DNA of 64,000 nucleotides, taken from positions 1 to 64,000 of the forward strand of contig CAIPAY010000133.1 in the NCBI GenBank assembly GCA_903863195.1, given 5' to 3'. This document shows, piece after piece, positions 1 to 64,000 of the stretch. The position numbers were made by a program, and so were the translations under genes. The stretch comes from an uncultured Holophagaceae bacterium. GTDB lineage: Bacteria > Acidobacteriota > Holophagae > Holophagales > Holophagaceae. Under the pieces are notes generated by a model. The model did no database searches and was not told where the DNA came from. It was given only the letters and a program-made list of their open reading frames with translations. Position 1 is the stretch's first letter. Every line of letters starts with the position of its first letter.

Positions 1-525
1 CACAACTTCCTTGCCCGTGCCGCTCTCGCCGGTGAGCAGCACCGTGGTGTCGGCCCGGGAGACCTTGCCGATGAGGGCGTTGATCTTGCGCATCATCGGG
101 CCGACGCCCACCAGCTCACCCAGGTCCTGGGGCGGCGGCGCTTCGGGCTCGGTGGCGGCCAGCAGCCCCTTCAGGGTGGCGATCAGGTCCTCGTGCTTGA
201 AGGGCTTGGTGATGAAGTCCACCGCCCCCTGGTTGAGGGCCTGCACCGTGGTCTCCGTGGTGGCGTAGGCGGTCATGATGACCACCGGTGTCTCCAGAGC
301 CTGCTCCTTCATCCAGGTGAGCAGCTCGATGCCGGAGCCATCCTTGAGCTTGAGGTCCGAGAGCACCCCGTCGAAGGTGGCCTCCCGCAGGGCCCGCTGG
401 GCTTCCTGGATGCCCGGGGTGGCTTCGCACTGGAACCCCGCCCCCTCCAGGGCCAGGGTGAGCACCTCCCGGAGGCTGGGTTCATCCTCTACCAGCAGGA
501 TCCGTTGGGTCGAGGCAAGAGACAT
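1..525 (-). CDS. Sigma54-dependent (NtrC-family) response regulator, partial (C-terminus runs off the window)
   Basis: Reverse-strand translation MSLASTQRILLVEDEPSLREVLTLALEGAGF... (receiver domain) ...TTVLLTGESGTGKEVV (Walker A of AAA+ sigma54 activator); start codon CAT at 523-525. Confidence 0.85.
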   Translation of the reverse strand, partial: MSLASTQRILLVEDEPSLREVLTLALEGAGFQCEATPGIQEAQRALREATFDGVLSDLKLKDGSGIELLTWMKEQALETPVVIMTAYATTETTVQALNQGAVDFITKPFKHEDLIATLKGLLAATEPEAPPPQDLGELVGVGPMMRKINALIGKVSRADTTVLLTGESGTGKEVV

Positions 526-622
526 GGCAACCTGTGAGTGTGACGTGCTGGGTCAGCCATCCTATCCTGAACCCATCTCCGCCTTGCATCCATTCCGAAG
601 TCAAACCCTCCCCTGGAGTCCC

Positions 623-1726
623 GTGAAGCATGTCGTGTTCGCCCACCGGAAGCTGTCCTTCGGGGGCGGCGAGCGGGTGCTCATCGAGCAGGTGGCGGCG
701 CTGGCCGGGCTGCCCGTCAAGGTGACCGTGCTCTTCCGGAAGGAGCCAGGCAGGCGGGACATCGAGCCGGAGCTGCGGGCGCGGAACCCGAACGTGGCGG
801 AAGTGGTCCACCTGCCCGGAGCCCTGGGCGCCTTCCTCTGGCTCTGGCGGAACCAGCCCGACCTGCTGGTGCTGTGCAACCACAAGGGCGTGCAGCGGGC
901 CCTGCCCTGGCTGGCCCGGCTGGGCGTGCGGCTGCCCACGGTCCTCACCCTCCACGAGCACTACGAGCGCCACCTGCGCAAGTACCGGGGCGTCCGGAAT
1001 CTCGTGGACCGCTGGCTCTGCACCTACGACTTCACCGCCACCGTCCGGGAGCACCTCAGCGGCGCCCCCTGCAGCATCATCCACCCCCTCTATCCACGGC
1101 CCGAAGCGGCTGCCGCCACCCCGGCAGAGCGGGGCGCGGCCCGACGGCAGCTGGGCCTACCCGAGGACGCCACCGTGGTGGGCTACGTGGGGCAGATCGA
1201 CGCCCGCAAGGACCCCCTGGGCGTGGTCCGGTTCGCCGAGACTCTCGGCCCGGTCCACCTGCTCTTCGCGGGGCGGGAGGACACCGCCACCGCAGCCGAC
1301 CTGGCGGCCCGCCTGGCGGCCTCGCCCCTGCGGGACCGCACCCTCCGCCTGGGTCCCCAGGCCGACCTCGGTCCCGCCTTTGCCGCCCTCGACCTCTATG
1401 TGATGACCAGCAAGAACGAAGGCTTCTTCCCCCTGGCCCTCATCGAGGCCATGGAGCGCGGTGTTCCCGTGCTGGCGCCCAGCGTCGGCGGCATCGGCAC
1501 CGTCCTCCGGGACGGCGAGGGCGCCTTCCTCATTGCCAAGCCCGACGACCGGCGCCCCATCGACGAGGCCCTGCTGGTGGCCGCCGCGGACCGCGTCCGG
1601 CCCCTCCTGGCCGACCCCGCAGCCTGGGAGGACCAGCGCCGGCAGGCCCATGCCTTCGGCACCGCCCTCACCCGCGGCTATGACGCCGCCGCGGCCTTCC
1701 GCGAGGCGGTGGCGCCGTGGCTGTGA
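623..1726 (+). CDS. Glycosyltransferase, GT4/GT1-like
   Basis: In-frame GTG start at 623 giving MKHVVFAHRKLSFGGGERVLIEQ; C-terminal SKNEGFFPLALIEAMERGVPVLAPSVGGI typical of GT-B glycosyltransferases. The longer ORF from 275 overlaps the divergent regulator and is unlikely. Confidence 0.8.
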   Translation: MKHVVFAHRKLSFGGGERVLIEQVAALAGLPVKVTVLFRKEPGRRDIEPELRARNPNVAEVVHLPGALGAFLWLWRNQPDLLVLCNHKGVQRALPWLARLGVRLPTVLTLHEHYERHLRKYRGVRNLVDRWLCTYDFTATVREHLSGAPCSIIHPLYPRPEAAAATPAERGAARRQLGLPEDATVVGYVGQIDARKDPLGVVRFAETLGPVHLLFAGREDTATAADLAARLAASPLRDRTLRLGPQADLGPAFAALDLYVMTSKNEGFFPLALIEAMERGVPVLAPSVGGIGTVLRDGEGAFLIAKPDDRRPIDEALLVAAADRVRPLLADPAAWEDQRRQAHAFGTALTRGYDAAAAFREAVAPWL

Positions 1727-2694
1727 TCCCCCACCACGCGACCTGGCTCCGCTTCCCCAGGTTTGTTGGGGACGCCGCCATGCAGCTGCCGGTGCTGCGG
1801 CTGCTGCGGCAGCTCGGCGAGGGTCCCCTGGTGGTCTGGGGACCGCAGACCACCGTGGGCCTGGTGGAGGCCACCTGGTTCTGCGATGCCACCCTGCCCG
1901 ACGTGGGCAAGCCCGGCCCCCTGGCCATGGCCCGGGTGCTGCGGGAGCACCAGGCCGCTCGCAGCATCCACTTCCCCAAGTCCCTGCGCCCGGCCCTGGC
2001 GGCCTGGCTGGCGCGGGTGCCCGAGCGCATCGGCGTGGACGAGAGCCTCGCCGGTTCCTTCAACACCCACAGCGGCCCCTTCTGGGATGCGCCGGGTCCC
2101 TTCCTGCTGCGGTACCACGCGGTGCTGAAGCGGCGCTGGCCGGACCTGCCCCCCATGCCCTTCGCGGACTTCGATCCGGGCGTGACCGTGGACCTGCCCG
2201 GGCAGCGCCACCTCTGCCTCATGCCCGGGTCCACCTGGCCCTCCAAGGCCTGGCCCGTGGCCCACTACCGGACCCTGCTGCTGCGGGCCCGGGCGGAGGG
2301 CTTCGCCGTGGCGGTGCTGGGCACCCCGGATGAAGCTGCCACCTGTGCGGCTGTGGCCGGCAGCGAGGGAATCAACCTCTGCGGCCGCACGACCCTGAAG
2401 GAAGCCGCCGCCTGGATGCGGGCCGCCACGGCAGTGCTGGGCAACGACTCGGGCCTCAGCCATCTGGCGGCCGCCTGCGGGGTCCCGGTGCTGGCCCTCT
2501 ACGGCGCCACGGATCCCGGCGGCTCCACCCCCTGGGGACCCCACAGCCGGGGCCTCCGCAAGGAGGGCGTGCCCTGCGCGCCCTGCTTCAAGCCCGCCTG
2601 CTTCACCCCGGGACACCCGTGCCTGGAAGGCATCGGACCGGAGCAAGTCTGGACCGAGCTGCTGGCGACCCTGCCGGCGCATCCCGGTCCCTGA
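1717..2694 (+). CDS. Glycosyltransferase family 9 (ADP-heptose:LPS heptosyltransferase-like)
   Basis: FPRFVGDAAMQLPVLRLLRQL N-terminus; LMPGSTWPSKAWP and GNDSGLSHLAAACGVPVLALYGATDP signature of GT9. Confidence 0.85.
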   Translation: MAVIPHHATWLRFPRFVGDAAMQLPVLRLLRQLGEGPLVVWGPQTTVGLVEATWFCDATLPDVGKPGPLAMARVLREHQAARSIHFPKSLRPALAAWLARVPERIGVDESLAGSFNTHSGPFWDAPGPFLLRYHAVLKRRWPDLPPMPFADFDPGVTVDLPGQRHLCLMPGSTWPSKAWPVAHYRTLLLRARAEGFAVAVLGTPDEAATCAAVAGSEGINLCGRTTLKEAAAWMRAATAVLGNDSGLSHLAAACGVPVLALYGATDPGGSTPWGPHSRGLRKEGVPCAPCFKPACFTPGHPCLEGIGPEQVWTELLATLPAHPGP

Positions 2695-2754
2695 GGGTCC
2701 GCGCGAGCCGGGACTGGGGCTAGAATCGTTGGATCCTTCACCTGCGAGGTCATC

Positions 2755-3723
2755 TTGATGCGATTCCGGTACCTGCTCCCCTTCGTGGTCCCCGCCCTGC
2801 TGCTGGCCCAGACTCCCGCCATCACCTTCGACAAGACGCACCACAACTTCGGCCGCATCACGCCGGACCGGAAGGTCGCAGCCAAGTACCACGTGACGAA
2901 CACCGGCAACGCCTTCCTGAACATCACCCAGCTGCGCCCGGCCTGCGGCTGCACGTACACCATGCTGGGCAAGTGGTCCCTGGCTCCGGGCGAGTCCACG
3001 GACATCGAGGCCACCTTCGATCCCAAGGGCATGCGGGGCGCGGTGCGGAAGTCCATCACGGTGGTCTCCGACGACCCCAAGAACCAGGCGGCCAGCCTCA
3101 CGCTGGAAGCCGAGGTGGTCCAGGAGATCATGCCCTCCGTGGAGACGGTCTACTTCTTCCAGGCGCCCAAGTCCGGCACGACCCGCAGCGTGGTCCGCTA
3201 CGCCACCGGCAACGGTGAGCCCGTGCAGATCGTGGATGTGAAGGCCCCGGGCGCGGCGTTCCTCACCTTCACCCACAAGGCGGAGGGCAAGGACCAGGTG
3301 CTGGAGGTCGTGCTGGACGGCCGCAAGGTGCCCACCGGCCAGCTGCGCGGCGTCGAGCAGGCCACGGTGCGCTTCACGAACCCCCGCCTGGCCCAGCTGC
3401 CCCTGAACATCCAGTGGGACCTGAAGCCGTCGATCCTGGCCACGCCCGCGGAGCTGGTCTTCCAGGAGGCCGCCGGTAAAGAGGTGCGCCAGAAGCTCAA
3501 CCTCAAGCAGGCCGAGGGCCGGGCCTTCCGCGTGACCTCCGCCCAGCCCTCCCTGGCGGGCATGCGGGTGGAGGGCCTGAACCAGAAGGCCGGCGCCCAG
3601 GACCTGACCGTGGTCCTGCCCGCCTCCCTCAAGCCCGGCCGCTACAACGAGCTGCTGGTGCTCGCCACGGACGATCCCGATCAGCCCGAGCTGACGGTTC
3701 GCGTCGTGGCCATCCTGAAATAG
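2755..3723 (+). CDS. DUF1573-type secreted protein
   Basis: Signal peptide then ITFDKTHHNFGRITPDRKVAAKYHVTNTGNAFLNITQLRPACGCT, the typical DUF1573 CGC motif. Confidence 0.75.
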   Translation: MMRFRYLLPFVVPALLLAQTPAITFDKTHHNFGRITPDRKVAAKYHVTNTGNAFLNITQLRPACGCTYTMLGKWSLAPGESTDIEATFDPKGMRGAVRKSITVVSDDPKNQAASLTLEAEVVQEIMPSVETVYFFQAPKSGTTRSVVRYATGNGEPVQIVDVKAPGAAFLTFTHKAEGKDQVLEVVLDGRKVPTGQLRGVEQATVRFTNPRLAQLPLNIQWDLKPSILATPAELVFQEAAGKEVRQKLNLKQAEGRAFRVTSAQPSLAGMRVEGLNQKAGAQDLTVVLPASLKPGRYNELLVLATDDPDQPELTVRVVAILK

Positions 3724-3746
3724 CCCCCCCGGGTTAGCCTGGAGGG

Positions 3747-4697
3747 ATGCCGGATTCCCGCCGTTCCCACCTGACCGCCGTCCTGGCCCTCGCGGCCATC
3801 GCCCTGGTGTGGGCGGGCGGCTTTCCGGCGGCCAAGTATTCCCTGCAGGCGGGGCTGTCCGTGGGCGCCCTGCTGAGCATCCGCTTCGCCATCGGCGCCG
3901 CCGGGCTGGGCTTCATGCTGCTACTCCTGAAGATCCCCATCCGCCGGCAGGACGCCATGGACGGGCTCTGGCTGGGCCTGATCCTGGTCAGCCTGTTCTG
4001 GCTCCAGACCGACGGCCTGCGCTTCACCAGCACCTCGAAGTCCGGCTTCATCACCGGCCTCTACGTGATCTTCACGCCCATCGTGGCCCTGCTGGTGGGC
4101 GATCGGCTGCGGCTCTTCCACGGCCTGGGCGCCCTGGTGGCCCTGGCCGGCCTGACCCTCCTGGTGCGCGAGCCCGGCGCCGCCTGGGGCGGCTGGAACC
4201 GGGGCGACTCGGAGACCCTGCTGGCGGCCATCCTCTGCGGCTTCCACATCGTCATGACCGGACACTTCTCCCGCCGGTCCTCTGGCTGGGTGCTGGCCTT
4301 CATGCAGGTGGCCGTGACCGGGGCCGTGTCCCTGGCCATCACCCTCGCCCTGCCCGCCCCCTACGGCTTCCAGAGCGCCGGCCCGGCCCTCGCGCAGCCG
4401 GGCACCTGGGTGGCCCTCGGCTTCATGGGGCTGCTGGCGACGACCCTGGCCTTCTATGTGCAGAGCACCTTCCAGTCGCGGGTGGGCGCCACGGAGTGCG
4501 GCGTGATCTTCTCCATGGAGCCCGTCTGGACGGCGCTGCTGGCCATCAGCGGCTGGGTGCCGGGCATCCGGGAACACCTCAGCCCGGTCCAGTTCCTGGG
4601 GGGCGGCCTCATCCTGGCGGCCACCTTCGTGGCGGAGCTGGGTCCAAGGCTGCTGCGCAAGGCCGCGGCCACCGAGACCGAAGAGATCATCGGTTAG
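3747..4697 (+). CDS. DMT (EamA) superfamily transporter
   Basis: Ten hydrophobic segments; ALVWAGGFPAAKYSLQAG and C-terminal FSMEPVWTALLAI motif. Confidence 0.85.
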   Translation: MPDSRRSHLTAVLALAAIALVWAGGFPAAKYSLQAGLSVGALLSIRFAIGAAGLGFMLLLLKIPIRRQDAMDGLWLGLILVSLFWLQTDGLRFTSTSKSGFITGLYVIFTPIVALLVGDRLRLFHGLGALVALAGLTLLVREPGAAWGGWNRGDSETLLAAILCGFHIVMTGHFSRRSSGWVLAFMQVAVTGAVSLAITLALPAPYGFQSAGPALAQPGTWVALGFMGLLATTLAFYVQSTFQSRVGATECGVIFSMEPVWTALLAISGWVPGIREHLSPVQFLGGGLILAATFVAELGPRLLRKAAATETEEIIG

Positions 4698-4728
4698 CCG
4701 GTATCCTGGAGCAGTCGGGGGAGCAGAC

Positions 4729-5667
4729 ATGTTCATCGTCACGGGCGGCGCGGGATTCGTGGGCAGCAACCTGGTGCGGGAGCTGAACCGGCGCGGGCAC
4801 ACCGACATCCTCCTGGTGGACAACCTCACCCGGGGCGAGAAGTCCCGGAACCTGGCGGACCTGACGATCTCCGACTACATGGACAAGCGGGAGTTCCGGG
4901 CCCGGCTCGACGCCTTCACGCTGGACCTGAACCCGGAAGCCGTGTTCCACAACGGCGCCTGCTCGGACACCATGGAGGCCGACGGCCGCTACATGATGGA
5001 GAACAACTTCGGGGACTCCCGCGCCCTGCTCCACTGGTGTCTGGCCCGGAAGGCGCCGCTGGTCTACGCGAGCAGCGCAGCCACCTACGGCGGCAGCCCC
5101 GACTTCGAGCCTGTGCCGAGGAATGAAGGCCCCCTGAACGTCTATGGCTACTCGAAGCTGGCCTTTGACCAGCACGTACGCAGCCTGATGCCCGCCATCC
5201 AGAGCCCCGTGGTGGGCCTCCGCTACTTCAACGTGTTCGGCCCCCGGGAGCACCACAAGGGCCGGATGATGTCCGTGCTGCACCAGCTGCTGCGGCAGCT
5301 CAAGGAGGAGGGCGTCTGCCGCCTCTTCCGCGGCACCGAGGGCTACGGGGATGGTGAGCAGCAGCGGGACTTCATCTACGTGGGCGACATCGTCGCCATC
5401 AACCTCCACTTCGGCGCCGGGGGCATGGCCAAGGCCATCGTGAACGCGGGCACCGGCCGGGCCCGCAGCTTCAACGACATCGCCAAGACCCTCATCGCCC
5501 ACCTGGGCCGGGGCCGCATCGACTACATCCCCTTCCCCGACGAGCTGCGCGGCAAGTACCAGAGCTTCACCCAGGCCGATGTCCGCAGCCTGCGCGCGGC
5601 GGGCTACACCGCCCCCTTCACCGAGCTGGAAGCCGGCATTGCCGCCACCCTGGCCGAGATCAGCTAG
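4729..5667 (+). CDS. hldD: ADP-L-glycero-D-manno-heptose-6-epimerase
   Basis: MFIVTGGAGFVGSNLVRELNRRGHTDILLVDNL; FHNGACSDTMEADGRYMMENNF; YASSAATYGG; matches HldD/RfaD hallmarks. Confidence 0.9.
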   Translation: MFIVTGGAGFVGSNLVRELNRRGHTDILLVDNLTRGEKSRNLADLTISDYMDKREFRARLDAFTLDLNPEAVFHNGACSDTMEADGRYMMENNFGDSRALLHWCLARKAPLVYASSAATYGGSPDFEPVPRNEGPLNVYGYSKLAFDQHVRSLMPAIQSPVVGLRYFNVFGPREHHKGRMMSVLHQLLRQLKEEGVCRLFRGTEGYGDGEQQRDFIYVGDIVAINLHFGAGGMAKAIVNAGTGRARSFNDIAKTLIAHLGRGRIDYIPFPDELRGKYQSFTQADVRSLRAAGYTAPFTELEAGIAATLAEIS

Positions 5668-5674
5668 GGTCCGT

Positions 5675-6841
5675 TCACTCCATCCGGTCGAGGATCACCA
5701 GGGTCACGTCGTCCACGAAGGGCACGGGGCTGTTGAAGGCCCGGGTCTGGGCGATCACCATGTCCGCGGATTCCTCGGCTCCGGCGGGCAGCTCTGCGCA
5801 GATTCGGCGCAGCCCGGCCTCCTCGAGCATGGAGCGGTCCTCCCGCTCCACCTCGACCAGGCCGTCCGTGTAGAGCACCAGCCGATCGCCGGGCAGGAAC
5901 TCGGACTCGTGCTCGCTGAAGGGCAGCTGCGGGTCCAGCCCCAGCATGAAGCCCTTGCCCCGCAGCACCTCAGACCGCTGGAGGCCCCCCCGGGAGCCCC
6001 CGACGATGCGGAACGGCGCGCAGTGGCCGGCCACCACGTAGCGCAGCCGGTTGGTGAGCGGGTCGAGCCGGCCCAGCCAGGCGGTGGCGAACTGCTCGGC
6101 CAGGGTGGAGCGGCAGAGGTCCTCGTTCATGCCCTCGGCCCAGTCCAGGGGACCGCCGCCCAGGCGCACCTGGTTCTCGAAGGAGGTCTTCACCATGGCG
6201 GAGATCAAAGCCGCGGTGACGCCGTGGCCGCTCACGTCGGCGATCATCATGCCGGTACAGCCCCGGGGTAGCTGCACGACGGCGTAGATGTCGCCGCCGA
6301 TGCCCGCCGCCGGCAGGTAGCGGTGCGTATAGCGCGCACCCATAACCTCGCCCGGGAGCTTGGGCAGCAGTCCCATCTGGAGGGCGGCGGCCAGCTCCAT
6401 CTCCTCCTGTACCCGCTGCTGGAAGGAGGTCAGCTCCTTGTTCTGGCGCTTGATCTCCTTCTGCATCTCGATGAGGCGGAAGGTGGAGTCCACCTTCGCC
6501 AGCACCTCTTGCGCGTGGAAGGGCTTGGGGATCATGTCGTCTGCGCCCAGGGCTAGGCCGCCGATGCGCGAGGCGGTGCCGTCCAGGGCCGAGAGGATGA
6601 TGAAGTAGATGTCGCGGGTGGCCGGATCCGACTTGACGCGCTTGCAGAGCTCGTCACCCGGCATCTCGGGCATGCGCAGGTCGGAGATGATGAGATCAGG
6701 CCGTGAGCGGTCCATCTCGGCCAGGGCCTCCAAGCCGTTGGCTGCAGTCAGGACCTGGTAGCCCGCCCGCTTGAGATAGAAGCTGAGTATGTCCCGGATG
6801 GGGGCTTCGTCATCCACCACCAGGACCAGGCCCTTGGCCAT
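5675..6841 (-). CDS. Response regulator with C-terminal PP2C/SpoIIE-type phosphatase
   Basis: Receiver VLVVDDEAPIRDILSFYLKRAGYQV...LIISDLRMPEMPGDE; C-terminal GGDIYAV..MIADVSGHGVTAALISAMVK and LVLYTDGLVE. Confidence 0.9.
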   Translation of the reverse strand: MAKGLVLVVDDEAPIRDILSFYLKRAGYQVLTAANGLEALAEMDRSRPDLIISDLRMPEMPGDELCKRVKSDPATRDIYFIILSALDGTASRIGGLALGADDMIPKPFHAQEVLAKVDSTFRLIEMQKEIKRQNKELTSFQQRVQEEMELAAALQMGLLPKLPGEVMGARYTHRYLPAAGIGGDIYAVVQLPRGCTGMMIADVSGHGVTAALISAMVKTSFENQVRLGGGPLDWAEGMNEDLCRSTLAEQFATAWLGRLDPLTNRLRYVVAGHCAPFRIVGGSRGGLQRSEVLRGKGFMLGLDPQLPFSEHESEFLPGDRLVLYTDGLVEVEREDRSMLEEAGLRRICAELPAGAEESADMVIAQTRAFNSPVPFVDDVTLVILDRME

Positions 6842-6854
6842 GGTGAGGGGCCGC

Positions 6855-7193
6855 TCAGGAGCCGCGGAGGGCGTCCTGCTCCGTGGCGAAGATGGAGAAG
6901 TAGTTGGTGAGGTTGGTCTGGTCGAAGGTCTTCTTCACCGTCGCGGGCAGACAGCAGAGGTGCAGCTTGCCCCCGGACTTGTCCACGCTGTTGCGCGCGG
7001 CGACCAGCAGGCCGAGACCCGAGGAGTCGATGAAGCTGACCCCCTCCAGGTTGATCGTCAGGAGCTTGGGCTGCACCGTGGCCACGGTTTCGCGGATCAC
7101 GTCCCGGAGCTGCGCAGTCACCTCGAAATTGACCTTGCCCTGGATGGACACGACCGACGCGTTGCCTTCTTGGCGCGTCTGGATGTTCAACAT
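6855..7193 (-). CDS. STAS-domain anti-sigma factor antagonist
   Basis: MLNIQTRQEGNASVVSIQGKVNFEV...LLTINLEGVSFIDSSGLGLLVAARN (phosphorylatable Ser motif). Confidence 0.9.
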   Translation of the reverse strand: MLNIQTRQEGNASVVSIQGKVNFEVTAQLRDVIRETVATVQPKLLTINLEGVSFIDSSGLGLLVAARNSVDKSGGKLHLCCLPATVKKTFDQTNLTNYFSIFATEQDALRGS

Positions 7194-8395
7194 GGATCCT
7201 CCTGAAGAATTCCCTTTAGCACTCGTCGCCGGGCGGCATCCCGCTGGCGCTGTTTGTATTCGATGTGTGATGCCGGACCTGAGAGTGAACTTTGGAATCC
7301 TGATTGTTCCATCACTTGGACTTCATGTGCGAAGAAGAAAGTAAATTCCTCCTGATCCTGGATCAAGTCCGGGATGCCAGCAAGGTCGGATAATTCCGTG
7401 TCGCCCATGGTCTGGAGCCGCTCCTGGAGGATCTCCAGAGCTCGCGTGGCGGGGCTGGGCAGGCGCACCAGGGTCCGGGCGGTGAACTGGATCGCCGCGT
7501 AATCCTTGCTGGAAAATGGGTTCTTCTCCTTGCCCTGGGCCTTCCGGGACAGGGAGTGGCTGAGGGCGCTCCGCTCGGCGGGGTCCATATCCTGAAGACA
7601 GAAGGCTGGCGGCAGCTCCTCCATCCAGGCCTGGAGGGCCTCCATGTCGATCATGAGGTTCCGGCTCCGGCTGGGCTTGATGTGGGTGGGCATGAGCACG
7701 TGGTGGTCCAGCAGAAATCGGATGACCATGAGCACGCCCAGATGGTCTTCGGCCACCAGCCGGATGCCGATCTGGTCATAGATGGTCTCTGCCACGTTCT
7801 CGGGCTTGTGAAGCATCTTGAGCAGCATGGACACCCGGTCCTTGTTCTCCTTGCGCTCCACCGCCAGCAGGGGCACTTCGTAGGCGCCCCGCAGGCACCA
7901 GCGGCCCTCCTCGCAGACCAGGAACTGGTCGTAGCGGCTGAAGACCTGGTGTTGGATCTCCGGCAGGTAGCGCAGGTTCACGTTGTGATCCACGTGGAAG
8001 AGGGTATGCATGAGCCGGAGGATGGCGCAGGACCAGCGCGCCCGGAGGTCCTGGGGACGCTCCGAGGCCCAGACCAGCAAGTCCAGCGGATCCTGGAGAT
8101 CCCGTACGTCCAGGGGCACATGGAGCTCGGTCCCGTCCAGGATCACGCCCTCCAGGAAGTCCACCGCATCCTCATAGACCCGCAGCACGGCGGCCCTCTG
8201 GACCGGCACGGCCATGTCATAGCCGTAGTTCAGTGCAAAGGACCAGGCCTCGTCCGGCGACTGGATGCGGAGCCCATCCAGATCGATGGGCGAGCCTCCC
8301 CCGAGGATCAGCTGAGTGACCTCCAGGGGCATGGGGAACAGCGCGAGGTTTTTCATGACTTCCAGATTCTCTATCGGGCCATTGCGGGAAAGCAT
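7187..8395 (-). CDS. Uncharacterised protein with divergent RelA/SpoT-like nucleotidyltransferase motifs
   Basis: Long ORF co-directional with and overlapping the STAS gene; motifs ETIYDQIGIRLV, NPFSSKDYAAIQFTAR, HEVQV...ASHIEYK. The true start may be the ATG at 8356 because the ORF ATG at 8395 abuts a terminator U-tract. Confidence 0.7.
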   Translation of the reverse strand: MLSRNGPIENLEVMKNLALFPMPLEVTQLILGGGSPIDLDGLRIQSPDEAWSFALNYGYDMAVPVQRAAVLRVYEDAVDFLEGVILDGTELHVPLDVRDLQDPLDLLVWASERPQDLRARWSCAILRLMHTLFHVDHNVNLRYLPEIQHQVFSRYDQFLVCEEGRWCLRGAYEVPLLAVERKENKDRVSMLLKMLHKPENVAETIYDQIGIRLVAEDHLGVLMVIRFLLDHHVLMPTHIKPSRSRNLMIDMEALQAWMEELPPAFCLQDMDPAERSALSHSLSRKAQGKEKNPFSSKDYAAIQFTARTLVRLPSPATRALEILQERLQTMGDTELSDLAGIPDLIQDQEEFTFFFAHEVQVMEQSGFQSSLSGPASHIEYKQRQRDAARRRVLKGILQEDPC

Positions 8396-8429
8396 AAAAA
8401 AACGGGGCGCCCGGTCAGAGGGCGCCCCG
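8396..8429 (-). terminator. Rho-independent terminator downstream of atpE
   Basis: Perfect 10-bp stem CGGGGCGCCC (8403-8412) / GGGCGCCCCG (8420-8429) followed on the minus strand by TTTTTTT. Confidence 0.85.
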
Positions 8430-8445
8430 CTGGAACCGGATCAGC

Positions 8446-8742
8446 CTACTTGATGGCGAAGGCGGCGACGAGCACGTAGATCACGAGGGCCTCGATGAGG
8501 GCCAGGCCGATGATCATGGTGGTGCGGATGTTACCGGCAGCCTGGGGGTTGCGGGCGACGCCTTCGCAGGCGGCCATCACAGCCTTGCCCTGGCCCAGAC
8601 CGCAGCCGGCGGCGGCGATGGCGAGCGAGAGGTGAGCGACGTACTGGCCTTCGAAGAGGCTCTTCTGCACGACGGGGGCGCCCTGGGCGAACGCAACGGC
8701 AGCCAGGGTGAAGAGGAAGGCGGTGGTGAGGAACTTCTTCAT
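8446..8742 (-). CDS. atpE: F0F1 ATP synthase subunit c
   Basis: HLSLAIAAAGCGLGQGKAVMAACEGVARNPQAAGNIRTTMIIGLALIEALVIYVLV; two-helix hairpin with carboxylate E, preceded by a signal-like N-terminus. Confidence 0.93.
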   Translation of the reverse strand: MKKFLTTAFLFTLAAVAFAQGAPVVQKSLFEGQYVAHLSLAIAAAGCGLGQGKAVMAACEGVARNPQAAGNIRTTMIIGLALIEALVIYVLVAAFAIK

Positions 8743-8904
8743 GGTGGTGCTCCTGTGAGGTTGTCCAGGGGGTTCGGAATCCCCAGAACGGTTAGAGAAA
8801 AGAAAGAATCGAGAGGAGGGCGAGGAGACCAGGCTCAGCCTGGGCGACGAGCGGGGGGTCCCGGGGGGGCCGTTGCGAGCGCAGCTCGCACCCCCCGGAC
8901 AGCG

Positions 8905-9636
8905 TTAATGCTCGTGTGAGACGGCGCCGCTCAGGTAGATGGTCGTGAGCATCGTGAACACGAAGGTCTGGATCAGGCCGAAGAAGAGGCCCAGGAACAT
9001 CATGGGCACCGGCAGCAGGATCGGCATCAGGCCGAAGAAGATGCCCGCCACCACGTGCTCACCGGCGATGTTGCCGAAGAGACGCAGAGAGTGGCTGAGG
9101 ATGCGGCTGAGCAGTCCCAGGATCTCCAGGGGGAACAGCAGCGGGGCCAGCCACCAGATGGGCCCCATGAAGTGCGCCCAGTACTTGAGGAAGCCCTGCT
9201 CCCGCATGCCGTGGAAGTTGTAGTAGCCGAAGACCACCAGCGCGGACCCGAGGGTGATGTTCCAGTTGCTGGTGCCCGGGCTCAGGGCCGGGATCAGGCC
9301 GAAGAAGTTGTTGAAGAACACGAACAGCGCCATGGTGCCGATGAACGGCAGGTAGCGCTCGCCATGGTGGGCGATGTTGTCGTTGATCATTTCCTTCAGG
9401 CCCTCGACGACGCCCTCGAAGATCTGCTGCAGGGGGCCGGGGATGCGGGCGAGGTTCTTGCGGACCAGGGCCGTGATGAGCATGGCCGTCAGGGCCGCCA
9501 GGGCCGCGTTCAGCAAGTGGTCATAGCGCTCCAGAACCGACAGGGGCGCTCCATGGGCGAAGCCGAGCCAGGCGTGCCGGGAGAGCCCCAGCACCTGGGT
9601 GAGCCATTGGGCGAGCAGCGATGCGTGATGTTCCAT
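8905..9636 (-). CDS. atpB: F0F1 ATP synthase subunit a
   Basis: LFNNFFGLIPAL..GTSNWNITLG and SLRLFGNIAGEHVVAGIF signature. Confidence 0.93.
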   Translation of the reverse strand: MEHHASLLAQWLTQVLGLSRHAWLGFAHGAPLSVLERYDHLLNAALAALTAMLITALVRKNLARIPGPLQQIFEGVVEGLKEMINDNIAHHGERYLPFIGTMALFVFFNNFFGLIPALSPGTSNWNITLGSALVVFGYYNFHGMREQGFLKYWAHFMGPIWWLAPLLFPLEILGLLSRILSHSLRLFGNIAGEHVVAGIFFGLMPILLPVPMMFLGLFFGLIQTFVFTMLTTIYLSGAVSHEH

Positions 9637-9648
9637 CTCGGTCAGACC

Positions 9649-10050
9649 TCAATCAGGCGGGGTGTCTTCAGGTTTCTCGAAGCCCAGACGCAGGGCCTCG
9701 AGGAGAATGCCGGCCACGAAGAGAAGGACCCCCAAGGCCAGCGGTAAGGCTTCCGCCGGGTATAGGGCTATCATCCCACGCAACACCAGTGCGATCAACG
9801 CCAGTTTGCCCAGGGACAGGAACCCGTAGACCCACCGGAGGCGGACCGAGGGGGTCAGCATCCGGCCAGTCAGCACCCGATGCAGCCCCCAGAAGCCGAA
9901 GCTGGTCAGGCAGCCCACTCCGAAGGCCAGAGCGGCGGTCCAGGAGCGGAACAGCCCCCACAGGAGCACCCCCAGGAGGCCCACCGCGAGCATGGCCTGG
10001 GTGATCCGCCGCAGATGGTGCTCACCCTCGTCCATGGGGGTCCTTGCCAT
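9649..10050 (-). CDS. ATP synthase subunit I-like membrane protein
   Basis: Four hydrophobic helices, located directly upstream of atpB; alternative ATG at 10035. Confidence 0.65.
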   Translation of the reverse strand: MARTPMDEGEHHLRRITQAMLAVGLLGVLLWGLFRSWTAALAFGVGCLTSFGFWGLHRVLTGRMLTPSVRLRWVYGFLSLGKLALIALVLRGMIALYPAEALPLALGVLLFVAGILLEALRLGFEKPEDTPPD

Positions 10051-10324
10051 CCGGCTGATTCGCCTCCAGCTTGCGCAGCTCCTCCGCGTCCCGCCGGGCC
10101 ATGCGCCGGTTCAGCTTGTAGAGCTCCCAGAAGGCGGCGCCGATGCCCCAGATGAGGCCCACCCACTGCCCCCGGGTGGCATTGCCGAACCACCCGCCGA
10201 TCCAGCGGCCCAGGAAGAAGCCCAGGGCGATGCAGAGTGGAAAGGAGATGCCCAGGGACATGAGGTCCCCCCAGAGCGCCCGCTCCCCGGGGTCGGCGTC
10301 TTCCTTGCCCGGCTTCAGGATCAC
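10022..10324 (-). CDS. atpZ: AtpZ/AtpI-family F0 accessory protein
   Basis: GTG start; SLGISFPLCIALGFFLGRWIGGWFGNATRGQWVGLIWGIGAAFWELYKL, typical of AtpZ. Confidence 0.75.
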   Translation of the reverse strand: MILKPGKEDADPGERALWGDLMSLGISFPLCIALGFFLGRWIGGWFGNATRGQWVGLIWGIGAAFWELYKLNRRMARRDAEELRKLEANQPDGKDPHGRG

Positions 10325-10340
10325 CCGTCACTCCCATGAA

Positions 10341-10376
10341 AGACTTAAGGCGCGGGTGGCCCCGCGCCTTAAGTCT
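10341..10376 (-). terminator. Perfect inverted repeat, probable terminator/attenuator between nuoN and atpZ
   Basis: AGACTTAAGGCGCGGG / CCCGCGCCTTAAGTCT, 16-bp perfect stem with 4-nt loop; short TTT on the minus strand. Confidence 0.7.
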
Positions 10377-10400
10377 AGGTCAGGAAACCCCGGATATGAC

Positions 10401-11864
10401 CTAGGCTAGGAAGATCTTGCCAGCCCAGTCGAGCAGCCAGGGGCCGAAGGCCGTGCCGACCAGGACCAGGACACAGGCCAGGGTCACGATGAACACCGAG
10501 ACGGCGCCCATGGGGATGGCCTCGCCTTCGGGCTCGCGGAAGTACATCTGGCTGACCACGCCCAGGTAGTAATAGGCGCTCACGGCACTGGTCAGCAGGG
10601 CGAGGACCGTCAGGGTGACGTAGCCCTGCTCGATGGCCAGCTTGAACAGGTAGAACTTCCCGAAGAAGCCCACCAGCGGGGGGATGCCCGCCAGGCTCAG
10701 GAGGAACACCATCATGGCGAAGGCCAGCACCGGGCGCTTGCGGCCCAGGCCCTTGAAGTCCTCAATGCGCTCACCCTCGCCCTGGCCCTGCAGGTAGATC
10801 ACCACGGCGAAGGCGCCCGTGTTCATGACGATGTAGATGGCCATGTAGAGCCAGACCGCCTGGGCGCCTGCCTGGGGATCGCCCGAGAGCACACCCAGCA
10901 GCATGTAGCCCACGTGGGCGATGCTGGAGTAGGCGAGCAGGCGCTTCATGCTCTGCTGGTTCACCGCCGCGATGTTGCCGAGGATCATGCTCGCTCCGGC
11001 AATGTAGCTGAGCGGCAGCACCCAGTCGCTGGACACCCCGTGGAAGCCCGTGCCGAAGACCCGCAGGATGGCGGCCAGACCGGCGGCCTTGGGAGCCGTG
11101 GCCATGAGGGTGGTGATGGGGGTCGGGGCGCCCTCGTAGGCGTCCGGCGACCACATGTGGAAGGGCACCGCAGCCACCTTGAAGCCCATGCCCACCAGCA
11201 CCATCAGGACCCCGGAGAAGACCAGCAGGCTGCTGGACTTGGGGGTGAGGGCCAGGGCCTGGTTCAGGTCCGCCAGGTTGGTGGTCGTGCCACCGGCCGC
11301 CCCGTAGAGCAGGCTGATGCCGTAGACGAGGATGCCGCTGGAGAAGGCTCCCAGCAGGAAGTACTTCATGCCGGCTTCCACGCTGGTGGCACGGTCCCGC
11401 AGGTAGGCCACCAGGATGTAGATGCAGATGGCCATCAGCTCGACGCTGAAGTAGATCGAGATCAGGTCCGAGGCGCCGCAGAGGAACAGCATGCCCGAGA
11501 GGGAGAACAGGATCAGGGCGTAGTACTCCACGGTCTGCTGCTTGAGGCTGTCCAGCAGCCGCACGCTCAGTGCCACCGCGCCGGCACAGCCGAGCACGCA
11601 GAGCATCTGGAAGCCCCGGGTGAGGCCGTCCATGCGGAACATGCGGGAGAAGCCCTCACCTTCCGTGGTCCGGGTCACCAGCACGGCCGTGATGGCGAGC
11701 ACCAGCAGGGTGATGGGCGCCCACTTGTGCTTCTCAGCCCGACTGAACATCAGGTCCCCGGGCCAGAGCATGAGCGTGGCCACGGTCATCAGGAAGAGTT
11801 GGGGCAGGATCAGATGCGTGTCCCGAAGGAGCGCATCCAAGAGCCCCTGAGAGAAGCCGGTCAT
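10401..11864 (-). CDS. nuoN: NADH-quinone oxidoreductase subunit N
   Basis: Antiporter-like membrane subunit; AYSSIAHVGYMLLG, PKAAGLAAILRV; last gene of the nuo operon. Confidence 0.93.
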   Translation of the reverse strand: MTGFSQGLLDALLRDTHLILPQLFLMTVATLMLWPGDLMFSRAEKHKWAPITLLVLAITAVLVTRTTEGEGFSRMFRMDGLTRGFQMLCVLGCAGAVALSVRLLDSLKQQTVEYYALILFSLSGMLFLCGASDLISIYFSVELMAICIYILVAYLRDRATSVEAGMKYFLLGAFSSGILVYGISLLYGAAGGTTTNLADLNQALALTPKSSSLLVFSGVLMVLVGMGFKVAAVPFHMWSPDAYEGAPTPITTLMATAPKAAGLAAILRVFGTGFHGVSSDWVLPLSYIAGASMILGNIAAVNQQSMKRLLAYSSIAHVGYMLLGVLSGDPQAGAQAVWLYMAIYIVMNTGAFAVVIYLQGQGEGERIEDFKGLGRKRPVLAFAMMVFLLSLAGIPPLVGFFGKFYLFKLAIEQGYVTLTVLALLTSAVSAYYYLGVVSQMYFREPEGEAIPMGAVSVFIVTLACVLVLVGTAFGPWLLDWAGKIFLA

Positions 11865-13576
11865 TGGTGCCCCCCTCCGTGGGCTGGTGCGCCGTGGGCG
11901 GGCTCAGCGTGGGGCGCGGCATGGCCCTCGTGGCCGGCGGGAGCAGCCTCATGGCCAGCGGGGGCTGCGTTGTGGTGGGCGGCCGGAGCGGCCATGCCCT
12001 GCATGCCGATCTTGGCGGCGATGGCCTGCTTGACGGCCAGGTCCTGGGCGGCATGGAAGCCGGGGTTGACCTGCTCGACCAGCTTACGGACCGGGGCGTC
12101 CATGACGGCCATGATCGGTCCGGGATAGAGGCCGATCCAGAAGGCGGCGACGACCAGCGGGGCAAAGTAGAGGATCTCCCGCAGGTTGAGGTCTTCCATC
12201 TTCTCGTTCACCTCGGTGATGGGTCCAAACATGACGCGCTGGAACATCCAGAGCATGTAGGCGGCGCCGAGGATGATGCCGAGGGTGGCGACCACCGCGG
12301 CCCAGGGGAAGGCCTGGAAGGAGCCCATGAGGATGACGCCCTCACCGATGAAGCCGTTGAGCAGCGGCAGGCCGATGCTGCTCATGGTCATGATCATGAA
12401 GATGGTGGCGAAGATCGGCATGCTCTTCGAGAGCCCGCCGAAGTCCGCGATCATGCGGGTGTGCCGGCGCTCGTAGACGATACCCACCGCGAGGAAGAGC
12501 CCGCTGGTGCTGATGCCGTGATTGATCATCTGGAAGAGGCCGCCCTTGATGCCGTAGGGGTTCAGGGCGAACAGGCCGAGCATGCAGAGGCCGAGGTGAC
12601 TCACGGAGGAGTAGGCCACCAGCTTCTTCATGTCCTTCTGGATCATGGCCACAAGGGCGCCGTAGATGATGCCGATCAGGGACAGGCCGATGAACCAGGG
12701 CAGCAGCTCCTTGGTGGCGGTCGGCATGATGGGCAGCAGGAAGCGCACGAAGCCGTAGGTGCCCATCTTCAGGAGGATGGCGGCGAGGATGACGGAACCG
12801 GCCGTGGGTGCCTGCACGTGGGCGTCCGGCAGCCAGGTGTGGAAGGGGAACATCGGCACCTTGATGGCGAAGCCGACGAAGAAGGCCAGGGCCATGAGGG
12901 TCTGGTAGCTCTTGCTCTGCTGGGCGATGACGGGAGCCATGGCCTGGAAGCTGGCCAGGGAGAAGTCATAGACGCCCGTGGTCTGGTGCTGGAGGAAATA
13001 GATGGCGAGCAGCGCGACCAGCATCAGGACGGAACCGGCCAGGGTGTAGAGGAACAGCTTGATGGCGGCGTAGAGCTTCTGGGGGCCGCCCCAGATGGCG
13101 ATGAGGAAATACATCGGGACGAGCATGACTTCCCAGAACAGGTAGAAGAGGAACATGTCCTGGGTGATGAAGACGCCCAGCATGGCGGTCTGCAGCACCA
13201 GCATCCAGATGTAGTACTCCTTGTGGCGCTCGAGGATGGCGCTGAAGGAGCAGGCGATGGCAATGGGCCCGATGAAGGTCGTCAGCAGCCAGAGCAGGAG
13301 GCTGATGCCGTCCATGCCCACGCTGAACTTGACGCCCAGGGCGGGGATCCAGCTCCAGGCCCCGGCCCACTGGACCGCATCGCTGGCCCGGTCGTAGCCG
13401 AACCAGAAGGGCAGGCTCAGCAGGAGGCTGGCGATCATGATCAGGAGCGAGCCGATCTCGAAGACCCGGCGCTGGTCCTTGGGCACGAGGAGCAGGACCA
13501 ACGCGCCCAGGACGGGCAGGAAGGTCGCCACCAGCATCAGTGTCGTGTTTGCGGTGAACATGGGGACTCCAACCAA
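11861..13576 (-). CDS. nuoM: NADH-quinone oxidoreductase subunit M with His-rich C-terminal tail
   Basis: FPFHTWLPDAHVQAPTAGSVILAAILLKMGTYG and LVAYSSVSHLGLCMLG; tail HHNAAPAGHEAAPAGHEGHAAPHAEPAHGAPAHGGGHQ. Confidence 0.95.
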   Translation of the reverse strand: MVGVPMFTANTTLMLVATFLPVLGALVLLLVPKDQRRVFEIGSLLIMIASLLLSLPFWFGYDRASDAVQWAGAWSWIPALGVKFSVGMDGISLLLWLLTTFIGPIAIACSFSAILERHKEYYIWMLVLQTAMLGVFITQDMFLFYLFWEVMLVPMYFLIAIWGGPQKLYAAIKLFLYTLAGSVLMLVALLAIYFLQHQTTGVYDFSLASFQAMAPVIAQQSKSYQTLMALAFFVGFAIKVPMFPFHTWLPDAHVQAPTAGSVILAAILLKMGTYGFVRFLLPIMPTATKELLPWFIGLSLIGIIYGALVAMIQKDMKKLVAYSSVSHLGLCMLGLFALNPYGIKGGLFQMINHGISTSGLFLAVGIVYERRHTRMIADFGGLSKSMPIFATIFMIMTMSSIGLPLLNGFIGEGVILMGSFQAFPWAAVVATLGIILGAAYMLWMFQRVMFGPITEVNEKMEDLNLREILYFAPLVVAAFWIGLYPGPIMAVMDAPVRKLVEQVNPGFHAAQDLAVKQAIAAKIGMQGMAAPAAHHNAAPAGHEAAPAGHEGHAAPHAEPAHGAPAHGGGHQ

Positions 13577-13582
13577 TGAGGA

Positions 13583-15943
13583 CTAGGCGATGAATTTCCA
13601 GAAGGCGAACACGAGGAAGCCGATGAACATCACGAAGGCGTAGTGCTGGACCCGGCCCGTCTGGAGGCCGCGGAAGACCGCGCTGGTCTCCTGCACCATG
13701 TATTCGACTAGGTCGACGCTGCCGTCGATGAGGTACTCGTCCACCCAGTGCATGAGCTCGGCCCAGATCAGGGTCACGCGGGCGGCCCCGTTCACCATGC
13801 CGTCCACCACCCAGGTGTCGAAGCTCCAGAGCTGGGCAGAGAAGCGCTTGAGGGGCTCGATGATCGCCGCGTCGTAGAACTCGTCCACGTAGTACTTGGC
13901 ATTCACCCAGCGGAACAGGTTCGGGAAGCGCTCCACGAAGGCGATGGCGCGGCTCCAGGTGGGATCCACCTTGTAGATCCACCAGGCCAGCAGCATGGCG
14001 CCAGGAGCCCAGATCAGGGTGGCCCAGGCCATGAGCCCGTATTCCATGGCGGGCGGGATGTGCTCGCCGTGGTGGGGGGCCGAGACCTGGTAGAGCAGCG
14101 GCTCGAGCCACTTGCTGAACAGTTCCGCCGGCACGATGGGCAGGACCCGGTGCAGGCTCTCGGGGTAGTTCAGGAAGCCGCCGACCACGGCCAGACCGGC
14201 CAGGACAGCCACCGGCAGCCACATGCGCCAGGAGACCTCATGGGGGTGGTGGCCCGGGACGATGTCATGGTCCTCAGGATCGTCCACATGGTGGTCGTGG
14301 GGCTTGTCCAGCTCGTGGATGTGGTTCTCATGGGCGTGCACAGGTGCATGGGCGTCGTGCCCGTGGTCGTCATGGGCGCCATGGTCGTCGTGGCCGTGGG
14401 CCTCGGACTGGACCGTGTGCCCGTAGGGATCCTCGCCGCCGCCGCGGTAGTTGCCATAGAAGGTCATGGCGATGAGGCGGGTCATGTAGAAGGCGGTGCA
14501 GAAGGCGCCGAGCATGCCCAGGATCCAGGCCACCAGGTTCAGGGTGGGTCCGGTGTAGTGGCCGTGCTGATACCAGCCCTCGAACACCTTCCAGAGGATC
14601 TCGTCCTTCGAGAAGAAGCCGGAGAAGGGGAAGATGCCGGCGATGGCGAAGGTGGCCAGGATCATGCTCATGGCCGTGATGGGCATGAGCTTCTTGAGGC
14701 CGCCCATGTTGCGCATGTCCTGCTCGTGGTGGCAGGCCGCGATCACTGCGCCGGACCCGAGGAAGAGGCTGGCCTTGAAGAAGGCGTGCGTGAAGACGTG
14801 GAACATGCCGGCGCTGAAGGCCCCGGCGCCCATGCCCATGAACATGAAGCCCAGCTGGGACACGGTGGAGTAGGCCAACACCTTCTTGATGTCGTATTGG
14901 GCGAGGCCCATGGTGGCGGCGATGAAGGCGGTGAGGGACCCGAAGGCCAGCACCACGGCCAGGGCCAACGGGGCGTTCACGTAGATGAAGTTCAGGCGGG
15001 TGATCATGTAGAGGCCGCTGGTCACCATGGTCGCGGCATGGATCAAGGCGGACACGGGCGTCGGACCGGCCATGGCATCGGGCAGCCAGACATACAGGGG
15101 GATCTGCGCCGACTTGCCCATGGCGCCCACGAAGAGGCAGCAGCCGATGAGGTTGAACCACCAGGTGGGGGAGGCGGTGTGCCCGTAGAGGGTGATGAGC
15201 GGCAGGCTGGCGACCTCGCGGACCGAGCCCATCAGGGTGTCATAGTCGAGGCTGCCGAAGACCTGGAAGATAAGGAAGAACCCGATCATGAAGCCGAAGT
15301 CGCCGATGCGGTTGGTGACGAAAGCCTTCTTGCCTGCGGCGGCAGCGAACTCCTTCTCGAAGTAGAAGCCGATGAGCAGGTAGGAGCAGAGGCCCACCCC
15401 CTCCCAGCCCAGGAACATCATCATGATGTTGGCGCCCAGCACCAGGTTCAGCATGCTGAACACGAACAGGTTCAGGTAGGCCATGAAGCGGTAGTAGCGT
15501 CCGTCGTTGCGTTCCTCAGCCATGTAGCCGGTGCTGAAGAGGTGGATGAGGAAGCCTGCGCCTGAGACCAGGAGGGCCATGCAGCCGCTCAGGACGTCGA
15601 ACTTGTAGGCCCACTCGATCTTGTAGGTGCTCATCCCGCCCAGCACATGGGCGCCGCCCACGTTGAACCAGGTCCAGAGGCTCTGGTGCAGGGACCGGCC
15701 CCCTGGAGGCATCCCGATCAACTGGATGAAGTGCCAGAGGGTGAGGACGAAGGCGAGGCCCACGCTGCCGAGGGCGAAGAAGTCCACCACCGCTGTGTTC
15801 CGCAGCTTGCGGCCGCTGAGGCCGTTGATGAGGAATCCGAAGAAGGGCAGGAAGGGGATCAGCCAGAGCAGGCTGCTCGGCTGGGAGGCGGCGGTCGCCG
15901 CGGCGTGCGCCAGGGTCATGTCGGCACTCATGATCGTCGTCAT
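13583..15943 (-). CDS. nuoL: NADH-quinone oxidoreductase subunit L with His/Asp-rich insertion
   Basis: LGWEGVGLCSYLLIGFYFE, PLYVWLPDAMAGPTPVSALIHAATMVTSG; ATG at 15943 overlaps the nuoK stop (ATGA). Confidence 0.95.
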   Translation of the reverse strand: MTTIMSADMTLAHAAATAASQPSSLLWLIPFLPFFGFLINGLSGRKLRNTAVVDFFALGSVGLAFVLTLWHFIQLIGMPPGGRSLHQSLWTWFNVGGAHVLGGMSTYKIEWAYKFDVLSGCMALLVSGAGFLIHLFSTGYMAEERNDGRYYRFMAYLNLFVFSMLNLVLGANIMMMFLGWEGVGLCSYLLIGFYFEKEFAAAAGKKAFVTNRIGDFGFMIGFFLIFQVFGSLDYDTLMGSVREVASLPLITLYGHTASPTWWFNLIGCCLFVGAMGKSAQIPLYVWLPDAMAGPTPVSALIHAATMVTSGLYMITRLNFIYVNAPLALAVVLAFGSLTAFIAATMGLAQYDIKKVLAYSTVSQLGFMFMGMGAGAFSAGMFHVFTHAFFKASLFLGSGAVIAACHHEQDMRNMGGLKKLMPITAMSMILATFAIAGIFPFSGFFSKDEILWKVFEGWYQHGHYTGPTLNLVAWILGMLGAFCTAFYMTRLIAMTFYGNYRGGGEDPYGHTVQSEAHGHDDHGAHDDHGHDAHAPVHAHENHIHELDKPHDHHVDDPEDHDIVPGHHPHEVSWRMWLPVAVLAGLAVVGGFLNYPESLHRVLPIVPAELFSKWLEPLLYQVSAPHHGEHIPPAMEYGLMAWATLIWAPGAMLLAWWIYKVDPTWSRAIAFVERFPNLFRWVNAKYYVDEFYDAAIIEPLKRFSAQLWSFDTWVVDGMVNGAARVTLIWAELMHWVDEYLIDGSVDLVEYMVQETSAVFRGLQTGRVQHYAFVMFIGFLVFAFWKFIA

Positions 15944-16245
15944 CCCTTCAGCAGGTTGATGTCGTCCACCTGGACGGTGTCGCGCTTGCGGTAGAGGGCC
16001 ACCACCAGTGCGAGGCCCACGGCCACCTCGGCCGCGGCGAAGCCCATGACCAGCAGGGCGAAGGCCTGGCCGGAGACGGACCCGCTGTGGCGGGCGAAGG
16101 CGATGAAGTTCAGGTTGGCGGCGTTGAGCATGAGCTCCACGCACATGAGGATCACCAGGGCGTTGCGGCGAATGAGCACGCCGACAATGCCGATGGAGAA
16201 CAGCGCGAAGGAGATGAGGAGGACCGCGTTGAGGTTGACCATCAC
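15940..16245 (-). CDS. nuoK: NADH-quinone oxidoreductase subunit K
   Basis: LLISFALFSIGIVGVLIRRNALVILMCVELMLNAANLNFIAFAR. Confidence 0.95.
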   Translation of the reverse strand: MMVNLNAVLLISFALFSIGIVGVLIRRNALVILMCVELMLNAANLNFIAFARHSGSVSGQAFALLVMGFAAAEVAVGLALVVALYRKRDTVQVDDINLLKG

Positions 16246-16793
16246 ACCCGCTCCGTCTTGGCCAGCACCACGGCGCCCACCAGGGCGACCAGCAGCACGA
16301 CGCTGAGGATCTCGAAAGGCAGCAGGTAGCCCGCGAAGAGGCCCCGGCTCACGGCCTGGGCGTTCTGCTGGGCGACGTTGAGGCCCTGGGCCAGATTCTC
16401 CGGAAGCTTCAGCGCCTGGGGAGAGGCCACGCCGAAGATGACCTTGCGGAACACCGCGGCGAAGGCCGCGACGCCCAGCAGCACCGCACCGATGGCGTAG
16501 CGGGACTGGAGCTGGAAGACCTCCTTCTCCTTGGCCTTGGTCACCTCGACGAGCATGACCACGAAGAGGAAGAGCACCACGATGCCCCCCGCGTAGACCA
16601 GGATCTGCGCCATGCCCAGGAACTCGGCCTCCAAGGAGAGGAAGCAGCCGGCGATGCAGAGCATCGCGAAGAGGAAGGCCAGCACGCTGTGCACGGCGCT
16701 CCGGGAGGCCACCACCACGGCGGCGCCGCCCAGGGCCATGACGCCAAAGATGGCGAACATGTTCCGGCCGATCGTTTCGATGAAATGTTCCAT
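16242..16793 (-). CDS. nuoJ: NADH-quinone oxidoreductase subunit J
   Basis: FAMLCIAGCFLSLEAEFLGMAQILVYAGGIVVLFLFVVMLV. Confidence 0.95.
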   Translation of the reverse strand: MEHFIETIGRNMFAIFGVMALGGAAVVVASRSAVHSVLAFLFAMLCIAGCFLSLEAEFLGMAQILVYAGGIVVLFLFVVMLVEVTKAKEKEVFQLQSRYAIGAVLLGVAAFAAVFRKVIFGVASPQALKLPENLAQGLNVAQQNAQAVSRGLFAGYLLPFEILSVVLLVALVGAVVLAKTERV

Positions 16794-16825
16794 GGGGCGT
16801 CCTCGGGTTGCTCGGAAGATGGGGG

Positions 16826-17329
16826 TCAGTCGTCAGCCACGCTGAACTTGCCCACGGGAGAGGGCTCGAACATGTTCTGGCTCAGCCCCTCCATGCCCAG
16901 CGAGAAGTCCTCCCGGTTGTAGGTGGCCAGCTCGAACTGGTGGTTCAGGATGATGGAGTCGAAGCCGCAGCTCTCCACGCAGAACTCGCAGAAGATGCAG
17001 CGCTCCATCTCGAAGTCGTAGCGCACGGGATAGGGCATCTTGCGCCCCTCCTTCTTGCCCTTCTCGATGGTGATGACCTGGGTGGGGCAGATCTTCTCGC
17101 AGGCCAGGCAGCACACGCACTTGATCTCGCCCTGCTCATCCTTCAGCAGGGTGAGGCGGCCGCGGTAGCGGGGCTGGACCTTGGCCACCACCTCGGGATA
17201 CTCCGAGACGATGTGGAAGGGCACCTTCCGGCGGTTGGCCGTGAAGAACACCTTGCAGAAGTGCTTGCCGGTGATGGCCATGCCCTTGGCGATGTCGGAG
17301 GGGATCAGGGTCCTCAGGAACTTGTTCAT
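16826..17329 (-). CDS. nuoI: NADH-quinone oxidoreductase subunit I (2x[4Fe-4S])
   Basis: CVCCLACEKICP and CIFCEFCVESCGFD ferredoxin motifs. Confidence 0.95.
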   Translation of the reverse strand: MNKFLRTLIPSDIAKGMAITGKHFCKVFFTANRRKVPFHIVSEYPEVVAKVQPRYRGRLTLLKDEQGEIKCVCCLACEKICPTQVITIEKGKKEGRKMPYPVRYDFEMERCIFCEFCVESCGFDSIILNHQFELATYNREDFSLGMEGLSQNMFEPSPVGKFSVADD

Positions 17330-17339
17330 GGGTGACCCC

Positions 17340-18500
17340 TTAGACGGCGCAGCGGACGAAGGCCGCGAGCAGGAGGTTGACCAGCGCCAGGGGGATCAGA
17401 TACTTCCAGGCCACGCTCATGACCTGGTCATACCGGTAGCGGGGGATGGTGCCGCGGACCCAGATGTAGGTGAACAACAGGAAGATGATCTTCGCCACGA
17501 AGAAGATGGCGTGGGGCCCGGCGATCCAGGCGCCCGCGGGCAGCAGCTGGTTGGCCAGGCCCTGCAGGCCGAAAGGCAGCAGCCAGGAGCCGCCCAGGAA
17601 GAAGCCCGCAGCCAGCGCGCTGACGACGGTCATGTTGATGTACTCGGCCAGGTAGAAGAAGCCGAACTTCATGCCTGAATATTCCGTGTGGAAGCCTGCC
17701 ACCAGCTCGTTCTCGGCCTCGGGCATGTCGAAGGGCAGGCGGTTGGTCTCGGCGAAGCCGCAGGTCAGGTAGATCAGGAACCCGAAGACCTGAGGCACCA
17801 GACCCCAGGCAGACGTGCCCGTCGCCATGCGCTGGGCCATCTCGCCGAAGTTGAGGCTGCCCGTGAGGACCACCGGGGCCAGCAGGCTGATGGCCAGGGG
17901 CACTTCGTAGCTGACCATCTGGGCAGCGCTGCGCAGGCCGCCCAGCAGGGGATACTTGGAGTTGGACGCCCAGCCCGCCAGGACGATGCCGTAGACGCCG
18001 ACGCTGGCCACACCCAGGATCCAGAGCAGGCCCACATTGATGTCGGCGATGCCGCCGGAGACCGGCAGGCCCGCGAGGCCCGGGAACCAGGAGGGGAACA
18101 CGAAGAAGGTACCGGGCACGAAGGAGATGGCGGCGAACACCACCACCGCCGAGACCATGCTCAGGGCCGGGGCGATGAAGAACACGAACTTGTCAGCCTT
18201 GGCCGGGATGATGTCTTCCTTGAGGATCAGCTTCAGCACGTCCGCCAGGAGACCGGGGATGCCGCGCCAGTAGGACAGCACCGGGATGCGGCCCCACTTC
18301 CACATGCCGCGGTTCATCCAGCCAGTGACGCCGATGTGGCCGCTGGCCACGCGGGTGGAGCCCAGGCGCTGCTGCAGGTGGCCCAGCACCTTGCGCTCGG
18401 CAAACACCGTGAGAGGCACCACCACGAAGACGAAGAGCACGACCAGCACGCACTGGATGAGCGTGATCGCGATGGACTGGAGGAGGGTCGGAGTCGGCAT
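17340..18500 (-). CDS. nuoH: NADH-quinone oxidoreductase subunit H
   Basis: FAERKVLGHLQQRLGSTRV; FDMPEAENELVAGFHTEYSGMKFGFFYLAEY. Start placed at ATG 18500 (MPTPTLLQSIAI). Confidence 0.95.
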   Translation of the reverse strand: MPTPTLLQSIAITLIQCVLVVLFVFVVVPLTVFAERKVLGHLQQRLGSTRVASGHIGVTGWMNRGMWKWGRIPVLSYWRGIPGLLADVLKLILKEDIIPAKADKFVFFIAPALSMVSAVVVFAAISFVPGTFFVFPSWFPGLAGLPVSGGIADINVGLLWILGVASVGVYGIVLAGWASNSKYPLLGGLRSAAQMVSYEVPLAISLLAPVVLTGSLNFGEMAQRMATGTSAWGLVPQVFGFLIYLTCGFAETNRLPFDMPEAENELVAGFHTEYSGMKFGFFYLAEYINMTVVSALAAGFFLGGSWLLPFGLQGLANQLLPAGAWIAGPHAIFFVAKIIFLLFTYIWVRGTIPRYRYDQVMSVAWKYLIPLALVNLLLAAFVRCAV

Positions 18501-18519
18501 GGCTGTTGATCCTCGTCGG

Positions 18520-19620
18520 CTAGCGGTCGATCTCGCCGAGCACGATGTCCAGGGTCCCGATCGCGGCGACAATGTCGGCGATCAGGCCACCCTCGGCCAT
18601 CTTGGGCAGGGACTGGAGGTTGATGAAGCCGGGCGCCCGGACGTGGAAGCGGTAGGGATTGATGGAGCCCTTCTCGCCGACGAGGTAGTAGCCGATCTCA
18701 CCCTTGGGGGCTTCGGTGGCGTGGTAGACCTCGTTGACCTCAGGCTTGAGGATCTTGGGGATCTTGGCCATGACGGGCCCTTCGGGCAGGCCGTCGAGGC
18801 ACTGCTGGATGATGCGGGCGCTCTGCCGCATCTCCGCCATGCGCACCAGGTAACGGGCGTAGGTGTCGGCCGCGGTCTGGGTGGGCACCTCGAAGTCCAT
18901 CTCGGCGTAGGCGGCGTAGGGGAAGGCCTTGCGGATGTCGTAGGGTACGCCGGCGGCCCGCAGCACGGGACCGGTGACCCCCAGGGCGATGGCATCCTCG
19001 GCGCTGAGCATGGCCACGCCGACGGTGCGTTTCTTCCAGATGCGGTTCTCGCTGAGCAGGTTCTCGTATTCCTCGAGGCAGGTGGGGAACTTGGCCAGGA
19101 ACTTCCGGGCCATCTTCTCGAAGCCCGGGGGCAGGTCCTCGCGCAAGCCGCCGATGCGGAAGGCCGTGGTGGTGAGGCGGGAGCCGCAGAAGGCCTCGTT
19201 CATGTCGAGGATGTCTTCGCGCTCACGGAAGGCGTAGAGGAAGACCGTCATTGCGCCGATGTCCAGGGCGTGGGTCGCGAGCCAGATCAGGTGCGATGCC
19301 AGGCGGTTGAACTCGTTCAGAAGCGTGCGGATGTACTGGGCGCGCCGGGGCACGGTGATGCCGAACAGCTTCTCGTTGGCCTCGGCCCAGCCGAGGTTGT
19401 TGGCCACGGCAGAGCAGTAGTCCATGCGATCGGTCCAGACCTGGCCCTGGAAGAAGGTCTGGTTCTCGCAGATCTTCTCAACGCCCCGGTGGAGGTAGCC
19501 GATGACCGGCTTGCAGTGGGTGATGGTCTCGCCGTCGAGCCGCAGCTTCACCCGGAGCACGCCGTGCGTGGACGGGTGCTGCGGGCCCAGGTTGATCTCC
19601 ATTTCCTCGTTCTTGAACAT
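18520..19620 (-). CDS. nuoD: NADH-quinone oxidoreductase subunit D
   Basis: INLGPQHPSTHGVLRVKLRLDGE; GYLHRGVEKICEN; C-terminal GTLDIVLGEIDR. Confidence 0.96.
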   Translation of the reverse strand: MFKNEEMEINLGPQHPSTHGVLRVKLRLDGETITHCKPVIGYLHRGVEKICENQTFFQGQVWTDRMDYCSAVANNLGWAEANEKLFGITVPRRAQYIRTLLNEFNRLASHLIWLATHALDIGAMTVFLYAFREREDILDMNEAFCGSRLTTTAFRIGGLREDLPPGFEKMARKFLAKFPTCLEEYENLLSENRIWKKRTVGVAMLSAEDAIALGVTGPVLRAAGVPYDIRKAFPYAAYAEMDFEVPTQTAADTYARYLVRMAEMRQSARIIQQCLDGLPEGPVMAKIPKILKPEVNEVYHATEAPKGEIGYYLVGEKGSINPYRFHVRAPGFINLQSLPKMAEGGLIADIVAAIGTLDIVLGEIDR

Positions 19621-19623
19621 GGA

Positions 19624-20502
19624 TCACTCCGCCTTGGGCTGCTTGAGGTTGATTCCAAGCTGACCGGCCTTCTGGAGGGCGATGCGCTCGATCATGCCGC
19701 CCCGGTCTTCCCGGAAGGCGATGTCGCGCTGACCCCAGCCCACCACGGGGTAGTCCTTGCGCAGGGCGTGACCCTCCCAGTCGTCGGGGCACAGGATGCG
19801 GGTCATGTCCGGGTGGTTCGCAAACGAGATGCCGAGCATGTCGAAGATCTCGCGCTCCATCCAGTTGGCGCTGGGATAGACGGAGCAGGCGCTCTCAGGT
19901 ACGAAGCCCTCGGGCACGAGGATCCGGAGCCGCAGACGCTTCCGGCGGCTGATGCTGGTCAGGTGGTAGACCACGCTGTAGGTGAAGTCGGCGGCCGCGG
20001 GGTAATGGGTGGCCGACTGGTCCGCAAGCATCTCGTAGCGGAGTCCCTCATGGTCCCGGCAGAGCAGCAGGGCCTCGTGGAGGGCGCCCTTCTCCAGCTG
20101 GCAGGTGAGCTCCCCGGCCTGCTCGAAGATCTCCTCGACCTTGGCGCCGAGCAGCTCCTGGAGCAGCAGCAGGTCGGCATCCTTCGCCTCCTGAGGCCAG
20201 GGGGTCTTCAGGTCGTTGTCATCCTTGCGGGGCACGGGGCGGACCGGGGGCTTGGGGGCGTCCTTCCCGTCGGCCTCGGCCTTGGCCTTGGCGGTTTCGT
20301 AGTCGGCCTGCATCTTCTTCCACTTGGCCTCGTCGGCCTCGGCGGCGGCCTGCACTTCGGCCAGGTAGGTGCGGTAGCTCGGCAGGGGCACCGTCTTGGG
20401 CATCACCACCTGCCGCTGGGGCGAGGCGGCGTAGTCGTAGACATAGGGTCCCGCAGGGGCCTCCGGCACGTCGGGGGCCTGGGGGATGATCGGTTCCGTC
20501 AT
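19624..20502 (-). CDS. nuoC: NADH-quinone oxidoreductase subunit C with long N-terminal extension
   Basis: YHLTSISRRKRLRLRILVPE...NWMEREIFDMLGISFANHPDMTRILCPDDWEGHALRKDYP. Confidence 0.93.
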   Translation of the reverse strand: MTEPIIPQAPDVPEAPAGPYVYDYAASPQRQVVMPKTVPLPSYRTYLAEVQAAAEADEAKWKKMQADYETAKAKAEADGKDAPKPPVRPVPRKDDNDLKTPWPQEAKDADLLLLQELLGAKVEEIFEQAGELTCQLEKGALHEALLLCRDHEGLRYEMLADQSATHYPAAADFTYSVVYHLTSISRRKRLRLRILVPEGFVPESACSVYPSANWMEREIFDMLGISFANHPDMTRILCPDDWEGHALRKDYPVVGWGQRDIAFREDRGGMIERIALQKAGQLGINLKQPKAE

Positions 20503-21011
20503 CAGCCGACCTCCTCGAAGATGTCCTTGTACCGGTCAGCCAGGCTGCTGGTCATGATCTTGTCCTGCAGCTTCATGAACCCGTAGATGAGCGACTCGGG
20601 CCGGGGGGGGCAGCCGGGAATGAAGACGTCGACGGGGATGATCTTGTCCACGCCCTGGATGGTGTGGTACGAGTCGAAGGGACCGCCGGCAGTGGCGCAG
20701 GAGCCCATGGCGATCACCCACTTGGGCTCGGGCATCTGGTCGTAGAGGGTCTTGATCACCGGGGCCATCTTGTAGGTGACGGTGCCGGCAATGATCATCA
20801 GGTCCGCCTGGCGGGGGGTGGCGCGGAAGATGCCGGCCCCGAAGCGGTCAAAGTCGAAGCGGCTGGCGCCGGCAGCCATCATCTCGATGGCGCAGCAGGC
20901 CAGGCCGAAGGTCACGGGCCACACGCTGGTGGCGCGGGACCAGTTCATGACCTTCTCAACCTTGGTGGTGATGAGGATCTGCTCGAAGGCGGAGGGCTGC
21001 ATTACTCCCAT
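20502..21011 (-). CDS. nuoB: NADH-quinone oxidoreductase subunit B
   Basis: [24 protein letters not shown]...[14 protein letters not shown]...[17 protein letters not shown]. Confidence 0.95.
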
Positions 21012-21376
21012 GTGAGGGCTCCCTTGGACCAGATGTAGCCGTAGCCGAACAGCAGCAGGAAGAGGAAGAGGCCGAACTCGATGAAGCCGAAGACCGCCAG
21101 TTCCTTCATCTGGATCGCCCAGGGCATGAGGAACACCGTTTCCACGTCGAACACGAGGAACATCACGGCCACCAGGTAGTAGCGCACCGAGAACTTGGAC
21201 CTCGCCTCGGACGTGGGCGTGACGCCGCACTCATAGGACGAGTATTTCGCCGCGCTTGGCCAGTTGGGCCGCAGCAGCCAAGACAAATTCCAGATGATGA
21301 TTGGCAGGGCCACTGCTACCAGTATCAGCAGCAGGATGGACGCGTACCCACGCATGGAGCCTCCAGGACCAGTCAT
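21002..21376 (-). CDS. nuoA: NADH-quinone oxidoreductase subunit A
   Basis: [44 protein letters not shown]. Confidence 0.95.
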
Positions 21377-21489
21377 TGTGGAGCCTCGGTCCCACTAAGG
21401 TCAACGCTCGAAGCCAACCCGACCGTCCTTTGTGACCCATGCCCTATTCTCAGCCATCGTCCCGGCCCCCGATCCGGTAGGATGCTTCC

Positions 21490-23121
21490 ATGTCCGTGCC
21501 GAACCCTCCGAGCCCCGCCGATTCCGCCGAGGCAGCCGATCGCGCCTTGACCGACTACAAGCCGGCCAAGGAGCTCTACCCCACCCTCGACCTCACCCGC
21601 GAGCCGGTGGACTTCGCGCTGTTCCAGGCCCTGCCCCTCGACCTGATGTTCAAGCACCACTTCGTGCCGGTGCAGGAGCGGGACGGCGCCCTCTGGCTGG
21701 CCATGGCCGACCCCCTGGATATTCCCACCCAGGACATGCTGCGCCAAAGCCTCAAGCGGCCCCTGCGCTTCGCCGGCGCCCCCCTGGCCCAGATCCAGGA
21801 AGTGCTCAAGAAGTCTGAGAGCGGCCAGAAAGTCATGGACGAGGCCGGCGAGGCCCTCAAGGTCCAGGTGCTCCGCGAGGAGGACTGGGACGACGAGGTC
21901 CTGGACCTCGAGCGCCTGACCGACAAAGACGAGGCCCCCATCGTCCGCCTGGTGGACACCACCATCTTCAACGCCCTCCAGCGCCGCGCCTCCGATATCC
22001 ACCTCGAGACCACGGCCACGGGCTTCCAGATCAAGTACCGCATCGACGGCAGCCTCTACTCCGCCGCGGACCCCATCGACCGGCGCTTCGCCTCGCCCAT
22101 CATCAGCCGCATCAAGGTCATGTCCGAGCTGGACATCGCCGAGAAGCGGAAGCCCCAGGACGGCCGCTTCAAGCTCAAGGTGCGGGGCCGGGCCATCGAC
22201 TTCCGCGTCAGCATCATGCCCACCATCCACGGCGAGGACGCGGTCATCCGCATCCTCGACAAGGAGAACCTCACCGAGGAATTCCAGTCTCTGACGCTGG
22301 AAATCCTTGGTTTTTCTGACCACGAACTGAAGCGGCTTCGCCGTTTCGCCCACGAGCCATATGGGATGTTCCTGGTGACGGGCCCCACTGGCTCGGGCAA
22401 GACCACGACCCTCTACGCGGTGCTCAGCGAGATCCGGACGCCCGAGGACAAGATCATCACCATCGAGGACCCGGTTGAGTATCAGCTCGAAGGCGTCACC
22501 CAGATCCCCGTCAACGAAAAGAAGGGCCTGACCTTCGCCCTGGGCCTGCGGTCCATCCTCCGCCACGACCCCGACAAGATCCTGGTGGGTGAGATTCGCG
22601 ACCCTGAGACCGCCCAGATAGCCATCCAGTCCGCGCTGACGGGCCACCTGGTGTTCACCACGGTCCACGCCAACAACGTCCTGGATGTGCTGGGCCGCTT
22701 CCAGCACATGGGCGTCGAGGTCTACAACTTCGTCTCGTCCCTGAACTGCATCCTGGCCCAGCGGCTCATCCGCGTCCTCTGTCCCAAGTGCAAGCGGCCG
22801 GCCCCCCCGCCGACGGCCCAGGAGCTGGAGGAGAATGACGTCGACGCAGCCTGGCTGAGTGGTGCCAAGCTGTTCGACCGCGTGGGCTGCGTGGACTGCC
22901 ACGGCACGGGGTTCCGCGGCCGCCAGGCCATCATCGAGTTCATGGGCCTCAACGACGAGCTCCGCGAGCTGCTCATCCAGCGCGCTCCGGTCCGCGAGGT
23001 CAAGGCCGCGGCCCGGCGCGGGGGCATGCAGTTCCTGCGGGACAGCGCCCTCGAGAAGGTGCGGCTGGGTCTCACCACCTTCGCCGAGATCAACAAGGTC
23101 ACCTTCCGCGACGGCGCCTGA
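21490..23121 (+). CDS. GspE/PilB-family type II secretion/type IV pilus assembly ATPase
   Basis: Walker A GPTGSGKTTTLYAVL, Asp box, Walker B ILVGEIRDPETAQIAIQSALTGHLVFTTVHANN; CPKC..CVDCHGTGF zinc motif. Confidence 0.92.
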   Translation: MSVPNPPSPADSAEAADRALTDYKPAKELYPTLDLTREPVDFALFQALPLDLMFKHHFVPVQERDGALWLAMADPLDIPTQDMLRQSLKRPLRFAGAPLAQIQEVLKKSESGQKVMDEAGEALKVQVLREEDWDDEVLDLERLTDKDEAPIVRLVDTTIFNALQRRASDIHLETTATGFQIKYRIDGSLYSAADPIDRRFASPIISRIKVMSELDIAEKRKPQDGRFKLKVRGRAIDFRVSIMPTIHGEDAVIRILDKENLTEEFQSLTLEILGFSDHELKRLRRFAHEPYGMFLVTGPTGSGKTTTLYAVLSEIRTPEDKIITIEDPVEYQLEGVTQIPVNEKKGLTFALGLRSILRHDPDKILVGEIRDPETAQIAIQSALTGHLVFTTVHANNVLDVLGRFQHMGVEVYNFVSSLNCILAQRLIRVLCPKCKRPAPPPTAQELEENDVDAAWLSGAKLFDRVGCVDCHGTGFRGRQAIIEFMGLNDELRELLIQRAPVREVKAAARRGGMQFLRDSALEKVRLGLTTFAEINKVTFRDGA

Positions 23122-23128
23122 TCAGGCG
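23115..23128. repeat. 14-bp perfect palindrome CGCCTGATCAGGCG containing both stop codons of convergent genes
   Basis: Direct sequence; TGA of the + gene (23119-23121) and TCA (=TGA) of the - gene (23122-23124) are adjacent. Confidence 0.9.
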
Positions 23129-25980
23129 TCCTTGCCCCGCAGTATCCCATCCAGATGCGCCTTCAGCTCCTCCAGGCTGAAGGGCTTCGCCAGGATGCTG
23201 GCCGCAGGGGTGCCCGCCACCAGCTCGGCGGCCTGCGGGGTGGCCCGACCCGTGGCCAGGACCACCGGCAGCTCTGCCCGCAGCTGGCGCAGCAGGGGCA
23301 GTGTCCCCGCTCCTCCCAGGCCCGGCATGTTCAGGTCCAGGATCACCAGGTCAAAGGGCGCTCCGGTCTCCAGCAGCGCCAGGGCCGCCTCTCCCGAATC
23401 GACGGCCTCCGGCGCGTGCCCCAGGGTCTCCAGCAAGGTGCAGAGGCTCAGCTGCAGCAGGTCATCGTCATCCACCACCAGCACCCGCAGCGGCTCGGCG
23501 TTGGGTGAAGACAGCGCGGCCACGGGGTCGGAGTCCAGCTCCCGCGCCGCCGCCGGCAGCTGGATCGTGATGCAGGTGCCCACACCCTCGGTGCTGTGCA
23601 GGGCCAGGTGCCCGCGATGGGATTTCACGGTGCCATAGACGATCGAGAGTCCCAGCCCCGTGCCCTTGCCCTGGGGCTTGGTGGTGAAGAACGGGTCCAT
23701 GGCCCTGGCCATCACCTCCGGCGGCATCCCCAGGCCTGAGTCCTGGATCTCCAGCTCTACCAGCGTGGGCCCGGCGTTCCGGGTACGCAGCGCGAGGGTG
23801 CCACCCTCGGGCATGGCATCCACCGCGTTCACGCAGAGGTTCATCAGGGCGTGACCCAGTGCGGCGGGATCCCCCAGGACCGGGGCCAGGCCCGGGTCGA
23901 GCTCCATCTCGAGGCAGACCCGCTGCAGGGTGGTGTGCTCCAGCAGGGCCGTCTGCTCCCGCACGACCTCGTTCAGGTTGACGAGCCGCTCCTCAGTGAT
24001 GCCCTGCCGGGCGAAGCCCAGCAGCCCCTGCACCAGCGTCCGGCCCCGGAGACAGGCCTTGGTGATGGTCTCCATGCTGCGCTGCTGGGAGGAGCCCTGG
24101 GGCGCCAGGGTCTCCTGGATCGAGGACAGGGCCATGATGGCCCCCAGCACGTTGTTCATGTCATGGGCCACGCCGCCGGCGAGGCTGCCGAGGCTCTCCA
24201 TCTTCTGGGCCCGCTGGAACTGGTGCTCCAGCTCCAGCCGCTCATGCTCGAGCCGCTTCCGGTCGGTCATGTCCCGGACATAGGCCACGAACTGTCCAGT
24301 GTCCGGCAGGTGGGTGGCAGAGACCTCCACGGGCAGGGTCGTGCCATCCCTCCGCCGGTGGACGGACTCGAAGATGTCCGAGCCCTTCTGGAGGATCAGC
24401 GCGAAGTGGGCCCGGGTTTCCGCCTGGCTCTCCACCGCCTCCAGGTCACCCGGGGTCTTGCCCAGGAGCTCTTCCCGGCTGTATCCCAGCATGAGGCAGG
24501 CCGCGTCGTTGACCTCGAGGATCCGGCCCTGGGCGTCCAGCAGCCAGACCGCGTCCATGGCTGTGCGCAGCATGCTGAGGTGCTGGGCCTGGCTGGCGAA
24601 AAGCGCGGCCTCCGCCTGCTTGCGCTTGGAGATGTCCACGAAGGACACCAGCACCCGCCCCCAGGTGTCCTCGAAGCCCGGCTGGATCCGCACGCTGGTG
24701 TCCAGCACCAGAGACCTGCCCTCTAGGTCGGCGAGCGGCACCTCGCCCCGGAAGAACCCGCCACCCTCCGCCAGGGTCAGGATCTCCTCCCGGAACAGCT
24801 CCAGGGACTCGGGCGTGAAGAAGGCCGGCAGCCTGGGCGCCCCCGCCTCCCGCACGAGGATGCCCAGTGCCTGGGCGCTGGCCTGGTTGACCGCCAGGAT
24901 GCGGACCAGGCCCGCCAGCGCCGCCACCTGTTCGGGGTGGGCCTCCAGATAGGCACGCAGGTCGCTGCCGTGCGCCTCGCGCAGACGGTCCAGGGCCTGC
25001 TTGAGGTCGGAAAAGTCCTCTTCGGAGATGCCGATGGGGGCATGGTCGAAGAGGGCGCGGTAGCGGCCCTCGCTGCCGAGGAGCTCCTGCTCGGTGCGCT
25101 TCTTCTCCGCGACCTCCCAGGCCAGGTCCGCGAACTGCTGGACCGTCTCCACATCCCTCGGACCGTAGGGGTCGGGCTTGTTGCCCACCCCCAGCAACGC
25201 GACGATGCGCCCCCCGCGCAGCACGGGCACCACCAGCTCCCGAAGCACCTGCGCATGACCCTCCGGCAGACCCTTGCGATGGGGGAGGCTGGGATAGTCA
25301 TTGTGGATGACCGGCACCCCCTGCCGGACCGCGTCCACCCAGACTCCGGCCTGACTCACCGGGTAGTGGAGGCCGTGGCCCTCGGCCCTGCAGAAGTCCC
25401 GGCCCGTGCGGGTGCTCCAGGCCTGGAGAGTCAGGGTCTCCTGGTCCGGGTCCATGAAGTGGTAGAAGCCGATGCAGCTGCCCGTCAGGAGCTCGGCCTC
25501 GTCCAGGGTGGCCCGCAGGATGGCCTCCAGCGTGGCCGTGGCGGCCAGATCCCCGATGCGGGTCCGAGCCGCCAGGATGGCCTGGGCATAGTAAGCCTCC
25601 GTGCGATCCTCGAAGGTCATCAACAGGCCGCCCTCGGCCAGGGGCGTCGTCGAAACCTCCAGCCAGGCATGGACCCCATCCTCCCAGCCCAGCCCGACCA
25701 TGGCCCGCGCCGGAGCGCCCTGGTCCAGGCTCTGGGTGCCGGGGAAGTCCTCCGAGGCCAGCGCCGTCCCTCCCACGGCCAGCAGACGGCAGTCCGTCCG
25801 GAACAGCCCTTGGCTCAGGAGGCCGCTCCGGTCCTGCCGAAGCAGGCGCTGGGCCACGCCATTGGCCTCGATCACCCGGCCGGTGTCGTCCAGGAGCACG
25901 ATCCCCTGGGGCAGCGCCTCCAGCAACGGATCCCACTCCTGCCGAGCAGGAGACCTGGGGTTCTGGACCGGTTCAGACAT
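23122..25980 (-). CDS. Hybrid PAS/GAF sensor histidine kinase with C-terminal receiver
   Basis: GGVAHDMNNVLGAIMAL (H box), GLGMPPEVMARAMDPFFTTKPQGKGTGLGLSIV, receiver LRVLVVDDDDLLQLSL...LVILDLNMPGLGG. Confidence 0.92.
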   Translation of the reverse strand: MSEPVQNPRSPARQEWDPLLEALPQGIVLLDDTGRVIEANGVAQRLLRQDRSGLLSQGLFRTDCRLLAVGGTALASEDFPGTQSLDQGAPARAMVGLGWEDGVHAWLEVSTTPLAEGGLLMTFEDRTEAYYAQAILAARTRIGDLAATATLEAILRATLDEAELLTGSCIGFYHFMDPDQETLTLQAWSTRTGRDFCRAEGHGLHYPVSQAGVWVDAVRQGVPVIHNDYPSLPHRKGLPEGHAQVLRELVVPVLRGGRIVALLGVGNKPDPYGPRDVETVQQFADLAWEVAEKKRTEQELLGSEGRYRALFDHAPIGISEEDFSDLKQALDRLREAHGSDLRAYLEAHPEQVAALAGLVRILAVNQASAQALGILVREAGAPRLPAFFTPESLELFREEILTLAEGGGFFRGEVPLADLEGRSLVLDTSVRIQPGFEDTWGRVLVSFVDISKRKQAEAALFASQAQHLSMLRTAMDAVWLLDAQGRILEVNDAACLMLGYSREELLGKTPGDLEAVESQAETRAHFALILQKGSDIFESVHRRRDGTTLPVEVSATHLPDTGQFVAYVRDMTDRKRLEHERLELEHQFQRAQKMESLGSLAGGVAHDMNNVLGAIMALSSIQETLAPQGSSQQRSMETITKACLRGRTLVQGLLGFARQGITEERLVNLNEVVREQTALLEHTTLQRVCLEMELDPGLAPVLGDPAALGHALMNLCVNAVDAMPEGGTLALRTRNAGPTLVELEIQDSGLGMPPEVMARAMDPFFTTKPQGKGTGLGLSIVYGTVKSHRGHLALHSTEGVGTCITIQLPAAARELDSDPVAALSSPNAEPLRVLVVDDDDLLQLSLCTLLETLGHAPEAVDSGEAALALLETGAPFDLVILDLNMPGLGGAGTLPLLRQLRAELPVVLATGRATPQAAELVAGTPAASILAKPFSLEELKAHLDGILRGKDA

Positions 25981-26052
25981 GGGACACGTGGAGGAACTCC
26001 TGCCCCCCTCCTATCGGATCAGGTGACCTCTTGATGAATTTAGCGCGCCGGT

Positions 26053-26092
26053 CGTAACAAAACCCGACGCGGCCGCGTGGGGTTTTGTTACG
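26053..26092. repeat. 40-bp palindrome (20-bp arms, one mismatch) between ABC exporter and histidine kinase genes
   Basis: CGTAACAAAACCCGACGCGG / CCGCGTGGGGTTTTGTTACG. Confidence 0.9.
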
Positions 26093-26102
26093 GCCTCTAA
26101 GA

Positions 26103-27854
26103 CTAGACCCCCCGGACCAGCTCTCGCTCCAGGCTCTGCAGTTTCCGCAGCCGGGCGAAGAGCCCCGGCTGGGCGGCCAGGGCTTCCGGCGTGCCCAGCT
26201 GCACCGTGCGGCCCTCCTCCAGCACCAGCACCCGGGCGCAGGTCTCGGCCACGAACACGCGGTGGGTGGCCACCAGCAGGGTGGACTTCCCCAGGAAGCC
26301 GCGCAGATTCTCCAAGATGCGGCTCTCGGTCTCGGCGTCCACCGCGGAGAGAGCGTCGTCCAGCAGGAGCAGGCGGGGGCGGCGGAGCAGGGCCCGGGCC
26401 AGGGCCGTGCGCTGGCGCTCGCCGCCGCTGAGGACCACGCCCCGCTCGCCGACCACGGTGTCCAGGCCGTCAGGAAGCCGGCGGATCAGGTCGTCCATGG
26501 CCACCACCCGGGCGATCTCCCAGAGTTCATCTTCCGTGGCCTCGGGCCGGCCCATGGCCAGGTTGACCCGCAGGGTGTCCGAGAACAGGAAGGCGTCCTG
26601 GGGCACCCAGCCCAGCCCCGCCCAGTGGCGGCGCAGGTTGGCATCGGTCAGGGGCTCGCCGTCCACCCGCATCCGGCCGGACTGGGGCTCGCGGAGCCCC
26701 GCCAGGACCTGCAGCAGCAGGGTCTTGCCGGAGCCGATGCCGCCCACCACCGCGAGGCTGTCACCCGGTGCCAGGCTGAGGTCCAGAGGTCCGAGGCCCC
26801 GGCCCGTCTCGAAGCGGTGGGTGACGCCCTCCAGCGCCAGGGAGGCGGGAGTCTCGGGCAGGGTGATGGGCTCCGCCGGCGGCAGGGGCCGCTCGGGGCT
26901 GTGCAGCAGGTAGTCCAGGCGCTCCTGCCCCGCCCGGGCCCGCTGGAAGAGGTTGGCAGACCAGCCCAGGCTCATCACCGGCCACGCCAGGGCCACCAGG
27001 AACCCGGTGAAGGCCGTGAGGTCACCCAGGGTCAGGGTGCCCTGCACCACCAGGGCACCGCCGTAGGCCACCAGCACCAGCGCCGAGGCGCCGCTCATGA
27101 AAGCGGACAGGGGGGCGTAGGCGCTGAAGATCACGGACTGCTTCATGCTCAGGGACGCGTGGCGCCGGCTGAGCGTGTCGAACTGCGCCACCCGGGCATC
27201 TTCCAACCCGAAGGCCTGCACGACCCGCTCGCCGCTGATGGTCTCGTGGCTGAAGGTGGACAGGGCCGCGAAGGCGAGCTGCAGCTTCTGCTGCACCAGG
27301 TGGCTCCACTTGCCGATCACGTAGAAGCCCATGGCCAGGAAGGAGAAGGGCAGCATCACCGCCAGGGTGAGCCGCCAGTTGGTGTGGAACATCAGGCCCA
27401 GGGTCACAGGCAGGATGGACAGCACCTGCAGGAAGCTCATGAGGCCGGGGCCGGTGGCCATGCGCACCGTGCCCACGTCGTCCCCGACGCGGCTCATCAG
27501 GTCGCCCACCCGCTGCCGCTCGTAGAAGGCGAAGGGCCGGGCCAGCAGGAACCCGTAGAGGGACTCGCGCTGCTCCCGCTCCACCTCGCGGCTGAGGCCG
27601 ATCAGCGTGTTGCGCATGAGGTAGCGCCCGATGCCTGCGATGGCCGTGAAGGCCAGCATCCAGGCCAGGTAGACCCGGGAGCCATGCCAGTCCTGGTGCT
27701 CCAGGGCGTTCACCGCCCGGCCGGACCAGTAGGGCACCACCGAAGCCGCCACGCTGCACCACACCGTGGCCAGCAGGCCCCAGTGGAGGGTGCGCCGATG
27801 GCGGGCCATCAGAGGCCACCACCACCACAGCTTCGACTTCGAAAGATCCGCCAA
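26103..27854 (-). CDS. ABC transporter, fused permease and ATP-binding protein (exporter type)
   Basis: TM domain, Walker A VVGGIGSGKTLLLQ, signature VVLSGGERQRTALARALLRRPRLLLLDDALSAVDAETE. A TTG at 27854 with upstream GGGGGAGGA is the likely start; the ORF to 27989 overlaps the divergent gene. Confidence 0.88.
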   Translation of the reverse strand: MADLSKSKLWWWWPLMARHRRTLHWGLLATVWCSVAASVVPYWSGRAVNALEHQDWHGSRVYLAWMLAFTAIAGIGRYLMRNTLIGLSREVEREQRESLYGFLLARPFAFYERQRVGDLMSRVGDDVGTVRMATGPGLMSFLQVLSILPVTLGLMFHTNWRLTLAVMLPFSFLAMGFYVIGKWSHLVQQKLQLAFAALSTFSHETISGERVVQAFGLEDARVAQFDTLSRRHASLSMKQSVIFSAYAPLSAFMSGASALVLVAYGGALVVQGTLTLGDLTAFTGFLVALAWPVMSLGWSANLFQRARAGQERLDYLLHSPERPLPPAEPITLPETPASLALEGVTHRFETGRGLGPLDLSLAPGDSLAVVGGIGSGKTLLLQVLAGLREPQSGRMRVDGEPLTDANLRRHWAGLGWVPQDAFLFSDTLRVNLAMGRPEATEDELWEIARVVAMDDLIRRLPDGLDTVVGERGVVLSGGERQRTALARALLRRPRLLLLDDALSAVDAETESRILENLRGFLGKSTLLVATHRVFVAETCARVLVLEEGRTVQLGTPEALAAQPGLFARLRKLQSLERELVRGV

Positions 27855-27983
27855 CGGGTCCTCCCCCCCGTAATCAGAGTAGCAACACCGATCCGCCCCT
27901 GCCGACAGATCTGGACAGGGCTCGATCGGCCTTTCCCCGGCACGCCCTCGGGCGCATCTTCGAGGATCTCCCCGGAGCCTGTC

Positions 27984-29336
27984 ATGCACCGCTTCCTGCG
28001 GGCCTTCGCCCTGGCCCTCGGCACCCTGCTCGCCCCCGCCCAGGTGGTGGAAGAGTCCCTGCAGGCCGACCCCGGCCCGCTAGACTTCATCCAGGGCGAC
28101 AGCTACGAGCAGTGGATCCTCCAGTCCCTGGCGGGGGATGCGCTGGTAGGCATCCGGCCCGACGGGTCGCTGACACCGCGCCTGGCCACCACCTGGACCC
28201 GGCATCCGGACGGCACCCTCAGCTTCACGCTGCGCAAGGACGCCCGGTTCGCGGACGGCAGCGCGGTCAGCGCCGGGGACGTGCTCTGGACTTTCCGCGA
28301 GCTCCAGCGCAACCCCCGGGCCAGCGCCACCAAGCGCGCCATCCTGGCCAGCGCCGAGTTCGGTGAGCTTCAGGGCCGCCCCTGGCTCCGCTCGCCGAAG
28401 CCCCCCGGACGGCTGCTCCTGGAGCTGGCCCGGGTGCCCATCGCCCAGCGGGGCCAGCCCGGGCAGGGCTCCGGCCCCTTCGCCTTCCACCGGGAGCCCG
28501 GCGCCTGGGTCTTCACGCGGCGGGAGCACTTCCTGCGGCCGGGCATCGACGGCCTCCGCTTCCGCCTGTTGCCCGATCCCACTGCGGTCCAGATGGCGCT
28601 CCGCAAGGGCTGGCTGACCCTGGGCGCCCCTCTGGCTGCTCCCGAGGCCGAGCCGCCCTCCACCCACCGCCGCCTGACCCAGCCCCTGCACGCGCAGTTC
28701 GTGGTGTGGAGCCGCCTGGGTCCGGGCCCGCTGCGGCTGCTGGAGCGCTGGCGCCGGGACGCCTTCCCCGCCCGGCTCCTGGGCCGGAACGCGCGCCCCA
28801 GCCGGGGCCTCTGGCCCGAGACCCTGGGCTTCCCTGTGCAAAGCATCCAGGCGAACCGCACGCCCTCACCGCCCGCGCAGCTGGTGCTGCACCACGCGGC
28901 CGGCGACGCCGCCCTCGAGCGCCTGCTCCTCGCCCTCCGGGAGCGGGCACGGCGGGACGGCTGCGACCTCCACCTGCGGCCCCTCGAGCAGGGCCTGCTC
29001 CAGGAGCGGCTCCAGAAGGGCGACTTCCAGCTGGCCGGCTCGGTGGTGTTCTTCGAGCCCCAGCCCTGGGCGGTCCTGGAATACCTAGAACCGACCGGAC
29101 CCATGAACTTCACCGGCTGGCGCCATGCGCGGCTGGAGGCCCTGACCGCCCGCCTCCGCCAGCCCGGCGACGCGGCTTGGGAGGAGCTGCAAGGCCTCTG
29201 GTCCCGGGCGCCCGCGGCCCTGCCCCTCCTGGACTTCCAGAGCGTCATCTGGGTGGACCGGCGGCTCCTGGTGGAGCCCAGCCCCGTGGGCCTCTACCTG
29301 CACACGCCAGGCGCCGCGGGCTGGCGCTGGCGATGA
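27984..29336 (+). CDS. ABC transporter substrate-binding protein, family 5-like (peptide type)
   Basis: Signal peptide MHRFLRAFALALGTLLAPAQ; LVGIRPDGSLTPRLATTWTRHPDGTLSFTLRKDARFADGSAVSAGDVLWTF. Confidence 0.8.
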   Translation: MHRFLRAFALALGTLLAPAQVVEESLQADPGPLDFIQGDSYEQWILQSLAGDALVGIRPDGSLTPRLATTWTRHPDGTLSFTLRKDARFADGSAVSAGDVLWTFRELQRNPRASATKRAILASAEFGELQGRPWLRSPKPPGRLLLELARVPIAQRGQPGQGSGPFAFHREPGAWVFTRREHFLRPGIDGLRFRLLPDPTAVQMALRKGWLTLGAPLAAPEAEPPSTHRRLTQPLHAQFVVWSRLGPGPLRLLERWRRDAFPARLLGRNARPSRGLWPETLGFPVQSIQANRTPSPPAQLVLHHAAGDAALERLLLALRERARRDGCDLHLRPLEQGLLQERLQKGDFQLAGSVVFFEPQPWAVLEYLEPTGPMNFTGWRHARLEALTARLRQPGDAAWEELQGLWSRAPAALPLLDFQSVIWVDRRLLVEPSPVGLYLHTPGAAGWRWR

Positions 29337-29974
29337 CCCGGCTGCTGCAGGGCCTGGGGATCTGGGGCCTCGGCCTGGCCCTGGCCCTGAACCTCCCGGG
29401 CTCGGCCTGGAAGGCGGCGGCGCCTCCTGCCTTCCCCTGGGCGGCCCTGGGTCCCGCGGCCCTGGCCACCGCCAGCCTCGCCCTCCTGGCGCCGCTGCTG
29501 GTCTGGCTGGGCGGCCCGGCCCTGGCTGCGCGGCGGTCCCTGGCGCTGCTGGAGGCGCCCCCGGAGCTGCTCTGGGCGGCGCTGCTGCTGGCGCTGTGGC
29601 CCCCGGCCTGGGGACCTCCGGCCCAGACCGCCTGGCTGCTGGCCTTCCTCGCCGCGGCCCTGCCCAGCGAGGTCCGCTGGCTCGCCCAGGCCCTGCCCGG
29701 GGAACACCCGCTCCCGCAGGCCTGGGGCGAGCGGGCCACGCGGCGCGTGCGGTGGCTCGTGCTGAGGCGGCTGGGGGTGCGCTGGCTCGCGGCCCGCCTG
29801 CCCGTCTGGCTTACGGCCACCCTGGTGCTGGAGCGGATGCTGGGCGTGCCGGGCCTCGGCACGGACTGGCTGACCCGCGTGGCGGGCCGGGACCACCGCG
29901 GCCTGGCGATCTGGGTGCTGTGCCTGGCCGGTCTCTGGCTCCTGACCCGGCCCTGGCACCGGGAGGCGGCGTGA
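29333..29974 (+). CDS. ABC transporter permease (DppB-like, short)
   Basis: Start overlaps the SBP stop; hydrophobic segments and LTATLVLERMLGVPGLGTDWLTRVAGRDHRGL typical of peptide permeases. Confidence 0.7.
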   Translation: MTRLLQGLGIWGLGLALALNLPGSAWKAAAPPAFPWAALGPAALATASLALLAPLLVWLGGPALAARRSLALLEAPPELLWAALLLALWPPAWGPPAQTAWLLAFLAAALPSEVRWLAQALPGEHPLPQAWGERATRRVRWLVLRRLGVRWLAARLPVWLTATLVLERMLGVPGLGTDWLTRVAGRDHRGLAIWVLCLAGLWLLTRPWHREAA

Positions 29975-30687
29975 GCACGGTCTGGCGGCTGGCCTTCCTT
30001 GCGGCCCTGCTGCTGCCGGACCTGGCCCTCGACCCCTTCCGGGGCGGCCAGCAGGGCAGCCTCCGCCACCTCCTCGGCACCGATGAGCTGGGCCGGGACG
30101 CCCTGGTGCGGCTGCTGCTGGCTGCGGCGCGGAGCCTGGGCTTCGCCAGTGCCTGCGCCCTGCTGGCCCTGGCCCTGGGCCTGCTGCTGGCCTGGCCCGG
30201 CCGCGGCCTCGCCGGAGCCTGGTCCGCCCTGCGCGGCCTGCCGCCCCTGCTGTTTCTGCTGCCTCTGGCCGCAGCCGCCGGGGGCCTGGACCCCCTGCCC
30301 CTGGGGCTGCTGCTGGGGACCCTGCTGGCGCCGCACCTGGAGCCGGCCCTCCACACCCGGGTGGACCTCTTCCGGCGCTCCCCCGCCTGGGCCGCCGAGC
30401 GGACCCTGGGGGCGCCCTGGCCCTCGATCCTGCGCCGCTGGGCCCCCTACGGCTGGCGGCAGGCCGCCGCGCTCTTTCCCAGCGCCTGGCTGGCGGCCCT
30501 CTGGGGCGAGGCCACCCTCGGCGCCCTGGGGCTGGGGCCAGGGCCGGGCCACGACAGCCTGGGCCGCCTGCTCGCCGAAGAGCTCCCCCGCCTCAGCGCC
30601 GACCCCACCCCCCTCGCCTGGGCCGCCCTCGCCACCGTGTTGCTCCTCGCCGCCCTGAGCGCGCCGAGTAGGGGAGAGAAAGATTGA
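29971..30687 (+). CDS. ABC transporter permease (DppC-like, short)
   Basis: GTG start overlaps previous stop; LLGTDELGRDALVRLLLAAARSLG is the DppC signature. Confidence 0.78.
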   Translation: MSTVWRLAFLAALLLPDLALDPFRGGQQGSLRHLLGTDELGRDALVRLLLAAARSLGFASACALLALALGLLLAWPGRGLAGAWSALRGLPPLLFLLPLAAAAGGLDPLPLGLLLGTLLAPHLEPALHTRVDLFRRSPAWAAERTLGAPWPSILRRWAPYGWRQAAALFPSAWLAALWGEATLGALGLGPGPGHDSLGRLLAEELPRLSADPTPLAWAALATVLLLAALSAPSRGEKD

Positions 30688-31050
30688 AAAGACAACAAAA
30701 AGGGTTCATCGCGCTTTAGCGGGGTGCCTTCCGGGTGTGTTACAGGTCTGGGCTGGGCTCCCCAACCTGGAGCGGCCCATCCCCTTCATCCCCTGCATCC
30801 CTGTTAATAAAACAAGAAGGAACAGGGATAAAGGGGATGAAGGGGATACCGACCCTGATGGCGGGAGCTGCTCCCTTGGCCTGATCTACTTGCGCTGCGG
30901 CGCAGTCGAAGGCCCCCCAACACTACGATTCCTGTCCTGGCGCCTGGGTGGCGATCGGTTTCGGGTCCTTCGCCCCGTTCCGGCGCTGGGATCTAACGAA
31001 AACCAAGGCGCCTCCCCCAGTAAAGCGCGTTGAATCAGTTGTTCTTTTCT
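30685..31050. repeat. Fold-back element bounded by imperfect inverted repeats (~45 bp)
   Basis: Left GAAAAGACAAC..TTCATCGCGCTTTAGCGGGGTGCCTT; reverse complement of right end GAAAAGAACAAC..TTCAACGCGCTTTACTGGGGGAGGCGCCTT. Confidence 0.6.
30779..30847. repeat. Hairpin built of three 9-nt units and their inverted copies
   Basis: ATCCCCTTC-ATCCCCTGC-ATCCCTGTT, 15-nt spacer, AACAGGGAT-AAAGGGGAT-GAAGGGGAT; 25/27 arm positions complementary. Confidence 0.9.
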
Positions 31051-31066
31051 AAGTGCACTCCGGACT

Positions 31067-32326
31067 TCAAGGCCTACCCAGCTTGGCCTGCATGATGGCG
31101 AGGATCTCGGTGTCGGCGCCGGCCATGCCGCGCTGGGCGAGGCGGCCCAGGTTCTCCAGGGAGGCCGCGCCCCCGGCGCCCACGATGCCATCCGTGGCGG
31201 GGATGCCGACGCCCGCCAGGGCCAGGCTGGCCGAGCGGAAGGCCGCCTCCACGCCGGTCATGGCCTTCATGGCGCAGCCGACCTTGGCGCCGTCGCAGAT
31301 GAGGCCCGCCAGGTTGCCCACCATGTTCTGGATGGCCAGGTCCAGCTGGGCCGGGCCGCCGCCGCCCAGGTGCACCAGTCCCGCCGCGATGCCGATGCCC
31401 GCGGCGTTGGAGGCGCCGCACACGGCGGAGAGGGTACCCAGCCGCTGGGTCGTGGCCGTCGTGAGGAGGCAGGCCAGGGCCAGGGCCTCCTCGATGCGCG
31501 CCTCCGGGTGCCCCTGCTCCCGCGCCCACAGGCCCAGGGCCACGGCCACGGTGATGCCCTTGTTACCGGAACCCGCCAGGGACATGACCGTGAGCGGCTC
31601 GCCGGACATGCGGCCCAGCACCCCGGCGCTCACCAGCCGCGGGATGCGCAGCCAGGGCTCGCCCCCCGGCGGGGGCACGAAGCCCGCCGGGAAGTGCGAG
31701 ACCGAGTGCTCGGCCATCGCCAGATTGAGGGCCAGACCCTCCCGGAGACGGGCCCGGTCGGCCTCGGTCAGGGTGCCCGCCAGGACCACCAGGTCCTCCA
31801 GCGACATGGCCCCCACCTGCTCGCGCACAGAGTCCGCCGCCCCGGCACCCGCCGCGGCCAGGGGCACCGGCACGGCCACGCCGTTGGCCTCCAGCAGCAC
31901 CAGCCGCGTGTGCTCCTGCTCCAGCACCGCCCGGCCCACGCCCGCCGCGCCCCCCACCGTGCAGCTGATGTAGAGCTCCGTGCGGGTCGCGTCCACCTCC
32001 ACCTGGAGGGCCTCCAGGGCAAGCAGCCGGGCCGCCTGCGCCCGCGCCTCCGGGGTGACGGACTCAAAGATCTGCAGGGCCGGCGAGGGGTCCGGCAGCA
32101 CCGCGCCCAGGGCCAGGGCCCAGAGCACGCCGGACTGGTGGCCGCTGTTGGGGATGCCCACCGCGTGGCAGTTCTTGTAGGTGCGGGCATCCAGCACCAG
32201 CTGCACCGACCGCGGGCTGCCCCCGGCCTGCCCGGCCGCGAGGCAGGCGGCGTAGGCCACGGCAGCAGGTTCCGTGCAGCCCAGCGCGGGCCGCCACTCG
32301 GCAGACAGATACTCAGTCAGGTTCAT
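31067..32326 (-). CDS. UPF0597/CyuA-like L-cysteine desulfidase / serine dehydratase alpha-type protein
   Basis: ALGCTEPAAVAYAACLAAG; KNCHAVGIPNSG; SLAGSGNKGITVAVAL; VCGASNAAGIGIAAGLVHLGGG. Start placed at ATG 32326 (MNLTEYLSAEW). Confidence 0.8.
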   Translation of the reverse strand: MNLTEYLSAEWRPALGCTEPAAVAYAACLAAGQAGGSPRSVQLVLDARTYKNCHAVGIPNSGHQSGVLWALALGAVLPDPSPALQIFESVTPEARAQAARLLALEALQVEVDATRTELYISCTVGGAAGVGRAVLEQEHTRLVLLEANGVAVPVPLAAAGAGAADSVREQVGAMSLEDLVVLAGTLTEADRARLREGLALNLAMAEHSVSHFPAGFVPPPGGEPWLRIPRLVSAGVLGRMSGEPLTVMSLAGSGNKGITVAVALGLWAREQGHPEARIEEALALACLLTTATTQRLGTLSAVCGASNAAGIGIAAGLVHLGGGGPAQLDLAIQNMVGNLAGLICDGAKVGCAMKAMTGVEAAFRSASLALAGVGIPATDGIVGAGGAASLENLGRLAQRGMAGADTEILAIMQAKLGRP

Positions 32327-32400
32327 GCGCAACCTCGGGAAGCCATTCTCGCCGAATCGGACCCTGCCGCTGGTCACATGACCTGCGCTAAGCTGCCTCC

Positions 32401-32877
32401 ATGAGCGCACTCATCGGCAAACCCATCCCCGCTTTCTCCCTGCAGGACGACCAGGGCGCCACAGTCACGGCCAAGGACCTCGAGGGTCACTGGACCGTGC
32501 TCTACGCCTACCCCAAGGACAGCACCCCCGGCTGCACCACCGAGTCCTGCGACTTCCGCGACAACCTGGCCCGCGTCCAGGCCCTGGGCGCCCAGGTCTA
32601 CGGCATCAGCCGCGACAGCCAGAAGAGCCACCTGAACTTCATCGCCAAGCAGAGCCTGACCTTCCCCCTGCTGTCCGATCCCGAGTGCGCCCTGCTGGCC
32701 CCCCTCGGCGCCTTCGGCAAGAAGATCATGTACGGCAAAGAGGTGCAGGGCATCATCCGCAGCACCTTCCTCATCGACCCCAAGGGCGTCATCCGCCACG
32801 TCTGGCCCAAAGTCAGCGTCAAAGGGCACGTGCAGGATGTGCTGGAGGTCCTGGCGGGACTGCAGGAAAAGGGCTAA
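32401..32877 (+). CDS. bcp: Thioredoxin-dependent peroxiredoxin, Bcp family
   Basis: LYAYPKDSTPGCTTESCDFRDNL, typical Bcp active site. Confidence 0.9.
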   Translation: MSALIGKPIPAFSLQDDQGATVTAKDLEGHWTVLYAYPKDSTPGCTTESCDFRDNLARVQALGAQVYGISRDSQKSHLNFIAKQSLTFPLLSDPECALLAPLGAFGKKIMYGKEVQGIIRSTFLIDPKGVIRHVWPKVSVKGHVQDVLEVLAGLQEKG

Positions 32878-32882
32878 GGACC

Positions 32883-32966
32883 TTCACCACGAAGACCACA
32901 AAGACCACGAAGGAAGACAAGGCTTTCTGTCTTTATTCTTCGTGCTCTTTCCATCTTCGTGGTGAA
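32883..32966. repeat. Long intergenic hairpin A with 9-nt periodic arms
   Basis: TTCACCACGAAGA (32883-32895) pairs perfectly with TCTTCGTGGTGAA (32954-32966); arms contain ACCACGAAG-ACCACAAAG-ACCACGAAG. Confidence 0.9.
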
Positions 32967-32988
32967 TCCGCAATTACAAGAAAGGCGG

Positions 32989-33072
32989 AACCACAAAGAA
33001 CACAAAGGGCACAAAGAAGGACCAGATTCCCAGCCCCTTCTTTTCTTTGTGTCCTTTGTGTCCTTTGTGGTT
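32989..33072. repeat. Long intergenic hairpin B with 9-nt periodic arms; followed by T-rich tract
   Basis: AACCACAAAG-AACACAAAG-GGCACAAAG ... CTTTGTGTC-CTTTGTGTC-CTTTGTGGTT, then TTAATTATTTCTTTTTTT (may terminate bcp). Confidence 0.9.
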
Positions 33073-33110
33073 AATTATTTCTTTTTTTAACGACTTGAGC
33101 CAGCCCCGGC

Positions 33111-33890
33111 TCACCCCGCCATGATGCTGAAGCCGCCGTCGACGTAGAGCACCTGGCCGGTGACGCCGCGACCCATGTCGCTGACCAGGAACACGCCGGC
33201 GTCGCCCACTTCGAGCTGGTCCGTGTCCTTCTGCAGCGGGGTGTGGGACCGGTGGTGCTTGAGCTTGGTGCCGATCCCCGGGATGGCCGAGGCGGCCAGG
33301 GTCTTGATCGGACCGGCGGAGATGGCGTTCACGCGGATGCCCTGGGGACCCAGGTCCGCGGCCAGGTAGCGCACGCTGGCTTCCAGGGCGGCCTTGGCCA
33401 CGCCCATCACGTTGTAGCCGGGCACCACCCGCTCGGCCCCCAGGTAGCTGAGGGTCACAATGGAACCGCCCTCGGGCATGAGGGGCTGGGCCGCCTGGCT
33501 GACCGCCGCCAGGGAATAGGCGCTGATGTCATGGGCCACGCGGAAGTCCTCGCGGCTGGTATCCACGAAGCGGCCCTCCAGCGCATGGCGCGGTGCGTAG
33601 GCCACGGCGTGCACCACGAAGTCGAGCTTGCCCCACTTCTTGCGGATCTCGTCGAAGGCCATGACGATCTGGCTATCGCTGCCCACGTCCATGGGCAGGA
33701 GCAGGGGGTTCTTCAGCTCAGCCGCCAGCTCGTGGACATTCTCCCCCAGGCGCTCGTTCTGGTAGGTCAGGCAGAGCTGGGCACCGGCCTCGGACACCCG
33801 CTGCGCGATGCCCCAGGCGATGGACCGCTTGTTGGCCACGCCGATGATGAGCCCCCGCTTGCCTTCCAACAACCCGCCCTTGACCACCAT
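33111..33890 (-). CDS. fabI: Enoyl-[acyl-carrier-protein] reductase (NADH)
   Basis: GLLEGKRGLIIGVANKRSIAWGIAQ; SYLGAERVVPGYNVMGVAKAALEASVRYLA; NAISAGPIKTLAASAI. Confidence 0.95.
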   Translation of the reverse strand: MVVKGGLLEGKRGLIIGVANKRSIAWGIAQRVSEAGAQLCLTYQNERLGENVHELAAELKNPLLLPMDVGSDSQIVMAFDEIRKKWGKLDFVVHAVAYAPRHALEGRFVDTSREDFRVAHDISAYSLAAVSQAAQPLMPEGGSIVTLSYLGAERVVPGYNVMGVAKAALEASVRYLAADLGPQGIRVNAISAGPIKTLAASAIPGIGTKLKHHRSHTPLQKDTDQLEVGDAGVFLVSDMGRGVTGQVLYVDGGFSIMAG

Positions 33891-33995
33891 GCGCTTGCCT
33901 CCGAAGTCGTGTCGAAACAGTCACCCAGGATACCCGTGAACCTTGCGTCGCGGCCATACCCGGGGTCAGGTGTCTGCCTTGAGGAACTCGCCGGA

Positions 33996-34313
33996 TCAGA
34001 ATCCCGTCAGCAGCAGGTCCATGGCCGCAAGAATCTCAGCGCGATGGGCGGCGAGGTCCCCGACCACGGGCCCCAGCTCCCGCAGCGGGATGCCCGCCAC
34101 TTCGGGCACCACGGCCACCAGGGGCTGGCCCTGGAACGGCAGCACCGGGCAGAGCCGGGTGAGGGTTGGGCCACCAGCGCCCTCATGCCGGTAGAGGGGC
34201 ACCACCAGCCGGGTGCCCAGCTGGGAGAACACGTCGGATTGCACGTCCACCAGGAAGGGCACGGTGGCGCGGGTCCTTGAATTCAGGTTCTGATGGACTG
34301 AGTAGGCCACCAT
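33996..34313 (-). CDS. ccdB: CcdB-like toxin
   Basis: 105 aa: MVAYSVHQNLNSRTRATVPFLVDVQSDVFSQLGTRLVVPLYR...; ATG overlaps the ccdA stop (TGATG). Confidence 0.8.
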   Translation of the reverse strand: MVAYSVHQNLNSRTRATVPFLVDVQSDVFSQLGTRLVVPLYRHEGAGGPTLTRLCPVLPFQGQPLVAVVPEVAGIPLRELGPVVGDLAAHRAEILAAMDLLLTGF

Positions 34314-34558
34314 CAGAAGGACCGGAGGCCGTCGCTGAAGACCCCCGCCGCCTCGACCCGCTGGTTGTAGGTGGCAATGGCAGCCTGGTTCTCCTCCGCC
34401 CAGCGCTCCGCAAGCCGGGCGCTGACGGCGTAGGCCAGCGCCTCCTCCGCCACCGCCGACAGGTTCAGGCCCAGCTCTTTCCCCGCCTGGAGCAGGTCGG
34501 CGTCGAGGCTGAGGTTCACCGGCCGCTTGGTGCCTTCCTTGCGATTGCCACCGAACAT
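34313..34558 (-). CDS. ccdA: CcdA-like antitoxin
   Basis: KRPVNLSLDADLLQAGKELGLNLSAVAEEALAYAV...RWAEENQAAIATYNQRVEAAGVFSDGLRSF, typical of CcdA. Confidence 0.85.
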   Translation of the reverse strand: MFGGNRKEGTKRPVNLSLDADLLQAGKELGLNLSAVAEEALAYAVSARLAERWAEENQAAIATYNQRVEAAGVFSDGLRSF

Positions 34559-34567
34559 ACAGCCTCC

Positions 34568-34602
34568 ACAAATTATGCGCCTATTCTATGCGCATAATTT
34601 GT
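34568..34602 (-). promoter_or_regulatory. Operator palindrome/promoter of the ccdAB operon
   Basis: Perfect 13-bp arms ACAAATTATGCGC / GCGCATAATTTGT; on the minus strand TTGATA-18 nt-TAGAAT with the -10 in the loop, then GGAGG before the ATG. Confidence 0.75.
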
Positions 34603-34659
34603 GCGCTATCAAGCCAATTTTCATCCGTCAAGAATTTAGCGGCCCACATCACCAGCAAT

Positions 34660-34732
34660 AAATTCTTTTCATCTCTTTCCTTATCAGCTTTTAATCAGCA
34701 CTTATCGGTGTTCATCGGTGGTTAAAATGCTT
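34660..34732. repeat. Low-GC intergenic tract with ~10-nt periodic units (single arm)
   Basis: CTTATCAGC TTTTAATCAGCA CTTATCGGTG TTCATCGGTG GTTAAAA. Confidence 0.5.
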
Positions 34733-34770
34733 TTCCCAACCTAGCCTGCTCAATAATCGGGTTCTACTGG

Positions 34771-35874
34771 TTGCCTCCCAGGTCCTGGACCCCCATGCTC
34801 CCCTTCGCCGCGCCCCTGCTCCTCCTCCAGCTCCAGGCCCCGGACCCGGCCTTCCGGGCCGACCTGGACGCGGGGCGCTACCTGGCGGTGCTGGCGGAGT
34901 CCAACCGGCGCCTGGGGCAAAACCCTCGCGATGCACCGGCCCTGGCGGCCCGGTCCCAGGCCCTGTCCAGCCTGCAGCGCTTCGGCGAGGCCCTGGCCGA
35001 CGCGGACCGGGCGCTGCAGGTGAACCCCCGGCTCGCGGACGCCCTGCTGGCCCGAGGTCTGGCCCGGGCTGGTCAGGCCATCCGACAGCGGGATCTGGGC
35101 GCCCTGCGGGAGGCCCTGGGGTCCATGGATGACCTGCGGGCCGCCACCGAGGCAGACCCCAGCCTGGCCGCAGCCTGGATGAGCCTGGGCCTGGCCTACG
35201 AGCTGCTGCCCGGGTTCCTGGGCGGCTCCACCCGCAAGGCCCTCCAGTGCGCCGACCGCCTGGGCCGCCTAGTCCCGGCCCGGGGGGAGCTGCTGCGGGC
35301 CCTGATCCTGGTCGAGGAAAATCGCTGGCGGGACGCGGAGTCCGCCTTCCAGCGGGCCCTGACCCTGGCACCGGGTGATCCCGAGGTCGTCGCCCAGTGG
35401 CTGGCGGCCCTGGACTCCCGCCCCGCCAAGAAGGCCCTGGGCGAGGCGGGGAAGAACGCCCAGCTCCGGGCCGAGGCCGCCCGCCTGCTGCCCGTCGCCC
35501 GCACCCGGGCCAAGGTCGTGGCCGCCGTCAGCGACGCCTACCTGCACGCCGGCCAGCCCGAGACCGCGTGGAAGGTGGTCCAGGAGACCCTGCCTCAGGT
35601 GGACGCCCCGAGCCTGCTCCGCCTGCAGCTGGGCAAGGTGGCCGCCGTCAGCGGCCTCCACCGGCCTGAAGGCTTGGCCGCCCTGGACCAGGTGCTGCGC
35701 GAGCCCCTCGAAGGCGGCTCCGCCGGCGCTCCCGGCGCCTGGTGGCGCAAGGGCCAGATCCTGCGGGACCTCGGGAGGAATGACGAGGCCCGGAGAGCCG
35801 CCCAGGAGGCGCTGAAGCTGGATCCGAGGCACCGGGGGGCGCGGGAGCTGCTGGGCAGCGTTGGACTGAACTAG
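34771..35874 (+). CDS. TPR-repeat protein
   Basis: Repeated A-x-x-x-L-x-x-x-P helices, e.g. QRFGEALADADRALQVNPRLADALLARGLARAG; signal-like N-terminus; alternative ATG 34795. Confidence 0.75.
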   Translation: MPPRSWTPMLPFAAPLLLLQLQAPDPAFRADLDAGRYLAVLAESNRRLGQNPRDAPALAARSQALSSLQRFGEALADADRALQVNPRLADALLARGLARAGQAIRQRDLGALREALGSMDDLRAATEADPSLAAAWMSLGLAYELLPGFLGGSTRKALQCADRLGRLVPARGELLRALILVEENRWRDAESAFQRALTLAPGDPEVVAQWLAALDSRPAKKALGEAGKNAQLRAEAARLLPVARTRAKVVAAVSDAYLHAGQPETAWKVVQETLPQVDAPSLLRLQLGKVAAVSGLHRPEGLAALDQVLREPLEGGSAGAPGAWWRKGQILRDLGRNDEARRAAQEALKLDPRHRGARELLGSVGLN

Positions 35875-35937
35875 CTTCGCCAGTCCGTTCGCTCGCGGCC
35901 CGAAAGTGATAGATTCACCTCATCCACAGGAGGCTTC

Positions 35938-36711
35938 TTGAAGACCATCATCCTTGCGGGAGGCATGGGTTCTCGGCTCACGGAAGAGACCACCGTGCGC
36001 CCCAAGCCGATGGTCGAGATCGGCGGCAAGCCCATCCTCTGGCATCTCATGAACATCTATGGCGCCCAGGGGTTCCAGGAGTTCGTCGTGGCGCTGGGCT
36101 ACAAGGGCGAGGCCATCAAGGAATACTTCCTGAACTTCCGCACCTTGAACTCGGATCTGACCGTGGACCTGGCCTCGGGTGACCTCCGAGCCCGAGGCGA
36201 GGCCCCCGTGCCATGGAAGGTCCACCTGGTGGACACCGGCCTCAAGACCCAGACTGGAGGCCGTCTCAAAAGACTCGCATCCTGGCTGGAGCAGGATGAC
36301 TGCTTCTTCATGACCTACGGTGACGGTCTCGGCAACGTGGACCTGAAGGCTCTGCTGGCCTTCCACAAGCAGCACGGCAAGCGGGCCACGGTCACGGCTG
36401 TCCGTCCTCCCGCCCGGTTCGGCGGCCTGGCCCTTGATGGCCAGCGGGTGCTGCGCTTCACCGAGAAGGCCCAGGCCGGTGAAGGCTGGATCAACGGCGG
36501 CTTCTTCGTGTTGGACCGCTGCGTGCTCGACTACATCGCCGGGGATGACACCCTCTGGGAGCTGGAGCCGCTGGAACAGCTCGCTGCCGAGGGCCAGCTC
36601 ATGGCCTATCAGCACGAGGGGTTTTGGCAGCCCATGGACACCCTGCGCGAGAAGCAGATCCTCGAGAATCACTGGTCGACGGGGCAGGCCCCCTGGAAGG
36701 TGTGGTCATGA
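35938..36711 (+). CDS. rfbF: Glucose-1-phosphate cytidylyltransferase
   Basis: MKTIILAGGMGSRLTEETTVRPKPMVEIGGKPILWHLMNIY; TTG start. Confidence 0.93.
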   Translation: MKTIILAGGMGSRLTEETTVRPKPMVEIGGKPILWHLMNIYGAQGFQEFVVALGYKGEAIKEYFLNFRTLNSDLTVDLASGDLRARGEAPVPWKVHLVDTGLKTQTGGRLKRLASWLEQDDCFFMTYGDGLGNVDLKALLAFHKQHGKRATVTAVRPPARFGGLALDGQRVLRFTEKAQAGEGWINGGFFVLDRCVLDYIAGDDTLWELEPLEQLAAEGQLMAYQHEGFWQPMDTLREKQILENHWSTGQAPWKVWS

Positions 36712-37685
36712 GCTGGCGAGGCAAGGTCGTCCTGGTCACCGGTGCCACGGGTCTGGTGGGCTCCAGTCTCTGTCCCCGGCTGCTTGCCGAAGGAGCCGAG
36801 GTAGTGGTCCTGGTCCGCGACTGGGACCCCCAGAGCGAGCTGGTGCGCTCGGGCACCATCCACGCCTGCCGGGTGGTTCATGGTGCGCTGGAAGACTATG
36901 CCAGCCTAGAGCGGGCCATCAGCGAGCATGAGGTCAGTACGGTCTTCCACCTGGGGGCCCAGGCCATCGTTGGCGTCGCCCTCCGCAGCCCAATGCCCAC
37001 CTTCGAGGCAAACATCCGCGGCAGCTACAACCTGCTCGAGGCCTGCCGGGTCCACCGGGATCTCGTGGAGAGCATCGTCGTCGCCTCCAGCGACAAGGCC
37101 TATGGCGACTCGGACTTCCTGCCCTACACCGAGGACATGCCGCTGCAGGGACGGCACCCCTACGATGTCTCCAAGAGCTGCACTGATCTCCTCGCCCACA
37201 CCTACGCCCAGACCTATGGCCTGCCCGTGACGATCGCCCGCTGCGGCAACATCTATGGCGGTGGAGACCTGAACTGGAGCCGGATCGTGCCGGGCACCAT
37301 CCGGGCGGCGCTCGAAGGCCGGGCGCCCGTGCTGCGCAGCGACGGCAGCAACATCCGCGACTACATCTTCATCGGCGACGTGGTGGACGCCTACTTGAGC
37401 CTCGGCGCCCGCAGTGGTGAAGAGGGCGTGCGCGGCGAGGCCTTCAACTTCAGCCCCGAGAGCCGCGTCAGCGTGCTGGAGATCACCCGGGCCGTGCTCC
37501 GAACCATGGGCCGGGCCGACCTGGAGCCGATCATCCAGGGCAACGCCAAGGCGGAGATCCAGGACCAGTACCTGGATGGCACCAAGGCCCGGATCCGGCT
37601 GGGCTGGGACCCCACACACACCCTGGAACAGGGCCTTGCCAAGACGATTCCCTGGTACCAGGCCTTCCTGGGGGCCCAGGCGTGA
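36708..37685 (+). CDS. rfbG: CDP-glucose 4,6-dehydratase
   Basis: [67 protein letters not shown]. Confidence 0.9.
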
Positions 37686-38992
37686 GCGCCGACGAGCTGC
37701 GGGCCCGCATCCTGGCACTGGTCGCGGAATACGCCACTGAGCAGTGGCCAGCCAAGGGCTTTCTCCCTGGCGTCACCCCGGTGCCCGTCAGCGGCAAAGT
37801 GTTCGATGGCACCGACGTCCAGCACCTCGTCGACGCCTCCCTGGACTTCTGGCTGACCACGGGACGGTTCGCCCGGGAGTTCGAGGCCAGCTTCGCCGCC
37901 TGGTGGGGCCTTAAACACTGTCTGCTGGTGAACTCGGGCTCCAGTGCCAACCTCCTGGCGCTCACGGCCCTGACTTCGCCCTCGCTGGGTGAGCGGCGTC
38001 TTCGGTCCGGGGACGAGGTCCTCACCTGCGCCGCCGGCTTTCCCACAACCGTCGCGCCCATCCTGCAGAACGGCCTGGTGCCCGTCTTCGTGGACGCTCA
38101 CATCCCCACCTACAACGCGGATCCCGCTGCTTTGGAGCATGCCATCGGACCCCGCACACGGGCCATCCTGTTCGCCCACACGCTTGGGAACCCCTTCGAC
38201 CTGGATCAGGTCATGGCCCTGGCCGAGAAGCACCACCTCTGGGTGATCGAGGACTGCTGCGACGCTGTCGGCGCCGAGTATCGGGGCCGCAAGGTCGGCA
38301 CCTTCGGCGACCTTGCCACCGTGAGCTTCTATCCGGCCCACCACATCACCATGGGCGAGGGCGGCGCGGTCCTGACGGATGATGCCAAGCTCAAGAAGCT
38401 CGTCGAGTCCTTCCGGGACTGGGGCCGGGACTGCTGGTGCGAGCCCGGCGTGGACAACACCTGCCACAAGCGCTTCGACTGGAAGCTGGGCGACCTGCCC
38501 CAGGGCTATGACCACAAGTACACCTACAGCCACCTGGGCTACAACCTGAAGCTGACGGACATGCAGGCGGCCGTGGGCGTCAGCCAGCTCAAGAAGCTCG
38601 ATGGCTTCATCCTCAAGCGGCGGGCGAACTTTGACTCTCTGCGGGCACGCCTGACCCCCCTGGCCTCGGCCCTCATCCTTCCGGAGGCCACACCCCACGC
38701 CAACCCGAGCTGGTTCGGCTTCCCCATCACCCTGCGCGAGGATGCGCCCGTCGATCGCAACACCCTGATCCGCCACCTCGACGCCCGCAAGATCGGCACC
38801 CGCCTGCTCTTCGGAGGCAACCTGCTGCGCCAGCCGGCCTTCAAGGACATCCCCTGCCGGGTGGTCGGAGACCTCGCCACCTCGGACCAGATCATGAACG
38901 GCACCTTCTGGGTGGGCACCTATCCCGGACTCACTGACGCGATGCTGGACTTCATCGCCGCCTCCCTCGCCGAGGGACTCGGGATGGCCTGA
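37682..38992 (+). CDS. rfbH: CDP-4-keto-6-deoxy-D-glucose-3-dehydrase (RfbH/DdhC, E1)
   Basis: DegT/DnrJ/EryC1 fold with His instead of Lys at the PLP site ([16 protein letters not shown]); [11 protein letters not shown] cluster ligand region. Confidence 0.92.
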
Positions 38993-40020
38993 TGTCCCGC
39001 CCGCTGCCCCAAGGACAACTGGCCGAAGCGGTCTCCCTGGCAGGAGACTGGTCATCCCTCCAGGGGGCGCGTCTGTTCATCACCGGTGGCACAGGTTTCT
39101 TCGGGAAGTGGCTGATGGAGACGCTGGGCGCTGCCAACCAGGCTCTGGAGTTGGGCGTGAGCGCCACCGTCCTGAGCCGTAATCCCCAGCGCTTCCAGGA
39201 CGCCGTGCCTCACTTAACCCAGGCGCCCTGGCTTCGTCTCCAACAGGGTGATATCTCAGATTTCACCTTTCCGTCTGGGGACTTCAGCCACATCCTCCAC
39301 GGCGCCGCCTCCTCGGACGCCCGGGACTACCGGCAGGAACCCGCCGCCATGCGCCGCGCCATGGTGGACGGCACCCAGCGCCTGTTGGACTTCACGGCGA
39401 GGCAGCCCGCGCCGCGCCTTCTGCTGATCAGCAGCGGCGCCGTCTACGGCCCCCAGCCGCCGGAGATCTCCCACTTCCCCGAGGACTCCCCTCTCCCACC
39501 GGATACGGATGACCCCGCCCAGGCCTATGCCCAGGGCAAGCGGGAGTCCGAACGGCTGGCCATGGCAGCGGCCGCCACCCATAGCTTCCCCTGCCCCATC
39601 GCCCGCTGCTTCGCCTTCGCCGGCCCCCACCTGCCCCTGGACCAGCACTTCGCCTTCGGCAACTTCATCCGGGATGCCATGACAGGAGGCCCCATCCGGG
39701 TCGCCGGCGACGGTACAGCCCGCCGATCCTACCTCTATGCCTCGGAGCTCTCCGCCTGGCTCTGGGCCCTCATGCTCCGCGGCAACTCGGGGCCCTATCA
39801 CGTGGGGAGCGAGGCGGACGTTAGCATCCGGGTGCTGGCCGAGACCATCGCTGCGGCGGTCGGCACTGCCGTTGAGATTGCCCAGGCGCCCCAGGACGGA
39901 ACCCCCGTCTCCCGGTATATACCTGCCGTCAGGCGGATCCCCGTGGAGTTGGGTCTCAGCCAAACCGTGAGCTTACGCGAGTCCATCGCGAGAACCCTGG
40001 ATTGGAACCATGACCGCTGA
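38992..40020 (+). CDS. NAD-dependent epimerase/dehydratase (nucleotide-sugar reductase candidate)
   Basis: ARLFITGGTGFFGKWLMETL; YxxxK-like YAQGKRESER. Confidence 0.8.
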   Translation: MSRPLPQGQLAEAVSLAGDWSSLQGARLFITGGTGFFGKWLMETLGAANQALELGVSATVLSRNPQRFQDAVPHLTQAPWLRLQQGDISDFTFPSGDFSHILHGAASSDARDYRQEPAAMRRAMVDGTQRLLDFTARQPAPRLLLISSGAVYGPQPPEISHFPEDSPLPPDTDDPAQAYAQGKRESERLAMAAAATHSFPCPIARCFAFAGPHLPLDQHFAFGNFIRDAMTGGPIRVAGDGTARRSYLYASELSAWLWALMLRGNSGPYHVGSEADVSIRVLAETIAAAVGTAVEIAQAPQDGTPVSRYIPAVRRIPVELGLSQTVSLRESIARTLDWNHDR

Positions 40021-40047
40021 CCCCAACACTCGCGCCGAGGCCTCCCC

Positions 40048-40968
40048 TTGAAGGAAATCGAATCCTGCCCAGCTTGCGGTGGCGACCCCGTCCGAAACTG
40101 GCCTGCCATGGTGGCGCCCTTCATCACCGAGCTTGCCCTAGCCTCCCGGCCTCCAATCGGGAGGACCATGGTCTGCGGAGCCTGCGGTCTGCGCTTCACA
40201 GGCATGCGGCTGAGCGACACCGAGGTGACTCGCCTCTACAGCGGCTACCGGGGCGAGGCCTACTTCCGCTGCCGACACCAGCATGAGCCCTGGTACACCC
40301 TCAGCAGCAACTGCTCACGAGGGGGAGATCCACGGGAGATCCACCAGCGTCAGGCAGAGTTGGAGAGGCTGCTCAGGGACTCGGGCATCTGGCCGACCAT
40401 CGATTCCGTCCTGGACTATGGAGGCGACCGGGGCCAGTTCATTCCCGCGGAGCTGGCTGCGGAAAAATGGGTCTTCGAGATCTCCGGGGCCCAGCCCATG
40501 GAGGGGGTTCATGGGACTGCGGACCTTGAGTCACTCCATGGACGCACCTTCGCCCTGCTTATGGCCTGCCATATCTTTGAGCATGTGATGGATCCCAAAG
40601 CCTTCCTGGCGGAACTGGCACAATACCTGGCACCTGCAGGAACCATCTACATCGAAGTCCCACTGGAGCTGCCCGCGATTCTGTCCCTGGCGCCAGCCCT
40701 GACGAACCGCTGGTATTCTTGGTTGGAGAACCATGTCCCTCTGCTTCGTGCAGTTGATTTCGTCTCCACAGCGTCGCGCACCCAGCTGGGCTTTCTCCCT
40801 CCCTTCGGGCTGTTGAAGAGCAGTGAGCACGTGAACTTCTTCGATGTGCGGAGCCTCAGTCATCTGCTTGAGTGCGCGGGCTTCACCTGCCTCCGGATGG
40901 AGGCGGACTCGGTCCTTCGTCCTGCGGGTCGGATCGGGGTTCTCCGCTGTCTTGCCAAGCGGATGTGA
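40048..40968 (+). CDS. SAM-dependent methyltransferase with N-terminal Cys motif
   Basis: SCPACGGDP...VCGACGLRF zinc-like motifs; DYGGDRGQFIPAEL; MACHIFEHVMDPKAFLAELAQYLAPAGTIYIEVP. Confidence 0.75.
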   Translation: MKEIESCPACGGDPVRNWPAMVAPFITELALASRPPIGRTMVCGACGLRFTGMRLSDTEVTRLYSGYRGEAYFRCRHQHEPWYTLSSNCSRGGDPREIHQRQAELERLLRDSGIWPTIDSVLDYGGDRGQFIPAELAAEKWVFEISGAQPMEGVHGTADLESLHGRTFALLMACHIFEHVMDPKAFLAELAQYLAPAGTIYIEVPLELPAILSLAPALTNRWYSWLENHVPLLRAVDFVSTASRTQLGFLPPFGLLKSSEHVNFFDVRSLSHLLECAGFTCLRMEADSVLRPAGRIGVLRCLAKRM

Positions 40969-41437
40969 GCGGGAGGTTCGCGCCACTCCCGCCCTCCGGA
41001 GGCTTCCGGCGGAAGGACAGGCGCTTGTGCAGCTGAAAGCTGGCCACCGTGGTGATGCCGAGGATCAGGGCATTGCTCGCGATCGGATGCAGGCCGCCCA
41101 CCTCCACGAGAAGCGGCATGGCGATCATCCCGAACAGCAGCAGACCCAGGTAGGAGAGGTTGAAGCGCAGGTAGTCGAGCAGCAGGTGGCCCCGGATCCG
41201 GAAGGTCACGTACCGGTGGCCCACGAACGCATTGGCCACGGCCAGAGCGTGGGCAATCAGCAGGACGATCAGGTAATGCAGACGCCCGCGCAGCCAGTAC
41301 TGGAGCAGGGAGAAGGCCAGGAAACCGAAGAGTGCGTTGTAGGCTCCCACGGACAGGAAGCGGAGGTTCTCCTGGCTGTCCCAGAACCCACGGATCCGGC
41401 CCAGCCAATCCCCTCTTTCTGGCCTGCCGTCAGTCAT
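40883..41437 (-). CDS. GtrA-family membrane protein
   Basis: RFLSVGAYNALFGFLAFSLLQYW...NAFVGHRYVTFR...LGITTVASFQLHKRLSFRR. Confidence 0.85.
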   Translation of the reverse strand: MTDGRPERGDWLGRIRGFWDSQENLRFLSVGAYNALFGFLAFSLLQYWLRGRLHYLIVLLIAHALAVANAFVGHRYVTFRIRGHLLLDYLRFNLSYLGLLLFGMIAMPLLVEVGGLHPIASNALILGITTVASFQLHKRLSFRRKPPEGGSGANLPLTSAWQDSGEPRSDPQDEGPSPPPSGGR

Positions 41438-42398
41438 CGAAGTTCAAGCGCTCCTGCTCCACCACGTGGGGCCGCTTCAGGACCTGCGTGTGGATGGCGG
41501 CGACATACTCGCCGAGGAGTCCCGTGAAGAAGAGCTGCACCGAGCCGAAGAAGAAGACGCCAATCACGAGGGGGGCCATGCCCATGCTGAACGTGTTCCA
41601 GAAGACGATCTTCAGGCTCAGGTAGGTGAGTGAGATCATAAGGCTGACGAAGGCCAGGAAGAACCCTCCCATGGTGGCTAGGCGGATGGGCACCTTGGAG
41701 TGGCTGGTGATGCCCAGCATCGCCATGTCGAACAACATGTAGAAGTTGTTCTTCGTGATCCCCCGCCTGCGCAGGGGCTGGGTGAAGGGAACCTCGAAGG
41801 GCTCGAAACCAATTTCCGCGATGATGCCCCGGAAGTAAGGATAGGGGTCCTCCAGCCCCCGGATGATCTCCACAACCTTGCGGTCATAGAGCCCGAATCC
41901 CGTGAAGTTCTGGATCACGCGGATCTCGGCGATCTTATAGAGCATCCAGTAGTAGAAGCGGCGGATGAGCCACATGGCGGGCGACTCGAGACTCTGCTTC
42001 TTGACCGCCACCACGATGCGGTGTCCTTCTTCCCAGCGGGCCAGGAACTCCCGGATCAGCTCTGGGGGATCCTGGAGGTCCGAGGCCATGGCGATGACCG
42101 CCGCCCCCTTAGCCAGCATCAAGGCATGGAAGGGGGAGCGGATAGGCCCGAAGTTGCGGGCGTTGACGATGAGCTTCACCCGCTTGTCCCGGGCGGCCAT
42201 GGCTCTTATCTTCTCGACCGTGCCGTCGGAGGAGTGGTTGTCGATGAAGATCAGCTCGTAGGTGTACTGCGGCAGCTGCTGGAAGATGGCGTCAATCTGA
42301 TCCCTCAGGCTCTCGACGTTCTCTTCTTCATTGAAGCAGCCGGTGCTGATGCTGATGAGCGTCGGCGGCCTGCCTGTCTTCTCCGCGGGTCCGTTCAA
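41430..42398 (-). CDS. Glycosyltransferase family 2 (GtrB/DPM1-like with C-terminal TM)
   Basis: ISISTGCFNEEENVESLRDQIDAIF; MASDLQDPPELIREFLARWEEGHRIVVAVK. Confidence 0.9.
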   Translation of the reverse strand: MNGPAEKTGRPPTLISISTGCFNEEENVESLRDQIDAIFQQLPQYTYELIFIDNHSSDGTVEKIRAMAARDKRVKLIVNARNFGPIRSPFHALMLAKGAAVIAMASDLQDPPELIREFLARWEEGHRIVVAVKKQSLESPAMWLIRRFYYWMLYKIAEIRVIQNFTGFGLYDRKVVEIIRGLEDPYPYFRGIIAEIGFEPFEVPFTQPLRRRGITKNNFYMLFDMAMLGITSHSKVPIRLATMGGFFLAFVSLMISLTYLSLKIVFWNTFSMGMAPLVIGVFFFGSVQLFFTGLLGEYVAAIHTQVLKRPHVVEQERLNFDD

Positions 42399-43484
42399 AT
42401 GCCTCGCTCCTCGATGGATTGCCTCAGCTCCGGGACACGGGAGTAGGGGTTGTCGATGTGGTCGATCCTGAGGGGCTCATCCTTGCGGAGGGGACAGACC
42501 AGCTCCTCGCCCGAGAACAGCTCCCGGCAGCTCAGCTGCCCCTTCTGGAGAGGCACCGCTAGGTAGATGTCCGCAGCCGTGAGGCGGTGGCCTGCAGGGA
42601 GGTCCTCCTTGGCATAGGCCCCCCTCACCAGGGCATCCAGGTAGCGGATCTCCTTCTCGGGGGGGGTCCGCTTCTGCGTGCCGGGCGTCCCGCACATCGC
42701 CTTGGCCCGCTTGAACGCCTTGAACCAGAGGTCCACCTGCTCGGGCCGGGAGCAGTAGGGGCTGACCTCGATCCCGTCCGCCTCGATGTCGATGTGGCGC
42801 TCAAAGGTGCGAGCCCCCTTGGCATAGGCGATGAGGATGCTGCTCTGCCAGTCGTGGTACTCGTGGGTGCTGAAGCCGATGGTGTTCTCCGGATAGCGGT
42901 CCCGGAGGAAGTCAATCTGGTTCATCTCCAGCTCATGGTCCTCGCTCGGGTAGAGAGACACACAGTGGTTCAGGGCCAGGGGCACCTTGCGGTTGGCGAA
43001 GAAGGTCACCAGATCGTCCACATCCTTGAGGCTGCTGCCTCCGGTGCTGGCGATCACGGGCTTCCGCGTCTTGGCGATCTTCTCGATAAGGACCCAGTCA
43101 TTGAGGTCTGAGCTGGCGAGCTTGATGATCTCCACATCGAGGTCCACGCACAGGTCCACGCTGGCCTCATCGAAGGGTGTGGCCATCCGGATGCAGCCAT
43201 TGAGTCGGACCTCCTCGCTCAGGGCGGCCAGCTCCTTCACGCTCAGCTGGGTGTCGATGGTCTTCTTGATGTAGCGGATGTCCTGGCGGTCCCGGAAGTC
43301 CTTGTGGATGAACCGATCCACATCCCGCAGCTGCAGCTTGATGGCCGCGCGGACGTTGTTGTAGCGGACCACCCGGCCGAACTGATAGACGATCTCCTTG
43401 CCTCGCTCCAGGCGGCCCCAGTGGTTGTTGGCCAGTTCAAGGACGAAGAGGTCCTCGAAAGGGTTGCGGTTGATGGTGGTCATG
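42395..43484 (-). CDS. N-acetylneuraminate synthase (NeuB/SpsE)-family protein with SAF-like C-terminus
   Basis: VLELANNHWGRLERG; IKLASSDLNDWVLIEKIAKTRKPVIASTGGSS; LNHCVSLYPSEDHELEMNQI; GFSTHEYHDW; C-terminal AKEDLPAGHRLTAADIYLAVP. Confidence 0.88.
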
Positions 43485-43493
43485 GATGGCCTT

Positions 43494-44675
43494 TCATGAA
43501 TTTGACGCCCCTGGGATGGCATAGCAGACAAGATCGTAGCCATCTTCTCCGTGGGACCTGACGTGAAGGGAGTGGTTCGGCAAGTGCCGGGCCAGAAAGC
43601 CGGGTATAACCCAGAAGTCCTCGGTTCGGTGATACATGGAAATGGTGTAAGTCCTGGATGAAGCATGGGGTAGAGCCAGGGAACCTTCAAGTGCCTCCAG
43701 TTCCTGGCCTTCCAGGTCCATCTTGATCCACTCCACGCGTTGTCCGTGGAGGTCCTCATCCAGGCGGACAACCTTCACCTGCAACCCGCCATCCTGAGCC
43801 ACTCTGGCGCCACTTCCCCCATCGGCCGTGAAGTGCAGCCAACCATCCCGCCCTCCGACGGCGGCGCAGCGGCAGTCAATCTTCCTCTGAAGCGCCTCGG
43901 GGAGTGTGCGTACCCAGTCCGTCATGCGAGCAAAGTTGGCAGGGTCCGGCTCATAGCCCACCATCCCTGGGGTTTCTGGACCATAGCACTCAATGTATTT
44001 GAGCAGGGTGTCCCCATCGAAGGCCCCGCAATCCACGAAGAGCCCTCGCGGGGACCCGGGCCGGAGCTCCGGGTCAAAGTACTGCGTCGTGGGATCCCCC
44101 TTCGGCAGCGCCTTGAAATCAAGGGCTAGGCGCCAGATGAGGTGCCCTTCAAACTGCCTTCGGGACTCATCATCCGAGAACAGGGCTGCGGCCTCGATGA
44201 GCTGTTCCCTTCCCGCCAGCAGCCGGGAAGGCCGATCGAAGGCGTAGTAGGGCAGGAACGCCTCCGGATATCGCCAGAAGTAGCCCTGCACAGGCAGCAC
44301 CGGTCTCGACGCGAGCGGTTGCAGAGCATGCTGAGTCTCCAGGAAGGCATGACCCGTATTGAAGACGGTGACCAGCGTGCAAGCCTCCGAGCCCCATCTC
44401 CCCAGCGCCTCCGCGGGGGAGAGCACTTGGTGCTCCCCGAGGCTCATTCCCCAGTTGGCTGGATTGCTATCGCTGACCGCAAGGATCCGACCACTCTGGG
44501 CCTGCAGGTGAGCATAGACACGGCGGCCTAGGTTGCCAGCGCCATGCAGGATCCAGGGTCCATCGCCAGCTTGGTCCTGGAGCCAGGTGCTGGCCCTCTG
44601 GTCAGCCACAGCAGGGTCCTCAGCCAGGAGCTGCTTCAGCCGTGGGCTCGCCTCGCCATGCAGGTGGTGCGACAT
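43494..44675 (-). CDS. FkbM-family methyltransferase
   Basis: GLFVDCGAFDGDTLLKYIECYG..GYEPDPANFARM; VEWIKMDLEGQELEALEGS. Confidence 0.8.
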   Translation of the reverse strand: MSHHLHGEASPRLKQLLAEDPAVADQRASTWLQDQAGDGPWILHGAGNLGRRVYAHLQAQSGRILAVSDSNPANWGMSLGEHQVLSPAEALGRWGSEACTLVTVFNTGHAFLETQHALQPLASRPVLPVQGYFWRYPEAFLPYYAFDRPSRLLAGREQLIEAAALFSDDESRRQFEGHLIWRLALDFKALPKGDPTTQYFDPELRPGSPRGLFVDCGAFDGDTLLKYIECYGPETPGMVGYEPDPANFARMTDWVRTLPEALQRKIDCRCAAVGGRDGWLHFTADGGSGARVAQDGGLQVKVVRLDEDLHGQRVEWIKMDLEGQELEALEGSLALPHASSRTYTISMYHRTEDFWVIPGFLARHLPNHSLHVRSHGEDGYDLVCYAIPGASNS

Positions 44676-44684
44676 CTGATTCCT

Positions 44685-46484
44685 CTAGCTCGGGCGGGAA
44701 TTGTCTAGACGGTTCGCAGCGAGTTCTTCCCGGCTCAAGGCTGGCGACATGTCGTCCAGGGGGGCACTGACCATGCGTCCATCCTCCAGGCGCCGGGAGC
44801 TGGGCTTGGGCTCGAAGGGCTGGGCGGGGTCGAGGAGGACCTCACAGACCAGGGGCCAGGGTGCCGCAAGGCAGTCGGCCAGGGTGCCTTCCATGTCCAT
44901 ATGGCTGTGGATGATGCGGTGAGGCAGCCCGAAGGCGGCGGCGACCTTTCCGAAGTCCGGGAAGCTGATGCCGGTCGCAGCGTCGAAACCCACCAGGCCA
45001 TCCGGGAAGTAGGCCGTCTGGGTCTGCCGGATGCTGTGGTAGCCACCGTTGTTGAAGAGGACGAGCAGGATGGGCAGGCGCTGATGCACGAGCGTCTGCA
45101 GTTCCTGCAGGTTCATCATCAGGCTGCCATCCCCCGCCAGGCACACCACCGGCTGGCGAGTGGAAGCGAGGCTGGCCCCCAGGGCCGCGGGCAGATCGTA
45201 GCCCATGCTGGCGCAGCCGCTGTTCGTGTAGAGGCGCTGCCCGGGCTTGAGTCGGGCCGCCTGGAACGTGGCGACGCAGGCCGTGCCGTCCCCGGTCACC
45301 ACCGTCATGTCCTCGGGCAGGTGCCGGAAGAGAGCCTCCGTGAAGACGTAGGGATTCACGGGCTGGGCCTTGGCCCGGTGCCGTTCCAGAACCACGGGGT
45401 AGCGCTCTCGCCGGGCCCGGCACCAGGCCAGGTAGTCGGCATGGTCCGGTTGGGGGGCCGGCAGACCGTGGGCGTGCAGTGCCTCGAAGAAAATCCCAAG
45501 GTCCGCCTCGATGGGGAGATCGATGGCGAGGGTCGGCTTCGCTAGCTCCAGCGGATCCACGTCCACCATGACTTTCTTCGCGGCAGGAGCCCAGGCGTCC
45601 CAGTTGTAGCCGATCTGCCGGATGTTCAATCGGCAGCCCAGGACGACGACCAGATCCGCATTCTGGACCGCGAAATTCCCCGAGCGGTCGCCCACGGTCC
45701 CCGGCCGTCCCACCAGGCAGGGGTGGTCATCCTCCAGGAGGTCGTGGGCATTGAAGGCCGTGGCCACGGGGAGTTGCAGCGCCTCGGCCAGATGGCGGAA
45801 GGGTTCCACCACGCCGGCGATGCGGATGCCGCTGCCGGGCAGCAGGACCGGACGCTTCGCCTGACGCAGCAGACTGAACAACCGGTCGATCTGGGAAGTG
45901 ATGTCAGTCGCTGCGGCCAGATCCGGCTGGAAGCCCGTGAGGGCGGCAGGATCCACCAGCGCCCCCTGGATGTCCGAAGGGACATCGATCCAGACGGGGC
46001 CGGGCCGCCCAGCCAGGGCGAGGTAAAGGGCCTTCTCCAGGTGGAAGCGGATGTCCTCCGGCCGCTCCACCAGGGCGGCGTATTTGGTGATGGGGCGCAC
46101 CACCGATACAATGTCGACCTCCTGGTCCCCCAGCTGGCGCAGCCCGCTGGGGCCTGCGGAAGCCACGAGGGTCTCGCGCTTCACCTGGCCGCTGATGACA
46201 ATCAGGCCCAGGCTGTCTGTCCAGGCCCCGTGGATCCCCGTCAGCGTGTTCAGGCCACCCGGTCCCGTGGTCACATTCACCGCTGCGAGGCGCCCGCTGT
46301 GGCGGAAATAGCTCTCGGCAGCAATGGTGCAGGCCTGCTCATGGTGGAAGCAGGTGACCGTCAGGTGGGGGTTGCGACCGAACGCATCGTTGAGATGCAT
46401 GGCCCCGCCACCCGTGACCAGGAAGACGTCCTGCAGTCCATGTTCAGCCAGGGTCTGGGCGATGTAGTCAGCGACACGGATCAT
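44685..46484 (-). CDS. Thiamine-diphosphate-dependent enzyme (acetolactate synthase-like)
   Basis: VFLVTGGGAMHLNDAFG; FHHEQACTIAAESY; TPP-binding GDGSLMMNLQELQTLVHQRLPILLVLFNNGGY. Confidence 0.88.
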   Translation of the reverse strand: MIRVADYIAQTLAEHGLQDVFLVTGGGAMHLNDAFGRNPHLTVTCFHHEQACTIAAESYFRHSGRLAAVNVTTGPGGLNTLTGIHGAWTDSLGLIVISGQVKRETLVASAGPSGLRQLGDQEVDIVSVVRPITKYAALVERPEDIRFHLEKALYLALAGRPGPVWIDVPSDIQGALVDPAALTGFQPDLAAATDITSQIDRLFSLLRQAKRPVLLPGSGIRIAGVVEPFRHLAEALQLPVATAFNAHDLLEDDHPCLVGRPGTVGDRSGNFAVQNADLVVVLGCRLNIRQIGYNWDAWAPAAKKVMVDVDPLELAKPTLAIDLPIEADLGIFFEALHAHGLPAPQPDHADYLAWCRARRERYPVVLERHRAKAQPVNPYVFTEALFRHLPEDMTVVTGDGTACVATFQAARLKPGQRLYTNSGCASMGYDLPAALGASLASTRQPVVCLAGDGSLMMNLQELQTLVHQRLPILLVLFNNGGYHSIRQTQTAYFPDGLVGFDAATGISFPDFGKVAAAFGLPHRIIHSHMDMEGTLADCLAAPWPLVCEVLLDPAQPFEPKPSSRRLEDGRMVSAPLDDMSPALSREELAANRLDNSRPS

Positions 46485-46626
46485 GGGGCCTCGGAGGAAC
46501 AGCGACTGGAGGTTGCAGAGTTGGCCAACCGCGATGGAGATCAGACACGAACGGAGAGGAAGGGTGACAAGTCAAAGCTGAACGTGAACGGGAAAGCGTT
46601 AGCAGCAGCGAGGTCACTCCCCCGCC

Positions 46627-49014
46627 TCACCGGGACTTGGAGGGGGGTTCCTGCTGTTCCGTGGGACTCAGGGAGACCAGCCTCTTGGGAGCATCCCGGT
46701 AGGGCCTCCCCTGCACGAACAGGGCAAGACGGAACTCCAGCGGAGCCAGCCAGGGTTCCTTCCGGTCTTTGGACTTAGATAGCGCCTCGGAGAGCACAGC
46801 GCTGGCCTCGGGGTAGCGGCCCAGCTCTGCGAGGGACACGGCCCTGAGATCCAGCAGCTCCGGTGTGCGCACCTTCTGAGTGGACAGCAACTGTTCGGAG
46901 ATCCGGAGCGCCTCCGCCCCGTTTCGCTGGGCAGCATCCCGGCTGGTAGCCAGGATCCAGGCGAGCCGCATCTGGCTCAGCACATCGCCGGGACGGAGCT
47001 GCAGAGCCCGCCTAAGACTGGAGACAGCCTCCTCATCCAGAGCATAGTCATGGAGGGCCGCACCGATATCCGCCAGCCTTTTCGCGGGGTTCTCATCGAG
47101 GAGCACCGCAGCCTGGAAGGCCTTGCGGGCTGCCGGGGCATCCTCGAGCATCAGGGCAATCACGCCGAGCTTGAAGGGGAATTCCGGATTATCCGGGTCT
47201 CGAGCGATGGCCTGCTTGATGTTATCCATCGCGCTGGCAGGCTTGTTCTGCAGCAGCAGCACCGAAGCGAGCCCGGAGTAGGAAATGGCCGCACCGGGGT
47301 TGATCTTGATCGCCTCTTGGTAGCAGATGAGCGAGCTGTCGAGAGACCCCTTGGCCAGAAGGATGCCACCCAGATTGACATAGTGGCTATGGTTCTCGGG
47401 TTCCATCTGAACCGCCAAGCGCAAGTGTTCAAGCGACTCAGGGTAGCGCCCGAGCCTCCCAAGCAGAATGCCGTAGTTGCTCTGAAAGGTTGGCATGCCT
47501 GGCGCTTGCTTGAGGGCTGCTTCGTACTCGCCGAGCGCCATGTCGGTATAGCCAGCCTTCGCGAGATAAAACGCGTAGTTGTGATGGGCTCTAGGGTTGT
47601 TCGGAGCCTTGGCGACGGCGTCGCGCCAGAGATCCATAGTGTCCTGGTAGTCTTCATTACGGAGATAGGTAAGGGCTCCAAGTGTTGAAATTATGATTGA
47701 TATTAAAATAAGCAAGATCATTTTACCTGATGATGATGCCAGCTTTTCAAGCAAATGGAGTCGGTTGAGCCCGTAACAAATACTGACCACTAGGGCCACG
47801 ATGACCAGGGCTGAGGGCAGGTACATGCGGTGCTCGACAGCTAGGTCCAGGATGGGCATCACGCTGGAGGTGGGTGCGAGGATGCAGAAGAACGAGACCC
47901 CCAGGAACGCCAGGGCTTTCCTCCTGGCGAGTGCCCAGCAGGTCAGCCCGAGCAGGGCTCCTACGATCAGCAACCCGGGCACCAACTCCCCCCAGTGCTT
48001 GGCCACCGGCCAGAAATAATCAAAATTGAGCGGGTGGGGCCAGATCACTAAACGGAGGTAGTGAAGGATGACCGAAGGCTGGTTGAGGGCGTACTTCCAC
48101 CAGGGTATGGTCAGCCCGAACCCGGCAAAACCGCGTTTGACGGGGTGGAGTTGGATGTAGACGAAGGCAATCCACGCGACCCCCAGCCCAAGATAAAAGA
48201 ATCGCCTTTTCCGCCAGGCCTCTCTGAAGGATGGGGCCAGGAAAAGACGATCGAACAGTACCAGAAGCACCGGAAGCGATACGGCCACTTCCTTGCTGCC
48301 AAGGGCCAGGGCCGTGGACAAGGACCCGAGTGCTACCCACCTAACACCCCCGCCAGATTCGGCATGGCGCAGCAGGGCATAGAGGGCCAGGAACATGAAG
48401 AGCGCCGCCAGCGACTCGTAGCGCTGGGTGATGTAGGCCACCGACTCTGTCAGCAGTGGGTGCAGGGCCCACAGAGAGGCCATGACCAAAGCGAGAGACG
48501 ACCCCTGTTCCCGGAAGGATCGATCCATGGCGGTGAGGGCAAGGGTCCGCCGGAGTACACCAAGGAACGCAAGAGAGGCGCAGGCATGGATGAGGAGGTT
48601 GGTGATGTGATAGTGGTAGGGCTTCAGGCCGCCGGTAGCATAATTGATGGCAAAGGAGAGGTTGCCAACAGGGCGCGTGGCGAAACCCCGGCCCTGGAGG
48701 AAGAAGACATCCCGCAGAGGCCAAAGGTGCCGGATTGACTGGTTTTCCAGAATGTCGCTCTGGTCATCGTACTGCCAGGGCCCATGAAGCGTGTTGGAGT
48801 AGACCAGCGCGACCGCCAGAACCAGCAGCAGGGCATGCACCCAGACCGGCCAGGCACCATCCTGGGTCTTCCAGAGGAACCGGCAGGAAGCCAGGCAGCG
48901 CAAGTACCACGTATCCGGGGCCCCCTGCCCCGGGAGCCCCGGCGATGACTCAGGCATCAACAGGTGGCCTTCGCGGGCAGCTCGGACGTCGGGATCAGGC
49001 TTCTGCATGGGCAA
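46627..49014 (-). CDS. TMTC-like integral membrane protein with TPR domain (candidate protein glycosyltransferase)
   Basis: DDQSDILENQSIRHLWPLRDVFFLQGRGFATRPVGNLSFAINYATGG; many TMs then TPRs (MALGEYEAALKQAPGMPTFQSNYGILLGRLGRYPESLEHL). Confidence 0.75.
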   Translation of the reverse strand: MPMQKPDPDVRAAREGHLLMPESSPGLPGQGAPDTWYLRCLASCRFLWKTQDGAWPVWVHALLLVLAVALVYSNTLHGPWQYDDQSDILENQSIRHLWPLRDVFFLQGRGFATRPVGNLSFAINYATGGLKPYHYHITNLLIHACASLAFLGVLRRTLALTAMDRSFREQGSSLALVMASLWALHPLLTESVAYITQRYESLAALFMFLALYALLRHAESGGGVRWVALGSLSTALALGSKEVAVSLPVLLVLFDRLFLAPSFREAWRKRRFFYLGLGVAWIAFVYIQLHPVKRGFAGFGLTIPWWKYALNQPSVILHYLRLVIWPHPLNFDYFWPVAKHWGELVPGLLIVGALLGLTCWALARRKALAFLGVSFFCILAPTSSVMPILDLAVEHRMYLPSALVIVALVVSICYGLNRLHLLEKLASSSGKMILLILISIIISTLGALTYLRNEDYQDTMDLWRDAVAKAPNNPRAHHNYAFYLAKAGYTDMALGEYEAALKQAPGMPTFQSNYGILLGRLGRYPESLEHLRLAVQMEPENHSHYVNLGGILLAKGSLDSSLICYQEAIKINPGAAISYSGLASVLLLQNKPASAMDNIKQAIARDPDNPEFPFKLGVIALMLEDAPAARKAFQAAVLLDENPAKRLADIGAALHDYALDEEAVSSLRRALQLRPGDVLSQMRLAWILATSRDAAQRNGAEALRISEQLLSTQKVRTPELLDLRAVSLAELGRYPEASAVLSEALSKSKDRKEPWLAPLEFRLALFVQGRPYRDAPKRLVSLSPTEQQEPPSKSR

Positions 49015-49093
49015 TCAACCGAAGGAGGCAGGACAGCTGAGGGGAGAGGCTAAAGGATAACGCCGGACCCTGTAAAACCCGGGGGCTAAACAA

Positions 49094-49124
49094 TAAAACA
49101 CCCCGAGAAGCCCGGGGTGTTTTA
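49094..49124 (-). terminator. Rho-independent terminator downstream of pilA
   Basis: TAAAACACCCCG / CGGGGTGTTTTA perfect 12-bp stem, 7-nt loop; T-rich on the minus strand. Confidence 0.8.
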
Positions 49125-49144
49125 TCAAACGAGTGCAGCCGCTG

Positions 49145-49591
49145 CTAGTCGAGCGCGACCACTTTCTGCAGCGATGCAGCGGTGCCACCAACCGTGTAGT
49201 AACCGGTGACGGTCACGGACTGGTAGGACAGACCGCCTACATCAACCGTGGTCCCGCCCGACACGACAACCTGGCCCGTGACGGTGCCGCTGGTGGCGTA
49301 AGCCACCTGGCCGCCATTGTAGGGGTTCTTGGCATTCGGCAGGGTGTAGTTGGAGAGGGCCAGGACGCTGGTGACGATGGTCGCGGCAGACAAGACCGAG
49401 CCCCCTTCCTTCAAGGTGTCGCTCACGCGCTGGCACTCCCCGGCGATCGCATCCACATTGGCCTGGGTGGACTTGGCCTTGGCGCGCTCGCGCTGGCCGA
49501 GCAGGGCGGGGATGGCAATGGCAGAGATGATGCCGATGATGGCAAGCACCAGCAGCAGTTCGATGAGGGTAAAGCCGGATTCCTTTTTCAT
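49145..49591 (-). CDS. pilA: Type IV pilin, major-type
   Basis: MKKESGFTLIELLLVLAIIGIISAIAIPALLGQRERAK, prepilin peptidase site G|FTLIE. Confidence 0.92.
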   Translation of the reverse strand: MKKESGFTLIELLLVLAIIGIISAIAIPALLGQRERAKAKSTQANVDAIAGECQRVSDTLKEGGSVLSAATIVTSVLALSNYTLPNAKNPYNGGQVAYATSGTVTGQVVVSGGTTVDVGGLSYQSVTVTGYYTVGGTAASLQKVVALD

Positions 49592-49633
49592 GTGATTCTC
49601 CTGGGGGGACATCGATCCCGTGGATTGAAGTGA

Positions 49634-49649
49634 AGCAGGAAGCGAGCCA
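49634..49649 (-). promoter_or_regulatory. Putative sigma54 (-24/-12) promoter of pilA
   Basis: Minus-strand TGGCTCGCTTCCTGCT versus consensus TGGCACGNNNNTTGCW: GG-N10-GC spacing exact, two mismatches; 43 nt upstream of the pilA ATG. Confidence 0.7.
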
Positions 49650-49921
49650 TTGTCGGCCGGCAGTGAGAATTGGTCTCTTTTTTCGGAAACCCACCCAGAT
49701 ACTCGCTTGGATTCTGGGCATTCACGGTGGCCTATTGATAGCCTCTCCAGTGACCCTGTTGCCCAATCGCCACCCAAGCCCCCGCAGAGGTGCCCCACTG
49801 CGTCACTCTGAGGTCTGAGTCCGTCACCCAGCCACCAGCCCGGAAGATGTCACCCCGAAGCGCGGTGAGGGCAGGCCGATGGCACCTCATCAAGGGCACC
49901 CCCCAAACCATGGCTGGCAGG

Positions 49922-50350
49922 TCACTTCAGGCGGGCCAACTCAGCTCCCAGTTGGTTCGTCTGGTAGGCCACGGTCGTAGAACTGATGCTGGGGTCGATG
50001 ACGGTCAGGGTGTAAGCGATACCGGTGGCATCCACAGCCACAGAATAGTTCATCTTGCTGCTGCCACTAGGGTTGAAGGTTGGGATCAACGTCGACAATG
50101 TGATCACCGTGCCATCGGCCTTCCAGTCATAAGTGGTGCTGACCGCGCCATAGACCCCATTCTCGGCCTTGCGGCTCTCGAGCGCCATCTGGAGCACCTT
50201 GGCATTGGAGATGGCGTCCCCGATGACCCGGGCTCGGCGCCGCTGACCGAGGTAGTTCGGGATGGCGATGCCGCTGATAATGCCGATGATAGCAACCACC
50301 AGCATGACCTCAACCAGCGAGAAACCCTTGGTGCGGTTGGGATGACACAT
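49922..50350 (-). CDS. Type IV pilin-like protein
   Basis: KGFSLVEVMLVVAIIGIISGIAIPNYLGQRRRAR; GGAGG upstream of ATG 50350. Confidence 0.9.
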   Translation of the reverse strand: MCHPNRTKGFSLVEVMLVVAIIGIISGIAIPNYLGQRRRARVIGDAISNAKVLQMALESRKAENGVYGAVSTTYDWKADGTVITLSTLIPTFNPSGSSKMNYSVAVDATGIAYTLTVIDPSISSTTVAYQTNQLGAELARLK

Positions 50351-50388
50351 GGCTACCTCCGGAAGTTTCAATTGCAATAATCGTGCGG

Positions 50389-51591
50389 CTAGTCCTTGCC
50401 GAAGACATTGGCCAGATTGAAGATCGGCATATACATGGCGACGACGATGAAGCCGATGATGCCGCCCAGCATGGCGATCATGACGGGTTCCATGAGGCTC
50501 GTGAGGTTGGCCACGGCGTTGTCCACCTCGTCCTCGTAGAAGTCCGCGACCTTGGCCAGCATGGCGTCCAGGGCGCCCGTGGCCTCGCCGACGCCCACCA
50601 TCTGCACAACCATGGGCGGGAAGACCTTGGTCTCCGCCAGGGGGCCGCTGATGTTGCGACCCTGCTCCACGGCGTCCTTGGACTTGAGGATGGCGTTCTG
50701 GACTACCATGTTGCCCGCCGTGCGGGCGGTGATGTCCATGCCCTCGAGGATGGGCACGCCGGAGCTGATCAAGGTGCCCAGGGTGCGGCAGAAGCGGGCC
50801 ACGGCCACCTTGCGGAGCACGTCGCCGAGGATGGGCAGCTTCAGGAAGACCGCGTCGATCTGCAGGTGGCCTTGCGGCGTCCGGTAGTATTGGCGCAACC
50901 CCACCACGACCAGCACGATGGAGATGATGATCAGCCAGCTGTAGTTGATGAGCCCGTTCGAGAGGGCCATGCAGACCAGGGTGGGGAAGGGCAGCTTGGC
51001 GCCCATGCCGTCATACATGGCCGAGAACACCGGGATCACCTTGACCATGATGACCACCACCACGGTGATGGCGATGGTGATGACCGCCACAGGGTAGGTC
51101 ATGGCCCCCTTCACCTTGGCCGTGAGCTTCACCGCCTTCTCGATGTAGGTGGACAGCCGCTGGAGGATGATGTCCAGGATGCCGCCGCTCTCGCCGGCGC
51201 CCACCATGTTCACGTAGAGGTCGTTGAAGGCCTTGGGGTGCTTGGCCAGGGCCGCCTGGAGGGTAGAGCCCTTCTCGACATCGTCCCGCACGGCCTCGAT
51301 GATCCGCTGGAAGCCCTTGTGGTCCTGCTGGGCGCCCAGGATCTCCAGGCACTGGACCAGGGGCAAACCGGCGTCGATCATGACGCTGAACTGCCGGGTG
51401 AAGATGGCCAGGGCCTTGGCAGGCACCTTGCCGAAGGACTTCTTCGCGTCCGAGGCCATGACCCGGATGGTGTTGACTTCAATGCCGTTGCGCTTGAGGG
51501 TGATGGCGGCGGCATCCCGGGAGTCCGAGACCAGGACGCCTTCCTGGACCTCCCCCATCCGGTTCTTGCCTTTCCATGCATAAGCGGGCAT
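50389..51591 (-). CDS. pilC: Type IV pilus inner-membrane platform protein
   Basis: FTRQFSVMIDAGLPLVQCLEIL; VNMVGAGESGGILDIILQRLSTYIEK; FPPMVVQMVGVGEATGALDAML. Confidence 0.93.
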   Translation of the reverse strand: MPAYAWKGKNRMGEVQEGVLVSDSRDAAAITLKRNGIEVNTIRVMASDAKKSFGKVPAKALAIFTRQFSVMIDAGLPLVQCLEILGAQQDHKGFQRIIEAVRDDVEKGSTLQAALAKHPKAFNDLYVNMVGAGESGGILDIILQRLSTYIEKAVKLTAKVKGAMTYPVAVITIAITVVVVIMVKVIPVFSAMYDGMGAKLPFPTLVCMALSNGLINYSWLIIISIVLVVVGLRQYYRTPQGHLQIDAVFLKLPILGDVLRKVAVARFCRTLGTLISSGVPILEGMDITARTAGNMVVQNAILKSKDAVEQGRNISGPLAETKVFPPMVVQMVGVGEATGALDAMLAKVADFYEDEVDNAVANLTSLMEPVMIAMLGGIIGFIVVAMYMPIFNLANVFGKD

Positions 51592-51673
51592 GAGGACCTC
51601 GGCAGACGTCTAAGTGCGGTGCTGGCTTCAGGGTAGGGAAAAAAGCGGCTAGAGGAAAGTGCTTAGATCTGGA

Positions 51674-52855
51674 CTAGGTGTATTTGATGTTGGGGTTCCG
51701 CCCCCCCAGAGAGGGGCTGGTGGTCTGGGCCGAGGAGGCGGTGCGGCCTCCGGCAGAACCAACCCCGACCCCGCGGTTGATGAGCTCTCGCAGCTCGTCA
51801 GGGTTCGAGGAGTATTCAAAGGCCTGCTCCTGGCTGATCTCCCGCCGCATGATGAGGTCCGAGAGGCTCTGGTTGAAGGTCTGCATGCCGTACTTCGTCT
51901 GGCCGGCCTGCATCACTCCGTAGATCTGGTGGATCTTGTCCTCGCGGATGAGGTTCCGGATGGCCGGGTTGGGCAGCATGATCTCCAGCGCCAGGGCTCG
52001 GCCCTTGCCGCTGGCCTTGGGGATGAGGCTCTGGCAGATGATGCCCTCCAGCACCAAGGAGAGCTGGGCGCGGATCTGGGGCTGCTGGTGGCTGGGGAAC
52101 ACGTCGATGATGCGGTTGATGGTCTGAACCGTGCTGCTTGTGTGCAGGGTGCCGAAGGTGAGGTGGCCGGTCTCGGCGATGGTCAGCGCGGACTCGATGG
52201 TCTCCAGGTCGCGCATCTCACCCACCAGCACCACATCCGGATCCTGGCGCAGGGCTGAGCGCAGCGCCTTCTTGAAGCTGTGGGTGTCGGCGTGGATCTC
52301 GCGCTGGTTGACGAGGGCCCGCTTGTGGTGATGCACGTATTCGACCGGGTCCTCGATGGTGAGGATGTGCACGGGCTCGTCGGTGTTGATCTTGTCGACC
52401 ATGGCGGCCAGGGTAGTGGACTTGCCGGAACCGGTGACGCCCGTCACCAGCACCAGGCCTCGGGGCTTGTCGCAGAGTGCCTGCACCGAGGGAGGGAGGC
52501 CCAGCTGGTCGAAGGTGCGGATCTGCTCGGGAATCGTGCGGAAGGCGCCCGCGGTGGCGCCGCGCTGGTTGTAGACATTGGCGCGGAAGCGGGCGACGCC
52601 CTGGAGACCGAAGGAGAAGTCCACCTCGAGGTCCTCCTCCAGGCGGTGCTTCTGCTGGTCCGTCATGACGCCATAGCAGAGCCAGCGGGTCTGGGCCGCA
52701 TCCAGGGGCGGCAGCTTGAGCGGCACCATCCGGCCGTCGATGCGGATCTGCGGCGCGGAGTCTGTGGTGATGTGCAGGTCCGTCCCGCCGTATTCCACCA
52801 TGGTCTTGAGCAGCTGCTGAAGGGAAGCAACGTAGTTGGCGCCGATTTCACTCAT
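51674..52855 (-). CDS. pilT: Type IV pilus retraction ATPase
   Basis: GTDLHITTDSAPQIRIDG; TGVTGSGKSTTLAAMVD; VVLVGEMRDLETIESALTIAETGHLTFGTLHT. Confidence 0.94.
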   Translation of the reverse strand: MSEIGANYVASLQQLLKTMVEYGGTDLHITTDSAPQIRIDGRMVPLKLPPLDAAQTRWLCYGVMTDQQKHRLEEDLEVDFSFGLQGVARFRANVYNQRGATAGAFRTIPEQIRTFDQLGLPPSVQALCDKPRGLVLVTGVTGSGKSTTLAAMVDKINTDEPVHILTIEDPVEYVHHHKRALVNQREIHADTHSFKKALRSALRQDPDVVLVGEMRDLETIESALTIAETGHLTFGTLHTSSTVQTINRIIDVFPSHQQPQIRAQLSLVLEGIICQSLIPKASGKGRALALEIMLPNPAIRNLIREDKIHQIYGVMQAGQTKYGMQTFNQSLSDLIMRREISQEQAFEYSSNPDELRELINRGVGVGSAGGRTASSAQTTSPSLGGRNPNIKYT

Positions 52856-52867
52856 GGAGCACCTCGC

Positions 52868-54700
52868 CTAGAGAACGGTCTCACGGATGATTTCCTCGAT
52901 GGTCGTGACGCCGTCGAGGACCTTGCGGCAGCCAGAGCGGCGGAGGGTGATCATGCCCTCCTTCTGGCCCTGCTCTCGCAGCTCGATGGCCGAGGCGCCG
53001 GTGAGGATCATGTCCTTGAGGGTCTCGGACATCTCCAGCACTTCGTAGAGGCCGACCCGCCCCTTGTAGCCCCGCTTGTTGCAGATCTCGCAGCCCACGG
53101 GCTTGTAGAAGGTGATGCCGCGCTGCACCTCCTCGGGCGTGAAGCCCACCTTGTAGAGGGCCTCCTCCGGATGGACGTGGGTGTCCACCGTCTTGCACTG
53201 GGCACAGAGCCGCCGTACCAGGCGCTGGGCGCAGATGATGTTCACGGAAGTGGCCACCAGGAAGGGCTCCACCCCCATGTTCATCAGGCGGTTGATGGTG
53301 CTGGGGGCGTCGTTGGTGTGCAGCGTCGACAGCACCAAGTGGCCCGTGAGGGAAGCCTTGATGGCGATCTCAGCCGTCTCGAAGTCGCGGATCTCGCCCA
53401 CCAGGATGATGTTGGGATCCTGCCGCAGGAAGGAGCGCAGCGCCGCAGCGAAGTTCAGGCCGATCTGCTCCTTCATCTGCACCTGGTTGATGCCCGGGAA
53501 GTTGAACTCCACAGGGTCCTCGGCGGTCATGATGTTGGTGTCCGAGGTGTTGAGCTTCGCGACCGAGGAATAGAGGGTGTTGGTCTTGCCGGAACCCGTG
53601 GGCCCGGTCACCAGCACCATGCCGTAGGGCTTGGAGATCTGGCGGTCCCAGCGCACGAGGCTCTCTGGCTCGAAGCCCAGCTTGGTCAGGTCCAGCATGA
53701 GCTTGTCGCTGTCCAGCAGCCGCAGCACGATCTTCTCGCCGAAGAGGGTCGGCAGGATGCTCACGCGGTAGTCGATGACCTTCTGCTTGCCGCCCATGTT
53801 CACGCGCAGCTTGATGCGCCCGTCCTGCGGCAGCCGCCGCTCGGCGATGTTGAGCTTGGCCAGGATCTTCACGCGGGAGGTGAGGGGATCCTTCAGCTTC
53901 AGGTTGGGCCGCATGACCTCCTGGAGGATGCCGTCGATGCGGAACCGGATGCGGTAGGTCTTCTCGTAGGGCTCGATGTGGATGTCGGAGGCGCCGCGCT
54001 TGATGGCGTCGATGAGCACCATGTTCACGAGCTTCACGACGGGCGCGTCCTCGCTGCCCCGCTTCAGGCTGCCGACGTTGACGCTGTCTTCCTCCTCCTC
54101 CATGGCGTCGTATTCAGCATCGGCGTCGAGTTCCTGCTCGAGCTCCGAGAGGTCGAAGTGTTCCTCCTCTTCGTTGAAGGGCTCGGCCGGGATGGCACCC
54201 GCAGGACCGACGCCGGCGCCGCCGCCCTGAGTGGAGCGGGCCGTGCTGCCGTCGGCAAGGCGGATGGCGCTGTTGCCTCCATAGTATTTCTCCACGGCCC
54301 GGGCCAGGCCCATCTCGCTCGACACGACAGGATCCACGTTGTAGCCCGTGTGGAAGCGCACATCGTCCATGGCGAAGATGTCCGTGGGATCCGACATGGC
54401 CAAGGTGAGCACGTTGCCCGTGCGCTGGAGCGGCAGCACCTTGTGCCGCTGCGCCAGATCCTTCGGAATCAGCGCGATGACGCTGGCGTCGATGGGCGGC
54501 CACTGCTCCAGATCGGCGGCCGGCACGCCATATTGCATCCCCAGGAAGCTGACAATGTCCTGATCGGAGCAGAACCCCGCACGGACCACGATGCTGCCGA
54601 GCTTGCCCCCCTCTCGTCGTTGTATTTTCATAACCTCGTCAAGCTGGCCATCAGTGATGAGCTGAGCCTTGACGAGCATTTCCCCGAGCTTGCTGACCAC
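52868..54700 (-). CDS. pilB: Type IV pilus extension ATPase
   Basis: VTGPTGSGKTNTLYSSVAKLNT; ILVGEIRDFETAEIAIKASLTGHLVLSTLHTNDAPSTINRL; co-operonic with pilT and pilC. Confidence 0.93.
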   Translation of the reverse strand: MVSKLGEMLVKAQLITDGQLDEVMKIQRREGGKLGSIVVRAGFCSDQDIVSFLGMQYGVPAADLEQWPPIDASVIALIPKDLAQRHKVLPLQRTGNVLTLAMSDPTDIFAMDDVRFHTGYNVDPVVSSEMGLARAVEKYYGGNSAIRLADGSTARSTQGGGAGVGPAGAIPAEPFNEEEEHFDLSELEQELDADAEYDAMEEEEDSVNVGSLKRGSEDAPVVKLVNMVLIDAIKRGASDIHIEPYEKTYRIRFRIDGILQEVMRPNLKLKDPLTSRVKILAKLNIAERRLPQDGRIKLRVNMGGKQKVIDYRVSILPTLFGEKIVLRLLDSDKLMLDLTKLGFEPESLVRWDRQISKPYGMVLVTGPTGSGKTNTLYSSVAKLNTSDTNIMTAEDPVEFNFPGINQVQMKEQIGLNFAAALRSFLRQDPNIILVGEIRDFETAEIAIKASLTGHLVLSTLHTNDAPSTINRLMNMGVEPFLVATSVNIICAQRLVRRLCAQCKTVDTHVHPEEALYKVGFTPEEVQRGITFYKPVGCEICNKRGYKGRVGLYEVLEMSETLKDMILTGASAIELREQGQKEGMITLRRSGCRKVLDGVTTIEEIIRETVL

Positions 54701-54780
54701 CTGTTGCCTCCAAATTGGGGTGAGGGGATGGTATCACCCTGCAAAGCCATTCAAAGTCTTAACCATTGTATGCTTTTGCC

Positions 54781-56739
54781 ATGTCCGCTCCAGGCACCCC
54801 GCCACAGAGATTGCTACTGGCCCGGCAATTGATCCGGGAAAAAGGCCTCTCCCGCACGGACCTGGCCCTGCTGGAGGACATCTTCCGGGAGGGTGCCAGG
54901 GATCTGGAACCTTTGCTGGAGGCGCCTCCCGAACGGGCCGTGGCCCGGGAAGAGTCGCCGGCCCAGGCCAGCCTCCGCCGGAGCCTTGGTTACTTCCTCG
55001 CCTTCCTGCACCAGTTCTCGCCCCGGCGGCTGGGCGAGACCCGGGCCGCCATGGGCCTGGTGCTGCTCCACAGCCTGGGGCGGCTGGGGCAGCAGGCCGA
55101 GGCCGCCCACCGCGAGCTGCTGGCGGAGCAGGCGCAGCCCGAGTGGGTGATCTGCCTGCTGGACCTGCTGGCGGCCCTCCGGGCCATGTCCCTGGCGCCC
55201 TCCGAGGACGGCAGCGACCTCCCCCAGCACTGGTCATCCTTTCTCTCCGACCACCGGGAGACCTTCCCCATGATCCTTGCGGCCCTGCAGGCCAGCGAGG
55301 CGGGCGCCGGGGCCGTGGCGGGGCTGAATACCCAGCTGAAGGCCGTGAACCGGGCTGTCCGGGGCCAGGGACGCCTGCCGGAATCCGTCACCCGCCTCGC
55401 CGAGCTGCTGGAGGCCTGCATCCCCGCCGAGATCCATGCCCGGGTGGAGCCCCTGCTGCTGCTCGAGCACGTGGTGTCCAACCTGCGCCTGAGCCTGCAG
55501 CGGCCCCTTGACCGGGGCATCCACTGGCCCGCGGTGGAACAGGTCCGGGGCAGCCTGGGCTGGCTCTGGAACCACCTCGGGTGGACCCTGCCCCGCATGG
55601 AGGGCGAGCGGTTCCTGGAGAGCATGCCACCGGCGCTGCGGCACCTGCTCGAGCAGCTCCGCGAGCAGGACCGGGCCACCTTCTCCCTGGTGGCCCGGGC
55701 CCTGGCCAGCCATATCTCCCTGCTGGGCCTCCTCGATTCCCTGGAGCCCGCCGACCAGGCCGGACTCCAGGAGCGCTACGCAGCGGTGCCCGCCTTCCTG
55801 GTGCTGGAGTCGGAGCTGGGGCGCCTGGCTGAGCGCGCCTACGACCCCGCCCAGAGCGACCGGCTCGATCCCGCTCAGCCCCAGGCCCTGAGGCTGCGGG
55901 CCTTCCTGCGGCAAGCGGTGCTCAGCCTGCACCAGGACCAGAGCACACTGAGAAGCATGCTCCTGGAGGCCCTCGCCGGGGGGGATGCCGACCGCCTGGC
56001 CCAGACCCTGGACAACCTGCGCAGCCTGCTCATCAACCACCAGAAGCAGCTCATGGGCGAGCTGGTGGGCATCTTCTCGGCCGAGGTCCAGCAGCGGCTC
56101 TTCCCCGAGTCCCCCAGCCTCATGGAAGAAGGCGAGCGGCTCCGCCTTCGCCTCCAGCGCCTCTGGGAGCAGGTGCCCCCCCTCCACGGCCAGCTGCACC
56201 TGCACTTGGAGCTCCAGGACTGGCCCCGGCTGGCCCTGGGCCTGGCCCACACCTACCGGCACCTGCTGGCCTTCCGCCAGAGCCCCGAGTTTCCGCTCAT
56301 GCGGCGGCCTGACCGGGAGGAGGCCGAGCGGCTCATCCAGGCCATGGGCCGCCTGCTGGAGTCTCCGGAGGACGTGACCCAGGCCCTGCGGGACTGCATG
56401 GACCTGCTGGGCGAGCTGCTGCGCTTCCTGGAGCTCTTCCTGCTCCGGATCAATGCTCGGGTGCCGCTGATCCGGCAAGATCTGGAAGTCACCCAGGCCG
56501 CCCTGAAGCTCATCGCCGACCTGCACCCAGGGCCCACCGGCCCCGAGCGGACCCGCCTCTCCCACAAGCTCATCCAGACCGCCCGGCGGCTGGGGGTGCG
56601 GGACACGCAGTCGCTGGTCCTCCTGAAGCGCTGGGTCCGGGCCGAGCGCAGCCAGGGGGACGGCTCCCAGCCCTCCCTGGAGCAACTGGCGGCCCACCTC
56701 GGACAGCTGGCCCGGCGCCTTGAAGCGGCGCTAGGCTAA
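54781..56739 (+). CDS. Uncharacterised Leu/Gln/Arg-rich helical protein (652 aa)
   Basis: Long ORF with consistent codon usage, divergent from pilB; no recognised domain. Confidence 0.75.
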   Translation: MSAPGTPPQRLLLARQLIREKGLSRTDLALLEDIFREGARDLEPLLEAPPERAVAREESPAQASLRRSLGYFLAFLHQFSPRRLGETRAAMGLVLLHSLGRLGQQAEAAHRELLAEQAQPEWVICLLDLLAALRAMSLAPSEDGSDLPQHWSSFLSDHRETFPMILAALQASEAGAGAVAGLNTQLKAVNRAVRGQGRLPESVTRLAELLEACIPAEIHARVEPLLLLEHVVSNLRLSLQRPLDRGIHWPAVEQVRGSLGWLWNHLGWTLPRMEGERFLESMPPALRHLLEQLREQDRATFSLVARALASHISLLGLLDSLEPADQAGLQERYAAVPAFLVLESELGRLAERAYDPAQSDRLDPAQPQALRLRAFLRQAVLSLHQDQSTLRSMLLEALAGGDADRLAQTLDNLRSLLINHQKQLMGELVGIFSAEVQQRLFPESPSLMEEGERLRLRLQRLWEQVPPLHGQLHLHLELQDWPRLALGLAHTYRHLLAFRQSPEFPLMRRPDREEAERLIQAMGRLLESPEDVTQALRDCMDLLGELLRFLELFLLRINARVPLIRQDLEVTQAALKLIADLHPGPTGPERTRLSHKLIQTARRLGVRDTQSLVLLKRWVRAERSQGDGSQPSLEQLAAHLGQLARRLEAALG

Positions 56740-56772
56740 GATGCACGCTCACCGCTGGGGCCGGTCCTGCCG

Positions 56773-57957
56773 ATGAGCCAGCCAACAGGGAGCCCCATGC
56801 CTCGCATCCACTGGCTGGACGTCCACCCCTCCAAGGCGGGGGCGGCGCTTCGTGCGGCCCTGGAGCAGTGGGACTTCGAGCTCCAGGATGGGCCAGGTTC
56901 CGGGACCCTGGTGGTCGTGGCCGAGCACCCGGACCTGCGCCTGATCCCCCCCGAAGGCACCGAGATCCTCTGGTGGGTCCAGCGGGGTGACCCCGAGCAG
57001 GTCAGCGCGGTGCTTAGCGCCCGACCGGGCTGGGTGCTGCTGCAGGACCGGCCCCTGGAGGCGGCCCGGGAGGCCCTGATCCACCTCCGCCAGCGGGACC
57101 TGGGCAGCGAGGGCTGGCTGCGCCAGATGATGCACCTGGCCACCCTGGACGAGCTGCTCCGGCTGGCCCTAAGCCGGGCCATCCGCCTCTCCCAGGCCCG
57201 GGGCGGCGCCATCTGGCTGCGGCGGGAGGACCTCTTCTACCAGAAGGCCGGCGACGGGGCCTTCCCGGAAGCCCCCCTGCCCCGGGCGGTGGCGGCGGAG
57301 CTCGTCCGGCGCGGCGAGGCCTTCCTCCTCGCCCCCTCGGAGCAGCTGGGCATCGTGCGCCTGCTGGAGCCGAAGGAGGGACCCGAGGTCTTCCTCCGCG
57401 ACTTCGAGGACATGGCTCCGCTGCTGCTGAACGCCTGGCGGCTGGAGGAGAGCCGCGCGCTCAGCTTCCGGGACGACCTCACGGTGGCCCAGAACCGCCG
57501 CTGCCTGGAGGCCGAGCTGCCCGAGGCCGTGCGGTCCTCGGCGGCCAAGGCCGAGGCGCTGGCGCTGCTCTTCATCGATGTGGACGATCTCAAGCGCGTG
57601 AACACGCGGCACGGGCATCCCGCGGGCAGCCTGCTGCTGGAGACCGTGGCCCGCACCGCCCAGCGCCTCTGCCGTGCCCATGATCGGCTCTACCGCTATG
57701 GGGGTGACGAGTTCTGCATCCTGATGCCCGGAACCAGCACCCAGGGCGCCCGGAAGCTCGGAGAGCGCCTGCTCCAGGTGCTGCGGGACCACCCCATGGA
57801 GCTCGGGGGCGAGCGCCTGACGGTCTCCCTGAGCGCCGGTGTCGCGGCCTACCCCGAGAACGCCAACGGGGCCAGCCCCCTCATCGAGCAGGCCGACCGG
57901 GCCCTCCTCCGCGCCAAGCAGCAAGGCAAGGGCCGGGTGGTGGTGGCAGAAACCTGA
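56773..57957 (+). CDS. Diguanylate cyclase (GGDEF) with GAF-like N-terminus
   Basis: LLFIDVDDLKRVNTRHGHPAGSLLLETVA; RAHDRLYRYGGDEFCIL (I-site RxxD and GGDEF). Confidence 0.92.
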   Translation: MSQPTGSPMPRIHWLDVHPSKAGAALRAALEQWDFELQDGPGSGTLVVVAEHPDLRLIPPEGTEILWWVQRGDPEQVSAVLSARPGWVLLQDRPLEAAREALIHLRQRDLGSEGWLRQMMHLATLDELLRLALSRAIRLSQARGGAIWLRREDLFYQKAGDGAFPEAPLPRAVAAELVRRGEAFLLAPSEQLGIVRLLEPKEGPEVFLRDFEDMAPLLLNAWRLEESRALSFRDDLTVAQNRRCLEAELPEAVRSSAAKAEALALLFIDVDDLKRVNTRHGHPAGSLLLETVARTAQRLCRAHDRLYRYGGDEFCILMPGTSTQGARKLGERLLQVLRDHPMELGGERLTVSLSAGVAAYPENANGASPLIEQADRALLRAKQQGKGRVVVAET

Positions 57958-57969
57958 ACGATCAGGGGT

Positions 57970-59133
57970 TCAGCTTTTGCCCTTTTTCTTGGCGCCCTTT
58001 TCTGAGCCGAAGACCTTGGCGAGGAAGCCCTCGTCCTGGCCGTCCTCGGACTCGCCGTCGAAGCTGCGGCGGAGCCGCTCCACCAGTTCCCGCTGCTCAG
58101 CGGTGAGGGACTTCGGCACCGCCACCCGCAGGTGGAGATACAGGTCCCCGCGGCCGCTGCCCTGGAGGCGCGGCACGCCGGCGTTGACCAGCTTCACCAC
58201 ATGGTCGGCGGGCGTGCCCGGCGCCAGCTTGACCTTCTCGGTGCCGTAGGGCGTCTCGGCCTCTAGGGTGCCGCCGGTCACCAGCAGCGGCCACTGGATC
58301 TCCAGCCGCCGGTGGAGGTCGCTGCCGTCCCGCTCGTAGCGGGGATCCTGCTCCACATCGAAGACGATGTAGAGATCACCGGCCCGACCGCCGGAGCGGC
58401 CCGATTCGCCCTGATTCTGGAGCCGCAGCCGGGTGCCCCGGTCCACGCCGGCCGGCACCTTGAAGCTCACCTTGGACTTCTTGTGAACCCGGCCCTCGCC
58501 CTTGCACTCGCGACAGGGCTTGGGAATGATGCGGCCCCGGCCTTCGCAGCGCGGGCAGGGCGTGAGCATCTGGAAGAAGCCCTGGCGCATGGCCACCTGC
58601 CCCGCCCCCCGGCACTGGGGGCAGGTCTCGGGGCGGGTGCCCGCCTCGCAGCCGGAGCCGTGGCAGGTCTCGCAGCCTTCGAGGCGGGGGATGGAGAGCT
58701 CCACCGCTTCCTTGCCGAACACGGCGTCCTTGAAGCTGAGCTTCAGGTTGTACTGCAGGTCCGAGCCCCGCTCCTCGCCGTTGGCGCGGCGCCGCCCACC
58801 CCCGAAGAGGTCGCCGAAGAGACCGCCCCCGAAGAAGCTGCCCAGGATGTCCTCGAAGTCCGCGAACTGGTTCGGGTCGAACTGGAACTGCTGCCCGCCG
58901 CCGCCCGCGCCACCCAGGCCTGCGTGGCCGTATTGGTCGTAGAGCTTCCGCTTCTCGGCATCCGAGAGCACGCTGTAGGCCTCGGCAGCCTCCTTGAACT
59001 TCTCCTCGGCCTCCTTGTTGCCCGGGTTGCGGTCGGGATGCAGCTCCATGGCCAGCTTGCGGTAGGCCTTCTTGAGCTCATCCGATCCGGCATCCTTGGA
59101 AATGCCCAGCACTTCGTAGTAGTCGCGTTTCAT
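57970..59133 (-). CDS. dnaJ: Chaperone DnaJ
   Basis: [40 protein letters not shown] region; four CxxCxGxG repeats. Confidence 0.95.
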
Positions 59134-59172
59134 GCACCCATCCTGGCTTCCAGGATAGCCGATGGGAACGCC

Positions 59173-61038
59173 CTAGTTGGGGCTGGCCGTTGCCTCGTCT
59201 TCCCCATCCAGGGAGGCCATCATGGCCTCGCTGGCCGCCAGCACCGCATCGGTAAGCAGGTTCTGGGTCTCCAGCAGCAGGGTTTCGCAGCCCCGGAGGG
59301 CCTCGGTGTCCTGGGCGGCCACGGCCTGGCGGGCCCGGGAGAGGACATCGCGGACCAGGCTCTGCTGGTCCTCGGAGAGGAACTTGCCGCACTCGATGAA
59401 GCTCTTGTCGCAGGAGAAGACCAGCCCCTCAGCCGAGGCGATGTACTTGAGGGAGTCCCGCTTCTTTACATCGGTTTCCGCATTGGCCAGGGCCTCGCGG
59501 ATCATGCGCTGGATCTCCAGCTCGGACAGCCCAGAGCTTGGCCGGATGCTCATGCTCTGCTCCAGCCCGGTCATCAGGTCCCGGGCCGAGACCTTGACGA
59601 TGCCGTTGGAGTCGATGTCGAAGGCCACCTCGATCTGGGGCACGCCCTTGGGCAGGGGGGGCAGGTTGATGAGGTCGAAGCGACCCAGGCTCTTGTTGTG
59701 CTCCGCCAGCTCGCGCTCGCCCTGCAGCACATGGATCTCCACCCGGCTCTGGTTGTCCGTGACCGTCGTGAAGGTGCGGGCGTCCCGGGTGGGGATGGTG
59801 GCGTTCCGCTGGATGATCTTGACGAAGCCGCCGCCCTGGGTCTCGATGCCGAGGGAGAGCGGAGTCACATCCAGCAGCACCAGGTCCTTGATGTCGCCCT
59901 TCAGTACCGCGCCCTGGATGGAGGCACCGATGGCCACCACCTCGTCGGGGTTGATGCCGCGGTTGGGCTCCTTGCCGAAGAAGTCGCGCACCAGCCGCTG
60001 TACCAGAGGCATGCGGGTCTGGCCGCCGACCAGGATCACTTCGTCCAGCTCGCGGGCCGTCTTGCCGCCCTGCTGGAGGGCGTCCTTGATGGGCACCAGG
60101 GTCTGCTCGACCAGGTCCTTGACCATGGCCTCCAGCTGCTCCCGGGTCAGTGCCGCCTCCAGGTGCTGGGGGCCCGTCGCCCCCTGGGCGATGAAGGGCA
60201 GCCGGATCTCCACCCGGTCCAGGGTGGAGAGCTCGCACTTGGCCTTCTCGCTGGCCTCCTTGAGCCGCTGCAGGGCCATGCGGTCCGCGCCCAGGTCGAT
60301 GCCGGTCTTGTCGCGGAACTGCTGGACCAGCCAGCCCTGGATGATCTGGTCGATGTCTTCGCCGCCCAGGAAGGTGTCACCGCTGGTGGCCAGCACTTCG
60401 AAGACGCCGTCGTTCATCTCCATGAGCGTGAAGTCGATGGTGCCGCCGCCGAAGTCGTAGATGCCCAGGATCTGCTTCACGCCCTTCTTGTTGAATCCGT
60501 AGGCCAAGGCCGCGGCCGTGGGCTCGTTGATGATGCGCTGGACGTTCAGTCCCGCGATCTTGCCTGCATCCTTGGTGGCCTGGCGCTGGGCATCATCGAA
60601 GTAGGCCGGGACGGTGATGACCGCGTCGGTGACCTCCTCATGCAGGAAGGCCTCTGCCGCCTGCTTGAGGGAACGCAGGACGATGGCCGAGACTTCGGGC
60701 GGCGCGTAGTCCCGCTCGCCGACCCGGAGCCACGCATCCCCATTGGGCGCCCCCACCACCGGGAAGGGCAGGCGCAGCAGAGCCTCCTGGACTCGCGGAG
60801 ACTGGAACCGCTGGCCGATGAGGCGCTTCACCGCGAACAGGGTTCGCTGGGGATTGGTCACGGCCTGCCGCTTGGCGATGTGCCCCACCAGCACGTCGCC
60901 CTTGTCGGTGAAGGCCACCACCGAGGGGGTGGTCCGGCTGCCTTCGCGGTTGGGGATGACCCGGGAATCGCCGCCTTCCATGACGCAGACGCAACTGTTG
61001 GTCGTGCCCAGATCGATGCCGATCAGTTTGCCTGCCAT
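59173..61038 (-). CDS. dnaK: Chaperone DnaK
   Basis: [56 protein letters not shown]. Confidence 0.95.
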
Positions 61039-61115
61039 ACAGAGAACTCCGGTGGGATCGCGCCTACATGGTAGTTAGTTCTCGCCAACCCTTCCAGCAC
61101 AAGGATTGAGCAATC

Positions 61116-61820
61116 CTAGGATTTTTCCGGGTCATGCACCCGATTCACCACGACCCGGGCCGCCCGCAGGAGCTGGCCCCGGAGGTTGTAGCCCCCCTCG
61201 AAGATGGCCGCCACCGAGCCATCGGGCAGGTTGGGGTCCGTGAAGGTGGTGAGCGCCTCGGCATTCAGCGCGTCGAAGGGATCCCCGACCTGCAGCGCCA
61301 GCGGCTCGACATTCAGGCGACGGAGAGCCTCCAGAAACTGCTTCCGGATCAGCTCCACCCCGGCGCGAAAGGAGTCCACGTCCTGGTAGCTGGCGCCCAG
61401 GCTGCGCTCGAAGTTGTCCAGCATCGGCAGCATCTCCAGCAGGATCTTCCGCTCGGACTGGTCCACCGCGAGGGCGATGTCCCGCTGGGCCCGGTTGCGG
61501 AAGTTGTTGAAGTCCGCCGCCAGCCGCCGCTGGTGGTCCATCAGCTCGGCCTCGCGCCGGAGCAGATCCTCCATCTGCCGCTCGGCTTCGTTCAGGGCCG
61601 ACTCCAGGTCGACCTTGCCGCCAGATCCCCTGACGGGCTCCATCTCCTCCATCTCAGGCACCACCTGGGTGTGGTATCCCGAGGCCACCTCGTCCGCCAC
61701 CGCCTGGAGATCCCCCTCGAGGCTCTCGTCCAGGGTGAGATCCACAAGGTCTTCGCCCTCGGCAGACGGCGGAAGGGGTTCGGGCTCGGGACCGGCAGGA
61801 TGATCAGTAGGCATCGCCAA
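61116..61820 (-). CDS. grpE: Nucleotide exchange factor GrpE
   Basis: RLAADFNNFRNRAQRD; FEGGYNLRGQLLRAARVVVNR. Confidence 0.92.
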   Translation of the reverse strand: MAMPTDHPAGPEPEPLPPSAEGEDLVDLTLDESLEGDLQAVADEVASGYHTQVVPEMEEMEPVRGSGGKVDLESALNEAERQMEDLLRREAELMDHQRRLAADFNNFRNRAQRDIALAVDQSERKILLEMLPMLDNFERSLGASYQDVDSFRAGVELIRKQFLEALRRLNVEPLALQVGDPFDALNAEALTTFTDPNLPDGSVAAIFEGGYNLRGQLLRAARVVVNRVHDPEKS

Positions 61821-61871
61821 AGTATAGTCAGGTCAGGCCAGCGGGGGGAAATCCGGACCTGACCCAGCAGG

Positions 61872-62921
61872 TCAGACCGAGTCCTGCCGCCGCTGGACCT
61901 GCCGGGACCACCAGCGCAAGCCGCCCATGACCCGGCCGTAGTCCATGCGTAGCGGACCCACCAGGGCGAAGGTGACGAAGCCCGCCGGACCCAGGGCCAC
62001 GGTGCTCACGGCAGTGGCCAGGGGCCAGGCGTCCAGGTAGGGGTTCTCGGTGCCGAGCAGCAGCTGGACGTCCTCGGAGGCCCGGTCCGCGAAGGCATTC
62101 AGGAGGCGGGCCAGGCGACCGTGCTCCTCAAAGGCTGCAACCAAGGCGCGGAACCGCGGCACATCGTCAAACTCCGGGAGGCCGCCGAGGCGGCCCAGAC
62201 CCGACACCAGGACCCGGGCATCGGCCCCGCCCGGCTCCTCGGGCCAGCGCTCAGCCAGCTCCTGGAGCCGGCGACAGAGGGACTCGCCCTCCTGCACCCC
62301 CACCCGCAGGGCTTCGAGCAGCCGGGCGCGCATCTCCGGCAGGGTCAGGCCGGAGAAGTGGGCCGTGGCATAGTTCCCCAGCTCCGTCAGCACCGTCTGG
62401 GAGAGGTTCCAGGGGTTCTCCATGAGCCGGTGCTCCACCTCGCCCAGGCTGCCCACCCACACCGCCACAAAGCGGCCGGGACCCACGGGCACGAACTCCA
62501 TGCGCACCAGCCGGCTCTGGGTCAGCGGCAGGGGCAGCGCCACGCAGACGCCGCCCATGACTTCCGCCAGGGTGCGGCTGGCGTGGCGGGCCCAGGACTC
62601 GGGATCCAGGTCCAGGCCATCCAGGGCCGCTGACAGGCGGCCTTCGACCTCGTGCCCCGGGGGCAGCGCCCGGAGCCAGCGGTCCACGTAGTAGCGGTAG
62701 GCCAGCTCCGTGGGCACCCGGCCGGCGGAGGTGTGGGGCTGGGCCACCATGGCCTCTTCTTCCAGGTCCGAGAGCACGCTGCGGATCGTGGCGCTGGAGA
62801 GGGTCTCGGGATACCGCTTGGCCAGCAGCCGCGACCCCACAGGCTCCCCCGCCTCGAGGTAGGTCTCGATGAGGGTGCGCAGCACGGACTCGCCGCGGGG
62901 GTTGAGGTTGGGTCGGGACAT
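61872..62921 (-). CDS. hrcA: Heat-inducible transcription repressor HrcA
   Basis: LIETYLEAGEPVGSRLLAKRYPETLSSATIRSVLSDLEEEAMVAQPHTSAGRVPTELAYRYYVD. Confidence 0.94.
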   Translation of the reverse strand: MSRPNLNPRGESVLRTLIETYLEAGEPVGSRLLAKRYPETLSSATIRSVLSDLEEEAMVAQPHTSAGRVPTELAYRYYVDRWLRALPPGHEVEGRLSAALDGLDLDPESWARHASRTLAEVMGGVCVALPLPLTQSRLVRMEFVPVGPGRFVAVWVGSLGEVEHRLMENPWNLSQTVLTELGNYATAHFSGLTLPEMRARLLEALRVGVQEGESLCRRLQELAERWPEEPGGADARVLVSGLGRLGGLPEFDDVPRFRALVAAFEEHGRLARLLNAFADRASEDVQLLLGTENPYLDAWPLATAVSTVALGPAGFVTFALVGPLRMDYGRVMGGLRWWSRQVQRRQDSV

Positions 62922-62956
62922 GGAGGACTTCCCACCTCTACTATACGGCAGACGGG

Positions 62957-64000
62957 TCAGGCCTCGAGCGCCTGCAGCCGCTCGGCCTCGAAGGCGGCGC
63001 GGAGGGGCTCGATGATGGGCTCGATGGCGCCGCCCAGGAAGGCGTCAATCTGGTGGAGGGTGACGCCGATGCGGTGGTCCGTCACGCGGCCCTGGGGGAA
63101 GTTGTAGGTGCGGATCTTCTCGCTGCGGTCCCCGCTGCCCACCTGGGATTTGCGCATGGCCGAGTGCACCGCGTCGGCCTCGTCCTGGGCCTTCTGGAGC
63201 AGGCGGCTGCGGAGCACGGTCATGGCCTTGGCCATGTTCTTCAGCTGGCTGCGCTCGTCCTGGCACTGGACAACGGTATTGGTGGGCAGGTGGACGAGGC
63301 GCACGGCTGACTTGGTGGTGTTCACGCTCTGGCCGCCCTTGCCGCCGGAGCAGAAGGTATCAATCCGCAGATCGTTTGGATGGATCTCGACACCATCCAG
63401 TTCCTCGGCCTCGGGCATGACGGCCACAGTGCAGGCGGAGGTGTGGATGCGGCCCTGGGTCTCGGTCTTGGGCACCCGCTGCACGCGGTGCACGCCGCTC
63501 TCGAAGCGGAAGAGGCTGTAGGCACCCTCGCCCTGGATCTCCGCCGTGGCGTCCTTGAGTCCGCCGGCGTCAGCATCGCTCTGGTCCAGCACCGAGACCT
63601 TGAAGCCCCGCCGCTCCGCGAACCGGAGGTACATCCGGAAGATCTCCCCCGCGAACAGGGCGGCTTCCTCGCCGCCGGTGCCCGCGCGGACTTCCAGGAT
63701 CACGTTCTTGGCGTCGGCGGGGTCCTTGGGCACGAGCAGGCGCCGGATCTCGCTCTCACCTTCGGCGATGGCCTGCTTGAGGTCAGGGATCTCCAGCTCG
63801 GCCAGTTCCCGGAAGTCGGCGTCCAGGGTCTTGTCCGCCAGGATGGCTTCGGCCTCCTCCAGCTGCTTGCGCCGGCTGCGTTGGGCCTGGAAGGCCAGCA
63901 CCACGGGCTCCAGCTCCGCCCGGAGCTTGCTCAGCTCCCGAAGGCGCTTGGGGTCCGAGACCACGGCGGGATCCTGCAGCTGGGCCTCCACTTCCTGGAA
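62957..64000 (-). CDS. prfA: Peptide chain release factor 1 (N-terminus beyond window edge)
   Basis: DTFCSGGKGGQSVNTTKSAVRLVHLPTNTVVQCQDERSQLKNMAKAM (GGQ motif); RF1 arrangement. Confidence 0.92.
   Translation of the reverse strand, partial: FQEVEAQLQDPAVVSDPKRLRELSKLRAELEPVVLAFQAQRSRRKQLEEAEAILADKTLDADFRELAELEIPDLKQAIAEGESEIRRLLVPKDPADAKNVILEVRAGTGGEEAALFAGEIFRMYLRFAERRGFKVSVLDQSDADAGGLKDATAEIQGEGAYSLFRFESGVHRVQRVPKTETQGRIHTSACTVAVMPEAEELDGVEIHPNDLRIDTFCSGGKGGQSVNTTKSAVRLVHLPTNTVVQCQDERSQLKNMAKAMTVLRSRLLQKAQDEADAVHSAMRKSQVGSGDRSEKIRTYNFPQGRVTDHRIGVTLHQIDAFLGGAIEPIIEPLRAAFEAERLQALEA

Follow-up and report, generated by a model that had tools for sequence, protein, structure and literature searches.

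Intergenic tandem-array hairpins in a Holophagaceae genome and their candidate relationship to very small elements carrying GxxExxY or S23/IVP genes

Cyanobacterial STRR sequences are intergenic tandem heptamers. Tandem GACAGAT heptamers also occur before the S23p ORF in the 23S rRNA intervening sequence (IVS) of Coxiella, which has a 28-bp inverted-repeat stem and in which the number of heptamers varies between strains (PMC4990558). In Geobacter metallireducens, sites of classes 1–4 consist of three to five tandem 7–9-mers each, mostly arranged as opposite-strand pairs at variable distance and present in multiple copies; in that report, these arrays are interpreted as putative IHF/HU "global regulator binding sites" (PMC2700814). 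For the TAACTGA repeats of Beggiatoaceae, it has been proposed that the mobile element could be a protein that binds the repeat (PMC4679880). Finally, REPINs are intergenic inverted-repeat hairpins, and related repeats flank the RAYT gene, which is thought to mobilize them in trans (PMC3116915).

Like REPINs, the hairpins analyzed here comprise two inverted repeats and are mostly intergenic, and related repeats flank a gene. In contrast to REPINs, their arms are tandem arrays of 7–10-nt units, and the flanked genes belong to the PD-(D/E)XK (GxxExxY) or four-helix-bundle families. REPIN–RAYT would be the closest functional analog, but we do not claim membership because the defining Y1 transposase is absent: the Y1 (HUH) model PF01797 had no match in the genome under study (G000; 3.6 Mb, 93% complete), whereas 5 of 14 control genomes were positive. 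A RAYT/Y1 transposase was therefore rejected as the mover. The four-helix-bundle genes encode the 23S intervening-sequence protein (S23; PF05635), hereafter IVP. As in the 23S rRNA IVS, an S23p ORF lies between inverted ends with tandem heptamers (PMC4990558); however, known IVSs lie inside rRNA genes and are excised from the RNA by RNase III, whereas the IVP elements found here (the copy in the genome under study and those annotated on plasmids) are flanked by protein genes and lie outside 23S rRNA genes. No 23S IVS with GxxExxY was seen. STRR and TAACTGA repeats, which we liken by description, are also tandem heptamers, and heptamer arrays flanked IVP genes in the cyanobacteria covered here, but those repeats are presented as direct repeats and are not tied to IVP in the accessible text (PMC4679880). 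The Geobacter sites have the same paired-array architecture, which was thus already known, and a link to GxxExxY or IVP is absent from the accessible main text (PMC2700814); we found no such link in the open-access literature searched, and typical array sequences used as queries returned no paper within open-access coverage. The hairpins also resemble MITEs in being short and non-coding, with inverted ends, many copies, presence/absence differences between relatives and full relatives that bear an ORF. They differ in that the full element has no known transposase or clear target duplication and its ends consist of tandem units.

Three hairpins and their genome-wide family

All three hairpins of the original prediction were present in the window, the whole 64-kb stretch of DNA that was analyzed, and they occupied two convergent intergenic gaps. 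Each arm of element 1 (30779–30847; like the other hairpins, assigned to neither strand) consisted of three 9-nt units, ATCCCCTTC-ATCCCCTGC-ATCCCTGTT and, on the other side of a loop at 30806–30820, their inversion. Its neighbors, both outside the element, are an upstream permease-like ORF (29596–30687, plus strand; named from its translation) and a convergent gene (31067–32410, minus strand). The other gap lies between a peroxiredoxin-like gene (32401–32877, plus strand), upstream of element 2A, and a convergent FabI-like enoyl-ACP reductase gene (33111–33890, minus strand), both named from their translations. It held element 2A (32883–32966), a CACGAAG-flavor hairpin, and element 2B (32989–33072), a CACAAAG-flavor hairpin with the termini AACCAC...GTGGTT. 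Element 2A had been described as having a mirrored arm; the hairpin is real, but the mirroring is not exact, as the right arm, TTCTTCGTGCTCTTTCCATCTTCGTGGTGAA, is imperfect relative to the left.

A unit-agnostic scan of the window for hairpins with 22-nt arms that were at least 86% complementary detected only three hairpins, two of which were element 1 and element 2B, with lag-9 identities within the arms of 0.77 and 0.92, respectively; element 2A missed this strict threshold. Ten Markov shuffles of the window yielded one hairpin in total and none with lag-9 arms. Fold z-scores of the three hairpins against dinucleotide shuffles were −7.9, −8.2, and −8.2, and 0 of 200 shuffles folded as well. 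None of the three matched an intrinsic terminator, defined as a GC-rich stem with a short loop and a T run, and an Rfam search returned only miRNA models below threshold and none above the gathering score. In congeners, the gaps orthologous to these two gaps were empty or contained other flavors or ordinary-looking terminators. Ordinary GC-rich terminator-like hairpins occupied the 2A/2B gap in two congeners (L159 and L161), and at three further loci (L149, L153, and L157) about 800 nt including coding-like sequence was found at the orthologue of window positions 32879–33109, the 2A/2B gap of G000.

Across the genome, CACAAAGNNCACAAAG (at most one mismatch) had 120 matches versus 0 for the reversed control, and ATCCCTNNNATCCCT (at most two mismatches) had 306 versus 68. 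Further flavors were CACGAAG, CACCAAG, CGCAGAG, ACCGATGAAC, and the 7-nt GCTATCA. When 400 kb of the genome was scanned without regard to unit sequence, 18 hairpins had both arms tandem, compared with none in shuffled sequence and 4 in the mirror controls, and the unit length was 7, 9, or 10 in 17 of them. Hairpins of this kind were intergenic in 27 of 40 cases from four genome groups, as judged with a crude gene caller, and divergent (promoter) gaps were under-used (2 of 26 versus 141 of 550, p = 0.037). These counts and scans bear out the proposal that the hairpins form a dispersed class, located mostly between genes, whose architecture is conserved while the unit sequence varies; the architecture was enriched over controls, and copies existed beyond the window. 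The unit-agnostic scan alone was weak in genome G087 because hairpin counts were near background (7 real versus 7 mirror and 2 shuffled), and likewise in G096 (1 real versus 3 mirror and 1 shuffled). Six contigs of the G000 assembly (C7, C61, C130, C139, C161, and C165) start at or inside such repeats, and copies in this assembly are therefore probably under-counted. In genome G025, many ACCACAGAG pairs faced outward at short spacing ("inside out"), in the opposite arm order to that of GxxExxY flanks.

Element 1 lies within a longer repeat that is dispersed in the genome and spans about 336 nt (approximately 30703–31038, assigned to neither strand) with imperfect inverted ends (30690–30724 and 31015–31050). 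The genome has several further copies of this repeat, with about 74–82% identity, that bear the same ATCCC hairpin, and element 1 may have spread together with its 336-nt repeat. Arm orientation in the ATCCC family is mostly opposite. Arms of the ATCCC flavor were also found flanking GxxExxY at L097, in a congener.

Genes bracketed by inverted arrays

At L029, the ORF adjoining an array was identified as GxxExxY. Seven PF13366 matches (one truncated at a contig end) and a single PF05635 match were present in the genome. Family assignment was confirmed by NCBIfam and Pfam with scores over the cut-off, GxxExxY corresponding to TIGR04256/PF13366, a predicted PD-(D/E)XK nuclease family with an invariant D...E.K (D...ExK) motif. 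Inverted arrays lay on both sides of four GxxExxY genes (L061, L062, L064, and L065) and of the IVP gene (L068), which shares the contig of the window and lies about 30 kb outside it; at the three remaining GxxExxY loci, an array adjoined the gene. CACAAAG, CACGAAG, CGCAGAG, CACCAAG, and ACCGATGAAC each had a GxxExxY locus in this genome that bore such arrays. The element at L065 carries a flavor cognate to that of element 2A, and the flavor of element 2B was found beside the GxxExxY gene at L066.

The inversion of the flanks was examined across the phylum by local alignment of upstream flanks with reverse-complemented downstream flanks, using 100 Markov shuffles for comparison. Real flanks scored above all 100 shuffles at 29 of 35 GxxExxY loci and 27 of 31 IVP loci, versus 2 of 33 and 1 of 30, respectively, for control flanks 700–1050 nt away; one high scorer (L084) was a long repeat of another kind. 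Unit length depended on the cargo (Fisher p = 1.7e-10). The best arm period was 8, 9, or 10 at all 30 scored GxxExxY loci (8, 14, and 8 loci, respectively), whereas it was 7 at 23, 8 at 6, and 9 at 1 of 30 IVP loci. Among array-only hairpins, 7-nt units accounted for 8 of 10 in IVP-only genomes versus 2 of 13 in GxxExxY-only genomes, which are small numbers from a sample in which some contigs had been picked for holding a cargo gene. Neither the bracketing of two gene families by the arrays nor the link between family and unit length had been foreseen in the original prediction. In genome G097 (L128–L141), a GxxExxY gene was found in truncated form, together with its arrays, inside an IS-like repeat that exceeds 1.3 kb and is present in more than 20 near-identical copies. 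We rejected this amplification as evidence of self-mobility because the repeated unit extends well past the fragment, which looks like a passenger of the IS-like repeat.

Arrays and cargo genes co-occurred. Genomes with at least six ACCACNRAGN{1,3}CACNRAG sites, a cut set after the counts had been seen, were defined as array-rich and made up 36 of 119 phylum genomes. GxxExxY was present in 31 of the 36 array-rich genomes versus 15 of the 83 others (p = 2e-12, in a test that ignores relatedness), and the IVP association was weaker (28 of 36 versus 30 of 83, relatedness again ignored). GxxExxY was not found in the array-rich genomes G018, G030, and G118. Within the genus, the arm flavor of IVP genes matched the dispersed flavor, which was detected in six of six genomes with matching arms and in none of five with other arms. 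IVP genes with AGCTNTC-type arms occurred in G000, G106, G124, G125, G143, and G156, each of which had 25–50 pattern matches, whereas the genomes whose IVP genes had other arms (G119, G122, G127, G135, and G151) had zero AGCTNTC array matches. G157 and G139 were exceptions, with AGCTNTC repeats and no IVP found, and an IVP fragment in G149 yielded no arms. The agreement between arm and dispersed flavor partly contradicts, within the IVP class, the earlier suggestion that structure rather than sequence is recognized.

At one site, a whole element was found as a discrete insertion with precise ends. In genome G076, cdsA and dxr are separated by a GxxExxY ORF that has arms of the CACGAAG type. 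This element of 475–482 bp was present in 8 of 47 genus genomes, and in at least 22 other genomes of the genus the two genes abut, leaving a clean empty site. Its left edge is the cdsA stop codon and its right edge lies just before the dxr start; any target duplication, assessed for the full element at one clean empty site, is at most 2 nt. On a tree of the flanks, the presence of the element requires seven changes, at least five of which are forced by well-supported branches, and four sister pairs contain one filled and one empty site (G076/G157, G140/G143, G027/G053, and G142/G134). Precise loss, repeated gain, and exchange by homologous recombination are possible causes of this scatter. The dN/dS of GxxExxY at this site was 0.02–0.08 where dS was estimable, at high dS (~1–3), and the protein is therefore maintained, under strong purifying selection. 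The element is old, as judged from the same dS values.

Proposed origin of the hairpins and rival explanations

We consider it probable that the hairpins are related to very small selfish elements, of which they would be MITE-like versions lacking an ORF; these elements would work like REPIN–RAYT but use other proteins. A full element comprises a single ORF of about 125–145 aa with arrays of short direct repeats in inverted orientation on either side, about 0.45–0.6 kb overall, and comes with two types of cargo, GxxExxY with 8–10-nt units and S23/IVP with mostly 7-nt units; elements 1, 2A, and 2B have units of the GxxExxY type. We infer that the protein acts on its own repeat arms, probably recognizing them as a single-stranded hairpin or cruciform, and that it would mobilize or copy its own element and, in trans, the ORF-less hairpins, as is thought for RAYTs and REPINs. 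In the case of GxxExxY, a putative nuclease, the first step might be nicking by the conserved D...ExK site, and insertion between genes would presumably keep the cost to the host low. A broader proposal is put forward tentatively, in which GxxExxY and S23/IVP would mobilize a new class of minimal elements, with each protein recognizing hairpin arms by repeat period and flavor. Several observations weigh against the favored explanation: no transposition event or clear target duplication was seen, array-rich genomes without cargo were found, and the arm orientation of the ATCCC family is mostly opposite; moreover, the cdsA–dxr element is old, its scatter could be due to homologous recombination, and the spread of element 1 could be due to the 336-nt repeat.

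Alternatively, an unlinked mover, such as a host enzyme, a reverse transcriptase, or another transposase, could have spread the arrays, with GxxExxY and IVP as passengers kept for a selfish or defensive function of their own. The same arm type is indeed common to two unrelated proteins, some genomes in which no cargo was found are rich in arrays, and the S23p of Coxiella is thought not to be expressed (PMC4990558). A common mover, however, predicts neither the cargo-dependent unit length nor the match between IVP arms and the dispersed flavor, and Y1/RAYT is absent from the genome; we regard this alternative as unlikely. The hairpins might instead be host regulatory or transcript-end elements (terminators, RNA stabilizers, or IHF/HU sites as in Geobacter) that merely regulate the cargo genes. 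The lack of an intrinsic-terminator match, orthologous gaps that are empty or contain other flavors, the presence or absence of the whole element as a unit, and the dependence of period on cargo make this improbable, despite the convergent orientation of both gaps, the terminator-like hairpins that fill the element 2 gap in two congeners, the strong folding, and the under-use of divergent promoter gaps. A passive origin, in which slippage generates tandem units and template switching the inverted arm without dedicated machinery, seems very improbable to us, since near-identical units at many unlinked sites of one genome need copying between sites, and since a discrete element with empty sites and the presence of such arrays at both gene families in other phyla also speak against it. 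Slippage, the origin suggested initially, fits the variation in unit number (3 versus 7 units at L029, as well as the Coxiella heptamers, which differ between strains; PMC4990558) but on its own leaves the gene association, the precise insertion, and the empty sites unexplained.

If the broader mobile-element proposal is true, it would bring together dispersed tandem-array hairpins, 23S rRNA intervening sequences, heptamer repeats, and the "regulator sites" of Geobacter, providing one testable explanation for puzzles that have been separate, namely the dispersed tandem-array hairpins of many bacterial genomes and the origin of rRNA intervening sequences. It would also cover the IVP genes reported from CRISPR-cas operons (PMC3936711) and two protein families that are annotated but unexplained, GxxExxY and the "four helix bundle protein." A unit length specific to the cargo (7 versus 8–10 nt) is a sharp prediction that can be checked by binding or cleavage assays. 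For annotation, such ORFs within operons may be insertions and not pathway genes.

Recurrence in other phyla

The array-bracketed anatomy recurred on plasmids of Bacteroidota, Gemmatimonadota, and Cyanobacteria. GxxExxY genes lay between arrays on plasmids of Gemmatirosa, Bernardetia, and Bacteroides finegoldii (beside radA), and IVP genes with short-unit arrays were found on plasmids of Pseudanabaena and Anabaena (between cas6 and cas4), as well as of Nostoc edaphicum, Calothrix, Gemmatirosa, and Geminocystis. The IVP array pattern was weaker in Picosynechococcus (between cmr2 and cmr3) and Stanieria, and a convincing array pair was absent on the plasmid records of Sphingomonas, a Fusobacteria record, and Nostoc HK-01. 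On the Sphingomonas plasmid (L268), GxxExxY lies between fabD and fabG with only an upstream array evident, and on the Fusobacteria plasmid (L270), it is flanked by direct (non-inverted) copies of AGATTTAATCCGTGTACCTAT. IVP genes have been reported in CRISPR-cas operons, without an explanation of the inserted-element kind (PMC3936711). Three of the loci analyzed here (L272, L274, and L280) were IVP elements within CRISPR operons, in the arrangements cas6–IVP–cas4 and cmr2–IVP–cmr3, and insertions of this kind could account for the earlier reports of IVP genes in cas loci.
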